DNA from: Halanaerobium hydrogeniformans
GTDB taxonomy: Bacteria; Bacillota; Halanaerobiia; Halanaerobiales; Halanaerobiaceae
Direction: 5' to 3'
NCBI RefSeq assembly: GCF_000166415.1
Contig: NC_014654.1
Coordinates: 1,178,001-1,242,000, forward strand
DNA: 64,000 bases
Position numbers and translations under genes: made by a program. Shown here piece after piece: positions 1 through 64,000 of the stretch. Positions within the stretch are counted from its first letter, which is position 1. Every line of letters begins with the position of its first letter. Under the pieces are notes generated by a model. The model had not been told where the DNA came from. It did no database searches and worked only from the letters and a program-made list of their open reading frames with translations.

Positions 1-1170
1 AACTTCTATGAAGAGTTAATTGAATTAGATATTACTAAAAACAATGAAATATCTGTAGAGTTAGATTTAAGGCCTAAGACTGAAATAGTTTCAAGTTTTG
101 ATGCTGATTTAGAATTTAAAGATAATAGCCAATATGAGAATTATTATTTTGATCAAGAAATTTTAAATCTAATGGACTGGGACCAAATTTATTTAAATTT
201 GGTTAGATATAAGAAAAAGAAAAGGTTTCATAATTTACTTATACAAAAAGATAAACTCAAAGAGATTTTAGAAAATAAAAATTATGAGGTTTTTTGTGAA
301 GACGATACTCTAAAAATGAATAAATTTGCTGATTTAAAAAAATTGCAAGAGATAGCTGAAAAGATTTTAAAGAAATATGTAAATAAGTTTTATAAAACTT
401 CGCATAAACATTACCAGGATGATAAATTAGTTTACAGGTCATTAACCAAAGAAGATTCTAACTTTCAGGATTATGTAATAAAAATAGAGAGAAAAAACTT
501 TAATTTAATTGATGAAGTTGAAGATTTAATTCAAGAAGAAACAGAAATGTTTTATTCAGCAAAATTAAATGGTAATGATCACTTTAAAAATATTTATTTT
601 GATCGTCATCTTTTCCAGCCATTGTTATGTAAAAATGGTGAAATTAAAACAACACCACAAGGTTTGGAAGAGAGCGAAGAAACTTTTATAAGTCTTTTAA
701 AAGATTATATAGAAAGTGATGAAGCAAAAGAAATAATAGAAGATAAAGAAATATTTTTATTAAGAAATTTAACCAGAAGTAAAGGTGTATGTTTTATGGA
801 TGATGTAGATAGATATTATCCAGACTTTATGCTTTGGATAAAAGAAGATAAAAAGCAATATTTAAGTTTTATTGATCCAAAAGGGATTCATAATTTAGGG
901 AAAATAGAAAAACATCCTAAAGTACAATTAGCAGAAACTATAAAAGAACAAGAACCTAAAATTGCAGCTAATTCGATTAATGAAGATGAGATAATTTTAA
1001 ATTCATACATTATGGCCTACAGTGAATTTGAGAGTTCAAATAAACATTATAATCTAACTAGAGAAGAATTTAATGCTTTAAATATATTCTTTATAGATAA
1101 ACAATCATTGAATAAATATAATTCCAGACCTATTGATAAATTATTTAAATCAATATTAGAAGTTAATTAA
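1..1170 (+). CDS. C-terminal part of a type III restriction-like (DEAD/DEAH) helicase-nuclease, 5' end outside window
   Basis: The frame is open from base 1, so the gene starts upstream and only the last 389 residues are seen. An internal ATG at 172 is not the likely start, because coding sequence continues through it. Near the C-terminus there is a PD-(D/E)XK-type pattern: YPDF, about 15 residues, then FIDPKG, in the segment read from about 805 to 895. This resembles the nuclease domain at the end of type III Res subunits and related helicases. The helicase motifs would lie upstream and cannot be checked. The stop is 20 bases before the UvrD-like helicase gene, so the two probably form one operon. 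Family assignment is inferred from the C-terminal domain only. Confidence 0.55.
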   Translation, partial: NFYEELIELDITKNNEISVELDLRPKTEIVSSFDADLEFKDNSQYENYYFDQEILNLMDWDQIYLNLVRYKKKKRFHNLLIQKDKLKEILENKNYEVFCEDDTLKMNKFADLKKLQEIAEKILKKYVNKFYKTSHKHYQDDKLVYRSLTKEDSNFQDYVIKIERKNFNLIDEVEDLIQEETEMFYSAKLNGNDHFKNIYFDRHLFQPLLCKNGEIKTTPQGLEESEETFISLLKDYIESDEAKEIIEDKEIFLLRNLTRSKGVCFMDDVDRYYPDFMLWIKEDKKQYLSFIDPKGIHNLGKIEKHPKVQLAETIKEQEPKIAANSINEDEIILNSYIMAYSEFESSNKHYNLTREEFNALNIFFIDKQSLNKYNSRPIDKLFKSILEVN

Positions 1171-1190
1171 TCTTTGGGAGGAATAAAACC

Positions 1191-4025
1191 ATGAATGACA
1201 TCTATAATTTACTAGATTTTACACCAAATAAAGAGCAGCAAAAAGCAATTGAGACAACAGATGGTCCTTTATTAATAATTGCAGGTCCTGGTTCAGGAAA
1301 AACTCAAAGCTTAATTTTAAGGACTGTAAACTTATTAGCTAATAAAAAAGTAAAGGCCAAAAATATTTTAGTTTGCACCTTCACAGAAAAGGCAGCTCTC
1401 CAATTAAGAACCAGGATAGCTAATATGATTGACAATTTGGATCATAGAATTGATACTAGTGATATTATGATTAACACCATTCATGGTTTTTGTAATGAGA
1501 TTTTAAGAGAGTTTACAGATGTTCATCCACATTTAGATAGAGGTTTTGAAGTTTTAGATGAAGTAATGCAAAAGTTTTTCATTAATGATAACTTTAATAA
1601 GATATTAGAAGATTCTACTGATGAATCTAGATATAAGAAGTATCTTAATAAATGGAAATATAAATGGAGAACTATAGAAGGATTAATTAAATATTTCAAT
1701 AAATTGACTCAAGAGTTAATATCACCTGAAGATTTAGTGTTTAGTGGTGATAAATTTTTCGAGGAATTAGGTTATGCTTATCAAAATTATAGAGATTTGC
1801 TTTCTGAAAAAAATTATGTTGATTTTGCTTTTTTACAGTTCTATCTTAACGATCTATTAGAAAACAAAGAAACAGAAGAAGAATTAAAAAATAGATTTAA
1901 ATATATAATGGTAGATGAATTTCAAGATACCAATTATATACAAGAAACAATAATTTATAAACTGATTGAGAAAACCAATAATATTTGCGTTGTTGGTGAT
2001 GAGGATCAGTCATTATATAGATTTAGAGGTGCTACTGTTAGGAATTTACTAGAATTCCCCAAACATTTTCCAGAGGCTGAAAAGGTTAATTTAACTATTA
2101 ATTATAGATCTCATCAGCAGATTATTGATATTTATAATCGTTTTATGAAATCACTTAAATGGGGTAATGCAAGGTTTAATAAAAAAATAAAACCATGCAG
2201 ACAAAATAGAATGCCTTTTTATAATAGTGTTTTTAAGATTAATGAATTTGATAAAAGCAAACAAGCAAAAAAAGTGGCTGACTTTATTGAAGATTTAAAA
2301 ACAAGAGAAGTTATCAATGATTATAGTGAAGTTGCAATTTTAATTGATTCAGTAAAAGGAAAATACTCTGATTCTTTTATAAATGCACTTGCTGATAAAG
2401 GAATAAGAAGCAATTGCCCTAGAGCCAAAAACTATTTTCAGTATGAGGAGATAAGATATTTGCTGGCAGCTTTTGTCTATATTTTTGAATTTGATGAGAA
2501 AGCTGTTTCATATGCAAATGATTGGAGATTATACCTAGAAGAAATAAAATTTGAACTTAAAGAATTATTAGAAGAAGAAAGGTATCATTCTTTTTCTAAC
2601 TGGCTTCGAGAAAAGAGAAAATATTATAAAGAAATTGCAGAAAAAAAGGAAACAACAGATGAAAATTTATTAGATGTAATGTATCAGATGTTTGAGTTCA
2701 AACCATTTAAAAAATATTTAGAAGACAATAGTTTATCTAAATACAATCTGGGAATAATGTCAGATTTATTAGCTAAATTTAATAAATTTTACTTAAAAGA
2801 ATCACAAATCATAACTTTTAGAAATGTTGAGTATATACCACAAAGATTATTTAAGAGTTTCTTTTATGTTCTTCATCGATCAGGTTTAAATGAATATGAA
2901 GATCGAGAAAAGATATTGATAAAAGACCATGTTTCAATAATGACTATTCATCAAGCCAAAGGATTAGAATTCCCTGTAGTTATTGTCAGCAATTTAGGTA
3001 AGAAGACGATGCAAAGTGGTCAGCTTGATAAGGAATTAAAAGACTTTAAGCACAGAAAAATATTTGAAGATTTAAATAAAATTAATGATTTTGATTATAT
3101 GAGAAAATATTATGTAGCTTTTTCACGAGCAGAGAATTTTTTAGTGCTAAGTAAATATAGAAAGAATGCTAATCCTAAAATAAGACCAGTGTGGAATATG
3201 GTGAAAAGTTTAGAAGAAATAAATAAAAATGACTGGGATCAAGTTAATATTAATGAGAAAAAAGACAGTAAATTAAAGAAGCAATATAGCTTAACTACTG
3301 ATATTTTGGTATATGATACTTGTCCTAGACAATATAATTTTTATAAGGAATCTGGATTTACTTCAAGTCGTAGAGGTGGAGCATTGTTTGGTAGTTTGGT
3401 TCATGAAACTATTGAAGATGTAAACAAATATTGCTTAGAAGAAAATAACGATAAGCTTAGCAATGAGAAGATTAAAGAGTGGTATGAAAATAATTATGAC
3501 AATTTAAGAGAGCATATGCAGCAGAGTTTAGCACCTAATATTAAAAAAGAAGCATTTAATCAAATTATTAGATATTATAAAAATAATCAAGAGTTAATAG
3601 AAAAAATCAGTGAGTCTGAATTAAATATAAGTATAGAAAAACCTGATTATTTTATTAGTGGAAAAATAGATATAATTTTGGATGATGAGGGGAAGTATCA
3701 TTTAATTGATATTAAAGCGACTAAACCAGAAGAATCAGAAGAAAAGATGGAAAAATATAAATTTCAGCTTGCAACTTATGCTAACTTATTAAAAAACAAA
3801 CATGAAGTTAATATTGAAAATGCAATGATATATTTCACTGGAGCTAAAAATCCTGAAGAAGCAAAAGTGAATATTTCAATAAATGACAAAGACTTTAAAG
3901 AGGCAAATTACAAATTTGATAATATAGTTAAAAAAATACAAAACGAGAAATTTGCTCTTGAAAGTTTTCCGCCAAAGAAGATTTGCAGAGAATGTGATTT
4001 TAGGTTTTTCTGCAATCAATATTAA
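1191..4025 (+). CDS. UvrD/PcrA-like superfamily 1 helicase fused to an AddB-type Fe-S PD-(D/E)XK nuclease
   Basis: This is a 944-residue protein with a GGGAGG ribosome site. It has Walker A (AGPGSGKT, about residue 32), Walker B/Q motif (VDEFQDTN), GDEDQSLYRFRGA and the later motif TIHQAKGLEFPVV, so it is a 3'-5' SF1A helicase by family. The last 230 residues form a nuclease domain: a cysteine in YDTCPRQY, then LFGSLVHETIE, then GKIDIILDD and LIDIKATK, then the CRECDFRFFC cluster. The cysteine spacing matches the 4Fe-4S nuclease of AddB and Cas4-like proteins. It would unwind and cut DNA. Next to another helicase-nuclease it is likelier to belong to a defence or restriction module than to be the housekeeping AddA, though this cannot be proved here. 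Confidence 0.85.
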   Translation: MNDIYNLLDFTPNKEQQKAIETTDGPLLIIAGPGSGKTQSLILRTVNLLANKKVKAKNILVCTFTEKAALQLRTRIANMIDNLDHRIDTSDIMINTIHGFCNEILREFTDVHPHLDRGFEVLDEVMQKFFINDNFNKILEDSTDESRYKKYLNKWKYKWRTIEGLIKYFNKLTQELISPEDLVFSGDKFFEELGYAYQNYRDLLSEKNYVDFAFLQFYLNDLLENKETEEELKNRFKYIMVDEFQDTNYIQETIIYKLIEKTNNICVVGDEDQSLYRFRGATVRNLLEFPKHFPEAEKVNLTINYRSHQQIIDIYNRFMKSLKWGNARFNKKIKPCRQNRMPFYNSVFKINEFDKSKQAKKVADFIEDLKTREVINDYSEVAILIDSVKGKYSDSFINALADKGIRSNCPRAKNYFQYEEIRYLLAAFVYIFEFDEKAVSYANDWRLYLEEIKFELKELLEEERYHSFSNWLREKRKYYKEIAEKKETTDENLLDVMYQMFEFKPFKKYLEDNSLSKYNLGIMSDLLAKFNKFYLKESQIITFRNVEYIPQRLFKSFFYVLHRSGLNEYEDREKILIKDHVSIMTIHQAKGLEFPVVIVSNLGKKTMQSGQLDKELKDFKHRKIFEDLNKINDFDYMRKYYVAFSRAENFLVLSKYRKNANPKIRPVWNMVKSLEEINKNDWDQVNINEKKDSKLKKQYSLTTDILVYDTCPRQYNFYKESGFTSSRRGGALFGSLVHETIEDVNKYCLEENNDKLSNEKIKEWYENNYDNLREHMQQSLAPNIKKEAFNQIIRYYKNNQELIEKISESELNISIEKPDYFISGKIDIILDDEGKYHLIDIKATKPEESEEKMEKYKFQLATYANLLKNKHEVNIENAMIYFTGAKNPEEAKVNISINDKDFKEANYKFDNIVKKIQNEKFALESFPPKKICRECDFRFFCNQY

Positions 4026-4104
4026 GTATTAACGATAACTTTAATTTCAAATAGAAGGTTGTTATCGATTAGGATAAGTTTTATAGCGAAAAGGAGGTAT
4101 TTAA

Positions 4105-6174
4105 ATTAATAAAAAAATATTGATATATATATTATTGCTTTTAATTATAGGTTTTTTCGCCTTTAACGATTTTAGTGAAAGTACAATTCAAATCACCTAT
4201 AAGGAGCAGATACCTGGAAGTACAATCACTCATTCAGGAGAAACCATTGAGGAAGTTTTAGGAAATAAAGAATCTTTAAGTGATAATGAAAAAGCTTTGC
4301 TTCAAGAATATCTAGAGAAATATTCAAGTTTATTAAAAAATCAGTTGGTAGAAAATACTGATATAGAAGAAGATTACACGAATATTATAGAACATTATCC
4401 AGTAGAGAATAGAGAACCTGCATGGGTGGATTTATTTCGGGAAGGTCGTTTTCAGCTTTATTATAATTCTGACTTAATAAGGGTTTTTGTTCAAGGGAGT
4501 AATCCAAAAGAAGATTTTGAAAAGCATAAATCCATTATTAGATTTCCAATTCGCTCAGTTATAAATAGTGATGATACAGAAATAAAAGAAATTGAGGTTT
4601 ATAGTTTCGAAAATGATTATGCATCTCAAAAATTAACTTTATATGAAAAACCTCATTCTATTTCTATTAATGATTTGGATTTAAAAAATAATAAGCAATC
4701 TATTGACTTAACTAGTATACAAAATATGTTTAATCAGAAAGTAAACTTAGAAGCACTAGAGATAACAAATGATGATGAATTATATTTTTATGGGAAATTA
4801 GACGAAACTGCCACTTTAGCCAACGAAATCATATCCTTGTCAGATATAGCAGTTGTTTACAGAGCATTATTTCATCATGGATATAATAGCCCCTATATAA
4901 GTTTGGATAAACATGAAATAAATAAGTATGCTAAAGTAAATTTTGGAGGTTATTTAGATAACACTAGAGCAGGATATGTTTTGCTAGAAGCAGATAAGTT
5001 TTTTAAAACATTATCAGTGGGATTAGATCCTAACACTTATGAATTAGTTGCTGATGATATGAAAGAAGATATTCCTGGCTTTTTAACCGAAGATGAAAGA
5101 ACTTTATTAAATGAAAGTGGAAAAAGTATATCAAAAAATGATCAAATAAGTTTTTTGTTTGATAGTTATACAAACAATGACATCAAAAGAATAAGATATT
5201 GGTTTTACCCAGAAGAAATAACAACCATCACTGATGGCAACATTGGAGTGATAAAAAACAATCAATTTTTAGCTGGTTCAGAAAGAATGGATGAAGAAGA
5301 TATTACGTTAGATAAGTCTACTAAAGATACAATAGCACACTTAAATAATAATTATCATTATTATGAAAGTCATTCAAAAAGAATGAAAGAATTAAGCAAT
5401 CTTGGTAAAATATTAGGGTTAATAAATTGGCTTAAAGAAGAACGTATTGATAATAGAGTAGATTTAGATCAGTTTTTATCGGTAGAATTACCATCTTTAA
5501 AAACAGATAATAAAACAGACAAGTTGTTAGCAGCTACTGCTTTAATTTATCCAAGTGGCAAGGTAACATTAAATGAAAATAATATTAATGAATATACACA
5601 CGTAATGAATAAATCTAATCTGTTTAAAGAATCCTCTCTGAATAAGAGTGATCAATATTATATAGATCAAATCAGTGAGAATATAGACGAGGAAGAATTA
5701 TATGGCTACTATGAGCCTTATAAAGAACTTAATGAAGAAATAAAAACATTAGAAAATGATATTGATGAATTAGATGAAAAAATAGAAACCCTATATGAAG
5801 AAATAAATAGCTATATTCCTGTCAATAGGTATGATAGTGAAGAAGTTGACAAGTATAATAATTTGGTTAATAAATATAATAATTTAACCAAAAGATATGA
5901 AGAATCAGTAAATGAATACAATGATAAGATAGATAGAATGAATAATATGGCTTTAAAACAAAAAGTAATTGTTTCTATTAGTGGTGGAATTTCTTTAAAC
6001 CCAACTGAGTTTAAGAGTCCAATATATAATGAAAATGCATTAGAAGTTAATACAATTAAAAATATCAAAACTTCTTTTGAGGATAATGGCCAATTTTTAG
6101 AATATAATAATTGGGTTAAAAGTGATTATAAAGATTCTGAAGTTTACTATAATGAGCTGCCAGCTATTAATTAA
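4105..6174 (+). CDS. Large membrane-anchored or secreted protein of unknown function, probable ATT start
   Basis: I do not recognise this protein of about 689 residues. The N-terminus has a basic start followed by a hydrophobic stretch (IYILLLLIIGFFAF), a signal or anchor segment, so most of the chain would be outside the membrane. Residues about 535-620 are rich in E, K, N and D with heptad-like spacing and probably form a coiled coil. The first standard start in frame is TTG at 4120, but the strong AAGGAGG at 4091-4097 is 22 bases away from it. An in-frame ATT at 4105 has ideal 7-base spacing and gives a classic MNKKIL signal start. The gene follows the helicase by 79 bases and may be co-transcribed. 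Confidence 0.6.
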   Translation: MNKKILIYILLLLIIGFFAFNDFSESTIQITYKEQIPGSTITHSGETIEEVLGNKESLSDNEKALLQEYLEKYSSLLKNQLVENTDIEEDYTNIIEHYPVENREPAWVDLFREGRFQLYYNSDLIRVFVQGSNPKEDFEKHKSIIRFPIRSVINSDDTEIKEIEVYSFENDYASQKLTLYEKPHSISINDLDLKNNKQSIDLTSIQNMFNQKVNLEALEITNDDELYFYGKLDETATLANEIISLSDIAVVYRALFHHGYNSPYISLDKHEINKYAKVNFGGYLDNTRAGYVLLEADKFFKTLSVGLDPNTYELVADDMKEDIPGFLTEDERTLLNESGKSISKNDQISFLFDSYTNNDIKRIRYWFYPEEITTITDGNIGVIKNNQFLAGSERMDEEDITLDKSTKDTIAHLNNNYHYYESHSKRMKELSNLGKILGLINWLKEERIDNRVDLDQFLSVELPSLKTDNKTDKLLAATALIYPSGKVTLNENNINEYTHVMNKSNLFKESSLNKSDQYYIDQISENIDEEELYGYYEPYKELNEEIKTLENDIDELDEKIETLYEEINSYIPVNRYDSEEVDKYNNLVNKYNNLTKRYEESVNEYNDKIDRMNNMALKQKVIVSISGGISLNPTEFKSPIYNENALEVNTIKNIKTSFEDNGQFLEYNNWVKSDYKDSEVYYNELPAIN

Positions 6175-6267
6175 ATGATGATATAGCAAATAACAAATTA
6201 ATAAAGAATTGTTGTCATAAAAACTATCTGAACTATGTGTCTAATTTAATAGAAGAACCCTACCTCA

Positions 6268-7580
6268 GATAACGTCAAGAATCTTGTGTAAATAAATCAG
6301 TATCGTTCTTTAAATAGTTGATGGAGCTGATCTTTTGCAGCTAAAAATCCTCTCATCTTTCTATCAGACCATTTTGAGTTGTACTCAATAATCTTTAAAT
6401 AAATTATTTTTTCAGCTGCTTGTACATTAGGCAAACTATTCATAGGCTTTAATCTTTTTTTGATTTCTTTATTGGCTCTTTCAATCCAGTTTGTTGTGTA
6501 TATGGCTTTATGTATGCTTTCTGGATATTTATAAAATGTTAATAGTTCATCTTTATCTACGTACCAGCTTTGAGTAACTTTAGGATAGATTTTACTCCAT
6601 TTAAAATCAAATTCTTCTAAAGCTTTTTCTGCAAACTCTCTGCTGGGAGATCTATAGATCTTTTTTAAATCTTTAACGATTTCATCAGTATCTTTTTTTC
6701 TAACTTTGACTATTGTATTACGCACTTTATGAACTATACAACGCTGCACATCCGCTTTAGGGAATACTTTTAGAAAAGAATCTTTAAGTCCTGGGAGTCC
6801 ATCTATAACACCTAGTAGGACTTCCTGGACTCCGCGTTCTTTTAAATTACTTAGTACTTCTTCCCATAAAGCAGCAGATTCAGTTGCACCAATGTAGAAA
6901 TCAAGTATTTCACGATAGCCGTCTTCATTGATACCAATGATAATATATACAGATTCATTTGCAACAGTATCTCGTCTGACTTTTATGCTCATGCCATCAA
7001 TAAAAATAACGCTGTACCGTTTTTGAAGTGGTCTTTCTTTCCACTTTTTAACCTCTTCAAGAGCAACATTAGTTAGATTACTAATAGTAGTAGGGCTATA
7101 TTTTTGTCCATACATCTGCTCTATCCAATCAGCTACATAGCGGGTGGAAAGGCCATTAGCATACATGTTTATTATAGCTTCTTCAAGCCAGTTATCATAG
7201 CGTTTATATGGTTGGAATAGTTCAGTTTGGAATTCACCATTTCTATCTCTAGGAACATTTAAGCCTTTAATACTGCCAAACTGAGTTAAGAAATCACGAA
7301 GATAAGATCCATTACGACTATTGCCAGAGTTTCTACCTGAGTATTCATGTTTTTCATAGTTTAGAAATTCAGTTAATTCAGCCTTGAGGAAATTCTCGAG
7401 AAAATTTTTGATGAGTTCAATGATTAAATCGTGAAATTCAACTTGACCATCACTGTTTTTTTCGGGTATACTGTTCATGAGGAGTCCTCCTTTGGGTTGA
7501 GTTTATTTCGCTAATAAATATTTCAACCATTCAAAGAAGGATTCCTCTTTTTTTATTGAAAAAAATCTATTTACACAACT
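6268..7580 (-). mobile_element. IS256-family insertion sequence
   Basis: One intact transposase gene is flanked by imperfect inverted ends. The left end begins GATAACGTC at 6268 and contains TTGTGTAAATA; the complementary TATTTACACAA lies at 7568-7578 on the right. The GATAA...TTGTGTAAA layout is that of known IS256 ends. The outer right boundary is uncertain by about 10-15 bases. I find no clear 8-9 bp target duplication. The right end runs into the reading frame of the next gene. Confidence 0.75.
6297..7478 (-). CDS. IS256-family (mutator type) transposase, intact
   Basis: This 393-residue protein has the full usual length of the family, with an AAAGGAGGA ribosome site before the ATG. DDE residues are visible: D in FIDGMSIK (about residue 160), D in GVIDGLPGLKDS (about 225) and E in TNWIERANKEIKK (about 330). 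The N-terminal part has the family signatures YSGRNSGNSRNGSY and NVPRDRNGEF. It moves its own element by cut-and-paste or copy-out, depending on the member. With no lesion seen, it may still be active. Confidence 0.93.
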   Translation of the reverse strand: MNSIPEKNSDGQVEFHDLIIELIKNFLENFLKAELTEFLNYEKHEYSGRNSGNSRNGSYLRDFLTQFGSIKGLNVPRDRNGEFQTELFQPYKRYDNWLEEAIINMYANGLSTRYVADWIEQMYGQKYSPTTISNLTNVALEEVKKWKERPLQKRYSVIFIDGMSIKVRRDTVANESVYIIIGINEDGYREILDFYIGATESAALWEEVLSNLKERGVQEVLLGVIDGLPGLKDSFLKVFPKADVQRCIVHKVRNTIVKVRKKDTDEIVKDLKKIYRSPSREFAEKALEEFDFKWSKIYPKVTQSWYVDKDELLTFYKYPESIHKAIYTTNWIERANKEIKKRLKPMNSLPNVQAAEKIIYLKIIEYNSKWSDRKMRGFLAAKDQLHQLFKERY

Positions 7581-8557
7581 TATTGTACACTACTGAAATA
7601 TTTATCAGTTATATCTATAGTTTAATAAATAGAGTAGAGCCTCAAGATGAAATTCATTTCAAAACACAACAGTCAGGCAAAGATTTAACAAGGCCTGATA
7701 TGGTAGGAGTTAATGAAAAACAGGAAGAAATATTAATTATAGAATCAAAATTTTGGGCTGGATTAACTGAAAATCAACCCATAGCTTATTTAAAAAGATT
7801 AGAAGAATCTAATTATTCAGGTGTTAAAATTCTTTTGTTTATTTGTCCAGAAAAAAGAATCAATTCTTTATGGTCTGAATTAAAAAGAAAATGTAACAAT
7901 GAATTTAGTGTTTTGAAAAATAAAAATTCAGAATATTATAACTTTGATGTTAAAGAAGAACTGACTATTACAATAACCTCATGGGATAAAATTATTAATA
8001 TAATTAGGCAGGAATTAGTAACAAATAATTTGGATATATTATTATCAGATATCAATCAGCTTGATGGACTTTGCTCAAGAATGGATGAAGAAGCATTTTT
8101 ACCACTTAAAGAAAAAGATGTTGGGGTTGACATAGCAAAAAGAATATATGGGTATATTCAACTAATAGATAAATTTACTGATAAATTAAAAATAAAATTA
8201 AATGTAAATACAGATGGGTTGAAATGCAGACATTTTCGTGAAGGATATAAGCAATATTTGATGATTAATGATCAATGGGGTGTTAGTTTAGAATTTAATT
8301 TAGAATACTGGATTAAAAAAGCTGAAACTCCTTTTTGGATAGGAATAAAAGATAGTAATTGGAATTATGCTCCTGAAATCAAAGATGAATTGTTAGCAAT
8401 AAAGAAAATTGATATAAATCAGGTTTTTATTGGTAAATATGACTTTACTTATATACCAATATTTTTACCTTTTGGAGTGAGTGAAGATGTTGTTGTTAAT
8501 AATGTAATAGATTTTATTGATGAAATTTTTGTGAGGCTTTCATTTAGCAAGTCTTAA
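7556..8557 (+). pseudogene. PD-(D/E)XK nuclease-superfamily protein, 5' end replaced by the IS256 end
   Basis: The reading frame opens at a TTG inside the IS256 right end and runs for 333 codons. Its first 10-12 codons (7556 to about 7590) are IS sequence; family-like sequence starts at TEIFISYIY. A nuclease core is visible: RPDMVGV, then LIIESKFWA, giving the D and E-x-K residues. Proteins of this type normally carry a conserved N-terminal segment before TEIF, so native codons were lost. No good ribosome site precedes the TTG (a weak AGAAGG ends 15 bases upstream). A product made from the IS end is possible but not shown. The substrate is unknown. Confidence 0.6.
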
Positions 8558-8617
8558 ATCTTTGTAGATTATTTTTGATTAATTTAAGTAAATAGATTAA
8601 AGAATGAGGTGAAATAT

Positions 8618-9699
8618 ATGCCAATAGAAGTAGGTTTTTGGAAACTAAATAATAATCAAATTGAGAAAATTGAATTTACTAGTATAGAATCAGAAAATAA
8701 ATTGGAAAACATACTTGAGAGTGATATATCTATATTAAGTGATGATATATTCTTATTAGGGAGGCAAATATTAACAAGTTACGGGAAATTTATTGATATG
8801 TTGGGTATGGATATGGAAGGTAATTTAAACATTATTGAATTAAAAAAAGATAAGACTCCAAGAGATGTTGTTGCACAAACTCTTGATTATGCTTCCTGGG
8901 TACAAAATTTATCATATGAAGATATTAGTCATATTTATTCTGAAAATAATAATGGTAAAAATATTGAAAAAGCTTTCTATGAAAAGTTTGATACTGATTT
9001 ACCTGATACAATAAATGAAACACATAATATACTTATTGTAGCTGCTGAACTAGATTTTGAAACTGAAAGAATTATTAATTATTTATCTGATAATTATAAT
9101 GTTCCAATTAATGCTGTCTTCTTTAGATATTTTAAAGAAGCAGAAAATGATTATATAAGTAGAACTTGGTTGATTAATCCAAATGAAGTAGAAGAAAAGA
9201 AAAATATAAATAAGAATTTGAGTAAGTCTGAACCTTGGAATGGTAGAGACTTTGTAGTTAATATTGAAAATAAGAATGAAACGGAATAGAATGATTGTAG
9301 AAAATTCAATTTTGTAATTGGAAGCGGAGGAAAGTGGTACAGCAGAACTCTGAAAAAATTGTTTTCTGGAGCTCGGATATTTTGTATGATTCCTGGTCAA
9401 GGATATGTAGGTGTAGGAATAGTAAAAGAAAAAGCCGTTCCGGCTAAAGAATTTAAGGTGGAATATAATGGTGAAATGGTTTCTATTATCGATGCTCCAA
9501 CAAAAACTAATGGTCTTGATTATGAAATTAATGATCTAAATAATTGTTATTATTTGTAAAAATTGATTGGATAAAAACAATTGATGCAAAAAATGCTTAC
9601 TGGAAGAAAGGACTAAAGGCTAATCAGAATACTGCTTTTAAATTAAAAAGCAAGTATACAATTGAAAAGCTTGTTAAATTTTTCGATATAGAAAAATAA
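8618..9699 (+). pseudogene. DUF91/NucS-like nuclease gene broken by one nonsense codon and one frameshift
   Basis: The gene starts at ATG 8618, preceded by GAGGTG; an earlier in-frame GTG at 8609 is part of that ribosome site. The N-terminal part has the DUF91 pattern, with a PD-(D/E)XK-like core MEGNLNIIELKKDK. An in-frame TAG at 9287 ends the frame at codon 224. The same frame then continues with clear family sequence: NDCRKF, GGKWYSRTLKKLF, GARIFCMIPGQGYVGVGIV. A second break near 9550 is a one-base loss: shifting frame restores KIDWIKTIDAKNAYWKKG and ends at TAA 9697. The TAG probably replaces a TGG tryptophan. The full product would be about 360 residues; as written the gene gives only a 223-residue fragment. 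Confidence 0.85.
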
Positions 9700-9719
9700 T
9701 CTTCAAAGGAGGAATACCC

Positions 9720-10346
9720 ATGCAACCAGGGCCAGTTGAGATAATTCAATGTCCATATTGTGACAATAAATTTAAAAAGTCAACCTTAATGTCGGGTAAT
9801 ACTATTGGAGCTAAATTTTGGACTGATGGGAAAAGAGAAGCTCCAATGCTCCCTGATAGTGTTGTTGTAAGCTTTTGTGAAAAGTGCAGCGAATATTTCT
9901 GGGTAGAAGATGCCAAAAAAATTGATCAGGTTTTATATGACAGTGATAAATATTCAGATTTAGAGTTTTTGAAAGATTTAACTTTAGAAGAATATATTTA
10001 TGCCTTAAAGCAAATAGACATTCGCAGTGATGACGATACTTTTTATCTATTAAGACAAATTTGGTGGAAATATAATGATTATTATCGCAAGAATAATGAG
10101 GCAGAATTATCGCAAGATGTAGAGAAAATAATGCCGGATCTATTGGAAAAATTATTAAATGTTTTTGATGAAAACGATGATAATCATCTATTGATGAAAG
10201 GAGAATTATTGAGAGAATTGGGTCAATTTGAAAAAGCTAAAGTAACTTTAAATAAAATATCTTCAGATGAATATGACAAAGTAAAACAAATTATAATAGA
10301 CTTAGCAAAAAATGAAGTTTCAGAATTAAGGGAATTAAAATTTTAA
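9720..10346 (+). CDS. Zinc-ribbon protein with helical C-terminus, unknown function
   Basis: This 208-residue protein follows a perfect AAAGGAGG, 20 bases after the broken DUF91 gene. Four cysteines in CPYC (about residue 11) and CEKC (about residue 53) form a likely zinc site. The remaining 140 residues look helical and repeat-like; LLMKGELLRELGQFEKAKVTLNKI resembles one tetratricopeptide unit. I do not recognise a named family. It could be a protein-binding adaptor, but this is a guess from the domain types. Confidence 0.65.
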   Translation: MQPGPVEIIQCPYCDNKFKKSTLMSGNTIGAKFWTDGKREAPMLPDSVVVSFCEKCSEYFWVEDAKKIDQVLYDSDKYSDLEFLKDLTLEEYIYALKQIDIRSDDDTFYLLRQIWWKYNDYYRKNNEAELSQDVEKIMPDLLEKLLNVFDENDDNHLLMKGELLRELGQFEKAKVTLNKISSDEYDKVKQIIIDLAKNEVSELRELKF

Positions 10347-10403
10347 TTCTATGAAAAAAATTCTAAGCAGGTTTAAATTTTAAAATGAAAGGAATTTAGA
10401 GTA

Positions 10404-10703
10404 ATGGATGAAAAATTAAATAAAATTCCTAAAGAAGATGCTAATTGGATGGAAATACAAGAATTTAGTCTTAGTTTTAACGGTTATGATTATTGGGGCA
10501 GCTTCGAAAAAGCAGCTGATATTGCAAATCAGCATTACAATAGATATGAAAAAGATAATATTATTTCTAATAATATGGAAGTGTTGAGAACATCTTTATT
10601 TTTCGAACAAAGAAGATATCGTCACTTTGGATCTGATCCTGGACCTGAGACAATGAAATATTTAAGAAAGATTATTAAGAAAATCAAAGAATTAGTTAAG
10701 TGA
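10404..10703 (+). CDS. Small unknown protein, possibly cut short by an in-frame TGA
   Basis: This is a 99-codon frame starting at ATG 10404 after GAAAGGAA. The product is acidic at the start and basic at the end and matches nothing I know. After the TGA at 10701 the same frame stays open for 26 more codons rich in D, E and N, to TAG at 10782. This reads like coding sequence. A TGG-to-TGA change would explain it. It lies 57 bases after the zinc-ribbon gene and is probably in the same transcript. Confidence 0.5.
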   Translation: MDEKLNKIPKEDANWMEIQEFSLSFNGYDYWGSFEKAADIANQHYNRYEKDNIISNNMEVLRTSLFFEQRRYRHFGSDPGPETMKYLRKIIKKIKELVK

Positions 10704-10940
10704 ATATCTATAGATGAAGATGAGAATAATATTAATTTCTTAGAGATAATAGTGGAAGAGTATATAAATTGGGATTGGACCTAGGTCAATATCAACTTTA
10801 TTTAAACCATCTAACAAGAAATATAATCAAGAAATTTAAAGGAGAGTTTCATGTCTAAATTTGTAAATTTTAGCTTACCATGATAAACTAAAAATGAGAA
10901 GAATGTTAAAATCTTCTCATATGATTACTGGTGAAAATAT
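10704..10940. other. Gap before the Trk operon, gene remnants only
   Basis: Bases 10704-10784 may be the tail of the preceding frame after its TGA. At 10837-10883 a good GGAGAG site is followed by an 11-codon frame (MSKFVNFSLP), which may be the start of a lost gene. At 10893-10921 a 9-bp hairpin (ATGAGAAGA with TCTTCTCAT) has no T-run and is not a clear terminator. Confidence 0.35.
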
Positions 10941-10969
10941 TTGACAAAATAATTATAATATGTTTTAAT
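10941..10969 (+). promoter_or_regulatory. Sigma-A type promoter of the riboswitch-Trk operon
   Basis: TTGACA at 10941 and TTTAAT at 10964 are separated by 17 bases. Transcription would begin near 10976, about 20 bases before the riboswitch aptamer. Confidence 0.6.
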
Positions 10970-10994
10970 AATATGAAAAGAAAATATTTCTGTT

Positions 10995-11093
10995 GTCTAA
11001 TCTCAATTGAGAGCGGGGGACCCACTTTTTTGGGGCGAATCTAAATTTTAGAAGAAGACCTTTACTTCTAGCCCGACAGCTAACTCCGTAGAC
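10995..11093 (+). promoter_or_regulatory. c-di-AMP riboswitch (ydaO-yuaA class) aptamer
   Basis: The aptamer shows the hallmark strings of this class in order: GAGCGGGGGACCCA at 11011, GGGGCGAAT at 11032 and CCCGACAGCTAACTCCGTAG at 11072. GTCTA at 10995 pairs with TAGAC at 11089 as the closing helix. In known members, cyclic di-AMP binding stops transcription. It lies in front of a terminator and then the kinase-Trk operon. That agrees with the known role of c-di-AMP in limiting potassium uptake. Confidence 0.92.
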
Positions 11094-11155
11094 TTTAAAT
11101 AAAGGACAGACTTTATGCCACCATTATGCTATTTTTTGGTGAACTTAACTATTGG

Positions 11156-11184
11156 CACTACAGTCTATCTGTGGTGTTTTTTTT
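11156..11184 (+). terminator. Riboswitch-controlled intrinsic terminator
   Basis: CACTACAG (11156) pairs with CTGTGGTG (11169) around a five-base loop and is followed by eight T. It is the expression platform between the aptamer and the kinase gene. Confidence 0.88.
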
Positions 11185-11232
11185 ATTTTTAATTATATTT
11201 AAAGAAAAATATATTATTTAGGAGTGTAAAAA

Positions 11233-13074
11233 ATGAATATTAAAACTTTAAAGGGTAAAATGCTCCTTGGTTTTGCAGTGATGATAATCATTATAGCTGG
11301 AGTTGTAGTCTGGAGTATTTATAACTTTGAAATTCTTTCAAATGCTATCAATGATATTATGGTGGAAAACTATAGAAGTATTACAGCCAGTGATGCTATG
11401 GTTGAGGCACTAGAGCGTCAGGATAGTGCTTTACTATTATTAATTCGAGCACCTGAAGATCAGGGTCAGGAAATATTTAGAAGCAATCAAAAGGAATTTT
11501 ACACCTGGCTGGCCAGAGCAGAAGATAATATTACAATTGAGGGTGAAGGAGAAATCTTGTCCAGGATAAATGATAACTATTTTAATTTTATTACAAGCTT
11601 TGATAATTTTTTTATTGCTTCACCTGGAACAGACGAAACAGGAGAACGCTGGGAAATATATAATGAAGAACTCCTACCTACTTTTACAGAAATAAAAGAA
11701 GATATTCGAGAACTTAGAGAAATAAACCGTGAGGAAATGGTAAATGCTCAGCTAGGTGCTGACTCTAGAGCCAACCAGGCAATAATCTATACAATTGTAC
11801 TTGCGTTATTGGTCACAGTTTTCTCGCTTATTTTTGCCTTTCATCTTACAAAACAGATATTGCGGCCAATTAAAGAACTGGGAAAAGGTATTAAAGAAGT
11901 AGCTGCAAGAAATTTTCAGCAGAAAGTTGAAGTCGCTTCTGAAGATGAGATTGGTGTTCTGGCTGATGAATTTAATGAAATGATTTCAAAATTGCAGGAA
12001 TATGAAAAATTAAATGTAAAAAAATTATTGATAGAAAAAGAAAAATCAGAAGCAGTAGTAAATAATCTGAGCAGTCCTTTAATAGTTACAGATATTGAGC
12101 ATAAAATTGTTTTAATTAACGAAACCGCTAGAGAATTATTTTCACTAAAAAATGACGTTGTTGGGACTCACTTTTTAAAAGTTATAAAAGCAGAAGAAAT
12201 TTTTGAACATATTAAAAATCCTGAAGCTAAAGAAGAAAAAACTTTTATCTTAAAGAAAAACGATAAAAAAAGACATTATAGGATTTCTACTAAACAGGTA
12301 ATTGATGAAGATGAAGAATATCAATTTACTGTTACCCTCTTAGAAGATATTACTCGATTAAAAGAAATTGATAATATGAAATCTGAGTTTGTTTCTACTG
12401 TATCTCATGAATTTAGAACACCTCTTACATCTATGAATATGGGATTAAGTATGGTAATTAATGAAGATACTGGAGAATTAAATGAGGAGCAGCATGAATT
12501 GTTAGAAGCTGCTTATGAAGATGTTGAGCGGCTAACAGAACTGGTTAATGATCTACTTGATCTCTCAAAAATTGAATCCGGTAAAATTGAAATGGAATTT
12601 GATAAGGTTGATGTCAATGATATTATTGAAAAAACACTAAATCCATTCTTTAAACAGGCAGAAGAAAAAGATATAGAGCTTAAATTTAAGCAGTCAGAGG
12701 AAAATGTTTTTGCCTATGCAGATCCTTCAAAAATCAGCTGGGTTATTTCTAATTTGATTGGAAATGCACTTCGTTATGCTGAACAGGGTAAAATAGAAGT
12801 AGATGCAGAAATTAAAGGTAGAAGGGTTTTGGTTTCTGTAGCAGATAATGGCCCGGGAATTCCAAAAGAATATCAGGCAAAAATATTTGAGAAATTTGTG
12901 AGGACAGGTAATGATCAGGACGAAAAGAGTGGAACTGGTCTTGGCCTGGCTATTGCAAAAGAGATAATTACGGCCCATAATGGTAGGATCTGGTTTGATA
13001 GCGAAGAAGGAGAAGGCTCTACCTTTTCATTTTACATTCCAAGATATGGCTATCAGGAGGAAGATAATGAGTAA
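11233..13074 (+). CDS. Membrane sensor histidine kinase (HAMP-PAS-HisKA-HATPase)
   Basis: This 613-residue kinase has a membrane segment at about 10-28, an extracytoplasmic helical sensor domain of about 155 residues, and a second segment at about 185-205. HAMP follows, then a PAS domain (about 270-370), the phospho-acceptor box SHEFRTPLTS with His392, and an ATPase domain with N, G1 (DNGPGIP) and G2 (GTGLGLAIAK) boxes. It should autophosphorylate and pass phosphate to the two receivers encoded just downstream. It overlaps the next gene by 8 bases. It is the first gene after the c-di-AMP riboswitch, so its supply should fall when c-di-AMP is high. The signal is unknown; osmotic or potassium state is suggested by the operon. 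Confidence 0.93.
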   Translation: MNIKTLKGKMLLGFAVMIIIIAGVVVWSIYNFEILSNAINDIMVENYRSITASDAMVEALERQDSALLLLIRAPEDQGQEIFRSNQKEFYTWLARAEDNITIEGEGEILSRINDNYFNFITSFDNFFIASPGTDETGERWEIYNEELLPTFTEIKEDIRELREINREEMVNAQLGADSRANQAIIYTIVLALLVTVFSLIFAFHLTKQILRPIKELGKGIKEVAARNFQQKVEVASEDEIGVLADEFNEMISKLQEYEKLNVKKLLIEKEKSEAVVNNLSSPLIVTDIEHKIVLINETARELFSLKNDVVGTHFLKVIKAEEIFEHIKNPEAKEEKTFILKKNDKKRHYRISTKQVIDEDEEYQFTVTLLEDITRLKEIDNMKSEFVSTVSHEFRTPLTSMNMGLSMVINEDTGELNEEQHELLEAAYEDVERLTELVNDLLDLSKIESGKIEMEFDKVDVNDIIEKTLNPFFKQAEEKDIELKFKQSEENVFAYADPSKISWVISNLIGNALRYAEQGKIEVDAEIKGRRVLVSVADNGPGIPKEYQAKIFEKFVRTGNDQDEKSGTGLGLAIAKEIITAHNGRIWFDSEEGEGSTFSFYIPRYGYQEEDNE

Positions 13075-13465
13075 AATTCTAGTAGTAGATGACGAAAAAA
13101 ATATTAGACTGGTTGTTGGTAAATGTCTGGAAAAAGCTGGTTTTGAGGTAGATTATGCTGTTAACGGAGTTGAAGCAGTTGATAAAGCGAATGATATAGG
13201 CCCTGATTTAATATTACTCGATTTAAGACTGCCGAAAATGAATGGTTTTTTAGTGCTAGAAGCTTTAAAAAGTGATTCAGCAACTGTGGATATACCAGTA
13301 ATTATATTATCTGCCCTGTCTGAAGAAGACGATGTTCAAAAAGCTATTTCTTCAGGTGCTGAGGATTTTTTAGTTAAACCTATCAGTCAGGATAATTTAC
13401 TAACAGCAGTAGAAGAAAATAATAATAATATAGAAATAAAGGAGGAAGATGATAATGAAAAATAA
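13067..13465 (+). CDS. Stand-alone response regulator receiver
   Basis: This 132-residue protein is a receiver domain only. Acidic pocket D8/D9, phosphorylation site Asp52 (LILLDLRLP), and conserved T/S (IILSALS) and K (LVKP) are present. The start ATG at 13067 has AGGAGG nine bases before it; longer frames starting upstream are within the kinase gene. With no output domain, it may act by protein contact, as CheY does, or as a phosphate relay. Tight overlaps with both neighbours show translational coupling. Confidence 0.9.
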   Translation: MSKILVVDDEKNIRLVVGKCLEKAGFEVDYAVNGVEAVDKANDIGPDLILLDLRLPKMNGFLVLEALKSDSATVDIPVIILSALSEEDDVQKAISSGAEDFLVKPISQDNLLTAVEENNNNIEIKEEDDNEK

Positions 13466-14150
13466 AATCTTAATTGTTGATGATGAAAAGAATATTCGTT
13501 TAACTTTAAAAAAGGCCCTTTCTAATGCAGGTTATGAAGTCGAAACAGCTGTGAATGGAGAGGATGGACTTTCCAAATTAAAAGAAGAAGAAATACCAGT
13601 GGTGCTGCTTGATATGAAAATGCCAGGAATGGATGGGATCCAGTTTTTAAAAGAGGTAAAAAATGAGGGAATTAAAACTAAAATAATTTTGATAACGGGT
13701 TATGGTAGTGTTGAAACAGCAGTTGAAACTCTTAAATTAGGGGCTGTTGATTATCTGCGCAAACCATTTAAGCCAGAAGAGATTATTGGTATTGTTGAGG
13801 ATGTTTTTGAAAGGTATGAAGTAGAAAATAGTGAAAAAGAAGTAGAAAGTTTTGAAGAATATATAATGCTGGCAAAAAATGCAATTAATAAAAGAGATTT
13901 CTCAAAGGCAAAAGAAATGCTGCAGCAGGCTACATCTTTAAACTCTGAGAAACCTGAACCTTTCAATCTTCTTGGAATCATCTATGAGATGCAGCACAAA
14001 CAGGGAGAAGCAATGAAAATGTACAGAGCAGCTCTGGCACTCAATCCTGGTTATAAACCTGCAAATGAAAACATCGAAAGAGCAGGAGAGAGTATGGGTG
14101 CAGTTGATCTTGATGAATTAAATCTTGGAGATGATGAGGAGGAGCAATAG
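13455..14150 (+). CDS. Response regulator with tetratricopeptide tail
   Basis: This protein has about 231 residues. The receiver domain (1-120) has Asp53 in VVLLDMKMPGMDG and the NtrC-like string TGYGSVETAVETLKLGA. The tail has two TPR-like units, SKAKEMLQQATSLNSEKPEP and GEAMKMYRAALALNPGYKPA. No DNA-binding domain follows. ATG 13455 suits the GGAGG at 13441-13445; an ATG at 13449 is too close. It overlaps the first receiver gene. Output is probably through protein binding by the TPR tail, perhaps to the adjacent Trk proteins, which is inference. Confidence 0.88.
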   Translation: MKNKILIVDDEKNIRLTLKKALSNAGYEVETAVNGEDGLSKLKEEEIPVVLLDMKMPGMDGIQFLKEVKNEGIKTKIILITGYGSVETAVETLKLGAVDYLRKPFKPEEIIGIVEDVFERYEVENSEKEVESFEEYIMLAKNAINKRDFSKAKEMLQQATSLNSEKPEPFNLLGIIYEMQHKQGEAMKMYRAALALNPGYKPANENIERAGESMGAVDLDELNLGDDEEEQ

Positions 14151-14549
14151 ATGTTTATTGTTATTGTAGGTTGTGGTCGTACAGGTTCTTTGCTGGCGGG
14201 TAAGCTTTCTCGTTCTGGAAATGAAGTCGTTGTTATAGAAAAAAATCAAACTTCATTTTCTAATCTGCCTGTTGATTTTTCCGGCTTTGAAATAGAAGGT
14301 GATGCTGCTGAAAGAGATGTATTAATTGAAGGTAAAATAGAATCAGCAGATTTGTTAATAGTCAGCACTGGAGATGACCAGATAAACTATCTTGTGTCTC
14401 AAATGGCCAGGGTTAATTTTGATGTACCCAGGATTATGGTTAGAACTATAGATCCAGCAGTAGAGAAGATGTATGAAAATGAAGACCGATTTGAGATATT
14501 TTCTCAGATATCTCTTTTAGCTGAAAACATGATAAATAAAATTGAGTGA
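14151..14549 (+). CDS. TrkA/KtrA-type RCK_N protein, N-domain only
   Basis: This 132-residue Rossmann-fold protein has the nucleotide motif GCGRTGSLLAGKL and a later acidic end to the beta strand (VVVIEKN). It lacks the usual RCK_C domain, so it is about half the length of a full KtrA. The ATG follows the previous stop directly, with GAGGAGC as ribosome site. Proteins of this type bind ATP/ADP or NAD(H) and gate Trk/Ktr channels. With the next gene it probably forms a mixed regulatory ring on TrkH. Confidence 0.87.
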   Translation: MFIVIVGCGRTGSLLAGKLSRSGNEVVVIEKNQTSFSNLPVDFSGFEIEGDAAERDVLIEGKIESADLLIVSTGDDQINYLVSQMARVNFDVPRIMVRTIDPAVEKMYENEDRFEIFSQISLLAENMINKIE

Positions 14550-14566
14550 GAAGGGATGAGATAGCT

Positions 14567-15229
14567 ATGGAAATCATAATGATTGGGGGAGGAAAATTAA
14601 TTTATCATCTTGCCAAAAAATTAATTTCTAAGGGCCATTTTGTAACTATTATCAATAAAGATAAAAAGCTTGCTGAAGATTTAGCTAGAGAAATAAATGC
14701 GACAGTAGTTTTTGGTGATGCAACTGATCAAAAAGTTTTAGAAGACGCCGGTGCCTATCAGGCAGATAACTTAGTTTCCTTAACCCAGAAAGATCAAACT
14801 AATCTTTTTATATGTAAGATGGCAATGGATTATTTCGGTGTAGATAGAACTACAGCTCTGGTAAATAGTCCAGATAATGTGGAATTATTTAATATCTTAG
14901 GGGTCACAGGTATATTTAACATCACTGATTTAATTAGTTCAATAATAGAACAGACTGTAATTTCAGAAGATGTAAGTAACCTGACAATGATTGAAGAGGG
15001 AAAATTAAGTATCTTTCAGGTTGAGGTGTCCCCTGATTCCGAAGCTGTGGGAAAAGAAATTAAAGAAATAGACCTCCCCCTCACTATTGTTTTAGGTGGT
15101 ATTGTTAGGGATGGAGATATTTCTATTCCTAGAGGCGGTACGAAGATACAGGCTAGAGACAAAATAGTTATAATTTCTCTGCCAGAAGAACAGGCAAAAG
15201 CTATTGAAGTTTTTGGTGGTGAAGAATAA
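14567..15229 (+). CDS. trkA: TrkA/KtrA-type potassium uptake regulator with RCK_N and RCK_C
   Basis: This protein of about 220 residues starts MEIIMIGGGKLIYHLAKKL, a Rossmann nucleotide motif (GGGKLIYHLA). The second half, from about residue 140, has the RCK_C pattern (VGKEIKEIDLP, IQARDKIVII). RCK_C domains are the site at which c-di-AMP binds KtrA and CpaA in Firmicutes, so control may act on protein as well as RNA. An upstream GTG at 14546 is in frame, but the ATG at 14567 gives the normal family start. The gene is two bases from trkH. Confidence 0.9.
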   Translation: MEIIMIGGGKLIYHLAKKLISKGHFVTIINKDKKLAEDLAREINATVVFGDATDQKVLEDAGAYQADNLVSLTQKDQTNLFICKMAMDYFGVDRTTALVNSPDNVELFNILGVTGIFNITDLISSIIEQTVISEDVSNLTMIEEGKLSIFQVEVSPDSEAVGKEIKEIDLPLTIVLGGIVRDGDISIPRGGTKIQARDKIVIISLPEEQAKAIEVFGGEE

Positions 15230-15230
15230 A

Positions 15231-16715
15231 ATGAAATATAAAAAGTTGCTTATTTCTCGTTACTATTTAATTTCAAAATATACCGGCATTATAATTATTT
15301 TTGCCGGTGCTGCTATACTTTCTCCTCTTTTATTTTTGCTGGCTTATCCAGAAGAAAGTATGCTTGCTCCCCACTTTTTGCTGGCAGGTGGACTTTCAAT
15401 ACTGACAGGATTAATATTATTTATTTATGGAAGTAAATATCAGACAGAGAATGTAGAATTATCTTTAAATGAGGGAAGTATAATTGTTATATTTTCCTGG
15501 CTGGGAGCAATATTTTTTTCTGCAATACCGTTTGTAACGATCTTAAATATGAGCTGGACTCATTCGATTTTTGAGGTGGTAAGTGGCTGGACAACAACTG
15601 GATTATCACTTGTTGATGTTACCACAGCTCCTAAATTAATTTTAATCTGGCGCTCGATTATGCAGTTTTTTGGTGGAGCTAGTCTGGCAGTAATTGCACT
15701 GTCATCACTGCTGCCTGTACATGGAATGGGGCTTTATATTGCAGAAGCAAGAAGTGACAAACTTTTACCTCATGTAAAAAGATCAACAATGATGATAATG
15801 AAAATCTATACTTTTTATACTGCAGCCGGTATTTTCCTTTATTATATTGCCGGGATGCCTTTGTTTGATTCAATTAATCATTCTATGGCAGTAATTTCTA
15901 CCGGTGGATTTTCTACTCAAGTCGACAGTATAGGTCATTATAACAGTCTTTCTATCGAAGTTGTAACAATTGTTTTAATGTTTTTAGGAACTATCAATTT
16001 TGCAACTCACTATACATTGATTAAAGGTAAAATAAAGACATTTTTTAAAAATGCAGAAATTCGTCTGATGATTACTTTATTTACTCTACTAACACCAATT
16101 TTAATGTTTTTCTCATTAAATGCTTTATATCCCAGGTTAAGTGAGAATTTTAGGATTACTTTTTTCCAGATAATTACTGCTTTATCAACAACAGGTTTTT
16201 CAACTATTGCATTTGCTGGTTGGCCGGTTTTTGCTATCTTTATTATAGTTTTGATTATGCTGGTAGGTGGTGGAACAGGATCAACTGCGGGTGGTATTAA
16301 GCAGTACAGAATTTATCTAATTTTCAAATCAATTTACTGGGAAATTAAAGAACAATTTTTGCCAAGGAGAAGTGTAAGCAGCAATTATCTCTGGCGGGGA
16401 GAAAATAAATTTTATGTAAAAGATCAGCATGTAAAAGATGTAGCCAATTATATAATTTTGTATTTGTTTACCTTTTTTGTCGGAGTGGCAATACATACAG
16501 CTTATGGATATTCTTTATTAGAAAGCATGTTTGAGTTTGGTTCTGCTCTGGGAACTGTTGGGCTTTCAATTGGTCTAATTTCTCCAGAAGCACCAACAGG
16601 TATCATCTGGACTCAAACTATTGGTATGTTTTTAGGAAGGTTAGAGTTTTTCATTATTCTTTATGCCGGTATAAAATTATTTAAAGATGGAATTTACATT
16701 TCAAAACATAAATGA
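15231..16715 (+). CDS. trkH: TrkH/KtrB-type potassium transporter subunit
   Basis: This is a 494-residue, highly hydrophobic protein with the four-fold pore repeat of the family; segments such as GWTTTGLSLVD, STGGFSTQVDS, STTGFST and SALGTVGLSIG are the selectivity-filter loops with conserved glycines. It moves K+ into the cell, gated by the two TrkA-type proteins before it. ATG 15231 is chosen; a longer frame from TTG 15204 overlaps the previous gene. A terminator 50 bases downstream closes the operon. Confidence 0.94.
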   Translation: MKYKKLLISRYYLISKYTGIIIIFAGAAILSPLLFLLAYPEESMLAPHFLLAGGLSILTGLILFIYGSKYQTENVELSLNEGSIIVIFSWLGAIFFSAIPFVTILNMSWTHSIFEVVSGWTTTGLSLVDVTTAPKLILIWRSIMQFFGGASLAVIALSSLLPVHGMGLYIAEARSDKLLPHVKRSTMMIMKIYTFYTAAGIFLYYIAGMPLFDSINHSMAVISTGGFSTQVDSIGHYNSLSIEVVTIVLMFLGTINFATHYTLIKGKIKTFFKNAEIRLMITLFTLLTPILMFFSLNALYPRLSENFRITFFQIITALSTTGFSTIAFAGWPVFAIFIIVLIMLVGGGTGSTAGGIKQYRIYLIFKSIYWEIKEQFLPRRSVSSNYLWRGENKFYVKDQHVKDVANYIILYLFTFFVGVAIHTAYGYSLLESMFEFGSALGTVGLSIGLISPEAPTGIIWTQTIGMFLGRLEFFIILYAGIKLFKDGIYISKHK

Positions 16716-16766
16716 TTTTATACATTGTTTTGTCTAGAAAAATCAATTTGATAAAATGTAAATCAT

Positions 16767-16799
16767 AAAAGCGCTCTTCCCTTAGGATAGCGCTTTTTT
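16767..16799 (+). terminator. Intrinsic terminator after trkH
   Basis: AAAAGCGCT at 16767 pairs with AGCGCTTTT around a 13-base loop and a T-run follows. It ends the riboswitch-kinase-Trk operon. Confidence 0.85.
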
Positions 16800-17117
16800 A
16801 AGTTCAATATGTACCTAAATTTGAGCTTTTAATTTTTTAAGAACCATAAGTTTTTATTAATTTAGCTTTTATGATATAATTTAAGCAACTTAAAATTTAC
16901 ATTAAAAGTATAATAAGGAAAAATTATATCAATTCGTCAGCAATTTTAAAAAACTTTAGCAGAAAAAAAGAAATTCAGCATTAGCTTGACCGATATTATA
17001 AAAATATCACTTCTCTCATTATTAGAGCTGGATATTGAGATTGCTGTTGGATTGTTTTCATTTTACTTGCATTAATTGCTTTAATTAAATATCATTATAT
17101 GAAAGGAGATGATATTT
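16800..17117. other. Gap between trkH and the YeeE pair
   Basis: No intact gene is visible. A TATAAT at about 16874 could be a -10 box. Bases about 16990-17105 can be read as a short membrane-helix-like stretch with stops, perhaps a gene relic; I could not identify it. GAAAGGAG at 17101-17108 serves the next gene. Confidence 0.3.
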
Positions 17118-17630
17118 ATGACTCAGTTGATTTTTGCAGGACGCTGGTCACCATATCTTGTGGGTACTTTCATAGGTGTGTTAAGCTGGTTATCCTTTAT
17201 TATTTCTAAAAAACCTTTAGGAACTTCTACTTCCTATGCCAGAGTTTCCTCTAGATTAGGAGCTCTCTTTCTTGGAGATAAAGTTTATGACTGGAAATAT
17301 TACAAACAGTATAAACCTGTACTGGAATGGCAGATTATGCTGGTGATCGGAATAGTCATTGGCAGCTTTATTTCAGCAGTACTTTCTGGGCAGTTCAGTT
17401 TAACTTTTATACCTCTGACAGATTTTGAGTCTATCTTGAATCAGAATATACTGGGCAGGATATTTTCTGCTTTTTCAGGTGGTATTTTATTAGGTTTTGG
17501 TGCTCGCTGGGCAGGTGGCTGTACAAGTGGTCATGGGATCAGTGGTGCTCTTCAGTTGAGTATTGCCAGCTGGATAAGCCTGATTTCTTTTTTTGTTGGT
17601 GGAGTTGTAACTGCACTTTTAATACTTTAA
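17118..17630 (+). CDS. YeeE/YedE-family membrane protein, first half-unit
   Basis: This 170-residue protein has about four membrane segments. It carries the conserved cysteine motif GCTSGHGISG near residue 135, typical of YeeE/YedE (TsuA-like) proteins that take up thiosulfate or other sulfur species. The ATG at 17118 is chosen because the AAAGGAG site touches the earlier ATG at 17109. The partner half-unit follows 18 bases downstream, so together they match one full-length transporter. Confidence 0.85.
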   Translation: MTQLIFAGRWSPYLVGTFIGVLSWLSFIISKKPLGTSTSYARVSSRLGALFLGDKVYDWKYYKQYKPVLEWQIMLVIGIVIGSFISAVLSGQFSLTFIPLTDFESILNQNILGRIFSAFSGGILLGFGARWAGGCTSGHGISGALQLSIASWISLISFFVGGVVTALLIL

Positions 17631-17648
17631 TGGGGCAGGTGAATATAA

Positions 17649-18185
17649 ATGGAAAGTAAGCTTAGATTGATGAAGGGACTTGGCACGGGAATTGTTTTTG
17701 GTTTTTTTCTGCAGCGCGGTGGAGTAACAGATTATAATGTATTGGTTGGTCAGCTGCTTTTAGAAGATTTTACTGTAGCCAAGATAATTTTAACGGCTGT
17801 AGTTGTAGGAATGATCGGTGTTCATTTTTTAAGTGAGAGAAACATTATTGAGCTGAAACCTAAATCCGGTTCTCTAAGGCGGACTATCCCAGGAGGTTTG
17901 ATTTTTGGTGCCGGTTTTGCTCTGCTTGGCTATTGTCCGGGTACTATTGCTGGAGCCATTGGTCAGGGCAGTATAGATGCTCTTATCCCTGGACTTTTAG
18001 GGATAGTTACAGGTTCATTCTTTTTTGCAGCCTTTTATGAGAAATTTAGTGATTCAATAGATAAGAATACCTTTAAAGTGAATACATTGCCTGAGCTACT
18101 TAAGATTAATCACTGGAAGATTATCATTCCCCTATCAGCTGTGATTATTATATTTTTAGTCTGGCTTGAAGGCATAGGGTTTTAA
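17649..18185 (+). CDS. YeeE/YedE-family membrane protein, second half-unit
   Basis: This 178-residue protein with about five membrane segments has the second conserved cysteine motif, LLGYCPGTIAGA (about residue 97), and the N-terminal FLQRGGVTDYN typical of the family. The GGGGCAGGTG before it is a usable ribosome site. With the previous gene it would form the thiosulfate or sulfur-compound channel. The next gene starts one base after its stop, so all three are coupled. Confidence 0.85.
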   Translation: MESKLRLMKGLGTGIVFGFFLQRGGVTDYNVLVGQLLLEDFTVAKIILTAVVVGMIGVHFLSERNIIELKPKSGSLRRTIPGGLIFGAGFALLGYCPGTIAGAIGQGSIDALIPGLLGIVTGSFFFAAFYEKFSDSIDKNTFKVNTLPELLKINHWKIIIPLSAVIIIFLVWLEGIGF

Positions 18186-18186
18186 G

Positions 18187-19980
18187 ATGAATTTTGATAT
18201 AGCTTTAACCTTAATGATTCTGTTGACTACAATCATATTATTTGTAACTGAAGCTTTTCGGGTAGATATTATTGCGATTCTGGTAATGTTAACTCTGGGC
18301 TGGACTGGTCTTGTTACACCAGCTGAAGCTTTTTCTGGCCTATCCAGTAATGCTGTTATAGCTGTAATCGCAGTAATGATAATTGGTTATGGTCTGGACC
18401 AGTCTGGAGTTATGCAGAAAATAACCCGGCCCTTGATGTCGGCTTCAGGCAGAGAAGAAAAGAGGCTGACAGTTATTCTTTCTTTAGCTGCAGGTGCAAT
18501 CTCTAGTTTAATGCAAAATATCGGTGTTATAGCTTTGTTTTTACCTATAGTCAGGAAGATAACTAGAAAACTTAATCTGCCTTTAAAAAGAGTTTTGATG
18601 CCGGTTGGATTTGCTGTTATTCTTGGTGGTAACCTAACTATGGTTGGTGCTGGAAATCTAATTATCCTCAATGACCTTTTACTTCAGCAGAATGCAGAGC
18701 CCTTTAATCTTTTTGCTGTGTTTCCAATTGGGCTTGCGGTTTTATTATTAGGAATTATATATTTTTATTTTTTTGGTGGCAAACTGCTTTCAGCAGATAA
18801 AAAAGAGGAAGAAGGATTTTTAGAAAAACAGCAGAAATTGATTACAGCCTGGGAAATATCAACTACTGTGTATACATATAGAGTTCCAGAAGGCTGTAAT
18901 CTTTTAATTAATACCCTGGAAGAAACAAATCTCTGGTCTGATTATAATCTCTATCTTCTTGCTTTAAGAGAAGATGGTGATATTTCCTATGCTCCCTGGC
19001 GGTTCACCAGATTTTCTGCTGGCCAGGAATTGATTATCATGGGAGATAAAGATAATCTAAATGCTTTTGGTAAAGACTACAATTTAACCCTTGAAAAAGA
19101 ATACAGTGATTATTTGGATCATCCTAAATTGGAGAATACAGCTTTTGCTGAGCTGATGTTAACCCCTCGCTCAGATCTGGCTGGAAAATCTATCAGAGAG
19201 ATTGCACTTAGAAAAAATTACTATGTTAATCCTGTTCATCTAATCAGAGGAGAAAAAGAAATTAGTTCTGATTTTTCTGATGTTACTTTACAGGCAGGGG
19301 ATACCCTGGTTGTCTATGGTCCCAATGAAAATATCAGACTATTGGAGTCTGAAAAAGGTCTAATTCTTCTGACTGCTTTACCTCCCAAAAAATCTGAAGG
19401 AAATAAACCGCTTTTTGCAGTAGGAGCATTTTTGCTTTCTATTTTATTGATAATCCTTGGTTTTAATCTGGGTCTTGCTTTCTTTACTGGAGCAGTGCTT
19501 ATCATATTATCGGGGATTTTAAAGATTGACGAAATTTATGAGGCAGTTGACTGGAAAACTGTTTTTTTACTGACAGGTTTGATTCCTCTTGGTGTAGCTA
19601 TGGAGAATACCGGTGCTGCTCAATATCTGGCTAATTTGATGATTATGCCGCTTAAAGATGGCCCGGTTTTTTTAATACTTTTAGCAGTGGCACTGCTGGC
19701 CAGCATTTTTACATTATTTATGTCAAATGTTGCTGCATCAGTTGTGCTGGTTCCACTTGTAATGATAATCGGCAGACAAATCGGGATCGATCCCCGAGGG
19801 CTTGCTCTGCTTGCTGCAGTTTCAGCCTCTAATTCCTTTATACTGCCAACCCACCAGGTTAATGCCTTCTTTATGTCGGCCGGTGATTATAAGAGCAGTG
19901 ATTATCTAAAAGCAGGAGGTTTTCTGACATTGATCTATATTTTTACTGCATCTTTGATGGTTTATTTATTTTATATTTAG
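18187..19980 (+). CDS. SLC13-family permease with RCK_C (TrkA-C) domains
   Basis: This 597-residue protein has about 10 membrane segments in two blocks (1-195 and 405-597). Between them are two soluble RCK_C-like domains of about 80 residues each, ending in similar VVYGPNENI and IIMGDKDNL strings. This layout is found in SLC13-related anion permeases annotated as sulfate or dicarboxylate carriers. Coupling to the YeeE pair suggests an inorganic sulfur anion as substrate, which is inference from context. The RCK_C domains could bind a nucleotide such as c-di-AMP, as in other RCK_C transporters; not shown here. Confidence 0.88.
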   Translation: MNFDIALTLMILLTTIILFVTEAFRVDIIAILVMLTLGWTGLVTPAEAFSGLSSNAVIAVIAVMIIGYGLDQSGVMQKITRPLMSASGREEKRLTVILSLAAGAISSLMQNIGVIALFLPIVRKITRKLNLPLKRVLMPVGFAVILGGNLTMVGAGNLIILNDLLLQQNAEPFNLFAVFPIGLAVLLLGIIYFYFFGGKLLSADKKEEEGFLEKQQKLITAWEISTTVYTYRVPEGCNLLINTLEETNLWSDYNLYLLALREDGDISYAPWRFTRFSAGQELIIMGDKDNLNAFGKDYNLTLEKEYSDYLDHPKLENTAFAELMLTPRSDLAGKSIREIALRKNYYVNPVHLIRGEKEISSDFSDVTLQAGDTLVVYGPNENIRLLESEKGLILLTALPPKKSEGNKPLFAVGAFLLSILLIILGFNLGLAFFTGAVLIILSGILKIDEIYEAVDWKTVFLLTGLIPLGVAMENTGAAQYLANLMIMPLKDGPVFLILLAVALLASIFTLFMSNVAASVVLVPLVMIIGRQIGIDPRGLALLAAVSASNSFILPTHQVNAFFMSAGDYKSSDYLKAGGFLTLIYIFTASLMVYLFYI

Positions 19981-20014
19981 AAAATTAAAAGAGTAAAATT
20001 TTGTAGATGTTTTA

Positions 20015-20596
20015 TTAAACACTTTCATATTTGCTGCTAAAATATAAAATAATTATAACAATACTTATTCCAAAACCAGAAGAACCTAAAAGCATTGTTA
20101 AAAGAAGAGGACTGATGATAAAAACAGTTAATAAGCAAGCAACACTTTTTATTTTATCAGAAGCTTTATGCATTTTATAAGTCAAAAAGTCTGCAGGCTT
20201 TTTGGCTTTGAAATTCGTTGCAACTTTCTTATTTATTGATTTTTTATTTACTTTTTGTATATTTTTCTCAATATATACCTCACATTCTAGGGTTTTGCTT
20301 TCATTATCTTTTTCAATAATTTCTGATATTTCAGCCTTATATTGATTACCATCCTGGATCCACTTGTAAATGCTTTCTGCCTTTGAGATTTCGAGCCATC
20401 CAAGTTGTTCATTCAAAGGTTTGCTTATTACTTTTAAAACAGGTTTTTTATATTCATTAACTGAAGGGATTAAAAATAATTCATCTCCAGGTTTTGATAC
20501 CTTTAACAATTTTTGTCTATTTATACCATTATCAGTATCTAAAGTTACTCCGACAATTTTTCTATCAAATCCATGGTTTTCATTTTTTTCGTTCAT
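20015..20596 (-). CDS. HIRAN-like domain protein with two C-terminal membrane helices
   Basis: This 193-residue protein starts at ATG 20596 after a GGGGGG ribosome site. Residues about 10-90 fit the HIRAN pattern: IVGV, then GDELFLIP, N-x-Y, VLKVI, LGWLEISKAESI and AEISEII. A basic linker rich in K and N follows, then two hydrophobic segments (about 150-190). HIRAN domains usually bind DNA ends and sit in helicases or nucleases. A membrane-tethered form is unusual. The gene is alone on the minus strand, convergent with the SLC13 permease. Domain assignment is by pattern only. Confidence 0.6.
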   Translation of the reverse strand: MNEKNENHGFDRKIVGVTLDTDNGINRQKLLKVSKPGDELFLIPSVNEYKKPVLKVISKPLNEQLGWLEISKAESIYKWIQDGNQYKAEISEIIEKDNESKTLECEVYIEKNIQKVNKKSINKKVATNFKAKKPADFLTYKMHKASDKIKSVACLLTVFIISPLLLTMLLGSSGFGISIVIIILYFSSKYESV

Positions 20597-20898
20597 CAAA
20601 TCCCCCCTTATAGTTTAATTAAAATCTTTATCAATTATAATTATAATTAATATGATTAAAATGTCAAAAGTTCAGCTGCAGTAAATGGCTTTAACAGTAA
20701 GAACTGACATAGAATTAATATATCAACTTTTTTTGGAAATATAGAATATATTATCAGCTAATTGATTTGTGTCTTCTAATTTGTTAAAATAATAGCAATA
20801 GTTAAATTATTCTGAAATTGAATAAATTAAGTAAAAATTTGTATCTGCTAAATTGTTATGTTGGAAAATAATATTAAAATAATTTGAGGAAGTGAGAA
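20597..20898. other. AT-rich gap between divergent genes
   Basis: This gap separates the minus-strand HIRAN-like gene from the plus-strand sensor gene and should hold promoters for both. I see no hairpin terminator, riboswitch or conserved operator in it. Confidence 0.3.
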
Positions 20899-23544
20899 AT
20901 GATGGGGAATAAAGTGATAAGCCTTATTTTAGATGATAATGACAAAAGTTTTGATAAATTAAGACAGATTTTAAAACAGGGAAATTATCAAGTAGAATTA
21001 GCAGGCTGTTATCAGGATGGATTAGATATCACTTCTAAAGAGCAAATAGATTTAATATTATTGGAAAACGAACTTTCTGGAAAAAATGCTTTTGAAGTTT
21101 ACGAAAACTTAAAAACAAAAAACAGTAACCGAGATATTCCGGTAATCTTTATCAGTTCTCTAAATAAGGCAGAGCAAAAAGCAAGAGCTTTTGAGTTAGG
21201 TGCTGTAGATTATATCACTAAACCTTTTAACGAAAATGAAATTATGGCAAGAATAAATAGACATTTAAATATTAAAGAAGAAAAAGATAAGTTGAAAGTA
21301 AAGAATGAAAAGCAGGAAATTCTATTAGAAAATATTGAAACTCAAATCTGGTATCTAAAAGATCCTGAAACTTATGGGCCGGTAAATGAGGCTCATGCTG
21401 ATTTTTTGGGATTTGAGAAGTCAGAGATAGAACATAAGAAAATAAGTAATTTTTATTCCGAAGAAGAAACTGAGATTTGCATAATGGGTAATAAAAAAGT
21501 ATTCCAGAAAAAAGAGAAAATAGAAACAGAAGAATTGATCAATAATCGTGAAGGTGAAAACAGACTTTTTGCTGTAACTAAAACCCCAAAAATTAATAAA
21601 AATGGGGAAGTAGAGTATGTTGTCTGTACAGCATTAGATATAACGGAAAGAAAAAAACAGGAAGAAAAACTTAAAAAACAGAAAGACAGGTTAAACTGGA
21701 TTATTGAAGGTACTAACTCGGGTACCTGGGAGTTGAATCTTCAGACAGGAGAAGCTTTTTGCAATCAAAAATGGGCAGAACTGCTTGGATATGAACTGGA
21801 AGAAATTGATTTAACAACTATAAATAACTGGAAAAATCTAGTTCATCCAGATGATTTAAAAAAATGTAAAAAGGCTTTTAAAAAGCATTTTAGGGGAGAA
21901 GCAGAATCCTACAATGTGGAAGCACGAATGAAACATAAAGCAGGTCATTGGATCTGGATGCTCGGACTGGGTAAAGTTATTTCCTGGACAGATGATGGTA
22001 GTCCATACAAAATGTTTGGAATTGATATTGATATTTCAGAGCAGAAAAAACAGGAGCAGATCATCAAAGAACTTCACAGTGCTACTATTGGTTTACAAAA
22101 GCTTGATAGTGAAAAAGAAATCTGCCTGAAAACCATTGAGTCAGCCAGAGAAATATTAGATTTTGATTTGTGTCATGTTAGCCTGCTTAAAAACGATCAA
22201 TTTGTTCCAACAGCAGCTTCTGAAATAATGGAAACAAAAACCCTGCCTCTAGATTATGGAATTGCTGGTAAGGCATTTAAAAATAATGAAAGCTATCTTA
22301 CTTTAAATACGGCTAAAGATCCAGATGCAAAGCCAACCGAGAAAAAGTATAAATCAGGAATTACTATCCCAATGAAGGATACCGGTTTTTTCCAGGCTAT
22401 ATCTACAGAGATAAATGATTTTAATCAAAAAGATTTAGAACTTGCTGAGATTCTTATCGGGAGCACTAAAGCAGCTTTAGACAAGCTTTATTATCAAAAA
22501 GAACTAGAATATAAATCTTTTCATGACAGCTTAACTAATTTATATAATCGGAGGTTTTTTGAAGAAGAGCTGCACAGACTGGATACCAAAAGACAGCTGC
22601 CAATTAGTATTATAATGGCTGACTTGAATGGCCTAAAACTTATCAATGACAGTTATGGTCATGAAAAAGGTGATGAATTATTAAAAAAGACAGCAGAAAT
22701 TTTAGAAAGCTCTATACGAAAAGAAGATATAGTTGCTCGTCAGGGTGGGGATGAATTTGCTGTTCTGCTGCCTAAGACCGATAATGAGCAGTTAAACAAA
22801 ATAATAAAAAGAATTAAAGCTGAAGTTAAAAATGCAAATAATAAAGAGAATATTCCGATCTCTATAGCTCTTGGTTCAGCTACTAAAGAAGACCCGGCAG
22901 AATCAATAAATCAGGTACTCAAAAAAGCAGATGACAATATGTATCAGAACAAATTATCAGAAAGTAGGAGTACTAAAAGCAAGATAGTCCAGGGATTATT
23001 AAACAGCCTCAGTGCAAAAAGCAATGAAACTCAAGAACATTCTTTAAGAATGCGGAATTTAGCGCTTAAATTTGGCAATAAATTGAAACTAACTTATTCT
23101 GAGCTTAACAGACTTTCGTTGTTAGCCACCATGCATGATATTGGTAAAACTACAATCCCAGAAAATATCTTAACTAAACCTGGACAACTAACTGATAAAG
23201 AATGGGAGTTAGTTAAAAAACATTCAGAAAAGGGATATAAAATCGCTTCTGCCTCTGAAGAATTGGTTTTAATAGCAGAGGATATATTATCTCATCACGA
23301 AAACTGGGATGGGAAGGGTTATCCACAGGGGTTAAAAGGTGAAGAAATCCCCTATTTAGCCCGCATAATATCAATTGTTGATGCTTATGATGTAATGGTA
23401 AATGAAAGTTCATACAACAGGGCTATCTCAGCTGAAAAAGCTTTAGAAGAAATAAGGAAAAATTCTGGCAGTCAGTTTGATCCAGAGTTAGCAGATGAAT
23501 TTATTGAGTTGATGACTGAAGTTTTTTCTCTGTCTTTAGAATAA
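20899..23544 (+). CDS. Receiver-PAS-PAS-GAF-GGDEF-HD-GYP cyclic-di-GMP enzyme with Glu at the receiver phospho-site
   Basis: This is an 881-residue cytosolic protein. The receiver domain (1-125) has the acidic pocket but carries Glu56 (LILLENELSG) where Asp is expected. Two PAS domains follow (about 140-255 and 260-390), then a GAF-like region (400-530). The GGDEF domain has an intact RQGGDEF and, five residues before GGDEF, an RKED inhibition site. The HD-GYP domain has HDIGKT and HHENWDGKGYP. It should be able both to make and to break c-di-GMP. The last 340 residues are very close to those of the 30585 gene, so they are recent paralogues. Confidence 0.93.
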   Translation: MMGNKVISLILDDNDKSFDKLRQILKQGNYQVELAGCYQDGLDITSKEQIDLILLENELSGKNAFEVYENLKTKNSNRDIPVIFISSLNKAEQKARAFELGAVDYITKPFNENEIMARINRHLNIKEEKDKLKVKNEKQEILLENIETQIWYLKDPETYGPVNEAHADFLGFEKSEIEHKKISNFYSEEETEICIMGNKKVFQKKEKIETEELINNREGENRLFAVTKTPKINKNGEVEYVVCTALDITERKKQEEKLKKQKDRLNWIIEGTNSGTWELNLQTGEAFCNQKWAELLGYELEEIDLTTINNWKNLVHPDDLKKCKKAFKKHFRGEAESYNVEARMKHKAGHWIWMLGLGKVISWTDDGSPYKMFGIDIDISEQKKQEQIIKELHSATIGLQKLDSEKEICLKTIESAREILDFDLCHVSLLKNDQFVPTAASEIMETKTLPLDYGIAGKAFKNNESYLTLNTAKDPDAKPTEKKYKSGITIPMKDTGFFQAISTEINDFNQKDLELAEILIGSTKAALDKLYYQKELEYKSFHDSLTNLYNRRFFEEELHRLDTKRQLPISIIMADLNGLKLINDSYGHEKGDELLKKTAEILESSIRKEDIVARQGGDEFAVLLPKTDNEQLNKIIKRIKAEVKNANNKENIPISIALGSATKEDPAESINQVLKKADDNMYQNKLSESRSTKSKIVQGLLNSLSAKSNETQEHSLRMRNLALKFGNKLKLTYSELNRLSLLATMHDIGKTTIPENILTKPGQLTDKEWELVKKHSEKGYKIASASEELVLIAEDILSHHENWDGKGYPQGLKGEEIPYLARIISIVDAYDVMVNESSYNRAISAEKALEEIRKNSGSQFDPELADEFIELMTEVFSLSLE

Positions 23545-23694
23545 GCAATTTTACCTCACTAAATTTAGCATAAAGGAGGGGCGATTTATGCAATATTTAT
23601 ATATCATCATGTTTATTTTGCTTATCATTTCATTTTTATCTAAAACTGCCAAGAAAACTCCATCCAAGCTATGCATTGGGTGGAGATAAATTGG

Positions 23695-23815
23695 CTATTT
23701 ATTCTGATTTTCAATATACTTTTTAATTGTCTCAATAGCAGCATCACCAGAAGATACAATAATGATATTGTAGACTATAAACAGAATGATAATTGTTATT
23801 TAAGTCTCTACTCAT
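23695..23815 (-). pseudogene. tnpA (Y1 transposase) remnant, ends only
   Basis: On the minus strand, GGAGG and ATG at 23815 begin MSRDLNNNYHSVYSLQYH, the start of an IS200 TnpA. After a junction the sequence jumps, with a frame change, to SSGDAAIETIKKYIENQNK and stop, which is the normal C-terminus. The middle of the gene, including the HUH and catalytic Tyr region, is deleted. Copy 2 keeps part of the missing middle. Confidence 0.75.
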
Positions 23816-23894
23816 AAAGATCAAACCTCCATTTTTTCTTTTACAAGCAAACATATGTATGATATAATTATAGTAGGATGGAGGTGAAAAATCA

Positions 23895-24618
23895 ATGCGA
23901 TTATCATTTAAATTCAAGCCTAAATTAAGCCATAAGCAATTAGTAATAATTAATGAATTAGCCTGGCATTGCTCTAAATTATATAATACAGTTAATTATC
24001 AGGTTAAAAACAATAAAGATGTAAAAGCTGTCTATACTGAATTAGAAACTAGATATAAAAATAACTGGCATAATGACTACCTTCACTCCCATAACAGACA
24101 GCAGGCATTAAAGCATTTAGCTCAGGACTGGAAAAGTTTTTTTAATTCTCTCAAAGATTATAAAAAGAATCCTCAAAAATATAAGGGGCAGCCAGGGTCA
24201 CCTAATTTTAAACATATGAACAGTAATCCCTGTGAAATAATTTTTACCAATTTAGCTGTTAGAATTAAAGATAACAAATTACTCTTATCCTTATCTAAAA
24301 AGATACAATCTAAATATAATGTGAAAGTCACTAAAGCTTTTAATTTATAATACGCAAGGAAAGCTTTAGTATGACCGTATTCGATTTGGCCGCTATTCAG
24401 TAGATCTGGAAAAAATAAATAAAAGTAACTATGATAAATCCAGAAGAATTACTAGAGGTCTCTTTAAAAATAACGAGGGCCTATTAATTAATGCTGATCA
24501 GAATGGTAGTTTTAATATACTTCGTAAATACCATAACGATAAATGTATTCTCAGACCTATCAAAGAGGCGAGAGATAATGGATTTGTGGACAATCCTTCA
24601 AGATTAAGGGTATCCTAA
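23895..24618 (+). pseudogene. tnpB: tnpB remnant, copy 1, missing its middle
   Basis: ATG 23895 follows GGAGGTG. Codons 1-144 are intact TnpB N-terminus (MRLSFKFKPKLSHKQLV). Then comes the 61-nt palindromic element, which brings a stop at 24348. After it the C-terminal part resumes (YSVDLEKINKSNYDKSRRI, INADQNGSFNILRKY) to TAA near 24616. About 600 bp present in copy 2 are missing, including the first RuvC motif. The junction is explained by recombination between two copies of the 61-nt element. Confidence 0.85.
24330..24390 (+). repeat. 61-nt palindromic element, recombinant copy
   Basis: ACTAAAGCTTT at the start pairs with AAAGCTTTAGT in the middle, and a conserved tail ending CGTATTCGATTTGG follows. 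The left half matches unit A of copy 2 (TATAATACGCAAGG) and the right flank matches unit B (GCTATTCAGTAGAT). Confidence 0.8.
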
Positions 24619-24750
24619 GCTATTAGGAGCAAAATTTAAAAGCCAAACATCTTGTAAACTGACCTAGTAATATAGGTTGAACTTTAATCTATATGAAGCA
24701 GTTAGAAGCTCCCTCTAAATCTTGGTTTTGATTTAGGTGGAGAGGTTCAC
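24619..24750 (+). ncRNA. Possible omega RNA scaffold / right end, copy 1
   Basis: The 130 bases between the tnpB stop and the right end are almost identical in both copies and contain two hairpins (GACCTA-GT-AATATAGGTT and the right-end hairpin). TnpB systems make their guide RNA from this position, with the guide taken from flanking DNA. Expression cannot be seen here, and TnpB is broken in this copy. Confidence 0.4.
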
Positions 24751-24900
24751 AGTGCAGTATTTAGGGACACAGAATATCTTAGTTGGCAGTTTAGTCGGCA
24801 CAGTTATTGGCTCTATTACCATGATGCCGGGCTTTATAGCTTATCCCTTAGCAGGGATATTACTTAGCCGTGGAGTTAGTTATATGGTGGTAGCATCTTT

Positions 24901-25065
24901 CATAATTCCACTTATAACTTCATGTTAGAATGGTGTGATCGTCAGGCTGAAGAAAAACCAGAATGTGATTGCGGCTGCTGGGGTTATCCGCTGGAAATAG
25001 GAACTTACTGGACCTGGGATCACAAAAAATTTAAAGGCTGTCCTAAATGTGGTGAAAAGATTTAA
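24901..25065 (+). pseudogene. 3' fragment of an unidentified zinc-ribbon gene
   Basis: Starting inside the end of the permease fragment but in another frame, 54 codons read HNSTYNFMLEWCDR, then CDCGCWGYPLEIG and CPKCGEKI with a stop at 25063. Cysteine pairs CDCGC and CPKC suggest a zinc ribbon. There is no start codon or ribosome site. It appears joined to the permease piece by a deletion near 24900. Confidence 0.5.
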
Positions 25066-25176
25066 ATAGCTGCAGAACTAATTGAACTTTAATCTTAAGC
25101 AAAGATAAAATTAATATTCAGCTGATAAGATTTAATTAAGATAAAGTTATTGAATCTTTAAAAGGAGCTGATAATA

Positions 25177-25362
25177 ATGGTTTATATTAAAATATGTCCA
25201 GAATGCGAAAGCAGAAGTATAAGTGCTAGCAAAGAAGAGTGGCCCTGTCCGCACTGCAATAAAGATCTATCTGAAGAACCGGTATTTAGAGAAATTAGAA
25301 CTCAAAAAGAATGGTGGAAAACTGCAGAAACTAAAAAAAATAAAAAAAGAGTTTTTGCATAA
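25177..25362 (+). CDS. Small zinc-ribbon protein, unknown function
   Basis: This 61-residue protein has a good AAAGGAG site. Cysteines CPEC (residue 7) and CPHC (residue 24) form a zinc-ribbon knuckle pair. The C-terminal half is charged and rich in W and K. Function is unknown. A strong terminator follows about 60 bases downstream, so it is a separate short transcript or the end of the damaged operon upstream. Confidence 0.7.
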   Translation: MVYIKICPECESRSISASKEEWPCPHCNKDLSEEPVFREIRTQKEWWKTAETKKNKKRVFA

Positions 25363-25418
25363 AGAGATTAAATACTTTAATTATTAATTTCAAAACATCT
25401 GTTTTTAGATAAATGATT

Positions 25419-25450
25419 GAGCCCGGAAGCTTCCGGGCTTATTTTTTTTG
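25419..25450 (+). terminator. Strong intrinsic terminator
   Basis: AGCCCGGAAG pairs with CTTCCGGGCT (25420-25439) and is followed by TATTTTTTTT. It is the most GC-rich hairpin in the neighbourhood. Confidence 0.9.
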
Positions 25451-25649
25451 GAAAAAAATTAAATAAATTTTCATAATGTCGAATAATGTTATATAATGAA
25501 CATAGTGCTAAAAAAATTCTATAAGTAAAATTTAATACTTAATAGCAAATCCGGATTTGAAATATAATTATCTGAACTGCAATTTTCAATATTTAGCAAT
25601 TAAAAAAGAAGGGTTAATTTTTTAACAATATTATATTGGAGGCTAGAAA

Positions 25650-28600
25650 ATGCGGGAAAACAATTTAGAACTAAAAAAAATCCTCTTCAACAATCTAACA
25701 CTAATTATACTAGGGCTTTTATTTATTTTCATTTCTCTATTTACCGTGGTAGAAATAATTTTACCCCTGGTTTTTTTATTGCTGATTTATTCCAGTTACA
25801 AATATAATAAAAGAGGTATTATCTATGCAACATTATTTTCTATTTCACTTTTATTGATTCAGAATTTATATATTCTAGAAGTTCAGCCAATCGAACTTAT
25901 CATAGAAATATTTATAATTATAACTGCCGCATTATATATTTATAACAGTAGCTCTTCGATTGAAAAACTAAATTCTAATTTAGAAGAAAGGGTTAAAGAG
26001 CTCAGTGCTTTAAATAATATTTCTAAAATAACTGAGGAGTTTTATGGATCTCTTGATACAATATTAAAAAAAATAGCCTCAGAAATACCTCAGGGTTATC
26101 AACACCCTGAAGATCTCTGTGTGAAAATCAACTATCAGGATAAAGAATATAAGACAGATAACTTCAAGAAAACAAAGTGGCAGCAAAAAACTGCAATAAC
26201 CATAGATAACGAAGCTGTAGGTAGGATTGAAGTATGCTATCTTAACAAATATTCAGAAGAATATGATAACTCTCCTTTTTTAAAAGAAGAATTTAATCTT
26301 TTAGAATTATTTTCAGATAAAATAAGCAATATTATAAAGATTGCTGAACAGGAAAAAAGAGCAAAAGAGCAGAGAGATTTCCTATCTATCACCTTAAATT
26401 CAATTGGTGATGGTGTTATTATCACCGATAAAAACGGTAGAGTAACCAGGCTAAACAAAACTGCTCAGAAGATGACTAAGTGGAATCAAGAAGAAGCAAA
26501 AGGAAGTCATATTAGTGAAATATTTAAAATAATCAATTCTAAAACTGGAGAAATGGTTAAAAATCCAGTTAAAAAAGTTCTGACAGAAGGCAAAACTGTT
26601 GATCTGGCAAATCATACAAAATTAATTGCCAGAGATAATACTGAACATCATATTGCAGATAGTGCTGCACCTATTAAAGATAAAGCAGGAGAAATTTATG
26701 GTGTTGTGCTTGTCTTTAGAAATGTAACGGAAAAATATCAAATGAGAGAAGAAATAAAAAATAAAGCAGAGCTTTTTTCTAATGCAGTTACAGAGGCTCC
26801 ATTCCCGATAATGCTTCACAATAATAAAGGTGAAGTATTAGAGGTTAATGATGTCTGGCAGGAGTTAACAGGTTATTCTGAAACTGAGATATCTACGATA
26901 GATGAATGGCTGGAACAAGCATATGATAAAAGTTTAAATAAAGAAGATCTTAAAGAAATTTATCAAAACATTTCTGAAGTGAGCACAGGAGAATTTACGA
27001 TTAGAACCAAAGAAAAGCAGCAGAGAATCTGGGACATCAAAAATTCATACCTTGGCTTAGATGAACAGGATAATAAATTATTTATCTCAATGGCGGTAGA
27101 TATAACAGAAAACAAACAGATGGATAAGAAAATAAAGATGTTTAACCGTATTTATAGAACTTTGAGTTCAGTTAACCAACTAATTGTCAATGAAAATTCT
27201 ATAGATCATTTACTAAAGCAGGCGGTTGAAGTTGTAGTAGATGTTGGTAAATATGATACAGCCTGGATTGCAAAGGTATCAGATAATAAAGATTTATTGG
27301 ATGTTAAAGCTATTGCTGGCTATAATTGTTCATTTTTGAGGGAAAGAAAAGTTGAGCTTAATTATCAAAAAGATAATTTAAACATCTATAAAGATGCAAT
27401 TTTAAACGAAGAAACTGTTATTCTAAACTTTGATACAGAACAGGAACTAAAAGGAGAAAACTGTGGTTCAACAGGCGTATTTGTCTTGAAAATATTTGAT
27501 GAAATCTGGGGGCTTATGGTATTTTGTTCAAATGAAGAAAACCGTTTTGATAATAAGGAATATGCCTTATTAAAAGAATTAACTGCAGATGTTTCTCTCG
27601 GAATAGAAAAGATAATTTCCAAGCAAAAACAAAAAGAATCTGAAGCTAAGCTGGCAAAAAGTGAAAAAGAATACAGACAGTTAGTACAGAAATCACCGAT
27701 CGGGATCTATAAAACAAGCTACAGTGGTAAATTGTTGTTTGTTAACCCCACAATAGCTAAAATGCTTGGCTTCAATACTCCTGAAGAGGTATATGATCAT
27801 TATAATGAAGATTTAGAAAACAAATTATATGTGGATTCTAACAAACGCAAAAAATTTATAAAACAGCTGCAGAGGTATGGTGAAGTTAAAGATTTTGTTT
27901 ACAGAATTTATGATAAAAATAATGAGATAAAATGGATAGAAGACAATGCCAGAATCAGCTCTGATAAACAATTAAACGATTTTACAATTGAGGGGTTTGT
28001 TCTGGACATAACTGAAAGGAAAAAACACCAGGAAAAGATAGCTTATATGAGTTTTCATGATAGTTTAACAGGTCTATATAATAGAAGTTATCTAGAAGAT
28101 ATGATGGAAAGAATAGATACCAAACGAAATCTACCGATATGTTTAATAATGGCTGATTTAAATAATCTAAAACAGATTAATGACTTATACGGTCATTCAA
28201 CAGGTGATAAGTGGATAAAAAAAGCAGCAGAAATAATAAAAAATTCCTGCAGGCAGGAAGATGTTATAGCTAGATGGGGTGGAGATGAGTTCGTTATTTT
28301 GCTGCCCCATACTAAAATAAAAGAAAGCGAAAAAATTATCGCCAGAATAAATGAAAGCAAAATTGAAACTGATGAGGGAATAGAAATTTCCATTGCTCTG
28401 GGTACTGCCTGTAAAAACAAGCGTGAACAGGATATTTTTGAAGTTTTAAATGAAGCTGAAAATAGGATGTATATAAATAAATTTGCTGATAGAGAAAGTG
28501 GTAGAGGAATTGTTCTGGCAGGTTTTTTAAACACTCTAAAAGAAAAAAGTTTTGAAACTGAAAATCATGTTAATAGAATGGGTGAATTATCCAGACGGTT

Positions 28601-29051
28601 TGGTAAAAAGTTAGATCTATCAAATGAGCAGATAGATAAACTATTTATTTTATCACTGCTGCATGATATAGGCAAAATATCTGTACCTGAAAAAATATTG
28701 ACCAAAGCAGGAAAGTTAAGTGAAGAAGAATGGGGAATTATAAAATCTCATCCAGAAGCAGGTTATAGAATAATCGAAAGTATCCCCAGATTTTCTCATA
28801 TTGCAGAAGAAATACTTCACCATCATGAACGCTGGGATGGAAGAGGTTATCCTGATGGTCTTGCGGGTGAAGAGATCCCTTTATTATCACGTGTATTAAC
28901 CATCGTTGATTCCTATGATGTAATGACAGGTGGTAGACCATATAAAAAGGCTATGAGCAAAAAAGAAGCCATCGAAGAATTAAAAAGATGTGCTGGAACT
29001 CAATTTGATCCAGAGTTAGTTAAATATTTTGTTGATATGATAAGCAATTAA
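25650..29051 (+). CDS. Membrane PAS/GAF sensor with GGDEF and HD-GYP domains
   Basis: This 1133-residue protein has four to five membrane segments in the first 100 residues, then a GAF-like region (110-235), a PAS domain (about 250-365), a second PAS (375-490), a GAF (500-660) and a third PAS (675-790). The GGDEF domain has RWGGDEF with an RQED inhibition site, and HD-GYP has HDIGKI and HHERWDGRGYP. Both catalytic domains look intact. It is more distant from the 20899 and 30585 genes than those are from each other. The KaiC-like gene follows after 48 bases with its own ribosome site, so co-expression is likely. Confidence 0.92.
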   Translation: MRENNLELKKILFNNLTLIILGLLFIFISLFTVVEIILPLVFLLLIYSSYKYNKRGIIYATLFSISLLLIQNLYILEVQPIELIIEIFIIITAALYIYNSSSSIEKLNSNLEERVKELSALNNISKITEEFYGSLDTILKKIASEIPQGYQHPEDLCVKINYQDKEYKTDNFKKTKWQQKTAITIDNEAVGRIEVCYLNKYSEEYDNSPFLKEEFNLLELFSDKISNIIKIAEQEKRAKEQRDFLSITLNSIGDGVIITDKNGRVTRLNKTAQKMTKWNQEEAKGSHISEIFKIINSKTGEMVKNPVKKVLTEGKTVDLANHTKLIARDNTEHHIADSAAPIKDKAGEIYGVVLVFRNVTEKYQMREEIKNKAELFSNAVTEAPFPIMLHNNKGEVLEVNDVWQELTGYSETEISTIDEWLEQAYDKSLNKEDLKEIYQNISEVSTGEFTIRTKEKQQRIWDIKNSYLGLDEQDNKLFISMAVDITENKQMDKKIKMFNRIYRTLSSVNQLIVNENSIDHLLKQAVEVVVDVGKYDTAWIAKVSDNKDLLDVKAIAGYNCSFLRERKVELNYQKDNLNIYKDAILNEETVILNFDTEQELKGENCGSTGVFVLKIFDEIWGLMVFCSNEENRFDNKEYALLKELTADVSLGIEKIISKQKQKESEAKLAKSEKEYRQLVQKSPIGIYKTSYSGKLLFVNPTIAKMLGFNTPEEVYDHYNEDLENKLYVDSNKRKKFIKQLQRYGEVKDFVYRIYDKNNEIKWIEDNARISSDKQLNDFTIEGFVLDITERKKHQEKIAYMSFHDSLTGLYNRSYLEDMMERIDTKRNLPICLIMADLNNLKQINDLYGHSTGDKWIKKAAEIIKNSCRQEDVIARWGGDEFVILLPHTKIKESEKIIARINESKIETDEGIEISIALGTACKNKREQDIFEVLNEAENRMYINKFADRESGRGIVLAGFLNTLKEKSFETENHVNRMGELSRRFGKKLDLSNEQIDKLFILSLLHDIGKISVPEKILTKAGKLSEEEWGIIKSHPEAGYRIIESIPRFSHIAEEILHHHERWDGRGYPDGLAGEEIPLLSRVLTIVDSYDVMTGGRPYKKAMSKKEAIEELKRCAGTQFDPELVKYFVDMISN

Positions 29052-29099
29052 AATAGCAGAAAAGAAAGATAAAATTCAAACTATTGGAGGAGTCAATAT

Positions 29100-30548
29100 A
29101 TGAGAAAACACCTATCTACAGGTATTAACGGTCTGGATGTAATCTTAAGAGATGGGCTAATTCCGGGGAGGTTTTATTTGCTTCGTGGAGGTCCCGGGAC
29201 CGGGAAAACAACCCTGGGCTTACATTTTTTGATTGAAGGTTTAAAAAATAAAGAAGAAGTTCTTTTAATAACTATGACTGAAGATATAGAAAAAATAAAA
29301 GAAAATGGCAAGCAATATAATTTTCCCATGGACGAAATCAACTATATTGATTTAAGCCCTGGTGAAGACTTTATCTCTGCTAAAAAAGATTATGACATTT
29401 TTTCCTCAGCTCAGAGTGAACAAAAACCCTTGGTTGAAAAAATGACTCAAAAGATTGAAGAATTAAGTCCTGATAGGATTTTCTTTGATGGTTTTACTCA
29501 GTTAAAATATTTGAGTTCAGATACTTATAAGTTTAGAAAACAGATTTTATCTTTTATGCAGTTTGTAAAAAAATATGATTCCACTATTTTATTGACATCT
29601 GAAGTAGGTGCTTCAAATCCTGATGATGATCTGCAGTTTATGGTAGATGGAATTATAAACATCGTTTATGAAAGTCAAAATCATTATTTAGAAATAACAA
29701 AATATCGTGGTTCAGGTTTCCAAAAAGGGAAACACTCCATGAAATTTAAAAAAGATGGTATTGAAGTTTATCCTCAATTAGAATTTATAAAAAGCAGCTA
29801 TAATTATGAAAGCGAATCACTTTCTTTTGGTGTTCCAGAAATAGATAAATTGCTTAATGGAGGTATTGAAAAAGGAACCACAACTATTATTACCGGACCA
29901 ACAGGGGTTGGCAAAACCACCCTCGGAACTCAGTTTATTAAAACTAATGGTGATAAGGATTTAAAATCAATTATATATACTTTTGAAGAAACCCAAAAAT
30001 CTTTAATGCTGAGATCTAAGTCGGTTAAAATCAATTTAGAACAGTTAAAAAATGATAAAAAAGTGTATATTAAAGAAATTAGTCCTTTAGAATATACTCC
30101 TGCTGAATTTGCTTATGAACTAAGCAGAGATGTACAGGAAAAGGGTATCTCAATTGTTTTACTTGATTCAATCGCAGGTTATTTTTTAACCTTTAATAAT
30201 CCTGATAAGATGCAGAAAATGATTACGGGGATTCATAATTTATGTGAACATTTAAAATCTCTGGGAGTTACAGTTTTAATGATTAACGAACAAAAAATGA
30301 TCACCGGTGATTTTCAGGCAACAGATACACAGACCAGTTTTATAGCAGATAATCTGATATTTTTAAGATATTTAGAGATTCAGGGTAAACTGGAAAAGGC
30401 AATTGGTGTCTTAAAAAAGAGGATGAGTGGTTTTGAAAATACTATGCGAAAATTTGAGATAACTGAAGAGGGAATAAAGGTTGGAAAACCATTGGAAAAT
30501 TTAAGAGGTATATTAAGTGGTAATCCTGAATTTTTGAATAAAAAATGA
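29100..30548 (+). CDS. Two-domain KaiC-like RecA-type ATPase
   Basis: This 482-residue protein has two KaiC/RadA-like repeats. Domain 1 has GGPGTGKTTLG (about residue 32) and a Walker B in RIFFDGFTQL. Domain 2 has GPTGVGKTTLG (about 265), the glutamate pair in YTFEETQ and Walker B in VLLDSIAGY. The region equivalent to the cyanobacterial KaiC phospho-sites reads QTSFIAD; Ser seems kept and Thr replaced by Phe, judged by eye. KaiC homologues outside cyanobacteria act in stress or signalling circuits and usually do not keep time. It sits between two GGDEF/HD-GYP genes and probably works with them. It starts at ATG 29100 after TTGGAGGAG. Confidence 0.9.
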   Translation: MRKHLSTGINGLDVILRDGLIPGRFYLLRGGPGTGKTTLGLHFLIEGLKNKEEVLLITMTEDIEKIKENGKQYNFPMDEINYIDLSPGEDFISAKKDYDIFSSAQSEQKPLVEKMTQKIEELSPDRIFFDGFTQLKYLSSDTYKFRKQILSFMQFVKKYDSTILLTSEVGASNPDDDLQFMVDGIINIVYESQNHYLEITKYRGSGFQKGKHSMKFKKDGIEVYPQLEFIKSSYNYESESLSFGVPEIDKLLNGGIEKGTTTIITGPTGVGKTTLGTQFIKTNGDKDLKSIIYTFEETQKSLMLRSKSVKINLEQLKNDKKVYIKEISPLEYTPAEFAYELSRDVQEKGISIVLLDSIAGYFLTFNNPDKMQKMITGIHNLCEHLKSLGVTVLMINEQKMITGDFQATDTQTSFIADNLIFLRYLEIQGKLEKAIGVLKKRMSGFENTMRKFEITEEGIKVGKPLENLRGILSGNPEFLNKK

Positions 30549-30584
30549 TTATTAGTTAAAGTATAAAAAGGAGACTGAATAAAA

Positions 30585-32351
30585 TTGATAGATAAAGATA
30601 TTTTGGATGATAAGCTCAATTTAATAGAAAAAAACAGGATTTTTTTACTGGTATCTCATCGGGAAAATCAAAATATTTTAAAAAAATATTTAATGCCAGA
30701 GCATGAAGTTATTACAAACAATTTTTCTCAAAATCTTGAAAAAATAGATTTAATAATCGCTGATGAACAGGGATTACAAAAATTTGAGGAAGATATTTTT
30801 GAAATCAAAAAAACCAAGAGCAGCTTTCTTTATTTACCTCTGCTTTTAATAACTAGAATTGCTATCGAAGATATACCTGATAAGTATCTTAATATAATAG
30901 ATGAAATAATCGAGATCCCCATTGAACAAAGGATTTTTATTTCTCGAATAAAAAAATTACTGGGTATTAGAAGTATGTTTTTAACTGTACAGATATTTCA
31001 AAAACTAATAGATAATAATCCGGCTGGGATATGTATTTTACTGGAAAACAGGGAAATAAAGTATGTTAATGATACATTTTCAAGTATTATAGAAAAAAAG
31101 AAGGAAGATATTATAAATAAAAATATAGTTGAAGTTTTCCCTGAAGATATAATAGATCAATATTTTAATAAGAGGAAAAAAATTGATAAAAGCAGATCCA
31201 CAATTGAACTACAGTTAAAAGATAAACACAAATGGCTGGATATACAGAGTATAGAATCAAAATATAAAAATATTAAATTAAGTTCATTAATTATAATTGA
31301 TATGTCAGAACGAATAGAACAACAACAAGAAATAGAGTATTTATCTTATAAAGATAAATTAACCGATCTCTATAATCGGCGTTTTTTTGAAGAAGAAATG
31401 GAAAGACTGGATACAGAAAGACAACTGCCAATAAGTGTTATTATGGCTGACTTAAATGGTTTAAAATTAATTAATGACAGTTACGGACATAAAAAAGGTG
31501 ATGAATTATTAAAAAGAACAGCAGAAATTTTAGAAAAATCTATCAGAGAAGAAGATATTCTAGCCCGTCAGGGTGGAGATGAGTTTGCCTTTTTGCTGCC
31601 CAGGACCAGTAAAAAGCAGACAGAAAAAATATTAAAGAGAATTAGAGAAGAAATTCAAAAGTCAGAAGACAAAAAATTTCCTATCTCTATTGCTTTAGGT
31701 ACAGCAACTAAAAACAAGTCTGAGCAAAACCTGGCAGATGTTTTAAAAAAAGCAGATGATAAAATGTATCAAAACAAATTATCAGAAAGCAGAAGCAGTA
31801 AAAGTAATATTGTCCAGGGCTTACTTAATGCTTTAGCAGCTAAAAGTCATGAAACAAAAGAGCATTCGGATAGAATGCGAAAATTAGCTTTGGATTTTGG
31901 CGAAAGTTTAGTACTTTCTAATTCTGAATTGAATAGATTATCTCTACTGGCCAGGTTACATGACATAGGTAAGACTAATATTAGCGAAAAGATTTTAAAC
32001 AAGCCAGCTGAGCTAAACAAAGAAGAATGGAAGATCGTTAAAAATCATTCAGAACAGGGTTATAAAATTGCTTTAGCCTCAGAAGAATTTGCTGTAGTAG
32101 CTGAAGATATATTTGCCCATCATGAAAACTGGGATGGTAGTGGTTATCCTCGAAATCTTGACGGAGAAGATATTTCTTATCTCGCCAGAATAATTTCTAT
32201 AATAGATGCCTATGATATAATGATTCATGATCTTCCCTACAGTAAAGCAATAAGTAAAGAAGAGGCTTTAGCGGAGATAAAAAGATGTTCTGGAACTCAA
32301 TTTGATCCAGAGTTAGCTGATAAATTCATTGAATTTATCAAAAACAATTAA
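30585..32351 (+). CDS. PAS-GGDEF-HD-GYP cyclic-di-GMP enzyme with a degenerate receiver-like N-terminus
   Basis: This 588-residue protein starts at TTG 30585 with AAGGAG upstream. Residues 1-130 look like a degenerate receiver (LIIADEQG where LLLD would be, then LLLITRIA and IPIEQRIFISRIKKLL). A PAS domain follows at 135-255. GGDEF has RQGGDEF with a REED inhibition site; HD-GYP has HDIGKT and HHENWDGSGYP. The C-terminal 340 residues nearly match the 20899 gene. It lies 36 bases after the KaiC-like gene and is probably in the same operon. Confidence 0.9.
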   Translation: MIDKDILDDKLNLIEKNRIFLLVSHRENQNILKKYLMPEHEVITNNFSQNLEKIDLIIADEQGLQKFEEDIFEIKKTKSSFLYLPLLLITRIAIEDIPDKYLNIIDEIIEIPIEQRIFISRIKKLLGIRSMFLTVQIFQKLIDNNPAGICILLENREIKYVNDTFSSIIEKKKEDIINKNIVEVFPEDIIDQYFNKRKKIDKSRSTIELQLKDKHKWLDIQSIESKYKNIKLSSLIIIDMSERIEQQQEIEYLSYKDKLTDLYNRRFFEEEMERLDTERQLPISVIMADLNGLKLINDSYGHKKGDELLKRTAEILEKSIREEDILARQGGDEFAFLLPRTSKKQTEKILKRIREEIQKSEDKKFPISIALGTATKNKSEQNLADVLKKADDKMYQNKLSESRSSKSNIVQGLLNALAAKSHETKEHSDRMRKLALDFGESLVLSNSELNRLSLLARLHDIGKTNISEKILNKPAELNKEEWKIVKNHSEQGYKIALASEEFAVVAEDIFAHHENWDGSGYPRNLDGEDISYLARIISIIDAYDIMIHDLPYSKAISKEEALAEIKRCSGTQFDPELADKFIEFIKNN

Positions 32352-32522
32352 ACTTTTTGTCTATCCCCTACTTGAATTAATGTTAAATATTTTGAATATT
32401 TAAAAAGGAAAACAGAGAGAAATCTAGAAGTATATTTATATAAGCAAAATAAATAATTTCCCATTTTTTAGAACTCTCTATATATTCAGTTTAAACTGCA
32501 TTAATATTAAGGGGGTATAAGA

Positions 32523-33833
32523 ATGAGAACATTAGCATTGATTTTAGCAGGTGGAAGAGGTAGTAGACTGGATCTTTTATCGGCTCATAGAGCAAAACCA
32601 AGTGTGCCTTTTGCTGGTAAGTTTCGATTGATTGATTTTGTTTTAAGCAATTGTGTTAACTCTGATATTTTCAATATTGGTGTTTTAACACAGTACTTAC
32701 CTCATTCTCTTAACAATCATATTGGTATTGGTAAACCCTGGGATCTTGACCGAAAACAAGGTGGTGTAACCATTTTGCAGCCTTTTAGAGGCAAGCCAGG
32801 TCAGACAGATTGGTATGAGGGAACCGCTCATGCAATTTATAAAAATTTAAGTTATTTAAAAAACCAGTCTCCAGATCAGGTTATTATTTTATCAGGAGAT
32901 CATGTTTATGAGATGGATTACGGTAAAATGGTAGATTATCATATCAAAAAAGATGCAGATTTAACAATTGCTGCTCAGCCAGTACCATATGAAGAAGCCA
33001 GTCGTTTTGGCATTTTAGACTGTAATCAGGAGAAGAAAATTACTGATTTTGTAGAAAAACCTGTTGATCCTCCCAGTAATTTAGCTTCAATGGGGATTTA
33101 TGTTTTTAAATATGATGTTTTAATAGAGGTATTAAAAAAATACTGTACTCATCAAAGTACAGATTTTGGTCATAATATTATCCCCCCAATGATCGAAGAA
33201 AATAATGTTTATCTTTATGAATATGATGGTTTTTGGAGAGATGTAGGAACCCTTGGTTCATATTGGGAAACTAATCTTGAACTTGTAAAATCGATTCCAG
33301 AGTTAAATCTTTATGATGAGGAATGGAAAATGCAGACAAGAAGTGAAGAAAAACCACCTGCAAAATTCGGAAGATACGGGAAGGCTTCCTGCAGCCTTAT
33401 CTCCAATGGAGCAATTATTAATGGTGAGGTAGAAAATTCGATAATAAGTCCGGGAGTATATATAGAAAAAGGTGCAGTTGTTAGAGATTCGATTATTTTC
33501 AATAACAGTATAATCCGCAGCAACTCAGTTATAGATAAAACAATTATTGACAAAGAGGTAGAAATAAAAGAAAACTGCAAAATAGGTTATGGAGATGATT
33601 ACACTCCAAACAAAGAAGTACCTGATCTTTTAGCAAATGGTTTAAATGTTATTGCAAAAAGGGCTAAAGTCCCAGCCGAAACAAAAATGGGAAGAAACTG
33701 TAGAGTTCACTCATATGTTGGAATAAATAGCTTTGATGGCAAAGACATAAGCAGTGGTAGTACTATAACCTCTGGTATTGGCAAAAAAATTGCTGAAGGT
33801 GATGAAAAAACAATTGAAGAATTGAATATTTAG
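32523..33833 (+). CDS. glgC: Glucose-1-phosphate adenylyltransferase
   Basis: This 436-residue protein makes ADP-glucose from ATP and glucose-1-phosphate, the donor for glycogen. The N-terminal nucleotidyltransferase signature LILAGGRGSRLDLLSAHRAKP is followed by the RLIDFVLSNCVNS and WYEGTAHAI strings of the family, and the second half has left-handed beta-helix repeats (NSIIRSNSVIDKTIID). GGGGG lies before ATG 32523. No glycogen synthase or branching gene is next to it, and a terminator follows at once, so it is transcribed alone. Confidence 0.95.
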   Translation: MRTLALILAGGRGSRLDLLSAHRAKPSVPFAGKFRLIDFVLSNCVNSDIFNIGVLTQYLPHSLNNHIGIGKPWDLDRKQGGVTILQPFRGKPGQTDWYEGTAHAIYKNLSYLKNQSPDQVIILSGDHVYEMDYGKMVDYHIKKDADLTIAAQPVPYEEASRFGILDCNQEKKITDFVEKPVDPPSNLASMGIYVFKYDVLIEVLKKYCTHQSTDFGHNIIPPMIEENNVYLYEYDGFWRDVGTLGSYWETNLELVKSIPELNLYDEEWKMQTRSEEKPPAKFGRYGKASCSLISNGAIINGEVENSIISPGVYIEKGAVVRDSIIFNNSIIRSNSVIDKTIIDKEVEIKENCKIGYGDDYTPNKEVPDLLANGLNVIAKRAKVPAETKMGRNCRVHSYVGINSFDGKDISSGSTITSGIGKKIAEGDEKTIEELNI

Positions 33834-33843
33834 CTTTTTTAAA

Positions 33844-33869
33844 AGCTCAGGTTTTCCTGGGCTTTTTTT
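33844..33869 (+). terminator. Terminator after glgC
   Basis: AGCTCAGG pairs with CCTGGGCT around TTTT and seven T follow. Confidence 0.85.
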
Positions 33870-33910
33870 GTTTAAATATTTTTAAAAGAAGTTAATTTAA
33901 GTGGTTATAT

Positions 33911-33939
33911 TTGTCAAAATTTAATTTTAGTGTTAAAAT
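33911..33939 (+). promoter_or_regulatory. Promoter of the AraC-GH39 gene
   Basis: TTGTCA at 33911 and TAAAAT at 33934 are spaced by 17 bases. It is the only good match in the 127-base gap. Confidence 0.5.
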
Positions 33940-33996
33940 ATTAATAGATATAATGTGATTCTTTTTCGAGAAAACTAATTTTGAGGAGTTTAAATT

Positions 33997-36477
33997 ATGA
34001 CCTGTGAAAACATAAATTTCATATTTGGAGTACCATATAAAATTTCTCTTAATTCTCTTAGTAAGAAAAAGATTTTTAACCGATCTTTCAAATTGATTTG
34101 GGTTTTAAAAGGTAATATTACTTTTGAGAGCAGCAATTATTATTCTGATGCTAAAGAAATCAGCAATTTAAAAGAAGAAGAACTGCAGATAATTAATTCA
34201 TATTCACCTTTTAAATTAATCAATCAAAGTAAAGATGCTAAATTTCTTGTTTTTGATTTTAAAACAAAATATTTAAGAGATTTTAAACTAGATTTTGAAG
34301 AAAAAATATTTTATCTAAATAATAGCAATAGTTTAGATAATCTAAAATATTTACTTGCCTCTTTAGCAAAAGATTATTTTCAGCTGGATTATCAACTTCA
34401 TGAAAATTCAAAACCTACTTTAGATGAAGTTTTAACTTTACTGCATAATAAATACTGTATTCACAATCAAAGAAAGGACGATTTTTACCAGCAAAAACAA
34501 AATAGTATTGTCATGAAAGTTGTAGAAAAGATTGAAAAAGATTATAATCGAAATTTAACATTAAACAGTATAGCAGATGAGTTTCATTATAATAGTTCAT
34601 ATTTATCAGAAAAATTTAAGTCTTTAATGGAGATAAACTTTAAAAATTATTTAGATAGATTACGCCTTGAAGAAACACTGTATGAACTTTATTATACAGA
34701 TAAAAATATTAATCAGATAGCTCTAGAAACAGGATGTAATAATATAAAAAGCTTTTACAGAGTTTTTAATAAATATTTTAATTTAAGTCCTATACAGGTT
34801 AGAAAAAAATATCCAAAACTCAAAAAAGACTCTTTAGTTGAAGAATTTGGCGAAATAGACTTTTTTATAATTTATTTTAAGCATGTTATTAGAGCTTATG
34901 AAAAAAAGGAATTACAAAGAAAAGAAAAATTCAAAAAAGAAATCAAAATTGAACTAGGGCATTCTAAAAAAACCATCAATCCTGTCTGGCAGAAACTGAT
35001 TAATGCCGGAACAGCACAGAGTATTATGGATTCTAATTTGAGAAAGCAAATTAGAGATTTGCAGGAAGGAATTGGATTTGAGTATCTGCGTTTTGAGGGT
35101 ATTTTTAATGATGATTTAGAAATTATCAAAGGTGATAATCTGGATAATATACATTATAACTGGAAATTAGTAGACAATATTTTTGATTTTGTTTTAGAAA
35201 ATAATTTAAAACCTTTTGTTAGTCTGAGTTTTATGCCTAAAGCACTTGCCAGTAAGGATAAAACTATTTTCTATTATCAGGCTAATTTTTCTCCTCCAAA
35301 AAATATTAACCATTGGCTTGATTTAATTGATGCTTTTATTATTCATTTGATAAATCGTTATGGAATTGATGAAATAAAAAAATGGTACTTTCAAGTCTGG
35401 ACTGAGCTTCCTCATCGAGGATTTCACTGGGCTGCTTCTCTAGAAGAATATTTTGATTTTTATGCTGCCACAGCAGTTAAGATAAAAAATATTTCCTCAG
35501 ATATAAAAGTTGGTCCAGCTTCTGACAGTTTTTTGGAAAATAAAATACAGACTAAAAAGTTTTTAAAATATGCGGCAGATAACAACTTACCCCTTGATTT
35601 TTATAATATTAATTTATATCATAATGCTATTCCTGCTATAGAAGAAGAGATTAATTTAAGAGATTTTTATAAAGAGAGAACTTTAGAAAATATTAAATTT
35701 AAATTTCAAGAAAAAGATTATTCTTTTAAGAAGGCAGAAAAAATTAAGTCTATGTTAAAAGAATTTTATCCAGAGACAGAATTGATTTCTACTCGTTGGA
35801 ATTTAAGCTGGAATCCTAAAGAATATATTCATGATACTGCTTTTATGGCAAATTATATAGTCGACAATGCTTTAAAACTTCAGCATAAATTAGATGGTCT
35901 GGGCTATTTAAATTTATCTGATTTAATTTCAGAATGGCCTATAAATGAGCTTCCCTTTTTTGGTGGTAGAGGCCTGGTAAATACTGAAGGAATCAAAAAA
36001 TCCGCTTATTATGCCTATCTTATTTTATCTAAATTAGGCAGCAAAATTATTGATCAGGGTGACAACTATATTGTGACTGTAGAGGGAGAAGATATCCAGA
36101 TCATTATTTATAATTATGCTTATTTAAGTAAGAGTTATCAAAATGCGGATTATAGTTTAATTAATGAACATGAAAGATATCAGGTTTTCGAAAAAAAAGA
36201 TCCGCTGGACTTTGAATTAAAATTATTAAATTTAAGTGGCAAGTATAAAATGAATCGGTATTTTTTGAATAGAGACTCTGGTTCTGCTTTTGATGAATGG
36301 CTTAAAATGGGAGCTCCGCCTGAATTGAGCAAACACGAAATAAAATATCTTAAATATAAATCATATCCTGACTTAAAAGTAAAATATTTAAACTTAAGTG
36401 GCGAATTTGAGATTAATACTGTTTTAGAAGCTCATTCACTTGAATTTATCGTTTTGAAAAAACAATTTTCGGTGTAA
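33997..36477 (+). CDS. AraC-family regulator fused to a GH39-like domain lacking the nucleophile
   Basis: This 826-residue protein has an N-terminal cupin-like sensor (1-150), a two-helix-turn-helix AraC domain (about 180-275: LNSIADEFHYNSSYLSEKFK and QIALETGCNNIKSFYRVF), and a GH39 beta-xylosidase-like TIM barrel from about 310 to the end. The acid/base Glu is kept (FQVWTELPH, Glu470). The usual nucleophile in TEWN is changed to Arg600 in STRWNLSWNP, so hydrolysis is not expected. The domain probably binds a sugar and controls the neighbouring uronide genes. AraC-GH39 fusions are known; the loss of the nucleophile is read directly from the sequence. Confidence 0.85.
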   Translation: MTCENINFIFGVPYKISLNSLSKKKIFNRSFKLIWVLKGNITFESSNYYSDAKEISNLKEEELQIINSYSPFKLINQSKDAKFLVFDFKTKYLRDFKLDFEEKIFYLNNSNSLDNLKYLLASLAKDYFQLDYQLHENSKPTLDEVLTLLHNKYCIHNQRKDDFYQQKQNSIVMKVVEKIEKDYNRNLTLNSIADEFHYNSSYLSEKFKSLMEINFKNYLDRLRLEETLYELYYTDKNINQIALETGCNNIKSFYRVFNKYFNLSPIQVRKKYPKLKKDSLVEEFGEIDFFIIYFKHVIRAYEKKELQRKEKFKKEIKIELGHSKKTINPVWQKLINAGTAQSIMDSNLRKQIRDLQEGIGFEYLRFEGIFNDDLEIIKGDNLDNIHYNWKLVDNIFDFVLENNLKPFVSLSFMPKALASKDKTIFYYQANFSPPKNINHWLDLIDAFIIHLINRYGIDEIKKWYFQVWTELPHRGFHWAASLEEYFDFYAATAVKIKNISSDIKVGPASDSFLENKIQTKKFLKYAADNNLPLDFYNINLYHNAIPAIEEEINLRDFYKERTLENIKFKFQEKDYSFKKAEKIKSMLKEFYPETELISTRWNLSWNPKEYIHDTAFMANYIVDNALKLQHKLDGLGYLNLSDLISEWPINELPFFGGRGLVNTEGIKKSAYYAYLILSKLGSKIIDQGDNYIVTVEGEDIQIIIYNYAYLSKSYQNADYSLINEHERYQVFEKKDPLDFELKLLNLSGKYKMNRYFLNRDSGSAFDEWLKMGAPPELSKHEIKYLKYKSYPDLKVKYLNLSGEFEINTVLEAHSLEFIVLKKQFSV

Positions 36478-36505
36478 ATCAAGTTTTTTCATAGTTTATT
36501 TAGCT

Positions 36506-36555
36506 AACCCAAAGAAAAGCTATTAAATTTTAGCTTTTTCTTGGGTTATTTTCTT
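36506..36555 (+). terminator. Long hairpin terminator after the AraC-GH39 gene
   Basis: AACCCAAAGAAAAGCTA pairs with TAGCTTTTTCTTGGGTT with one mismatch and an eight-base loop; TATTTTCTTT follows. It separates the regulator from the transporter operon. Confidence 0.85.
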
Positions 36556-36615
36556 TCTATACTTTTTTATTTTCTTAGTGCGAAAATAAAAATTAAATTT
36601 TACTAAAAAATAGAA

Positions 36616-36644
36616 GCGACATATTATTATTATTATTTTATAAT
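36616..36644 (+). promoter_or_regulatory. Candidate promoter of the glucuronide operon
   Basis: GCGACA at 36616 and TATAAT at 36639 are 17 bases apart. A small inverted repeat, GTTAG-TTTTG-CTAAC, lies at about 36667-36681 downstream of it. The IS3 element now lies between this promoter and the transporter gene. Confidence 0.45.
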
Positions 36645-36834
36645 GTTATTAGTGATTGATATAAGAGTTAGTTTTGCTAACATAAGTCCGATAATAAAAA
36701 ATTGCTCATTTAAATTCCCCGGGAGAATTTAATAAAACTTAAAAAATAAGGTGGATCGGGTATAATTAATTAAACAGTTTTTTCTCGGACATGATATAAT
36801 AAGATAATAACAAACTAAAATGGAGGAAAATATC

Positions 36835-37107
36835 ATGCCTACAAAATATCCTGAAGAAATCAAAAGAAAAGTTGTTGCTCTGGCCAATAATGGTAAAAAT
36901 CAAACTGAAATACTCAATGAATATGGAATGGCAAGGTCCACACTTCATAAATGGATAAAAGACTATAATAACTCAGGTTCATTCAGCGCTAAAGATAATA
37001 GATCTGATAAAGAAAAAGAATTAATTAAATTACAAAAAGAAAACAAGCAGTTAAAAATGGAGAATGATATTTTAAAGCAAGCGGCGCTGATAATGGGACG
37101 AAAGTAG
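36835..37107 (+). CDS. IS3-family transposase OrfA
   Basis: This 90-residue protein starts at ATG 36835, with the upstream ATGGAGG acting as ribosome site rather than start. It has the helix-turn-helix of OrfA (QTEILNEYGMARSTLHKWI) and a C-terminal leucine zipper (ELIKLQKENKQLKMENDIL). It binds the IS ends and shares its N-terminus with the OrfAB fusion made by frameshifting. Confidence 0.9.
   Translation: MPTKYPEEIKRKVVALANNGKNQTEILNEYGMARSTLHKWIKDYNNSGSFSAKDNRSDKEKELIKLQKENKQLKMENDILKQAALIMGRK
37071..37077 (+). promoter_or_regulatory. Programmed -1 frameshift site T TTA AAG
   Basis: The heptamer is in the right phase for OrfA codons TTA and AAG (37072-37077). OrfB is in the -1 frame and is open from this point, so slippage here gives the OrfAB transposase. 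The motif fits the X XXY YYZ rule; no test of slippage can be made here. Confidence 0.65.
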
Positions 37108-37148
37108 CAGTTATTAAGGCAAACAGGGATAAATACAGTATTAGCGCC

Positions 37149-37946
37149 ATGTGCAGAGCACTCAATATATCAAGGGGTATGATCTATTATACCCCTAAAG
37201 AAAAACAGGTTGATGTTGAACTAGAAAGCGAAGTGATTTCCATTTACAAAGCAAGTAGAAATCACTATGGAACCAGAAAAATCAAAAGAGAATTAGCTAA
37301 AAAAGGTTATCAGGTGTCCAAGCGAAGAATAGGTAAAATAATGAAAAAATATAATCTAGTTTCTACTTATACTAAAAAACAATACAAAGTTCATTCTCCA
37401 AGCTGTAATGAAGATAAAATTGCCAATATTGTAAACAGAGAATTTAACAAAGAAGAAGCTCTAGACGTTGTTGTCAGTGATTTAACCTATGTTAATGTAA
37501 AAGGAAAATGGAACTATGTCTGTCTGATCATAGATCTCTTCAACCGTGAATTTGTTGGTTATGCAGCAGGTAAAAAGAAAAATGCCGAATTAGTAACTGA
37601 GGCTTTTAAAAGTATTAAAAGACCACTAAATCAAATTAATATTTTACATACTGATAGAGGTAATGAATTCAAAAATAAAGCTATCGATGATATTTTAGTC
37701 AGGTTTGATATTGAGCGTTCTTTAAGCAATAAAGGATGCCCATATGATAATGCAGTGGCAGAAGCAGCCTTTAAAGTAGTTAAGACTGAATTTGCTTATG
37801 ACAGAATATTTAACAGCTTTGAAGAGCTGGAATATGAGCTATTTGACTATGTTAACTGGTATAATAACCACAGAATCCACGGGTCGTTAGATTACCTAAC
37901 ACCTGTTGAATATAGATATTTAATGTTCGATAAAAAATTGTTGTAA
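37149..37946 (+). CDS. IS3-family transposase OrfB (integrase core)
   Basis: The frame is open from before 37083; the first ATG is at 37149, but the active product is probably OrfAB by frameshift. The rve-type core has D in VVSDLTYVNVKGKW, D in LHTDRGNEF and E in AVAEAAFKVVKTE, the DDE triad. An HTH_21 region (YGTRKIKRELAKKGYQVSKR) precedes it. No lesion is seen, so the element may be active. Confidence 0.92.
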   Translation: MCRALNISRGMIYYTPKEKQVDVELESEVISIYKASRNHYGTRKIKRELAKKGYQVSKRRIGKIMKKYNLVSTYTKKQYKVHSPSCNEDKIANIVNREFNKEEALDVVVSDLTYVNVKGKWNYVCLIIDLFNREFVGYAAGKKKNAELVTEAFKSIKRPLNQINILHTDRGNEFKNKAIDDILVRFDIERSLSNKGCPYDNAVAEAAFKVVKTEFAYDRIFNSFEELEYELFDYVNWYNNHRIHGSLDYLTPVEYRYLMFDKKLL

Positions 37947-37977
37947 AAAGTATTGACAATCCAAGGAGGACTTATTA

Positions 37978-39465
37978 ATGTTAAAAGACATGGATAAAAA
38001 AGAAATTGAAAAGAAAAGAAAGAAATTGAAGGAGCAGGGAAAATATCATAATGCAGAGAAATGGCAGATCGCTTTATTTGCTTTAAATAATACTGCAACA
38101 AATACGGCTTTTGTTTTAATAATGTATTATGCATTTTTCACTCAAAATGTATTGGGCCTTTCAGCAGCAATTGTTGGTGGTATTGCAACAGCGATGAGAA
38201 TGTTTGATGGTTTTACTGATCCCTTTATTGGTTTTATTCTTGATAAAACTGACACTAAGTTTGGTAAATTTAGACCCTTTATGTTTGCTGGAAATGTTAT
38301 TTTAGTTATTACTATAATTCTACTATTTAATACACCACCAGAATGGGCTTCAAATATGAAATATATTTACACTGCAGCTCTTTATGGTATAGCAATTATT
38401 GGCTATACTTTTCAAACAGCCTGTACAAGAGGTGCACAGGCCGCTTTAACAAACGATCCGGAACAACGTCCATTATTTACATTTTTTGATTCTATTTATA
38501 ACACTGTTTTATTTGCTGGAGCAACCTACCTAATTATGACAGTTATGGCTCCAAATTATGCTCAGAATGTTAATGACCCTCAACTGTGGTCACATGTATC
38601 GGTAATATTTATGGCTGGTTCTTTTGTAATGATAATTTTAGCTATAATTGGAATCTGGTCTAAAGATCAGACAGAGTTTTTTGGTCTTTCAGATGTTAAA
38701 AACAAGGTCGAAGTTAAATTTGGGGATGCCTGGGATGTAATAAAAAATAATAGACCTTTACAAATGTTAATTGTTGCCGCATCTACTGATAAGCTTGCTT
38801 TAACGGCTAGAAGAGCTGGATTTGTTTACTTTTTCTCAAATATTCTTTACAACACTGCTTTGTAGGGACGCTTTGAAATGTGGGTAATGGGACCTGCGAT
38901 CTTAGTAACCTATATTGGGGTTAAATTTGCTGAAAAAGTAGGACTTAAAAATGCTTTTGTTACTTTAACCTGGATTGGAACATTTTTAATTATTGCTCTT
39001 TTAGTACTAACTCCAGTTATAGATGGTGGAGAAATGACTACAGGAGTTTGGATTCTATTGATTGTTCTGGGAGCTCAATATTCTGTAAGTCAGCTTGCAG
39101 GTAATATTGTGATCCCGATGATCGCAGACTGTACTGACTATGAAAGCTTAAGATCTGGAAAGTTTATGGCAGGTTTTATTGGAACTATTTTCTCTTTTGT
39201 AGATAAAATGATTTCTTCTTTAGGAACGGTAGTTATTGGTTTAAGTATCGCAATGGCAGGTTATGGTGGAGTTCGCATACCACCCAATAGTGCAGTTTCT
39301 ACAAGTCTTGAGGTTGCAATAATGTTTATTATCTTAGGCTTACCTCTAATTGGCCATGTAGCTTCGTTAATTGCAATGAAGTTCTATAAACTAGATGCTA
39401 AAGAAATGGCAAAGATTCAAGATGCACTTGATGAGAAAAAACAAGCTGCAGCAGATGCTGTATAA
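37978..39465 (+). pseudogene. GPH-family glucuronide/sugar:cation symporter with one in-frame TAG
   Basis: Two frames, 37978-38865 and 38866-39465, are one gene: the TAG at 38863 (codon 296) is the only break and the frame continues with GRFEMWVMGPAILVTYIG. The sequence matches GPH symporters (AMRMFDGFTDPFIGFILDKT, then TDTKFGKFRPFM) of the UidB/MelB type, about 495 residues with 12 membrane segments. A CAG-to-TAG change would explain it. It precedes beta-glucuronidase, so glucuronides are the likely substrates. Its leader holds the IS3 element. Unless the stop is read through, only the first eight helices are made. Confidence 0.85.
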
Positions 39466-39537
39466 TTATTAAATATAATTAAAATTATAATTGGGGGCGG
39501 CCCTGGCTGCTCCTGATTTAAATATGGAGTGATAAAA

Positions 39538-41331
39538 ATGGAATCGCAATTTTTATATCCTGCTGAGTCTTCAACTCGACAGGTAGTAGATTTATCAGGA
39601 ATCTGGAAATTCAAAGTTGATTATGAAGGAAAAGGAAGAAAAGAAGGCTGGCAAAATGGCTTAGATAATTACAGTGAAGTTCCTGTTCCTTCAAGTTATA
39701 ATGATCTATTTACAGATAAAGATATTAGAGAACATGTTGGAGATGTCTGGTATCAAACAGAATTTTATTTAGCAGAAGAGTGGCAGCACAAAAATGTAAA
39801 TTTACGTTTTGGTAGTGCTACACACAGAGCTGAAGTCTGGCTGAATGGCGAAAAAATTGCAGAACATGAGGGAGGCTACATGCCTTTTGGTGCAATTATT
39901 AATGAAGCCGGTAACTTTGGGCAGAAAAATACTCTTGTAGTTGTTGTAAACAATGAGCTTGATTTAACAACTATACCAACAGGCCAGGTAAAAGAGTATG
40001 ATAATGGTAAAAAAAGATTATTTCCCTATTTTGATTTCTATAACTATGCTGGAATTCATTCTGCAGTAAAACTACAGATTTTACCCAAAGACTATATATA
40101 TGATATTACTACAGTTACAGATTATGACGGAAGTACTGGTTTGGTAGAATATGAAATAGAAAGCAGCAGTGATTTAGAAATAAAAGTTGAATTAAAAGAT
40201 GCAGCCGGAAATATAGTTGCTGAAGCTACTGGAGCTAAAGCTAAGCTTGAAGTAGAAGATGTTAAGCTCTGGCAGCCTGGTGAGGGATATTTATACCAGT
40301 TGGAAGTAAATTTATTAAATGATGGAGATCTTGTTGATAATTATCCACTACCAGTAGGAATCAGAACAGTTGAAGTTAAAGGCAATCGATTTTTAATAAA
40401 TGGAGAGCAGTTCTACTTTAAAGGTTTCGGTAAACATCAAGATAGTGAGATTAATGGTCGTGGATTTGATCCTGCAGTAATGATCAGAGATGCTGAGCTT
40501 TTAGACTGGATTAATGCTAATTCAGTCCGTACATCTCATTATCCCTATGATGAAGAATTTTATCGGATGTGTGACCGCCGTGGAGTTGTGGTTATTGACG
40601 AGACTCCAGCAGTCGGCTTATTTGATATGAATATGAACTTCCTGGCAGCTGGTACCGGTAAGAAATCCGATTTCTTTGATAAGGAAATTGTACATCAGGA
40701 GACCAAAGAAAATCACAAAAGAGAAATTGAACGACTGATAAAAAGAGATAAAAACCATGCCTCTGTTGTCATGTGGTGTCTGGCAAATGAACCTGATAGT
40801 GCTCAGGAGAGAGCAGAAGAATATTTTAAAGATATCTTTTCCTTTGCCAGAGGGCTTGATCCACAGGAGAGACCTTTAACCTTTACCAATATAATGACAG
40901 CTCCTTATGGAAAATGTAAGGCTGCTCAATTTGCAGATGTGATTTCTTTAAACCGCTATTACGGCTGGTATATAATTGGTGGTTCTGAGCTCGAATATGC
41001 ACAAAAAGATTTTGAAGAAGAACTTGCAGGCTGGGAAAAAGAAGGAAAACCAATTCTGATGACAGAATATGGTGCAGACACTAAAGCTGGAATTCATAAA
41101 CTTCCTTCAGTACAGTGGTCTGAAGAATATCAGAATGAATATTTAGAACTTCAACATAAAGTCTTTGATAACTGTGATTCTTTAGTTGGAGAACAGATGT
41201 GGAATTTCGCAGATTTTCAAACTGTTGAAGGGATTTTAAGAGTCAATGGTAATAAAAAAGGTGCATTTACCAGAGATAGACAGCCTAAAATGGCAGCCCA
41301 TCTTTTAAGAAAAAGATGGTCAAAAATTTAG
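39538..41331 (+). CDS. uidA: Beta-glucuronidase (GH2)
   Basis: This 597-residue enzyme has the three GH2 parts: sugar-binding domain (1-180), immunoglobulin-like domain (180-275) and TIM barrel (275-597). The acid/base Glu418 is in CLANEPDS and the nucleophile Glu510 is in MTEYGAD, as in known beta-glucuronidases. YNYAGIHSAV near residue 175 is also typical. ATG 39538 is chosen over GTG 39529, which belongs to the ribosome site TGGAGTG. It hydrolyses beta-D-glucuronides in the cytosol. It lies 72 bases after the broken transporter; a GC-rich hairpin (39494-39513) is in the gap. Confidence 0.95.
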   Translation: MESQFLYPAESSTRQVVDLSGIWKFKVDYEGKGRKEGWQNGLDNYSEVPVPSSYNDLFTDKDIREHVGDVWYQTEFYLAEEWQHKNVNLRFGSATHRAEVWLNGEKIAEHEGGYMPFGAIINEAGNFGQKNTLVVVVNNELDLTTIPTGQVKEYDNGKKRLFPYFDFYNYAGIHSAVKLQILPKDYIYDITTVTDYDGSTGLVEYEIESSSDLEIKVELKDAAGNIVAEATGAKAKLEVEDVKLWQPGEGYLYQLEVNLLNDGDLVDNYPLPVGIRTVEVKGNRFLINGEQFYFKGFGKHQDSEINGRGFDPAVMIRDAELLDWINANSVRTSHYPYDEEFYRMCDRRGVVVIDETPAVGLFDMNMNFLAAGTGKKSDFFDKEIVHQETKENHKREIERLIKRDKNHASVVMWCLANEPDSAQERAEEYFKDIFSFARGLDPQERPLTFTNIMTAPYGKCKAAQFADVISLNRYYGWYIIGGSELEYAQKDFEEELAGWEKEGKPILMTEYGADTKAGIHKLPSVQWSEEYQNEYLELQHKVFDNCDSLVGEQMWNFADFQTVEGILRVNGNKKGAFTRDRQPKMAAHLLRKRWSKI

Positions 41332-41335
41332 TATA

Positions 41336-41412
41336 TGTACCTGGTACCAAAAAATAAATCTTAGATGCGAAAGTTGTTATACCAGGTACCAAGCACTTGG
41401 TACCTGGTACCA
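41336..41412 (+). repeat. TACCTGGTACC palindromic repeat cluster
   Basis: The 11-mer TACCTGGTACC at about 41338 recurs at 41401, and the inverse lies at 41380. TACCAGGTACCAAG (41380-41393) and CTTGGTACCTGGTA (41396-41409) form a perfect 14-bp palindrome with almost no loop. No T-run follows. It lies between uidA and the HAD gene, and might be a REP-like or mRNA-stabilising element. Confidence 0.8.
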
Positions 41413-41453
41413 ATAACAATAAGTGACAAAACTTATAAAAGATAGGTGAAAAA

Positions 41454-42296
41454 ATGAATACGATAGATAATTTTAAAAAAGAATCGGATTATCTGCTTTG
41501 TATAGATTCTGATGGCTCAGCAATAGATACTATGACAGAAAAACATTTAAAGTGTTTTGGTCCCGTTCTAGTAGAAGTATGGGATTTAATCGAGATTAAA
41601 GAATAATTTTTGCAAAAATGGAATGAAATTAATCTATATTCTAATACAAGAGGTATAAATCGCTTTAGAGGTCTAGTTGAAACTTTTAAAGCCTTAAATG
41701 CTGATGGTTTAAAGCTACCTGAGATTAGTAATCTCGAGAATTGGGTAGAAAATAGTGAAGAATTATCAAATCCAGCTTTAAAAAAAGAAATAGAAAAAAA
41801 AGAGGATAATGAAGATCTTAAATTAGCTTTAGAGTGGAGTCAACAGTTAAATATAGAAATTTCTAGGCTTAAAAAAGATATCTCTAAAGTATTCAGTGGA
41901 GTTAAAGCTTCTCTTGAAAAAATGAAAAAAAAGGCAGATTTAGCTGTTGTGTCTTCAGCAAATACTGAAGCATTAATGGATGAATGGCAGAGTTATGGAC
42001 TGGATAATTATGTGAAGATTATTTTAGGTCAGGAATCAGGCTCAAAATCTGAAAATATTAAAAAGTTAAAAGCTAAAGGTTATGCTGAAGATAAAATACT
42101 GATGATAGGTGATGCCTTAGGTGATTTTAGAGCAGCTGAAGAAAATAAAGTTTTATTTTATCCTATTCTAGCTGGCCAAGAAGAAAAATCCTGGCAGTTA
42201 TTATATGAAGAAGCCTCAGATAAGTTTTTCTCTGGTACTTACAGAGGAAAATATGAATCAGAACTAATAGCTGAGTTTAAATCAGTTTTAAATTAA
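41454..42296 (+). pseudogene. HAD-family phosphatase gene with one in-frame TAA
   Basis: ATG 41454 follows GATAGGTG. The frame reads MNTIDNFKKESDYLLCIDSDG, with HAD motif I (DSDG), to TAA at 41604 (codon 51). It then continues in the same frame as LQKWNEINLYSNTRGINRF to the normal end at 42296. Motif IV is seen in MIGDALGDFRAAEEN. A TAT or TAC to TAA change would explain the break. The whole product would be 280 residues. A downstream TTG at 41610 opens the rest but has no ribosome site, and the product would lack the nucleophile Asp. It sits in the sugar locus and may have acted on a phosphorylated sugar. Confidence 0.82.
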
Positions 42297-42325
42297 TATT
42301 AAATTAGCATAAATGGAGGAGAAAG

Positions 42326-44032
42326 ATGGTTAATTTAAAAGCAAAACCGTTTTATTTAGATGATGATGATATAAAGTGGGTTAAAGATACAATTGCAGAA
42401 ATGACTATAGAAGAAAAAATTGGACAGCTCTTTATTACTCGTTTTCATGGTGAGCTTGATGATCCAGAAAATGTAGAAAGAATCAAAAATTATCATGTTG
42501 GTGGTATTCGTTATGCCAGCAAAAGTTCTGAAGAAGTATATAATTTTATTAAAGAAATGCAGGCAAACTCTAAAATACCGTTATTAGCTGCTGCTAATTG
42601 TGATAATGGTGGAGATGGAGCCTGTACCGATGGTACATTTATAGCCAGTGGAGCAATGGCAGAAGCTTCAGAAGATGAAGAAGTAGCCTATAATGCCGGT
42701 TTGGTTAGTGGGCGTGAAGAAGCAGCACTTGGTGTAAATTGGAACTATGATCCCTGTGTTGATATTTTATATAACTGGAGAAATACCATTGTAAATACTC
42801 GAGCATATGGAAATACTCCAGAAAAAGTAATAAAATATACTTCAGCTTATTTAAATGGATTAAAAGATAGTGAAGTAAGTGATATTGCAAGTTGTGTTAA
42901 ACACTTTCCGGGGGATGGAGTAGAGGAAAGAGACCAACATCTTGTTTTAGGTATAAATGATTTTGAACCAGAAAAATGGGATGATACTTTTGGTAAAGTA
43001 TATAAACATCATATTGACAATGGCTTAATGAGTATTATGGCAGGCCATATCGCAATGCCTGAGTATCAAAAGAAATTAAACCCACAATTAAGTGATCAGG
43101 ATATTATGCCAGCTACTTTGGCACCAGAATTATTAAATGATTTATTGAGAGATAAATTAGAGTTTAATGGGTTAATTTTAACTGATGCCTCCCATATGCT
43201 TGGTATGACAGCTGCTATGCCGAGAAAAGACTATGTACCGAAATCTATAGCTGCTGGTTGTGATATGTTCCTTTTCTTTAATGATATTGAAGAAGATTTT
43301 CAATTTATGTTAGATGGATATAAAAATGGAATAATTACAGAGCAAAGATTAAATGAAGCTTTAGAGAGAATATTAGGTCTTAAAGCAGCAATTAAGCTGC
43401 ACAAAAAAGCAGAGAAAAATGAACTTGTTCCTGCCAAAGAAAACTTAGAAATAATCGGCCAAAAAGAACATTTAGATATGGCTGCTCAAGCCGCTGATAA
43501 AGGTATTACTCTGGTTAAAGATAGTTTAAATCAATTGCCAATAACACCTGAAACTCACCCAAGAATTAAATTATATTATCTATATGGAGAATTAGGTGGA
43601 ATTTATAATAGTGACATTGCTTCAAGAGATATAATTATTGAAGAGTTAGAAAAAGTTGGTTTTGAAGTAGATTTAAATGAGGGTGAAGGTCGAGAAAAAG
43701 GTAAAATAATGGATTATCGAGATAATTATGATGCTGCTTTCGTTTTTGCCGATGTAAGAGGTTATGCTCAACAAAATAATTATCGTATCCAATGGAAAGC
43801 TCCTATGGCTAATGAAGTACCCTGGTATGCTGCTGAAATTCCTACAGTATTTGTTTCTTTAAACTTTACAAATCATTATATTGATGTACCTATGATAAAA
43901 ACATTTATAAATGCCCACTCTAATACAAGAGAAGTTATCAGACAAAGTATTGAAAAAATTATGGGTGAATCAGAATTTAAAGGCAGTTATAATGAAAATG
44001 TTTGGTGTGATACCTGGGAAGCAAGAAGATGA
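42326..44032 (+). CDS. Glycoside hydrolase family 3 enzyme
   Basis: This 568-residue protein with a GGAGGAG site has no signal peptide. The GH3 N-terminal barrel has IGQLFITRFHG, the strong signature CVKHFPGDGVEERDQH (about residue 190) and the nucleophile-region Asp in LILTDASHM (about residue 285). The KHFPGDG string and DxH loop are like beta-N-acetylglucosaminidases of the NagZ type, so GlcNAc or a related sugar may be removed. A second alpha/beta domain follows from about 380. It is the last gene of the sugar locus. Confidence 0.88.
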   Translation: MVNLKAKPFYLDDDDIKWVKDTIAEMTIEEKIGQLFITRFHGELDDPENVERIKNYHVGGIRYASKSSEEVYNFIKEMQANSKIPLLAAANCDNGGDGACTDGTFIASGAMAEASEDEEVAYNAGLVSGREEAALGVNWNYDPCVDILYNWRNTIVNTRAYGNTPEKVIKYTSAYLNGLKDSEVSDIASCVKHFPGDGVEERDQHLVLGINDFEPEKWDDTFGKVYKHHIDNGLMSIMAGHIAMPEYQKKLNPQLSDQDIMPATLAPELLNDLLRDKLEFNGLILTDASHMLGMTAAMPRKDYVPKSIAAGCDMFLFFNDIEEDFQFMLDGYKNGIITEQRLNEALERILGLKAAIKLHKKAEKNELVPAKENLEIIGQKEHLDMAAQAADKGITLVKDSLNQLPITPETHPRIKLYYLYGELGGIYNSDIASRDIIIEELEKVGFEVDLNEGEGREKGKIMDYRDNYDAAFVFADVRGYAQQNNYRIQWKAPMANEVPWYAAEIPTVFVSLNFTNHYIDVPMIKTFINAHSNTREVIRQSIEKIMGESEFKGSYNENVWCDTWEARR

Positions 44033-44074
44033 TTTTTTAATTAGCTCCTTATTAAATTAATATAGATAGTAGAA

Positions 44075-44104
44075 GACCCTACATTTAATTTTGTAGGGTC
44101 TTTT
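44075..44104 (+). terminator. Terminator after the GH3 gene
   Basis: AGACCCTACA pairs with TGTAGGGTCT around an eight-base loop, with TTTT after it. It closes the sugar locus and faces the convergent GH13 gene. Confidence 0.85.
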
Positions 44105-44155
44105 GCTTATAAATAAGTAATATTTAGCATAATGATGAATAGATGTTCTTAAAGC

Positions 44156-45952
44156 TTAAATAGACTTATAAATTATTCTTCCCTGAGCTGGGATATGGAT
44201 TTCAAGATGTTGATTCCATGTATCAGTTTTTATTACCTCTATCTCTTTTCCAACATGTTCTTTCTCAGAAGAGTAGATACACTCAAATTTATCTCCTGGC
44301 TGATGGAGGGTTCCATCAACCATTACCCTTGCGCTTTTTTCATTTTCTAAATTACAATTTACTGCTAAAAGAAATTCTTCCTGGCTAAAAACTCTGGACC
44401 AGGCGATTATCTCTTTATATCTCTTTTCATCGAAAGAGGGTAGATGGAATTCCTGTTCATTAAATTTTGATATATTTCTTAAATACTGACGACCGATTCT
44501 AAGATGAACATATTCATTTCTAATATCAGCAAAATTTTTAATTTCCTGATAAATCGGATTATTTTTATTAAAAAAATTCCTGTTTTTAGTTCTGAAAGCT
44601 CCAAAATCACCGCCAAACATCGATTCTCTTATATATTTATCATTGTCACCATTGCCATCAAAACCCTGTTCTGTTCCATAATAAATGCAGGGAATGCCAG
44701 CTGTAAAGTAATTAATAAATTCAGCGTTGATTAATAAAGGAGCTGTTTTTTTGTCAGCGCAAAATCTTTCTTTATGATGCTGTTTATAAACCATATCATG
44801 ATCATCAAGCATGGTCATTACTTTTTTATGATACCATTGATGTTTACCTTCCTCCATCTGCTCAGTATTGGTAAAAATCGAAAAATAATTTTCGGGAGGA
44901 TAATATCCTTTAGCAACATATTCTAAATTTTCGGGTATTTTATTAATTCCCAAAGCAGCGTTAAGACCGGTTTTCTCACAGATCATTTTTGCAAATTCCA
45001 TTCCTCCAGTGATTTCTCCAACAATAAAGAAATCTTTTTTATCTATTGTCTGGGCAAATTCCTTTAATTCTTGTACAAAATAGCGTACAGCTCCAGGATT
45101 TATATGTTTTACTGTATCAAGTCTAAATCCATCTAAATCAGCATATGCGATCCAGTATTTATAGCATTCTGTAAGAATCTTTAATGCTTGAGAAGGATGA
45201 TAATTTTTTATATCTCCAGTACCAGTGTTGATGTTTTTTAAAGAATAAAAATCACCTTCCCTATATTCAGGATCATTATCCCAATCAGTAATATAGCCTT
45301 TACGGCTAAATGTTTCTAAATTAAATATCTCCTGGGGCCAAACTCCTCCTTCAGGCCAGCTTTTATCATAATCAGGATTTTCTGGGTCAATATTTGGCTC
45401 TCCAGTTTCATCTCTAAAAGCCTTAACCTTATATTCTTGGCCATTATAGGCAGGGTTATCATTTTCATAGGCAAAAACATCACCTGAATGATTAATAATC
45501 ACATCTAATATAATATAGAGCCCCATTGAATGTGCTTTATCTACCAGCTCTTTTAAATCCTCTTTAGTGCCAAAATGAGGATCAATTTCTAAAAAGTTTT
45601 GAATCCCATAACCATGATAATTGTTAGAAAATTTAGGCTGTTTAAGCACAGGACTTATCCAGAGCACAGTAACTCCTAAATCTTTTAAATAATTTAATTT
45701 TTCGATGATTCCTCTTAAAGTTCCTCCAACCCATTTGTCTCCAGCTTTAATCCATTTGTCTTTATCAGTTTCATTTTGAATTGCATTTTCATAATCTTTG
45801 TTTGGGTCATATAAGGGATAATCTTCTTGATGTGAATTAAACCTATCAACAAGTAAAAAATAAAAAATTTCTTCATCCCAGGCGTCTGGTGATTTAAAAT
45901 ATTTTTTATCTTTTGTTATTTCTTTTAAATTTATCGATTTATATTTTCTCAT
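44156..45952 (-). CDS. Cytosolic alpha-amylase family (GH13) enzyme
   Basis: This 598-residue protein starts at ATG 45952 after AGAGGG; a longer frame to 45985 has no ribosome site. It has the GH13 regions in order: region I LDVIINHSG, region II GFRLDTVKHI with the nucleophile Asp, region III IVGEITGG with the acid/base Glu, and region IV MLDDHDMV. A C-terminal beta domain follows. The lack of a signal peptide puts it inside the cell, acting on imported or stored alpha-glucans. Exact specificity is not clear. Confidence 0.92.
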   Translation of the reverse strand: MRKYKSINLKEITKDKKYFKSPDAWDEEIFYFLLVDRFNSHQEDYPLYDPNKDYENAIQNETDKDKWIKAGDKWVGGTLRGIIEKLNYLKDLGVTVLWISPVLKQPKFSNNYHGYGIQNFLEIDPHFGTKEDLKELVDKAHSMGLYIILDVIINHSGDVFAYENDNPAYNGQEYKVKAFRDETGEPNIDPENPDYDKSWPEGGVWPQEIFNLETFSRKGYITDWDNDPEYREGDFYSLKNINTGTGDIKNYHPSQALKILTECYKYWIAYADLDGFRLDTVKHINPGAVRYFVQELKEFAQTIDKKDFFIVGEITGGMEFAKMICEKTGLNAALGINKIPENLEYVAKGYYPPENYFSIFTNTEQMEEGKHQWYHKKVMTMLDDHDMVYKQHHKERFCADKKTAPLLINAEFINYFTAGIPCIYYGTEQGFDGNGDNDKYIRESMFGGDFGAFRTKNRNFFNKNNPIYQEIKNFADIRNEYVHLRIGRQYLRNISKFNEQEFHLPSFDEKRYKEIIAWSRVFSQEEFLLAVNCNLENEKSARVMVDGTLHQPGDKFECIYSSEKEHVGKEIEVIKTDTWNQHLEIHIPAQGRIIYKSI

Positions 45953-46204
45953 AATCAACCCTCTTTCTTTAAGTAGTGTAAACATAATTATAGCAAAATT
46001 ATGAAAATTAATAAAGAAATATCAATTTTTAAGTCAGATAATCCTTTAAAATTGTAGTTAATAATTATTAAATAAATTATACAAATGAAAAATATCCTAT
46101 TATTTAAAGGATTATTACCGTTAATAAAGAATAGTTTAAACAGACTAGAGCTAGAATTTATTAATTTTATCTATTTGTTTATTTCAAAAAAGGGGTTGTT
46201 AATT

Positions 46205-46507
46205 ATGATGATTAACTATCAGGTTGGTGAGTATTATACAGTTAAAGAAGATCATGACAGTGTTTATGATTTTCCAGAGGGAAAATATAAATTAAAAATT
46301 ATTATGGATGGTTTACCAGAAAGAACTATTTATACAGAAGACGAAATTGCAATAGCAGAAGAACTCTGGTTGGAAGGTTTTGAGGGTTTAGAACAGTATA
46401 AAATTGATTTAGAGGGCAACTGGTATTATTTCGAGTTTCCTGAAAATGAAAATAATGTAGAATATATGTGGATACCAGAGTCAATAGTAATCGATGTCTT
46501 TGAGTAA
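46205..46507 (+). CDS. Small acidic protein, unknown function
   Basis: This protein has about 100 residues and starts at ATG 46205, nine bases after AAGGGG. A longer frame from 46085 lacks a ribosome site. The product is strongly acidic and rich in Y, W and E (GEYYTVKEDHDSVYDFPEGKY), like a small beta-rich domain. I do not recognise it. It is followed by the small membrane protein gene after 55 bases. Confidence 0.6.
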   Translation: MMINYQVGEYYTVKEDHDSVYDFPEGKYKLKIIMDGLPERTIYTEDEIAIAEELWLEGFEGLEQYKIDLEGNWYYFEFPENENNVEYMWIPESIVIDVFE

Positions 46508-46562
46508 ATTTTTAGTTTCTTAAATCGCAATGCTAAAAAAAACATATCAAAGGAGCAAATAA

Positions 46563-46838
46563 ATGCTTGGAAAAATTATTCCGATTGTACTTATAATTAC
46601 CAACCTTGTTTTTGTAGTACTTGGTTGGATGTTATTATATCTTTACTTTAAAAACAAAGACAAATTTGTCTTATTTGGTGGGTTAACCTATTTAGCTTCT
46701 GCTGTAATCGCCCATAACCTCTCAACATGGTGGCCGCTTCTAATAGGCCTTATTTTAGCCAGGATTTTTAAAAAGTTTGAGACTGACCTTCCAGATAATA
46801 ACAAAGCAGAATTAAACTCTTCTGAACAGGGTCGGTGA
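46563..46838 (+). CDS. Small membrane protein, unknown function
   Basis: This 91-residue protein has an AAAGGAG site and two to three hydrophobic segments (about 5-28, 37-50 and 55-67), then a charged C-terminus. No family is recognised. The frame after its stop stays coding-like in another register (46836-46930), so the C-terminus may have been shifted. Confidence 0.6.
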   Translation: MLGKIIPIVLIITNLVFVVLGWMLLYLYFKNKDKFVLFGGLTYLASAVIAHNLSTWWPLLIGLILARIFKKFETDLPDNNKAELNSSEQGR

Positions 46839-46930
46839 AATTTAATGAAGATGTAGATATACTGGAAATGGAAGAAGCAGAGCTAAAATTTAAAGCTGAA
46901 ATAGAAGAAGAGAATTACAAAACTGCCTAA
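46836..46930 (+). CDS. Very short frame overlapping the membrane protein stop
   Basis: GTG 46836 overlaps the previous stop and gives 31 codons, nearly half of them E, D or K, ending at TAA 46928. It may be a small coupled protein, or the original C-terminus of the previous gene in a shifted frame. No clear ribosome site is seen. Confidence 0.25.
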
Positions 46931-46939
46931 TAGCTATTA

Positions 46940-46966
46940 AATCCCGTTTTATTTCGGGATTTTTTG
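46940..46966 (+). terminator. Terminator after the small membrane protein
   Basis: AATCCCG pairs with CGGGATT around a seven-base loop, followed by a T-run. Confidence 0.85.
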
Positions 46967-47093
46967 TTATTTAATTGCAAAAGCCCTTAATCTTCTATAT
47001 TATTAGTTTAAAGCAGTTAAATTTAAGATTTTAATATGATTTTAATTTTCTTACTATATAATAAGAAGAGATCTTGTTGAAGGAGGAAGTATA

Positions 47094-47369
47094 ATGTCTA
47101 AGCAATGTGGAGATTGTAATTGTGAACATCGGAGCAATTTTGCAGACAAGGCAGATCAAAGTAAAACAACAAAAAATAGAAACAGAAAATATTCTGTAAA
47201 ATATAGAGTTAAATTAAATAATCTTGAGTGTGATGAAGATCAATTTATAGAAAGAATTAAGTCATACCAGGGTATAGTTGATGAAGTAGAGTTTACCGAA
47301 GAAGAGTTAATTATTTCTTATGATGATAGATTAATCTCACCATCTGAAATAGAAAAAATTGTGTCTTAA
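47094..47369 (+). CDS. Small protein with Cys cluster and HMA-like fold pattern
   Basis: This 91-residue protein has a perfect AAGGAGG site. The first 12 residues hold four Cys and a His (CGDCNCEH), then a basic linker, then about 50 residues with a beta-alpha-beta-beta-alpha-beta-like pattern (YRVKLNNLECDEDQFIERI). It might bind a metal, which is only a guess from the cysteines. It lies alone between a terminator and the HD gene. Confidence 0.55.
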   Translation: MSKQCGDCNCEHRSNFADKADQSKTTKNRNRKYSVKYRVKLNNLECDEDQFIERIKSYQGIVDEVEFTEEELIISYDDRLISPSEIEKIVS

Positions 47370-47457
47370 TTGCTTGCAATTCCTCCAGTATTATTAGATA
47401 ATATTTACTAATAACTTTTTAATTAGTAATTCACGATAATTTTAAGGAGGAATTATA

Positions 47458-48132
47458 ATGCTTTATTTAAATGATATAAAAAACAATTCTGATTTTCAGC
47501 ATATGATAGAAGAAGCCAACAATTATCTTTCGGAAAAAGGTTATACTGAACATGGTTTTCGCCATGTTAATTATGTTTCCGAAACAACTGAAAGGATTTT
47601 AAAAAGGCTTAACTTTGATGACAGAACAGTTGAATTAGGTGCTATAGCAGGTTATCTACATGATATTGGAAATATGTTTAATCGTAAACACCACGGAATT
47701 TCTGGTGCGAATATAGTTTATACAGAGCTAAGAAGGCTTGATGTTCCATTAGAAGATATAACCAAAATAACTACAGCAATTGCAAATCATGATGTAGATA
47801 TAGGTAAAGCAGTAAGCCCTATTACCGCTGCTTTAATTCTGGCTGATAAAAGTGATGCTCATCGAACAAGGGTCAACAAAAAAGATTCTACTTTTATTCA
47901 TGACAGAGTAAACCTTGCTATTCGTGATTCAGAAATATCTGTTCAACCAGAAGCTGAAACTATTACCTTAAATATCGATTATGATTCTTCAATCAGTCAG
48001 GTTATGGATTATTTTGAAATATATCTTTACAGAATGGAAATGTGTAAAGAAGCTGCATCTTATCTCGGCTCTAGATTTAGACTTTTTATCAATGATCTCG
48101 AATTATTGGGTCATGTTGATTATCAAGAATAA
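47458..48132 (+). CDS. HD-domain phosphohydrolase
   Basis: This 224-residue protein starts after AAGGAGGAA. It has HD-family residues: FRHVNYVSETTERI, then the metal pair in GYLHDIGNM, IANHDVDIG, and a later D in LILADKSDAH. This matches small metal-dependent HD hydrolases of nucleotides or phosphates. The exact substrate is not known. The next gene follows after 29 bases. Confidence 0.85.
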   Translation: MLYLNDIKNNSDFQHMIEEANNYLSEKGYTEHGFRHVNYVSETTERILKRLNFDDRTVELGAIAGYLHDIGNMFNRKHHGISGANIVYTELRRLDVPLEDITKITTAIANHDVDIGKAVSPITAALILADKSDAHRTRVNKKDSTFIHDRVNLAIRDSEISVQPEAETITLNIDYDSSISQVMDYFEIYLYRMEMCKEAASYLGSRFRLFINDLELLGHVDYQE

Positions 48133-48161
48133 TAATATTTTTTATATAAGGAAGGTACATT

Positions 48162-48635
48162 ATGTTTTTTAAACTATTAATGCTATTTATTTTAATACCT
48201 TTAATTGAATTGTTTTTACTCCTGGAAATTAGTTCTTATATCGGTGTTTTTACAACTATAATGATAATTGTTTTAACAGGAGTTATTGGAACTGTAATAG
48301 CTAAAACGCAGGGATATATGGTCGTAAATAACATCAGGCGAAAGCTGAATACAGGGCAGATGCCCACTGATGATTTAATTGGTGCGTTATTAATCCTTAT
48401 GGGAGGGGTTACACTTTTAACTCCGGGTTTCTTAACCGATATTACTGGATTTTTATTAATCCTACCAGGTTCAAGAAACGTAATTGCTGCTCTGGTTAAA
48501 AAGCGGTTCTTAAAATATGTAAAAGAAAACAAAGTGGAGGTCCATCGAAGTGGAGATAGTTATTATTCCAGCAGTGATAATAGTGAAGATGACTTTATTG
48601 ATATAGATCCTGAAGATGTTGAGGATATAAAATAA
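48162..48635 (+). CDS. fxsA: FxsA-family membrane protein
   Basis: This 157-residue protein matches the FxsA pattern: an N-terminal hydrophobic segment with PLIELFLLLEISSYIG, a glycine-rich helix GVIGTVIAKTQG, and GGVTLLTPGFLTDITGFLLI before an acidic cytosolic tail. FxsA in E. coli eases phage T7 exclusion by F plasmids; the general role is unknown. It may be co-transcribed with the HD gene. A terminator follows at once. Confidence 0.9.
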   Translation: MFFKLLMLFILIPLIELFLLLEISSYIGVFTTIMIIVLTGVIGTVIAKTQGYMVVNNIRRKLNTGQMPTDDLIGALLILMGGVTLLTPGFLTDITGFLLILPGSRNVIAALVKKRFLKYVKENKVEVHRSGDSYYSSSDNSEDDFIDIDPEDVEDIK

Positions 48636-48642
48636 AAAAAAG

Positions 48643-48682
48643 AGGAAATCCAGCTCTGATTAAAGCTGTGATTTCCTTTTTG
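48643..48682 (+). terminator. Terminator after fxsA
   Basis: AGGAAATC pairs with GATTTCCT, with an inner CAGCT/AGCTG helix, and TTTTTGTTTTT follows. Confidence 0.85.
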
Positions 48683-48716
48683 TTTTTGTAAATATATTAG
48701 TATATTTAAATTTTTA

Positions 48717-49331
48717 TTATGCATTTTGGTAAAGCAGACGATGTCTGAGATTAAACTCATATGAGAAAGCATAATTATGTTGTGCCTGCAGCTCAAACAC
48801 CAATTTATTTGTCATTAATACACACATTCTAAATGCTGCATCAATATCATTTTTAAAGCTATATTCAGATTCAGTAAATTTTTGGTGTTCGTCCTCAATA
48901 AAAGCTGCTAAAGTTTTTTTATAAACCGGTCTTGTTTCTATATCTTTTTTGAAAAAATCTGGATGTAAGTTTTGAGCAACTCTATTTAGTTTCCATTCAT
49001 AAAAAATGTGTTTTGCTTTTTCAAAAAAAGTTCCAGCTTCTAATTCCGGATCTGTGTGAGCCCGACTAAAATAATCAGTAATATAGTGAAATAACTCTCC
49101 CAGTTTAACAGCAAATTGATAGGGATTTTGATCAGGATTAATTTCTTTTAGTTCATCATAATTTTCATAAAAGATTTCGATGGTTTCATCTTTAAAATGA
49201 CTGATTTCCCCTTCTATAATATCTGGTTTAATACTACCCCAGGTTAATGCTGTTTTGGAAAGCCATATATCATCCTTTGCAAAATAATCATGAATTTTTC
49301 CGGCCAATAACTTGTGTGTTCTAGTATCCAG
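48717..49331 (-). CDS. Zinc-dependent phospholipase C-family protein, probable CTG start
   Basis: This protein has 204 residues if started at the CTG at 49331, or 196 from TTG 49307. The CTG lies eight bases after a GGGAGG (49345-49340) and gives MDTRTHKLLAGKIHDYF, which looks like the usual THKL start of this family; the TTG has no ribosome site. Histidines and aspartates in GELFHYITDYFSRAH and the early WGSIKPDI fit the zinc-site pattern. There is no signal peptide. The true substrate is uncertain. Confidence 0.75.
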   Translation of the reverse strand: MDTRTHKLLAGKIHDYFAKDDIWLSKTALTWGSIKPDIIEGEISHFKDETIEIFYENYDELKEINPDQNPYQFAVKLGELFHYITDYFSRAHTDPELEAGTFFEKAKHIFYEWKLNRVAQNLHPDFFKKDIETRPVYKKTLAAFIEDEHQKFTESEYSFKNDIDAAFRMCVLMTNKLVFELQAQHNYAFSYEFNLRHRLLYQNA

Positions 49332-49550
49332 TTTGACTACCTCCCGAAGATTTTTCTCTTTCTTAAAATCCTAATTTAACTAACTGTTTTTATTCTATCA
49401 TAGATAAATGCTTTTGACAAATGGTAATTATTGTTAACAAACAAACTGTTTTTTTCATAAGTAAAATCAGCTTAAAAACAGGTTTGCTTAATAATAATTT
49501 TTTTGATAATATTTTAATTGGAATATAATTATATAAATGGAGTGATAAAA

Positions 49551-50219
49551 TTGAATCCTAAAAAGTTAACAGGAGAAAAAGCAGCAGAATTTATTTCAGA
49601 TGGAATGATTATTGGACTTGGTACAGGTTCAACAGCTTATTATGCAATTAAAAAAGTAGGAGAAATGGTTAGAGATGGTCTTAATGTTAAAGCAGTACCT
49701 ACTTCTAAAGAAACAGCAGAATTAGCTCTTGAAGAAGGAATAGAATTGATTGAACTTTCTCAGGTTGAAAAGCTTGATCTCACCATAGATGGAGCTGATG
49801 AGGTAGATCCTGACTTTAATTTAATCAAAGGTGGGGGAGGAGCTCTATTAAGAGAAAAAATAGTTGCAGCAGCTACTGAGAAATTAATTATAATAGTAGA
49901 TGAGTCTAAACTGGTTGATAAGTTAGGAGACTTTTTATTACCTGTAGAAGTAACTCCTTTTAGCTGGCAATACACACAGAAGATGATTAATAAAATGGGA
50001 GGAAGCTCTGAAATCAGAAAAAAAGATGGAGAAATATTTGTAACTGATAATGATAATTACATATTAGATTGTGATTTTGGTAAAATAGAAAAGCCAGAAA
50101 AACTAACCATTGACTTAAATACAATTCCGGGTGTTGTTGAAAATGGGATTTTTGCAAAGATGGCTGAAGTTGTTGTTGTCGGCCATAATGATGGTAAAAT
50201 AGAAGTTTTATATAGATAA
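49551..50219 (+). CDS. rpiA: Ribose-5-phosphate isomerase A
   Basis: This 222-residue enzyme interconverts ribose-5-phosphate and ribulose-5-phosphate. TTG 49551 is chosen, with TGGAGTG nine bases before; it gives MNPKKLTGEKAAEF. Family signatures are GLGTGSTAYYAIKK, DLTIDGADEVDP and IKGGGGALLREK, holding the catalytic Asp, Glu and Lys. It is a single-gene unit by position. Confidence 0.96.
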   Translation: MNPKKLTGEKAAEFISDGMIIGLGTGSTAYYAIKKVGEMVRDGLNVKAVPTSKETAELALEEGIELIELSQVEKLDLTIDGADEVDPDFNLIKGGGGALLREKIVAAATEKLIIIVDESKLVDKLGDFLLPVEVTPFSWQYTQKMINKMGGSSEIRKKDGEIFVTDNDNYILDCDFGKIEKPEKLTIDLNTIPGVVENGIFAKMAEVVVVGHNDGKIEVLYR

Positions 50220-50236
50220 ATTGAAGCAATAATATT

Positions 50237-50296
50237 AAAAGCACACTCTCTTTAAAGTTATAAATTTCTTATGAAGCACTTTAAAAAGAGTGTGCT
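50237..50296 (-). terminator. Terminator of the glutaredoxin gene
   Basis: AGCACACTCT at 50240 pairs with AGAGTGTGCT at 50287, with inner CTTTAAA/TTTAAAG pairing. Read on the minus strand, the stem is followed by TTTTAATAT. On the plus strand there is no T-run, so it mainly serves the minus-strand gene. Confidence 0.7.
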
Positions 50297-50299
50297 CAA

Positions 50300-50542
50300 T
50301 TAATCATTAAGCTTATTTTTCTTTAGCCATTTTATAATATCATCAGACTCATAAAGAGCTTGACCATCAATAAATAAGCAGGGTACCTGTCTTTTCCCAC
50401 CAACTTCGACTAATTTTCTAGCAGCTTCTTTATCTTTATTGATATTTTTTAAATTAACTTTAAGATCATGTTTGTTGATAAACCTTGTTACCTTCCTACA
50501 GTAAGGGCAGGCTGGGTAATAATACAATTTTAATTCTTGCAT
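50300..50542 (-). CDS. Glutaredoxin
   Basis: This 80-residue protein has the active site CPYC (YYPACPYCRKV), the cis-proline QVPCLFI and the glutathione-binding ALYESDDIIKWL. It reduces disulfides in the cytosol with glutathione or another thiol. It is convergent with rpiA and divergent from the M23 gene. Confidence 0.92.
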   Translation of the reverse strand: MQELKLYYYPACPYCRKVTRFINKHDLKVNLKNINKDKEAARKLVEVGGKRQVPCLFIDGQALYESDDIIKWLKKNKLND

Positions 50543-50653
50543 TTTTGTCTCACCCTCTCATTAATTATAATTCTATCTTTATAATTATTTTCTCTTTAAA
50601 CTTTATAATTCCTTTTAAATTATAAATAATCTTAAAAATTTATGCTGAACTCT

Positions 50654-50681
50654 TTCAAATTTATGCTTTTTTTGGTATAAT
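50654..50681 (+). promoter_or_regulatory. Promoter of the LysM/M23 gene
   Basis: TTCAAA at 50654 and TATAAT at 50676 are separated by 16 bases, with AATAGTAAAGG after. Confidence 0.45.
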
Positions 50682-50791
50682 AGTAAAGGTAGTATAAAAT
50701 TTATAGGGTATTAAAGTAAAATAATAAATATTTTTTATTTTTTTGTTTAATTATTATCTTTTGAAAATAACTTGAGAAGGTGGAGAGTAGA

Positions 50792-51793
50792 TTGAGAAGA
50801 CGAGAGCGTTTAACGGGTTTTTTTATCATTTTTATTTTGCTTGCATTTTCTGCTTATAGTAATTCAATGTATGTCGGGGGAAATATTACGAATCTTTCCG
50901 ATCAAAGTATGGTTCAGAGCAGAAACATTGAAGAAAACAGAGGAGAAGATAGTAGTGAGCAAAGCACTGTTTTAGATGGAAAATACTCAGAAGACTCAGA
51001 TTCTTTAAGTTCTCAAATGGAAATTGATAACTCAGCAAACAGAGATAAAGCACCTCAAGTTAAAGAAGAACCACCAAAAAGTTTAACAGAACAAATAAAA
51101 GTACATACGGTAAAAAGCGGTGAAACACTCTGGGATATTGCTCACCATTACTCTTTAAACATTGATTCTTTAATTGGAGCAAATAACATAAGTAATATGA
51201 ATAGTATTAGGCCAGGTCAGGAGTTTAAAATCCTACCAGTCCGAGGTATTTTGTATCGAGTTTCACCTGGTGAAAGTTTAAGTGATATTTCAGATAAATT
51301 TGATATTAGTGCTGAAACAATTAAAAAAGATAATAATATTGCTGATGGTTCTAAATTAAGGGTTGATCAAAATATAATTTTAAGAGATGTTAAGCCAGAA
51401 TTAACCTATCAAGATCGTCTGGATGAGAAACTGATGTTTCCTATTAATACACGAATAACTTCTCCTTATGGTCCAAGATGGGGGCGTATGCATTATGGTG
51501 TTGACTTTGCTGCCCCGATGGGGAGTCCGATCAGAGCTGCATCTTCGGGTAGAGTTGTTTTTAGTGGTTGGTCTGGTGGTTATGGAAAAGTTGTTATTAT
51601 TGAACATAGAAAAGGCTTAAGAACACTTTATGCACATAACTCACAGTTATTGGTAAGTGAAAGACAAACTGTTGATAAAGGTCAGGTTATAGCACGTTCT
51701 GGTAATACAGGTAATTCTACTGGTCCTCATCTACATTTTGAGGTTCAGATAAATGGTAGACCCGAAAATCCTTTAGACTATTTACACAGGTAA
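50792..51793 (+). CDS. Cell-wall endopeptidase with two LysM and an M23 domain
   Basis: This protein has about 333 residues and starts at TTG 50792, six bases after GGTGGAG; GTG 50780 overlaps that site. An N-terminal membrane segment (GFFIIFILLAFSAYS) anchors or exports it. Two LysM repeats (VKSGETLWDIAHHYSLN; VSPGESLSDISDKFDIS) bind peptidoglycan. The M23 domain has HYGVDFAAP and GPHLHFEVQ, giving the zinc ligands. It cuts peptide cross-links in the wall during growth or division. A terminator follows. Confidence 0.93.
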   Translation: MRRRERLTGFFIIFILLAFSAYSNSMYVGGNITNLSDQSMVQSRNIEENRGEDSSEQSTVLDGKYSEDSDSLSSQMEIDNSANRDKAPQVKEEPPKSLTEQIKVHTVKSGETLWDIAHHYSLNIDSLIGANNISNMNSIRPGQEFKILPVRGILYRVSPGESLSDISDKFDISAETIKKDNNIADGSKLRVDQNIILRDVKPELTYQDRLDEKLMFPINTRITSPYGPRWGRMHYGVDFAAPMGSPIRAASSGRVVFSGWSGGYGKVVIIEHRKGLRTLYAHNSQLLVSERQTVDKGQVIARSGNTGNSTGPHLHFEVQINGRPENPLDYLHR

Positions 51794-51812
51794 CAAATAA
51801 TATAGTAATTAA

Positions 51813-51849
51813 CTCCCTTCTCATTGCTTATGCAGAAGGGGGTTTTTTT
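51813..51849 (+). terminator. Terminator after the M23 gene
   Basis: CCCTTCT pairs with AGAAGGGG around a 12-base loop, then seven T. IS copy 2 inserted right after the T-run. Confidence 0.85.
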
Positions 51850-51880
51850 ATCTAAAATTGTCAAGAAAACTCCATTCAAG

Positions 51881-52012
51881 CTATGCATTGGGGGAATGGT
51901 GTTCATATTGCTTTTTGATAAGTCTTGAAGATACAGTTTTTAATATATTAACTAACTTAGATAATTGTACCTGAGGTGGATTTTCAAAGAGGATATGCAC
52001 ATGATCTTTTTC
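51881..52012 (-). pseudogene. tnpA fragment, middle part only
   Basis: The minus strand reads EKDHVHILFENPPQ and SKLVNILKTVSSRLIKKQY, the region around the HUH motif of IS200 TnpA, here DHVHILF. The start and the catalytic tyrosine part are missing. Sequence upstream in this frame is antisense to tnpB and not TnpA. Confidence 0.75.
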
Positions 52013-52344
52013 TCCTCCATTTTTCCTTTTATAAGCAAACATATGTATGGTATAATTATAGTAGAATGGAGGTGAAAAATCAATGCGATTATCATTTAAA
52101 TTCAAGCCTAAATTAAGCCATAAGCAATTAGTAATAATTAATGAATTAGCCTGGCATTGCTCTAAATTATATAATATAGTCAATTATCAGATTAAAAATA
52201 ATAAAGATGTAAAAGCTGTCTATACTGAATATGAACAGTAATCCCTGTGAAATAATTTTTACCAATTTAGCTGTTAGAATTAGAGATAACAAATTACTCT
52301 TATCCTTATCTAAAAAGATACAGTCTAAATATAATGTGAAGGTC

Positions 52345-52405
52345 ACTAAAGCTTTTAATTTATAATACGCAAGGAAAGCTTTAGTATGACCGTATTCGAT
52401 TTGGC
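52345..52405 (+). repeat. 61-nt palindromic element, unit A
   Basis: The unit starts ACTAAAGCTTTTAATTTATA and ends GTATTCGATTTGGC. An 11-bp stem (ACTAAAGCTTT with AAAGCTTTAGT) encloses TAATTTATAATACGCAAGG. Excising 61 bases restores the tnpB frame. Confidence 0.85.
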
Positions 52406-53002
52406 CTCCTTAATTTTGAGCTGCTTGAAGCAGTTCAAAGCATTATAGATTTAGATGCTGTCCAACAGATAAAGATAAAGCAAGATCATATCTCTAAAAG
52501 ATGGTATCTACTAATCATCTACAAAGTTAAAGAGGCAAAAGAAAGTAAGAAATCTAACATAATGGCAGTAGATCTAGGTCTTGATAATTTGGCTACTTTA
52601 ACATTTAAAAACAATTCTGAGTGTTATATTATCAATGGTAAAACTATTAAATCCAAAAATTCTTATTTTAATAAAGAAATTGCCAGACTACAAAGCATTA
52701 GAATGAGGCAGTTAGCTACCAGTAAAATTAGAGATACTAAACGAATAAAATATCTGAGATTAAAGAGAAGAAATTATATTAGAGATTATATCCATAAAGC
52801 TAGTTGCAAAATAGTTGATTTAGCAATTGAAAATCAAGTAGAAACTATTGTAATCGGAGACATAAAAAATATTAAACAATGCAGCAAGCTTAAATCTTTT
52901 GTCCAAATACCGATCCAGAGATTAAAAAAATTAATTGAATACAAAGCTAAACTAAAAGGTATCAAAGTTGTTGAAATTGATGAAAGCTATACTTCCGGAT
53001 GT

Positions 53003-53063
53003 ACTAAAGCTTTTAATTTTAGTTACGCAAGGTAAGCTTTAGTATGACCGTATTCGATTTGGC
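53003..53063 (+). repeat. 61-nt palindromic element, unit B
   Basis: The unit has the same length and tail as unit A and differs only at a few loop bases (ATTTTAGTTACGCAAGGT). With the base before it, TACTAAAGCTT pairs with AAGCTTTAGTA. Excising 61 bases restores the tnpB frame. Confidence 0.85.
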
Positions 53064-53291
53064 CGCTATTCAGTAGATCTGGAAAAAATAAATAAAAGCA
53101 ATTATGATAAATCCAGAAGAATTACTAGGGGTCTCTTTAAAACTAACGAGGGCTTATTAATTAATGCTGATCAGAATGGTAGTTTTAATATACTTCGTAA
53201 ATACCATAACGATAAATGTATTCTCAGACCTATCAAAGAGGCGAGAGATAATGGATTTGTGGACAATCCTTCAAGATTAAGGGTATCCTAA

Positions 53292-53423
53292 ACTATTAGG
53301 AGCAAAACTTAAAAGCCAAACATCTTGTAAACTGACCTAGTAATATAGGTTGAACTTTAATCTATATGAAGCAGTTAGAAGCTCCCTCTAAATCTTGATT
53401 TTGATTTAGGTGGAGAGGTTCAC
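53292..53423 (+). ncRNA. Possible omega RNA scaffold / right end, copy 2
   Basis: This is nearly the same sequence and hairpins as in copy 1. A guide would begin at TTGACATCAG, which is the cad promoter. Expression is unknown and TnpB here is broken. Confidence 0.4.
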
Positions 53424-53487
53424 TTGACATCAGAATTAAATTAATTTATAATTTAATTAATGAATATTTGAATAATTGTTCATATAT
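53424..53487 (+). promoter_or_regulatory. cad promoter with ArsR/SmtB-type operator
   Basis: TTGACA at 53424 and TATAAT at 53447 with exactly 17 bases between form a near-perfect sigma-A promoter. Downstream, at about 53461-53487, ATATTTGAATAATTGTTCAT is an imperfect palindrome with the TGAA-N6-TTCA core of CadC/SmtB operators. Metal-free CadC would block transcription here. Confidence 0.75.
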
Positions 53488-53516
53488 AGTTTGTTTTGTC
53501 AGGAGGAGATATTATA

Positions 53517-55643
53517 ATGGATAAAGAAAAACAGGAGGAATATCAAATAGATGGTTTAAGTTGTGCAAATTGTGCTTTAAAAATTGAAAAAGAAGCTCAA
53601 AAAATTGAGGGGCTCGATAATGTAGAGCTTAACTTTGCTGCTTCAACCATAAATGTTTCAGGTGATAGTAAAAGGGTTTCAAATTTAGAACAGGAACTGC
53701 AAAAAATATCTGATAGAATAGAATCTGGAATAAAAATTAAAAAGCAGGATAATAATAAAGAGAAAAAAGAACTGAATGTTTTTTCTTTGAAAGAGTATTT
53801 ATGGATTAAAAAAGATCTTATTATTGGAGCAATAATTTTCTTTGTAGCTCTTAGTATTTCCTATACCGATTATTTCAGGGCTGATTTCTGGCCTAATCTT
53901 AGTCTTCCACTTTATCTGAGTGCCTATTTACTTATCGGCTGGCCGGTTTTAAGAGCAGCTTTAAGAAATATCGGTAGAGGTCAGCTTTTTGATGAAAATT
54001 TTTTGATGACAATTGCAACTTTAGGTGCATTTGCAATTAATGAATATCCTGAAGCAGTAGCAGTAATGCTTTTTTATATGATTGGAGAGCTTTTTCAAGA
54101 AAGAGCGGTTAATGACTCAAGACGCTCAATAAAAGATTTAATGGATATTAAAGCAGAATATGCTAATTTGATTAAAGGTGATGAGATTATACAGGTTGAC
54201 CCAGAAAAAATAGAAGTAGGAGCACAGATAGTTGTTAAAGCAGGAGAGAAAATACCGCTTGATGGTAAGATCATTAGTGGCAGTTCAGCACTAGAGACCT
54301 CTGCTTTAACTGGAGAATCATTACCAAGAGAAGTTGAAAGTGGAGATGAAGTATTGAGTGGTATGGTAAACTTAAATCAACTTTTAACGATTGAAGTAAC
54401 TAAAGAATATAATCAATCAACAGTTAAAAAAATATTAGATCTGGTTGAAAATGCAAGTTCGAAAAAAGCAAAAACGGAAAAATTTATAACAAAGTTTTCA
54501 CGTTATTATACACCTTTTGTTGTTGGAATTGCTTTTCTTGTAGCCGTATTACCACCTCTATTGACCGGAGCTGCTTTTAACACCTGGTTTTATAGGGCAC
54601 TAATCTTTTTAGTTGTTTCCTGTCCCTGTGCCCTGGTTATTTCTATTCCGCTTGGCTTTTTTGGTGGAATTGGACTAGCTTCAAAAAATGGTATATTAGT
54701 TAAAGGTGGCAATTATCTAGAAGCTTTAAATTCTGTTGATAAAATTGTGTTTGACAAAACTGGAACATTAACTAAAGGTAGTTTTGAGGTTGCTGAAGTT
54801 AAATCACATAGCAGCTATAGTGCTGATGAATTATTAAATTTAGCAGCTGAAATTGAACAGTTTTCAAATCATCCAATTGCGTTATCTATTATTGATGCAG
54901 CTGGTAGTTTTGAAAATCATTCTTCAAACTCTCAATATGAGGAAATCAGTGGTGCCGGTATAAAGGCAAAGTTAAATGGAAAAACTTATTTAGCCGGTAA
55001 TAAAAGATTAATGGAGAACAATAATATTAAACTGGAAGATCACGAAAAAAATGCTACAGTTGTATATCTGGCTGAAGAAGGTAATTATTTAGGACATATT
55101 TTAATCAGTGACCAGATTAAGGAAGACTCTTATGAGGCTATTAAAAAACTAAAAGCTATGAATATTACTAATATAACAATGCTTACCGGAGATAATGATT
55201 CAACTGCTCAGGATGTTGCTTTTAAACTGGGGATTAACCATTATTATGCAGAATTACTACCAGACCAAAAAATTGAAAAAATCGAATCATTATTAGATAA
55301 AAAAGGGAAACTTGCTTTTGTTGGTGATGGAATTAATGATGCTCCAGTACTGGCAAGATCTGATTTAGGTATAGCAATGGGTGCTCTAGGTTCAGATGCA
55401 GCAATAGAGGCTGCTGATATAGTGTTGATGACAGATGAACCATCTAAAATAGCAACGGCTTTAGAGATAGCAAAAAAAACAAAAAGAGTAGTCTGGCAGA
55501 ATATAGTGATGGCTCTTTCAATTAAGGCTATTGTCATGATCTTAAGTGTTTTTGGTTTAGCTTCCATGTGGGCTGCAGTTTTTGCAGATGTTGGTGTAGC
55601 TTTAATGGCTCTCTTTAATGTGATGAGAATCTTGAAATCATAA
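53517..55643 (+). CDS. cadA: P1B-type heavy-metal (Zn/Cd/Pb) efflux ATPase
   Basis: This 708-residue protein starts at ATG 53517 after AGGAGGAG. The N-terminal HMA domain has GLSCANCALKIE. Eight membrane helices include the CPC motif SCPCALVISIP. The phosphorylation site is DKTGTLTKG, the nucleotide domain has the HP motif SNHPIALS, and the hinge is GDGINDAPVLA. It exports Zn2+, Cd2+ or Pb2+ at the cost of ATP. The cadC gene follows after 43 bases under the same promoter. Confidence 0.95.
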   Translation: MDKEKQEEYQIDGLSCANCALKIEKEAQKIEGLDNVELNFAASTINVSGDSKRVSNLEQELQKISDRIESGIKIKKQDNNKEKKELNVFSLKEYLWIKKDLIIGAIIFFVALSISYTDYFRADFWPNLSLPLYLSAYLLIGWPVLRAALRNIGRGQLFDENFLMTIATLGAFAINEYPEAVAVMLFYMIGELFQERAVNDSRRSIKDLMDIKAEYANLIKGDEIIQVDPEKIEVGAQIVVKAGEKIPLDGKIISGSSALETSALTGESLPREVESGDEVLSGMVNLNQLLTIEVTKEYNQSTVKKILDLVENASSKKAKTEKFITKFSRYYTPFVVGIAFLVAVLPPLLTGAAFNTWFYRALIFLVVSCPCALVISIPLGFFGGIGLASKNGILVKGGNYLEALNSVDKIVFDKTGTLTKGSFEVAEVKSHSSYSADELLNLAAEIEQFSNHPIALSIIDAAGSFENHSSNSQYEEISGAGIKAKLNGKTYLAGNKRLMENNNIKLEDHEKNATVVYLAEEGNYLGHILISDQIKEDSYEAIKKLKAMNITNITMLTGDNDSTAQDVAFKLGINHYYAELLPDQKIEKIESLLDKKGKLAFVGDGINDAPVLARSDLGIAMGALGSDAAIEAADIVLMTDEPSKIATALEIAKKTKRVVWQNIVMALSIKAIVMILSVFGLASMWAAVFADVGVALMALFNVMRILKS

Positions 55644-55686
55644 TCTATAATTGCTTTAAATTTTAAATAAGAATGGAGTGTAAAAA

Positions 55687-56073
55687 ATGCTTAATCAAAG
55701 TAATAAAGAAGTTTTAAAGGAAGAAATATGCGATGTTTGTGAGATCTTTAATCCTAATAATGAAGTTGTAGAAATGATGAAAGAACAAAGATTAGAAGAT
55801 GGAGTAGTATTTGATCTGGCAGAGCTGTTTAAAACAATTGGAGATCCAACCAGGATTAAAATATTATATGCTTTAAAAGAACGTGAACTATGTGTTTGTG
55901 ATCTATCTGAACTTTTAGATATGAGTTCTTCAGCTATTTCTCATCAACTGAGGGTGCTCAGAAATAATAAACTGGTTAAATACCGTAAAGAGGGAAGGTC
56001 GGTCTATTATTCACTTGATGACAGCCATGTATTAAGTCTTTTTCGACAGGGGCTTGAACATGTATTAGAATAA
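55687..56073 (+). CDS. cadC: ArsR/SmtB-family metal-sensing repressor
   Basis: This 128-residue protein has a winged helix with TIGDPTRIKILYALKERELCVCDL and recognition helix SSSAISHQLRVLRNNKLV. Cysteines in ICDVC near the N-terminus and in ELCVCDL match the alpha3N metal site of CadC. It should bind the palindrome upstream of cadA and leave when Cd, Pb or Zn binds. Being last in the operon it gives feedback control. A terminator follows. Confidence 0.93.
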   Translation: MLNQSNKEVLKEEICDVCEIFNPNNEVVEMMKEQRLEDGVVFDLAELFKTIGDPTRIKILYALKERELCVCDLSELLDMSSSAISHQLRVLRNNKLVKYRKEGRSVYYSLDDSHVLSLFRQGLEHVLE

Positions 56074-56098
56074 CGAACATTTTTTTAAAATAGTCAAT

Positions 56099-56132
56099 TA
56101 ATTCCTGTTTAAAAGCAGGGATTATTTTTTTT
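56099..56132 (+). terminator. Terminator of the cad operon
   Basis: AATTCCTG pairs with CAGGGATT around TTTAAAAG and is followed by ATTTTTTTT. Confidence 0.85.
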
Positions 56133-56201
56133 ATAGTTAAATATTTAGTATAGATACAGAACTATATAATTAATCCTAGAATTTTTATGGAGGTTTTATA
56201 A

Positions 56202-56969
56202 GTGGAATTTTACAGCGGCTTTAGTAAAAACTATGATAAGATATTCCCACTCAAAGAAAACAAACTAAAATTATTAGATCAAACTTTCAGTTATTTAAAG
56301 AATGATAAAAAGCAGACAAAGCTATTAGATGTTGGTTGTGGAACAGGCAGCTATGCTGTAGCATTGGCTGGAAAAGGTTATCAAGTTATTGGAATTGATT
56401 TAGATTCAGAAATGATAGCTCTGGCTAAAAACAAACAGGCAGGTCTGAGTCAAACTGAAGCTGAAGATAGGCTTGATTTCTTTGTTCTGGGCATGTTAGA
56501 ACTTAAAGATAAGTTTTCACAGGATACTTTTGATGGTATCTATATAATCGGTAATGTTTTGGTCCATTTAAATAAAAGTGAGATCAAAGAATTTATTCAT
56601 ATTTTAAGAAAGTTAATAAAAAAAGAAGGGAAAATTGTTATTCAGATCGTTAATTATCAACGTATTTTAGATCTAGAGTTGAAAGGATTGCCAACGATTT
56701 ATAGCAAAGACGAAAAGCTGCGTTTTGAAAGAGATTATGAATATGATCCAGCTGATAATAATATCTATTTTAAAACTACTTTAGTAGAGCAGGAAGATAA
56801 TAATATTTTAGCTAAAAACAAAATAAAGCTTTATCCGTTGACAAAAGATGAACTAATTGATCTACTTGAAGCTGCAGCTTTTGAAATAGAAAATATTTAC
56901 GGAAGTGCTACCGGTGATTCCTATCAAGAGCTGGAATCATTACCTTTAATTTTAACAGCAGTAAAGTAA
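56202..56969 (+). CDS. Class I SAM-dependent methyltransferase
   Basis: This 255-residue protein starts at GTG 56202 after ATGGAGG. Motif I is LLDVGCGTGSYAVALA, motif II is VIGIDLDSEMIALAK and the post-motif is FDGIYIIGNVLVHL. It transfers a methyl group from S-adenosylmethionine to an unknown acceptor; the open fold and lack of extra domains suggest a small molecule. It begins a short run with mobA 53 bases downstream. Confidence 0.88.
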   Translation: MEFYSGFSKNYDKIFPLKENKLKLLDQTFSYLKNDKKQTKLLDVGCGTGSYAVALAGKGYQVIGIDLDSEMIALAKNKQAGLSQTEAEDRLDFFVLGMLELKDKFSQDTFDGIYIIGNVLVHLNKSEIKEFIHILRKLIKKEGKIVIQIVNYQRILDLELKGLPTIYSKDEKLRFERDYEYDPADNNIYFKTTLVEQEDNNILAKNKIKLYPLTKDELIDLLEAAAFEIENIYGSATGDSYQELESLPLILTAVK

Positions 56970-57022
56970 AATTTCTTGTGGTTAATGCTTACTAAAAACT
57001 TTTTATAATGGGAAGTGGAGTA

Positions 57023-57655
57023 ATGACAAGTTCAAATGCAATCTTATTAGCAGGTGGTGAAAGTAGCCGTTTTGGTGGTAATAAAGCCTTAGCTGAATTT
57101 AACGGCAGGCCTTTAATTGAATTAATCTATGCCAATTTAAATGATTATTTTAATCAGGTTATAGTAATTGGAGATAAGAAAACCTATAGCTTCCTTAAAG
57201 GAGCAGAAATAAAAGCAGATATTATTGAAAACAAGGGGCCCCTGGCAGGTCTTTATACAGGTCTTTATTATTCAAATAAAGATTATAATTTTTTAGCAGC
57301 CTGTGATATGCCTTTTTTAAATAAAAGCTATTTTTCTTTTTTAGAATCATATTTTTCTAGTGATAATAATAATTATCAGATAATTGTTTCTGAATACAGG
57401 AGTTTTCTTGAACCTTTAGCCGGATATTATCATAAAAATTTATTAAAGCTTATCGAAAAGAAATTAAAAAATGATGAATTGCGGATTAAATCTATTTATC
57501 AAGAGGCTGATTTGAAAATCGTGAAAGAGGATATTTTAAAAGAAAAGTTTAATTTAAAAAAGTTGTTATTTAATATAAACTATCCTGAGGATAAACTTAA
57601 GGCAGAAAAAATATTAAATAAACTAAAGAGTGAAGACGATTTTAGTAGTGTTTAG
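57023..57655 (+). CDS. mobA: Molybdenum cofactor guanylyltransferase
   Basis: This protein of about 210 residues starts at ATG 57023 after AAGTGGAG; ATG 57008 lacks a ribosome site. The nucleotidyltransferase signature is AILLAGGESSRFGGNKAL, with GPLAGLYTGL and AACDMPFL as in MobA. It joins GMP to molybdopterin to make the dinucleotide form of the cofactor. moeA lies 5.5 kb downstream, so cofactor genes are loosely clustered here. Confidence 0.9.
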   Translation: MTSSNAILLAGGESSRFGGNKALAEFNGRPLIELIYANLNDYFNQVIVIGDKKTYSFLKGAEIKADIIENKGPLAGLYTGLYYSNKDYNFLAACDMPFLNKSYFSFLESYFSSDNNNYQIIVSEYRSFLEPLAGYYHKNLLKLIEKKLKNDELRIKSIYQEADLKIVKEDILKEKFNLKKLLFNINYPEDKLKAEKILNKLKSEDDFSSV

Positions 57656-57686
57656 TCTGAGTTTAATCTGAGAAAGGAGCTTTATA

Positions 57687-58508
57687 ATGAAAAAAAATTC
57701 AATATTTGTAATAATTATTTTTGTTCTTTTTATCTTATCACTTAGCTCGACTGTTCTGGCCCAGGAATTAGAGATAACATATCTTAATTATTATACAGAA
57801 AATAGAATTGATATATCTGAACTGAGGTATTATGGTAATCCAACCCCCAATCTTTTTGATTATAAAAGTGTTATCGTTGGTGAAATAAGAAATAATAGCT
57901 CCACAGATATGACATCAGTCAAAATAATAATCGAATTGTATGATCCTGAAGAGCAGGAAATGCTTGCGACAGGAACTGCAAGACCACTTGCCTCAACAAT
58001 TAAAGCAGGAGAAACTATCCCTTTTTCTTTTCCTATTTCCGCACTGCAACCTCATTCTCTTAGCGAACAGGCTATCAGAGATTATTTGAGTTTAGAAGAT
58101 CAGAGCCAGGACTGGGATGAAAAGATTAATCTATTTACTGATCCCAGATTTGAATTTTATCTAAGTGAGTATCGAGAAGTTGAACACCCTAGTGATAATA
58201 ATGTTTTTAACCACAGGGATTTAGAGATTATTAATCTTCAGAGAATGCGGGAAAGTAATGAGCAAGTCTATTATGACTTTTCTGTTCAACAGATAGATAA
58301 CTCAGCTTTCAGAGAAATATATGGTGGTGGGCTGGCAGTTTATGGTAATGCTAATAATCTAATTTATATCAGCAGTTTAAGCAGAAAAAATAATAATTTT
58401 GCTGCAGAAGAATTTTATACGGTAGATTATAATTTTAGCATACCTAAACATATTGATAAATATGCAAGTGAATTTGAGTTTTTTGCTATTGGAACCCTTG
58501 TTGACTAA
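57687..58508 (+). CDS. Secreted FxLYD-domain-like protein
   Basis: This 273-residue protein has an AAAGGAG site and a signal peptide (MKKNSIFVIIIFVLFILSLS, likely cut after VLA). Residues about 60-120 have the FxLYD-like beta pattern: VIVGEIRNNSS, MTSVKIIIELYD, IKAGETIPFSF. The second half is similar in kind but less clear. The role is unknown; such domains are common in exported proteins of Firmicutes. Confidence 0.75.
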   Translation: MKKNSIFVIIIFVLFILSLSSTVLAQELEITYLNYYTENRIDISELRYYGNPTPNLFDYKSVIVGEIRNNSSTDMTSVKIIIELYDPEEQEMLATGTARPLASTIKAGETIPFSFPISALQPHSLSEQAIRDYLSLEDQSQDWDEKINLFTDPRFEFYLSEYREVEHPSDNNVFNHRDLEIINLQRMRESNEQVYYDFSVQQIDNSAFREIYGGGLAVYGNANNLIYISSLSRKNNNFAAEEFYTVDYNFSIPKHIDKYASEFEFFAIGTLVD

Positions 58509-58519
58509 GTTTTTAGCTC

Positions 58520-58549
58520 TTGACAGATAAAGGTTTAATACGATATTAT
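58520..58549 (+). promoter_or_regulatory. Promoter of the valS T-box transcript
   Basis: TTGACA at 58520 and TATTAT at 58544 are spaced by 18 bases. The start site would be near 58556. Confidence 0.6.
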
Positions 58550-58555
58550 ATTAAC

Positions 58556-58828
58556 GATAGTTGAATAATTAAGACTTTGATGAGAAGTAGTAGTTTTACC
58601 TGAAGTTGGAAGAGAACGGAATCCACTGGCTGTAAGATTCCGGCAGCGTCAAAAAATGAAGTCGTCTCAGAGTTTTACCGATGAAGCAGAATGCTGAGTT
58701 AGAGAATTCTGTGGGTAGTTGGTAACGGCACAGCAGTCGTTAATTAATGAGAGCTTTCTTAATAAAAGGAAGAACTAAGGTGGTACCGCGAATAAACTCT
58801 TCGTCCTTATGGATGGAAGGGTTTTTTT
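58556..58828 (+). promoter_or_regulatory. T-box leader with terminator controlling valS
   Basis: The conserved T-box string AAGGTGGTACCGCG lies at 58778-58790. Stem I features include AGTAGTAG near 58588 and AGAGA with a distal hairpin (GGAATCC with GATTCC). A terminator, CTCTTC...GAAGGG plus seven T, ends at 58828. Uncharged tRNA binding would favour the antiterminator. A GTC valine triplet at 58661 next to TGAA may be the specifier, but I could not confirm the loop. The gene downstream is valS, which fits. Confidence 0.9.
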
Positions 58829-58860
58829 ATTTTAGATTAAAAATATGGGAGGTAATCAGT

Positions 58861-61515
58861 TTGGAAAATTTAGAAAAAACTTATGATCCGGCTAAAACAG
58901 AAGATAAATGGTATGATTTTTGGCTGGAAAACGATTATTTTAAACCAAAAGAAAAAAGTGAGACAGAGAAGGGTACTTTTAGTATTGTTATGCCACCACC
59001 AAATATTACAGGTCAACTGCATATGGGGCATGCTCTTGATAATACCTTACAGGACATTTTAACCCGCTGGAAAAGAATGCAGGGTTATCGCTCACTCTGG
59101 CTTCCTGGCACAGATCATGCAAGTATTGCTACTGAGGTAAAAGTTGTAGATAAGCTAAAAGATCAGGGAATAGAAAAAGATGAAATCGGTAGAGAAGGAT
59201 TTTTAGAAAAGGCCTGGGAATGGAAAGAAGAATACGGTAATAGGATCACCAATCAGCTCAAAAAAATGGGTTCATCCTGTGATTGGTCAAGAGAGAGATT
59301 TACCCTTGATGAAGGTTGTTCTGAAGCTGTGGAAGAGGTTTTTATCCAACTATATAATGAGGGCCTAATTTATCAGGGAGATTATATTGTTAACTGGTGT
59401 CCAAGCTGTCATACAACTTTAAGTGATATCGAGGTTGAGCATAAAGAAACAGAGGGTAAATTTTATCATATGAAATATCCGTATAAAAATAAAGAGGGCT
59501 ATATTACTGTTGCTACTACCAGACCAGAAACTATGCTCGGTGATACCGCTATTGCAGTACATCCATCTGATGAGCGCTATAAAGATTTAGTCGGGGAAAA
59601 AATAATTGTTCCGCTAGTAGATAGAGAAATAAAAGTAGTAGCAGATGAATATGTTGATAGTGAATTTGGAACCGGGATGGTAAAGGTAACTCCAGCCCAT
59701 GACCCAAATGATTTTGAAATTGGCCGCAGAAACAATCTGGAAGTTATTTCTGTTATTGATGAAGATGCAAAGATGACAGAAGCTGCTGGTGCTGACTATA
59801 GTGGTCTTGATCGGTATGAAGCCAGAAAAAAAGTTGTTGCAGATTTAGATAAAGAAAATTTATTGATTAAAACAGAAGATCATCAACATAATGTTGGAGA
59901 ATGTTATCGTTGTGATACTGTAATTGAGCCTTTAGTTTCTAAACAGTGGTTTGTTAAAATGCAACCCCTTGCTGAGCCTGCAATTGAAGCTGTAGCAGAA
60001 GGTGATATAAATTTTGTTCCAGACAGGTTCAGCAAAGTATATATGAACTGGATGAACAATATTAGAGACTGGTGTATTTCAAGACAGTTATGGTGGGGTC
60101 ATAGAATTCCAGTCTATTATTGTGATGATTGTGGAGAAGTAATGGTAAGCCGGGAAAGACCTGAAAACTGCAGTAACTGTGAGAGTAATAATCTTCATCA
60201 GGATGAAGATGTATTAGATACCTGGTTTTCTTCAGCACTTTGGCCTTTTTCTACATTAGGCTGGCCAGAACAATCAGAAGACTTAATTAGCTTTTATCCA
60301 ACAGATGTGCTGGTTACAGGTAGGGATATCATCTTTTTCTGGGTTGCCCGAATGATTTTTATGGGACTTAAATTCCAGGATGAGAAACCATTTTCTGATA
60401 TATATATTCATGGTTTGATTCGTGATGCTCAGGGTAGAAAAATGAGTAAATCTTTAGGTAATGGAATAGATCCTTTAGAAGTTGTAGATAAATATGGTGC
60501 AGATGCATTACGCTTTACTTTAATAACCGGTAATACACCTGGAAATGATATGCGTTTTAGAGAAGAAAGACTCGAGGCAAGTAGAAATTTTGCCAATAAA
60601 ATCTGGAATGCTTCTCGTTTTGTGCTGATGAACTTAGAAGATTTTGATTTGGAAGCTCTAGATAAAAGTGATCTCAAAGAGACTCTTGCCGATAAATGGA
60701 TGCAGAGTCGACTAAATACAGTAATTGCTGAAATTGATGATGCTTTAGAAGATTATAATTTTGGCGAAATGGCAAGCAGTTTATATGATTTTATCTGGAA
60801 TGAATTTTGTGACTGGTATATTGAGCTTTTAAAAGCTAGATTATATCAAGAAGAAGATCCAGCAGCAAAATTAACCGCCCAGTATTATGCTTTAAATACC
60901 TTAGAAAGCCTTTTAAGACTGCTCCATCCGGTTATGCCTTTTATAACAGAAGAAATCTGGCAGAAACTTCCCGGAACAGAGGGAAGTATTATGAGGGCTC
61001 CCTGGCCGGAAAAAGATAAAACAAAGCTTAATAAAGATGCAGAAAACAAAATGGAAGTAATTATGAGTGTTATAAAGGCAGTTCGGAATATTAGAAACGA
61101 AATGAAAGTTAATCCTGGCCGGCGGATTAAAGCTTTACTTTCTGCCCCAGAGAAAAAAGTAGCTGTCTTAGAAGAAGGTAGAGAATATCTTGAGAACCTG
61201 GCCCGAATTAAAGATTTAGTTATTGCCGGTGATCAGTTAGAGAGACCTGAGAAAGTTTCTACCTCAATTGTTAATGAAGTTGAAGTTATATTACCTTTAG
61301 AGGGTATGATTGATCTTGATAAAGAAATTAAGCGCTTAGAAAAAGAGATCGAAGAGGTAGAATTTGAAATTCAAAGAGCTCAGGGTAAATTAAATAATGA
61401 AGGTTTTGTAAATAATGCTCCAGATGATTTAGTTGAGGGAGAAAAAACAAAGCTTAAAGAATATAAAGAGAAGAAAGCAAAATTAATTGAACGTAAAGAA
61501 GAACTTGCAAAATAA
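58861..61515 (+). CDS. valS: Valyl-tRNA synthetase
   Basis: This 884-residue enzyme, the normal length, starts at TTG 58861 with GGGAGG seven bases before; longer frames run into the T-box. Class I motifs are [17 protein letters not shown] (HIGH type, HMGH) and [10 protein letters not shown] (KMSKS). Editing-domain strings ([13 protein letters not shown]) and the C-terminal coiled coil (about 815-884) are present. It charges tRNA-Val and is controlled by the T-box leader. Confidence 0.97.
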
Positions 61516-61553
61516 GAGTTCAGATATTTTAGATTAGAAGCTTATTTGATTAT

Positions 61554-61597
61554 AAGGACCAGGGTGAAGGGGTTTTTAACTTTCAACCTGGTCTTTA
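61554..61597 (+). terminator. Terminator after valS
   Basis: AAGGACCAGGGTGAA pairs with TTTCAACCTGGTCTTT across a loop of about 13 bases. The T-run is short (CTTTAAA). Confidence 0.65.
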
Positions 61598-61746
61598 AAC
61601 TATTAATTAGCTATTTAATATCCAGAAAATAGCACAAGTAAAAGAAGGATTTGACCTGCTAAGCTAGAATATATTTCTTAGTAATATACTATATTTTATA
61701 ACATAACTCTATTAAACAAAAAATATGAGCAGGGAGAAGGAGAAAA

Positions 61747-63126
61747 TTGAAAAAGTACAAAAAGGAAATAAGTTTTTTTGTAGCTATTATTTTAGCAATT
61801 ATAGTCTGGAATTTAGAGATAAAAACCTTACCTGCTGCCGGCCAAAAAACTCTGGCCTTATCATTAATGACTGTTCTTTTTTGGGCGACTAAAGTAGCCC
61901 ATCCTGGTTATGTTTCTGCTTTGTATTTATCATTATTATTAATTTTTGAGATTGCTCCTCCAGAAGAGGTTTTTTCACTCTGGACTTCATCTTTAATTTA
62001 TATAATCATTGGAGCTTATCTGATAGCCGCTGCTGTCAAATCTTCAGGCTTAGGTGAGAGAATCGCATATAATTTTATCTTAAATTTTGTTAATTCTTAT
62101 AAAAGTATTATCTATTCAATTTTTATTTTAACTCTTTTTTTGAGTTTGTTAATTCCTCATCCCTGGCCTCGCTCATTTTTGATTATGTCAGTTATGGCAG
62201 TTGTAATTGAAAGTGCTGGTTTATCAGATAATGATGCAGCTAAGGTGGGATTAGCGGTATTTGCTTTTTCAGTACCGATTTCAATGATATTTTTAACTGG
62301 AGATAGTACAATTAATATTCTGGCCGTAGAAATGTCGGGACAGACAATGAGCTGGTTAGGCTGGCTTTATCATATGGGAGTTCCAGCAGCTTTAGCATCG
62401 ATTTTAACCCTTATTTTATTTTTAAATTTATTTAAAGCAGAAAAAAAAGTTACAATTGATAAAGCAAAAATTAAAGAGAAATTATTAGATTTAGGTTCAT
62501 TTTCAAGTAAAGAAAAAAGAATGATTTTCTGGATTACAACAGCAATTATACTCTGGACAACTGACTCTTTGCATGGAATAGATTTAGGTTGGGTTACACT
62601 ATTAATTGCAGTTTTAATGGGGATGCCTGTTGTTGGTAATGTTTTAGAAGCCAGAGACTGGCAGAATGTTCCCATCGGAATTTTGTTTTTTTTAACTGCT
62701 GCTGTTTCTATTGGTAGAATCGGTAGTAGTACTGGTATGAATGCCTGGATTGCTTCAGTTATTTTACCAGCTGAAATCCCGGCCAACATGCTTCTTTTTG
62801 CATTAATGGTTGCTTTAATATCAATAACTTTACATATGTTTTTGGGCAGTGTTATAGCGGTAATGGGAATTGCCATTCCTTCTTTTATCATTTTTGCAGA
62901 AGGCTATGGAATAAATCCTTTAGTACCAGCATTAATGGCCTATTCTTCGATAGCACTGCATTATGTTTTCCCGTTTCATCATTTAAATATACTGGTAGGA
63001 TTGGGCAAACATAACGGCTTATATGATGATAAAAAGGTAATAAAGCTTGGAATACCACTTACTATTGTAATTATAATTGTAGTTGTATTTGAGGCTGTCT
63101 GGTGGCAGTTAACCGGATTATTATAA
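61747..63126 (+). CDS. SLC13/DASS-family anion transporter
   Basis: This 459-residue protein starts at TTG 61747 after GAAGGAG. It has about 11-12 membrane segments in two inverted repeats, each with a re-entrant hairpin region (IPHPWPRSFLIMSVMAVV and HMFLGSVIAVMGIAIPSF). The family moves dicarboxylates, sulfate or related anions with sodium. The moeA gene follows after 27 bases, so an oxyanion such as molybdate or tungstate is conceivable, though only from context. Confidence 0.85.
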   Translation: MKKYKKEISFFVAIILAIIVWNLEIKTLPAAGQKTLALSLMTVLFWATKVAHPGYVSALYLSLLLIFEIAPPEEVFSLWTSSLIYIIIGAYLIAAAVKSSGLGERIAYNFILNFVNSYKSIIYSIFILTLFLSLLIPHPWPRSFLIMSVMAVVIESAGLSDNDAAKVGLAVFAFSVPISMIFLTGDSTINILAVEMSGQTMSWLGWLYHMGVPAALASILTLILFLNLFKAEKKVTIDKAKIKEKLLDLGSFSSKEKRMIFWITTAIILWTTDSLHGIDLGWVTLLIAVLMGMPVVGNVLEARDWQNVPIGILFFLTAAVSIGRIGSSTGMNAWIASVILPAEIPANMLLFALMVALISITLHMFLGSVIAVMGIAIPSFIIFAEGYGINPLVPALMAYSSIALHYVFPFHHLNILVGLGKHNGLYDDKKVIKLGIPLTIVIIIVVVFEAVWWQLTGLL

Positions 63127-63153
63127 ATTAAATAGATAATTAGAGGAGGAAAT

Positions 63154-64000
63154 ATGAGAGAATTTTTGGAATTAAATCCACCCAAAATATTTTGGGAGAA
63201 AATTAAAGAATATTTAGTAAATAAAGAATTAGAAGTTGAAAAGTTAAATTTAGATGAGTCACTGGGAAGAATTGTGGCAGAGGATATACTTTCACCAGTA
63301 GATCTTCCCCCATTTACTAGATCCACTGTGGATGGTTATGCTGTTAGAGCAGCAGATACAGCTGGAGCATCTGCCTCTATGCCTTCGTTTTTAGAGCTTG
63401 TAGGTAGTGTTGTAATGGGCGAAAAAACTGAATTGGAAGTTTTAGCAGGTGAGGCAGCTGCTGTACCTACTGGAGGGATGCTCCCTGAAGGTGCAGATGC
63501 TGTTTTGATGATAGAAAATACCGAAAAAATTGATGATATAACCATAGAGAGTTCTAAATCTCTGGGTATTGGTGAAAATCTTGTAAAAAAAGCAGAAGAT
63601 ATAGCAAAAGGAGAAATATTATTTAAAAAAGGTCATAAGTTGATGGCCCGTGATATCGGTGCATTAGCAGGTTTAGGTATTACTGAACTTAAGTGTTTTA
63701 AAAAACCTGCAGTATCTGTAATTTCTACAGGAGATGAATTAATTCCGCCTGAGGCTGAAGCAGAAGCAGGTCAGATAAGGGATATTAATAGTTATTCAAT
63801 TGTTTCTTATCTTAAAAAAATTGGTGCTGCTCCCAATAAAGTTGGAATTATAGAAGATAACTTAGCAAGTTTAAAAAACAGTGTAAAAAATGAACTTAAT
63901 CAAGACCTTGTTTTAATCTCAGGAGGAAGCTCAGTTGGGATTAAAGATATGACAATAGAGATTCTTGATTCTCTCGGTGAACCAGGTGTTTTATTACATG
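63154..64000 (+). CDS. moeA: Molybdopterin molybdenumtransferase, 3' end outside window
   Basis: ATG 63154 follows AGAGGAGG; the frame is open to the window end, 282 codons. It has MoeA signatures: LPPFTRSTVDGYAVRA, AVPTGGMLPEGADAVLMIE, ISTGDELIPP and LISGGSSVGIKDM. It inserts molybdate (or tungstate) into adenylated molybdopterin. With mobA upstream it points to use of Mo- or W-enzymes. The gene is about 400 codons in relatives, so about a third is missing here. Confidence 0.95.
   Translation, partial: MREFLELNPPKIFWEKIKEYLVNKELEVEKLNLDESLGRIVAEDILSPVDLPPFTRSTVDGYAVRAADTAGASASMPSFLELVGSVVMGEKTELEVLAGEAAAVPTGGMLPEGADAVLMIENTEKIDDITIESSKSLGIGENLVKKAEDIAKGEILFKKGHKLMARDIGALAGLGITELKCFKKPAVSVISTGDELIPPEAEAEAGQIRDINSYSIVSYLKKIGAAPNKVGIIEDNLASLKNSVKNELNQDLVLISGGSSVGIKDMTIEILDSLGEPGVLLH

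Follow-up and report, generated by a model that had tools for sequence, protein, structure and literature searches.

Two copies of a short palindromic repeat interrupt a transposon-borne tnpB gene of Halanaerobium hydrogeniformans, and we conclude, with a probability of about 0.78, that both are insertions of a small, protein-free mobile repeat built of two hairpins, which spreads on its host insertion sequence (IS) and by recombination and which may owe its mobility to a putative hairpin-recognising activity. The window referred to throughout is the whole stretch of 64,000 nucleotides analysed in the present study (positions 1178001-1242000 of the host genome, a single contig of 2,613,117 bases). 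Within one tnpB frame, a 62-nt direct repeat occurs twice, as units A and B, with 92% identity and a spacing of 658 nt (Table 1), at the places where a sequence-only reading had located them. A 30-nt tail together with a piece of the stem was found three times in the window and in none of 100 shuffled sequences. The gene belongs to an IS605/IS1341-type element whose tnpA is reduced to a remnant in the window; the TnpB of IS605-type transposons is the ancestor of Cas12.

Table 1 Coordinates of the repeat units and their host element in the window
Feature	Position	Strand	Details and basis
IS605/IS1341-type element carrying A and B	51852..53423	+	Left flank TTTAT, right end GGTTCAC
tnpA (IS200-type, Y1), C-terminal remnant	51881..52183	-	ORF list; PF01797 match at genome 1229890-1230018
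tnpB (OrfB_IS605 / Cas12f1-like TNB)	52083..53291	+	Broken by units A and B and a 173-nt deletion; domains from Pfam matches on intact copy L184
173-nt deletion junction	52226..52232	+	Alignment; shared by L203 only; unrelated to the units
Unit A, inserted DNA	52343..52406	+	64 nt, TCACT...GGCC; shared 62-nt repeat at 52345-52406; filled AAGG / 64 nt / CTCTTAATTTTG, empty AAGG / CTCTTAATTTTG; R2 score 69.6 bits
Unit A, hairpin 1	52345..52385	+	Outer stem ACTAAAGCT.../...AGCTTTAGT, apical part ACGCAAGG; fold, covariation over 14 and 26 family members
Unit A, hairpin 2 region	52390..52404	+	CC GTA TTCGA TTT GG; stem weak in this subfamily; alignment to subfamilies with GGCC-ATCGA-GGCC or GCGC-ATCGA-GCGC
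Unit B, inserted DNA	53003..53066	+	64 nt; shared 62-nt repeat at 53003-53064; filled/empty alignment at GGATGTA / GTTCAG; R2 score 59.4 bits; exact limits ambiguous by 1-2 nt
Unit B, hairpin 1	53003..53043	+	Fold, covariation
Unit B, hairpin 2 region	53048..53062	+	Alignment of family members
Third window unit	24330..24391	+	In a second copy of the same IS (L016/L200)

A search of the host genome returned 20 near-identical units, all 20 of them in copies of the same IS605/IS1341-type element. A and B occur together in four of these elements, A alone in four and B alone in two; a further six are A/B recombinants with the left flank of A, the right flank of B and the intervening 658 nt gone, a form that includes the third unit of the window. 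At least five further elements have neither unit. Empty sites in intact tnpB copies, which the sequence-only reading had proposed to look for, are available in the same genome. The empty A site reads GTGAAGG/CTCTTAATTTTG, and filled copies have 64 nt (TCACT...GGCC) at the slash, with 63 nt in one A-site copy elsewhere in the genome; the empty B site reads GGATGTAGTTCAG, and filled copies have 64 nt extra. These comparisons correct the 61-nt length originally estimated, although the local frame argument attached to it survives, 61 and 64 both being 1 mod 3. Excision at each unit had been noted to restore the reading frame, but taking out both would not make the window copy intact, as it also lacks 173 nt near 52228-52230; the start-to-A distance is 244 nt, compared with 417 nt in full-length tnpB copies. 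Four copies without units encode an uninterrupted TnpB of 423 codons, and a diverged tnpB homologue in the same genome, used as an outgroup, has neither unit, from which we conclude that the units are insertions. The contrary possibility, that these bases are native tnpB coding sequence, was sought in the same copies and rejected. Neither terminal inverted repeats nor target duplications were found at the true empty and filled sites of A and B or in a second genome with filled/empty pairs (G007), in agreement with the sequence-only reading, whose description of a small, non-autonomous palindromic insertion element present twice in one tnpB is likewise supported.

The insertions appear to be recent, because unit-bearing copies mostly keep all three tnpB segments fully open, yet private substitutions are nearly neutral (nonsynonymous 33, synonymous 18, stop 1, against an expectation of 72:23:5; small numbers), in copies with and without units alike. 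In trees of the three segments, the A and B states are scattered and the topologies disagree, which indicates heavy gene conversion or recombination among copies. Differences of 1-3 nt right at the junctions hint at recurrent hits on the same sites.

Signs of mobility were also found in other genomes. In G007 (2,309,262 bases), a pair of near-identical IS605 copies is distinguished by the exact gain, in one of them, of a 62-nt unit head to tail with an older one; the gained unit, an independent insertion, has a new hairpin 1 stem and a hairpin 2 identical to that of its older neighbour. A second G007 unit lies inside tnpB, with empty, intact copies in the same genome. One unit is nested within another in G019 (L164), and G022 has near-identical units at places unrelated to each other. 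Units are over-represented in IS605-type elements, which hold 15 of the 24 matches in G007 (in five IS605 copies, together about 10 kb) and, in a single IS, 20 of the 32 in the host genome; part of this excess may reflect insertions being tolerated there. Among the independent insertion points examined (AAGG, GATGT, ACCGTC, CTTCC and GGTTT), no common motif was found, and no rule for the strand emerged.

Models of the wider family, built initially from 14 units and later from 26, describe a repeat of 58-65 nt with a common anatomy: a 9-bp hairpin 1 with the inner loop ACGCAAKG, a short hairpin 2 whose loop is usually ATCGA, and a GTC or GGCC end. Folds of single units are unremarkable (z of -0.6 and -2.0), so the hairpin structure is visible from covariation only. 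Across 26 sequences, 95% of hairpin 1 cells are paired, with 59 two-sided against three one-sided changes; none of 500 shuffles scored as high for percentage paired or for covariation, and sliding the pairing out of register gave far lower scores. The stem of hairpin 2 is weak in the subfamily found in the window; other subfamilies have a strong one (GGCC-ATCGA-GGCC, GCGC-ATCGA-GCGC). The near absence of G·T pairs from hairpin 1 suggests a hairpin formed at the DNA level rather than RNA pairing.

The models match 38 of 59 genomes of the Halanaerobiia, a class of salt-loving bacteria (21 are unit-free), the richest with 50, 33, 29 and 28 copies; sampling of the phylum (about 390-399 genomes) gave no match beyond the class. 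The superfamily model may combine hairpins that arose more than once; their loop, order and ends agree nonetheless. Besides the 20 close units, the host genome has 12 weaker matches, among them a five-unit head-to-tail array between two genes (1520617-1520915) and one unit in the fabG-acpP interval. Of the other family members examined, most lie outside genes. Head-to-tail arrays of near-constant period are present in the host genome, G013 and G022, and BLAST brought up relatives from further Halanaerobiales genomes, some of them in tandem arrays with a period of 62-63. An exact-pattern scan of genome contigs yielded 12 loci, two of them real (L068 and L072) and most others chance matches in unrelated genes. 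No covariance model of Rfam matched at the units (17 loci), no match indicated viral, phage or plasmid carriage, and our literature search found no description of this repeat for Halanaerobiales.

In the reading we prefer, a repeat of roughly 58-65 nt, hairpin 1 followed by hairpin 2 and a GTC or GGCC end, inserted at two sites of tnpB and broke the gene. IS copies moved in trans by an IS200-type TnpA and mixed by recombination would have carried the units to 16 elements, and recombination between A and B would have produced the single-unit deletion form; spread within the host genome needs only IS transposition and recombination. For the insertion step, a putative strand-specific nuclease/ligase or recombinase may recognise the hairpins as single-stranded DNA and join the unit to single strands that lie exposed, as they would abundantly in IS605 transposition intermediates. 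A broader version, in which the element throughout the class is a folded recognition structure and nothing else, targeted by a putative hairpin-recognising enzyme to exposed single strands (IS605 intermediates above all) with TnpB disarmed only incidentally, is put forward tentatively, and we are inclined to doubt it.

Among the alternatives, a miniature IS200/IS605 derivative, PATE- or REP-like and mobilised through its hairpins by a Y1 transposase (TnpA or RAYT), survives best and is nevertheless unlikely. Hairpins, the lack of inverted ends and of target duplication, and the strong IS605 association all agree with it, and fused IS605 ends, 52 bp in length, make up some PATEs (PMC3119063). 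The check for a Y1 transposase recommended by the sequence-only reading found an intact Y1 TnpA adjoining one A+B copy in the host genome. The resident IS bears the mark of Y1 transposition: it inserts 3' of TTTAT, which flanks nearly every copy that has a readable left end, and has TTCAC at the right end in all ten copies compared, whereas the unit sites have no such motif in common. By eye, the units show no likeness to the IS ends (CTAAAACTGCCAAG... on the left, ...GATTTAGGTGGAGAGGTTCAC on the right). G022 has a single Y1 transposase fragment above threshold despite its 33-34 units. Because of these three observations, we consider Y1 mobilisation less likely than a putative hairpin-recognising activity on exposed single strands, and they also speak against the IS200/IS605-type origin initially proposed: the link to IS605 lies in the place of insertion and not in the composition of the units. 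Further against a Y1 mover, the surroundings of the other Y1 gene in the host genome (181 aa, at 576666) are free of units, and the units that are near other Y1 genes are those within IS605 copies. No mobilising gene for the units was found.

It is also possible to dispense with a dedicated enzyme, if hairpins were copied by template switching at stalled forks or on IS605 single-stranded intermediates and quasi-palindrome correction kept the stems perfect. The absence of target duplication, the 1-3 nt junction changes, the nested and tandem positions and the rarity of G·T pairs would all follow, and the last of these could stem from template switches that correct palindromes instead of from recognition of single-stranded DNA. 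We rate this account as quite unlikely, given that the order, loops and ends conserved across the class exceed what correction would keep and that units almost identical to each other occupy unrelated sites in G022.

A third proposal, which we hold to be improbable, is that the units are structure-specific recombination sites like integron attC, inserted and arranged head to tail by a tyrosine recombinase as cassettes consisting of the folded site only. Arrays of near-constant period in three genomes, covarying stems in which unpaired bases are conserved and G·T pairs few, recombination between A and B, and the lack of target duplication are in keeping with such sites. The boxes of attC are GTTRRRY and RYYYAAC; by eye, they are not evident in the units, and no cassette genes lie between units. 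Least credible of all, and very improbable, is a translational bypass element or RNA-spliced insert that is skipped or removed after transcription so that TnpB is still made, an idea favoured by the equal frame effect of two 64-nt units and by the open segments of most unit-bearing copies and opposed by the near-neutral substitutions with and without units (by which open frames mean recency), by the location of most other family members outside genes and by the lack of any bypass or intron family match to the unit in Rfam.

No defined family accommodates the repeat; SMR-A, PATEs and tagged REPs come closest, each failing at least one defining feature. The palindromic elements of Rickettsia are also small palindromic repeats within coding sequence, and their insertions keep the reading frame, whereas the units described here shift it. 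REPs with a GTAG or CGTC tag consist of one hairpin, 20-40 bp in size, whose loop has 4-5 nt in the CGTC type, and they are rarely placed head to tail (PMC3733652). They resemble the units in being short, palindromic and numerous per genome, in lying partly in genes and in occurring partly within larger palindromes (PMC3733652), and some members of the present family end in CGTC, 3' of hairpin 2. The units differ by their second hairpin, by the large internal loop of hairpin 1 and by their arrangement in arrays; those of the window, two-hairpin repeats of 64 nt, end in GGCC with no GTAG or CGTC tag, and the RAYT association of GTAG-type REPs has no counterpart at the 181-aa Y1 gene. SMR-A small mobile repeats of the archaeon Haloquadratum walsbyi are about 110 bp long with prominent terminal inverted repeats (PMC3119063). 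Like the units, SMR-A repeats are short, protein-free and without target duplication, and they prefer IS605-type elements and PATEs as targets (PMC3119063); the preference for IS605-type targets recurs here, whereas the units have 58-65 nt, two hairpins without inverted ends, and head-to-tail arrays. PATEs share with the units the absence of inverted ends and target duplication, palindromes near the ends, and repeat-mediated core deletions comparable to the A/B recombinants (PMC3119063). However, the palindromes of PATEs are similar to IS605 ends, and their insertion requires a target of 4-6 nt (PMC3119063); the units have neither IS605-end likeness nor a fixed target of this kind 5' of their insertion points.

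Small mobile repeats without a known mover, such as SMR-A and CGTC REPs, are an old puzzle, of which the double-hairpin family is an unusually clean case, with filled and empty copies side by side, near-exact ends, covarying structure and recent tandem gains. A complete host genome with an intact Y1 TnpA is available for testing. In addition, the haloarchaeal repeats known to attack IS605-type transposons have in this family a bacterial counterpart.

Several minor observations concern the surroundings of the units and of the IS. One tandem array is located in the gap between rpsS and rplB (L110, 1435-1680), and a second genus has units in the same gap (L122, 1460-1565); the stems differ between the two genera and the arrays adjoin the Shine-Dalgarno region. 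The genes for tRNA-Ile, tRNA-Lys and tmRNA at L136, L153 and L135 each have a unit starting at their 3' CCA end, where CACCA opens the 5' arm and NCACC appears again to the right of the unit. A larger repeat of G022 (AAAGTGAGTTCTTAGTTTTCC ... GGCAGTTAGCTATCGGATAAA) bears units in either orientation (L112, L114, L117, L118, L113 and L116), elements of G019 with inverted ends AACTGCAAATAGATGTT / AACATCTATTTGCAGTT (L164-L177) contain units, and at L060 a unit lies near the 5' end of a group II intron. Some IS copies (L188, L191 and L199) have a longer right-end hairpin, with CGACGCGAAGCTAGTATCTCTTTTGATGC inserted. Finally, the tnpB of the G007 IS copy L301 carries a further GC-rich palindromic insert (about 945-1007), for which L302 provides the empty site.
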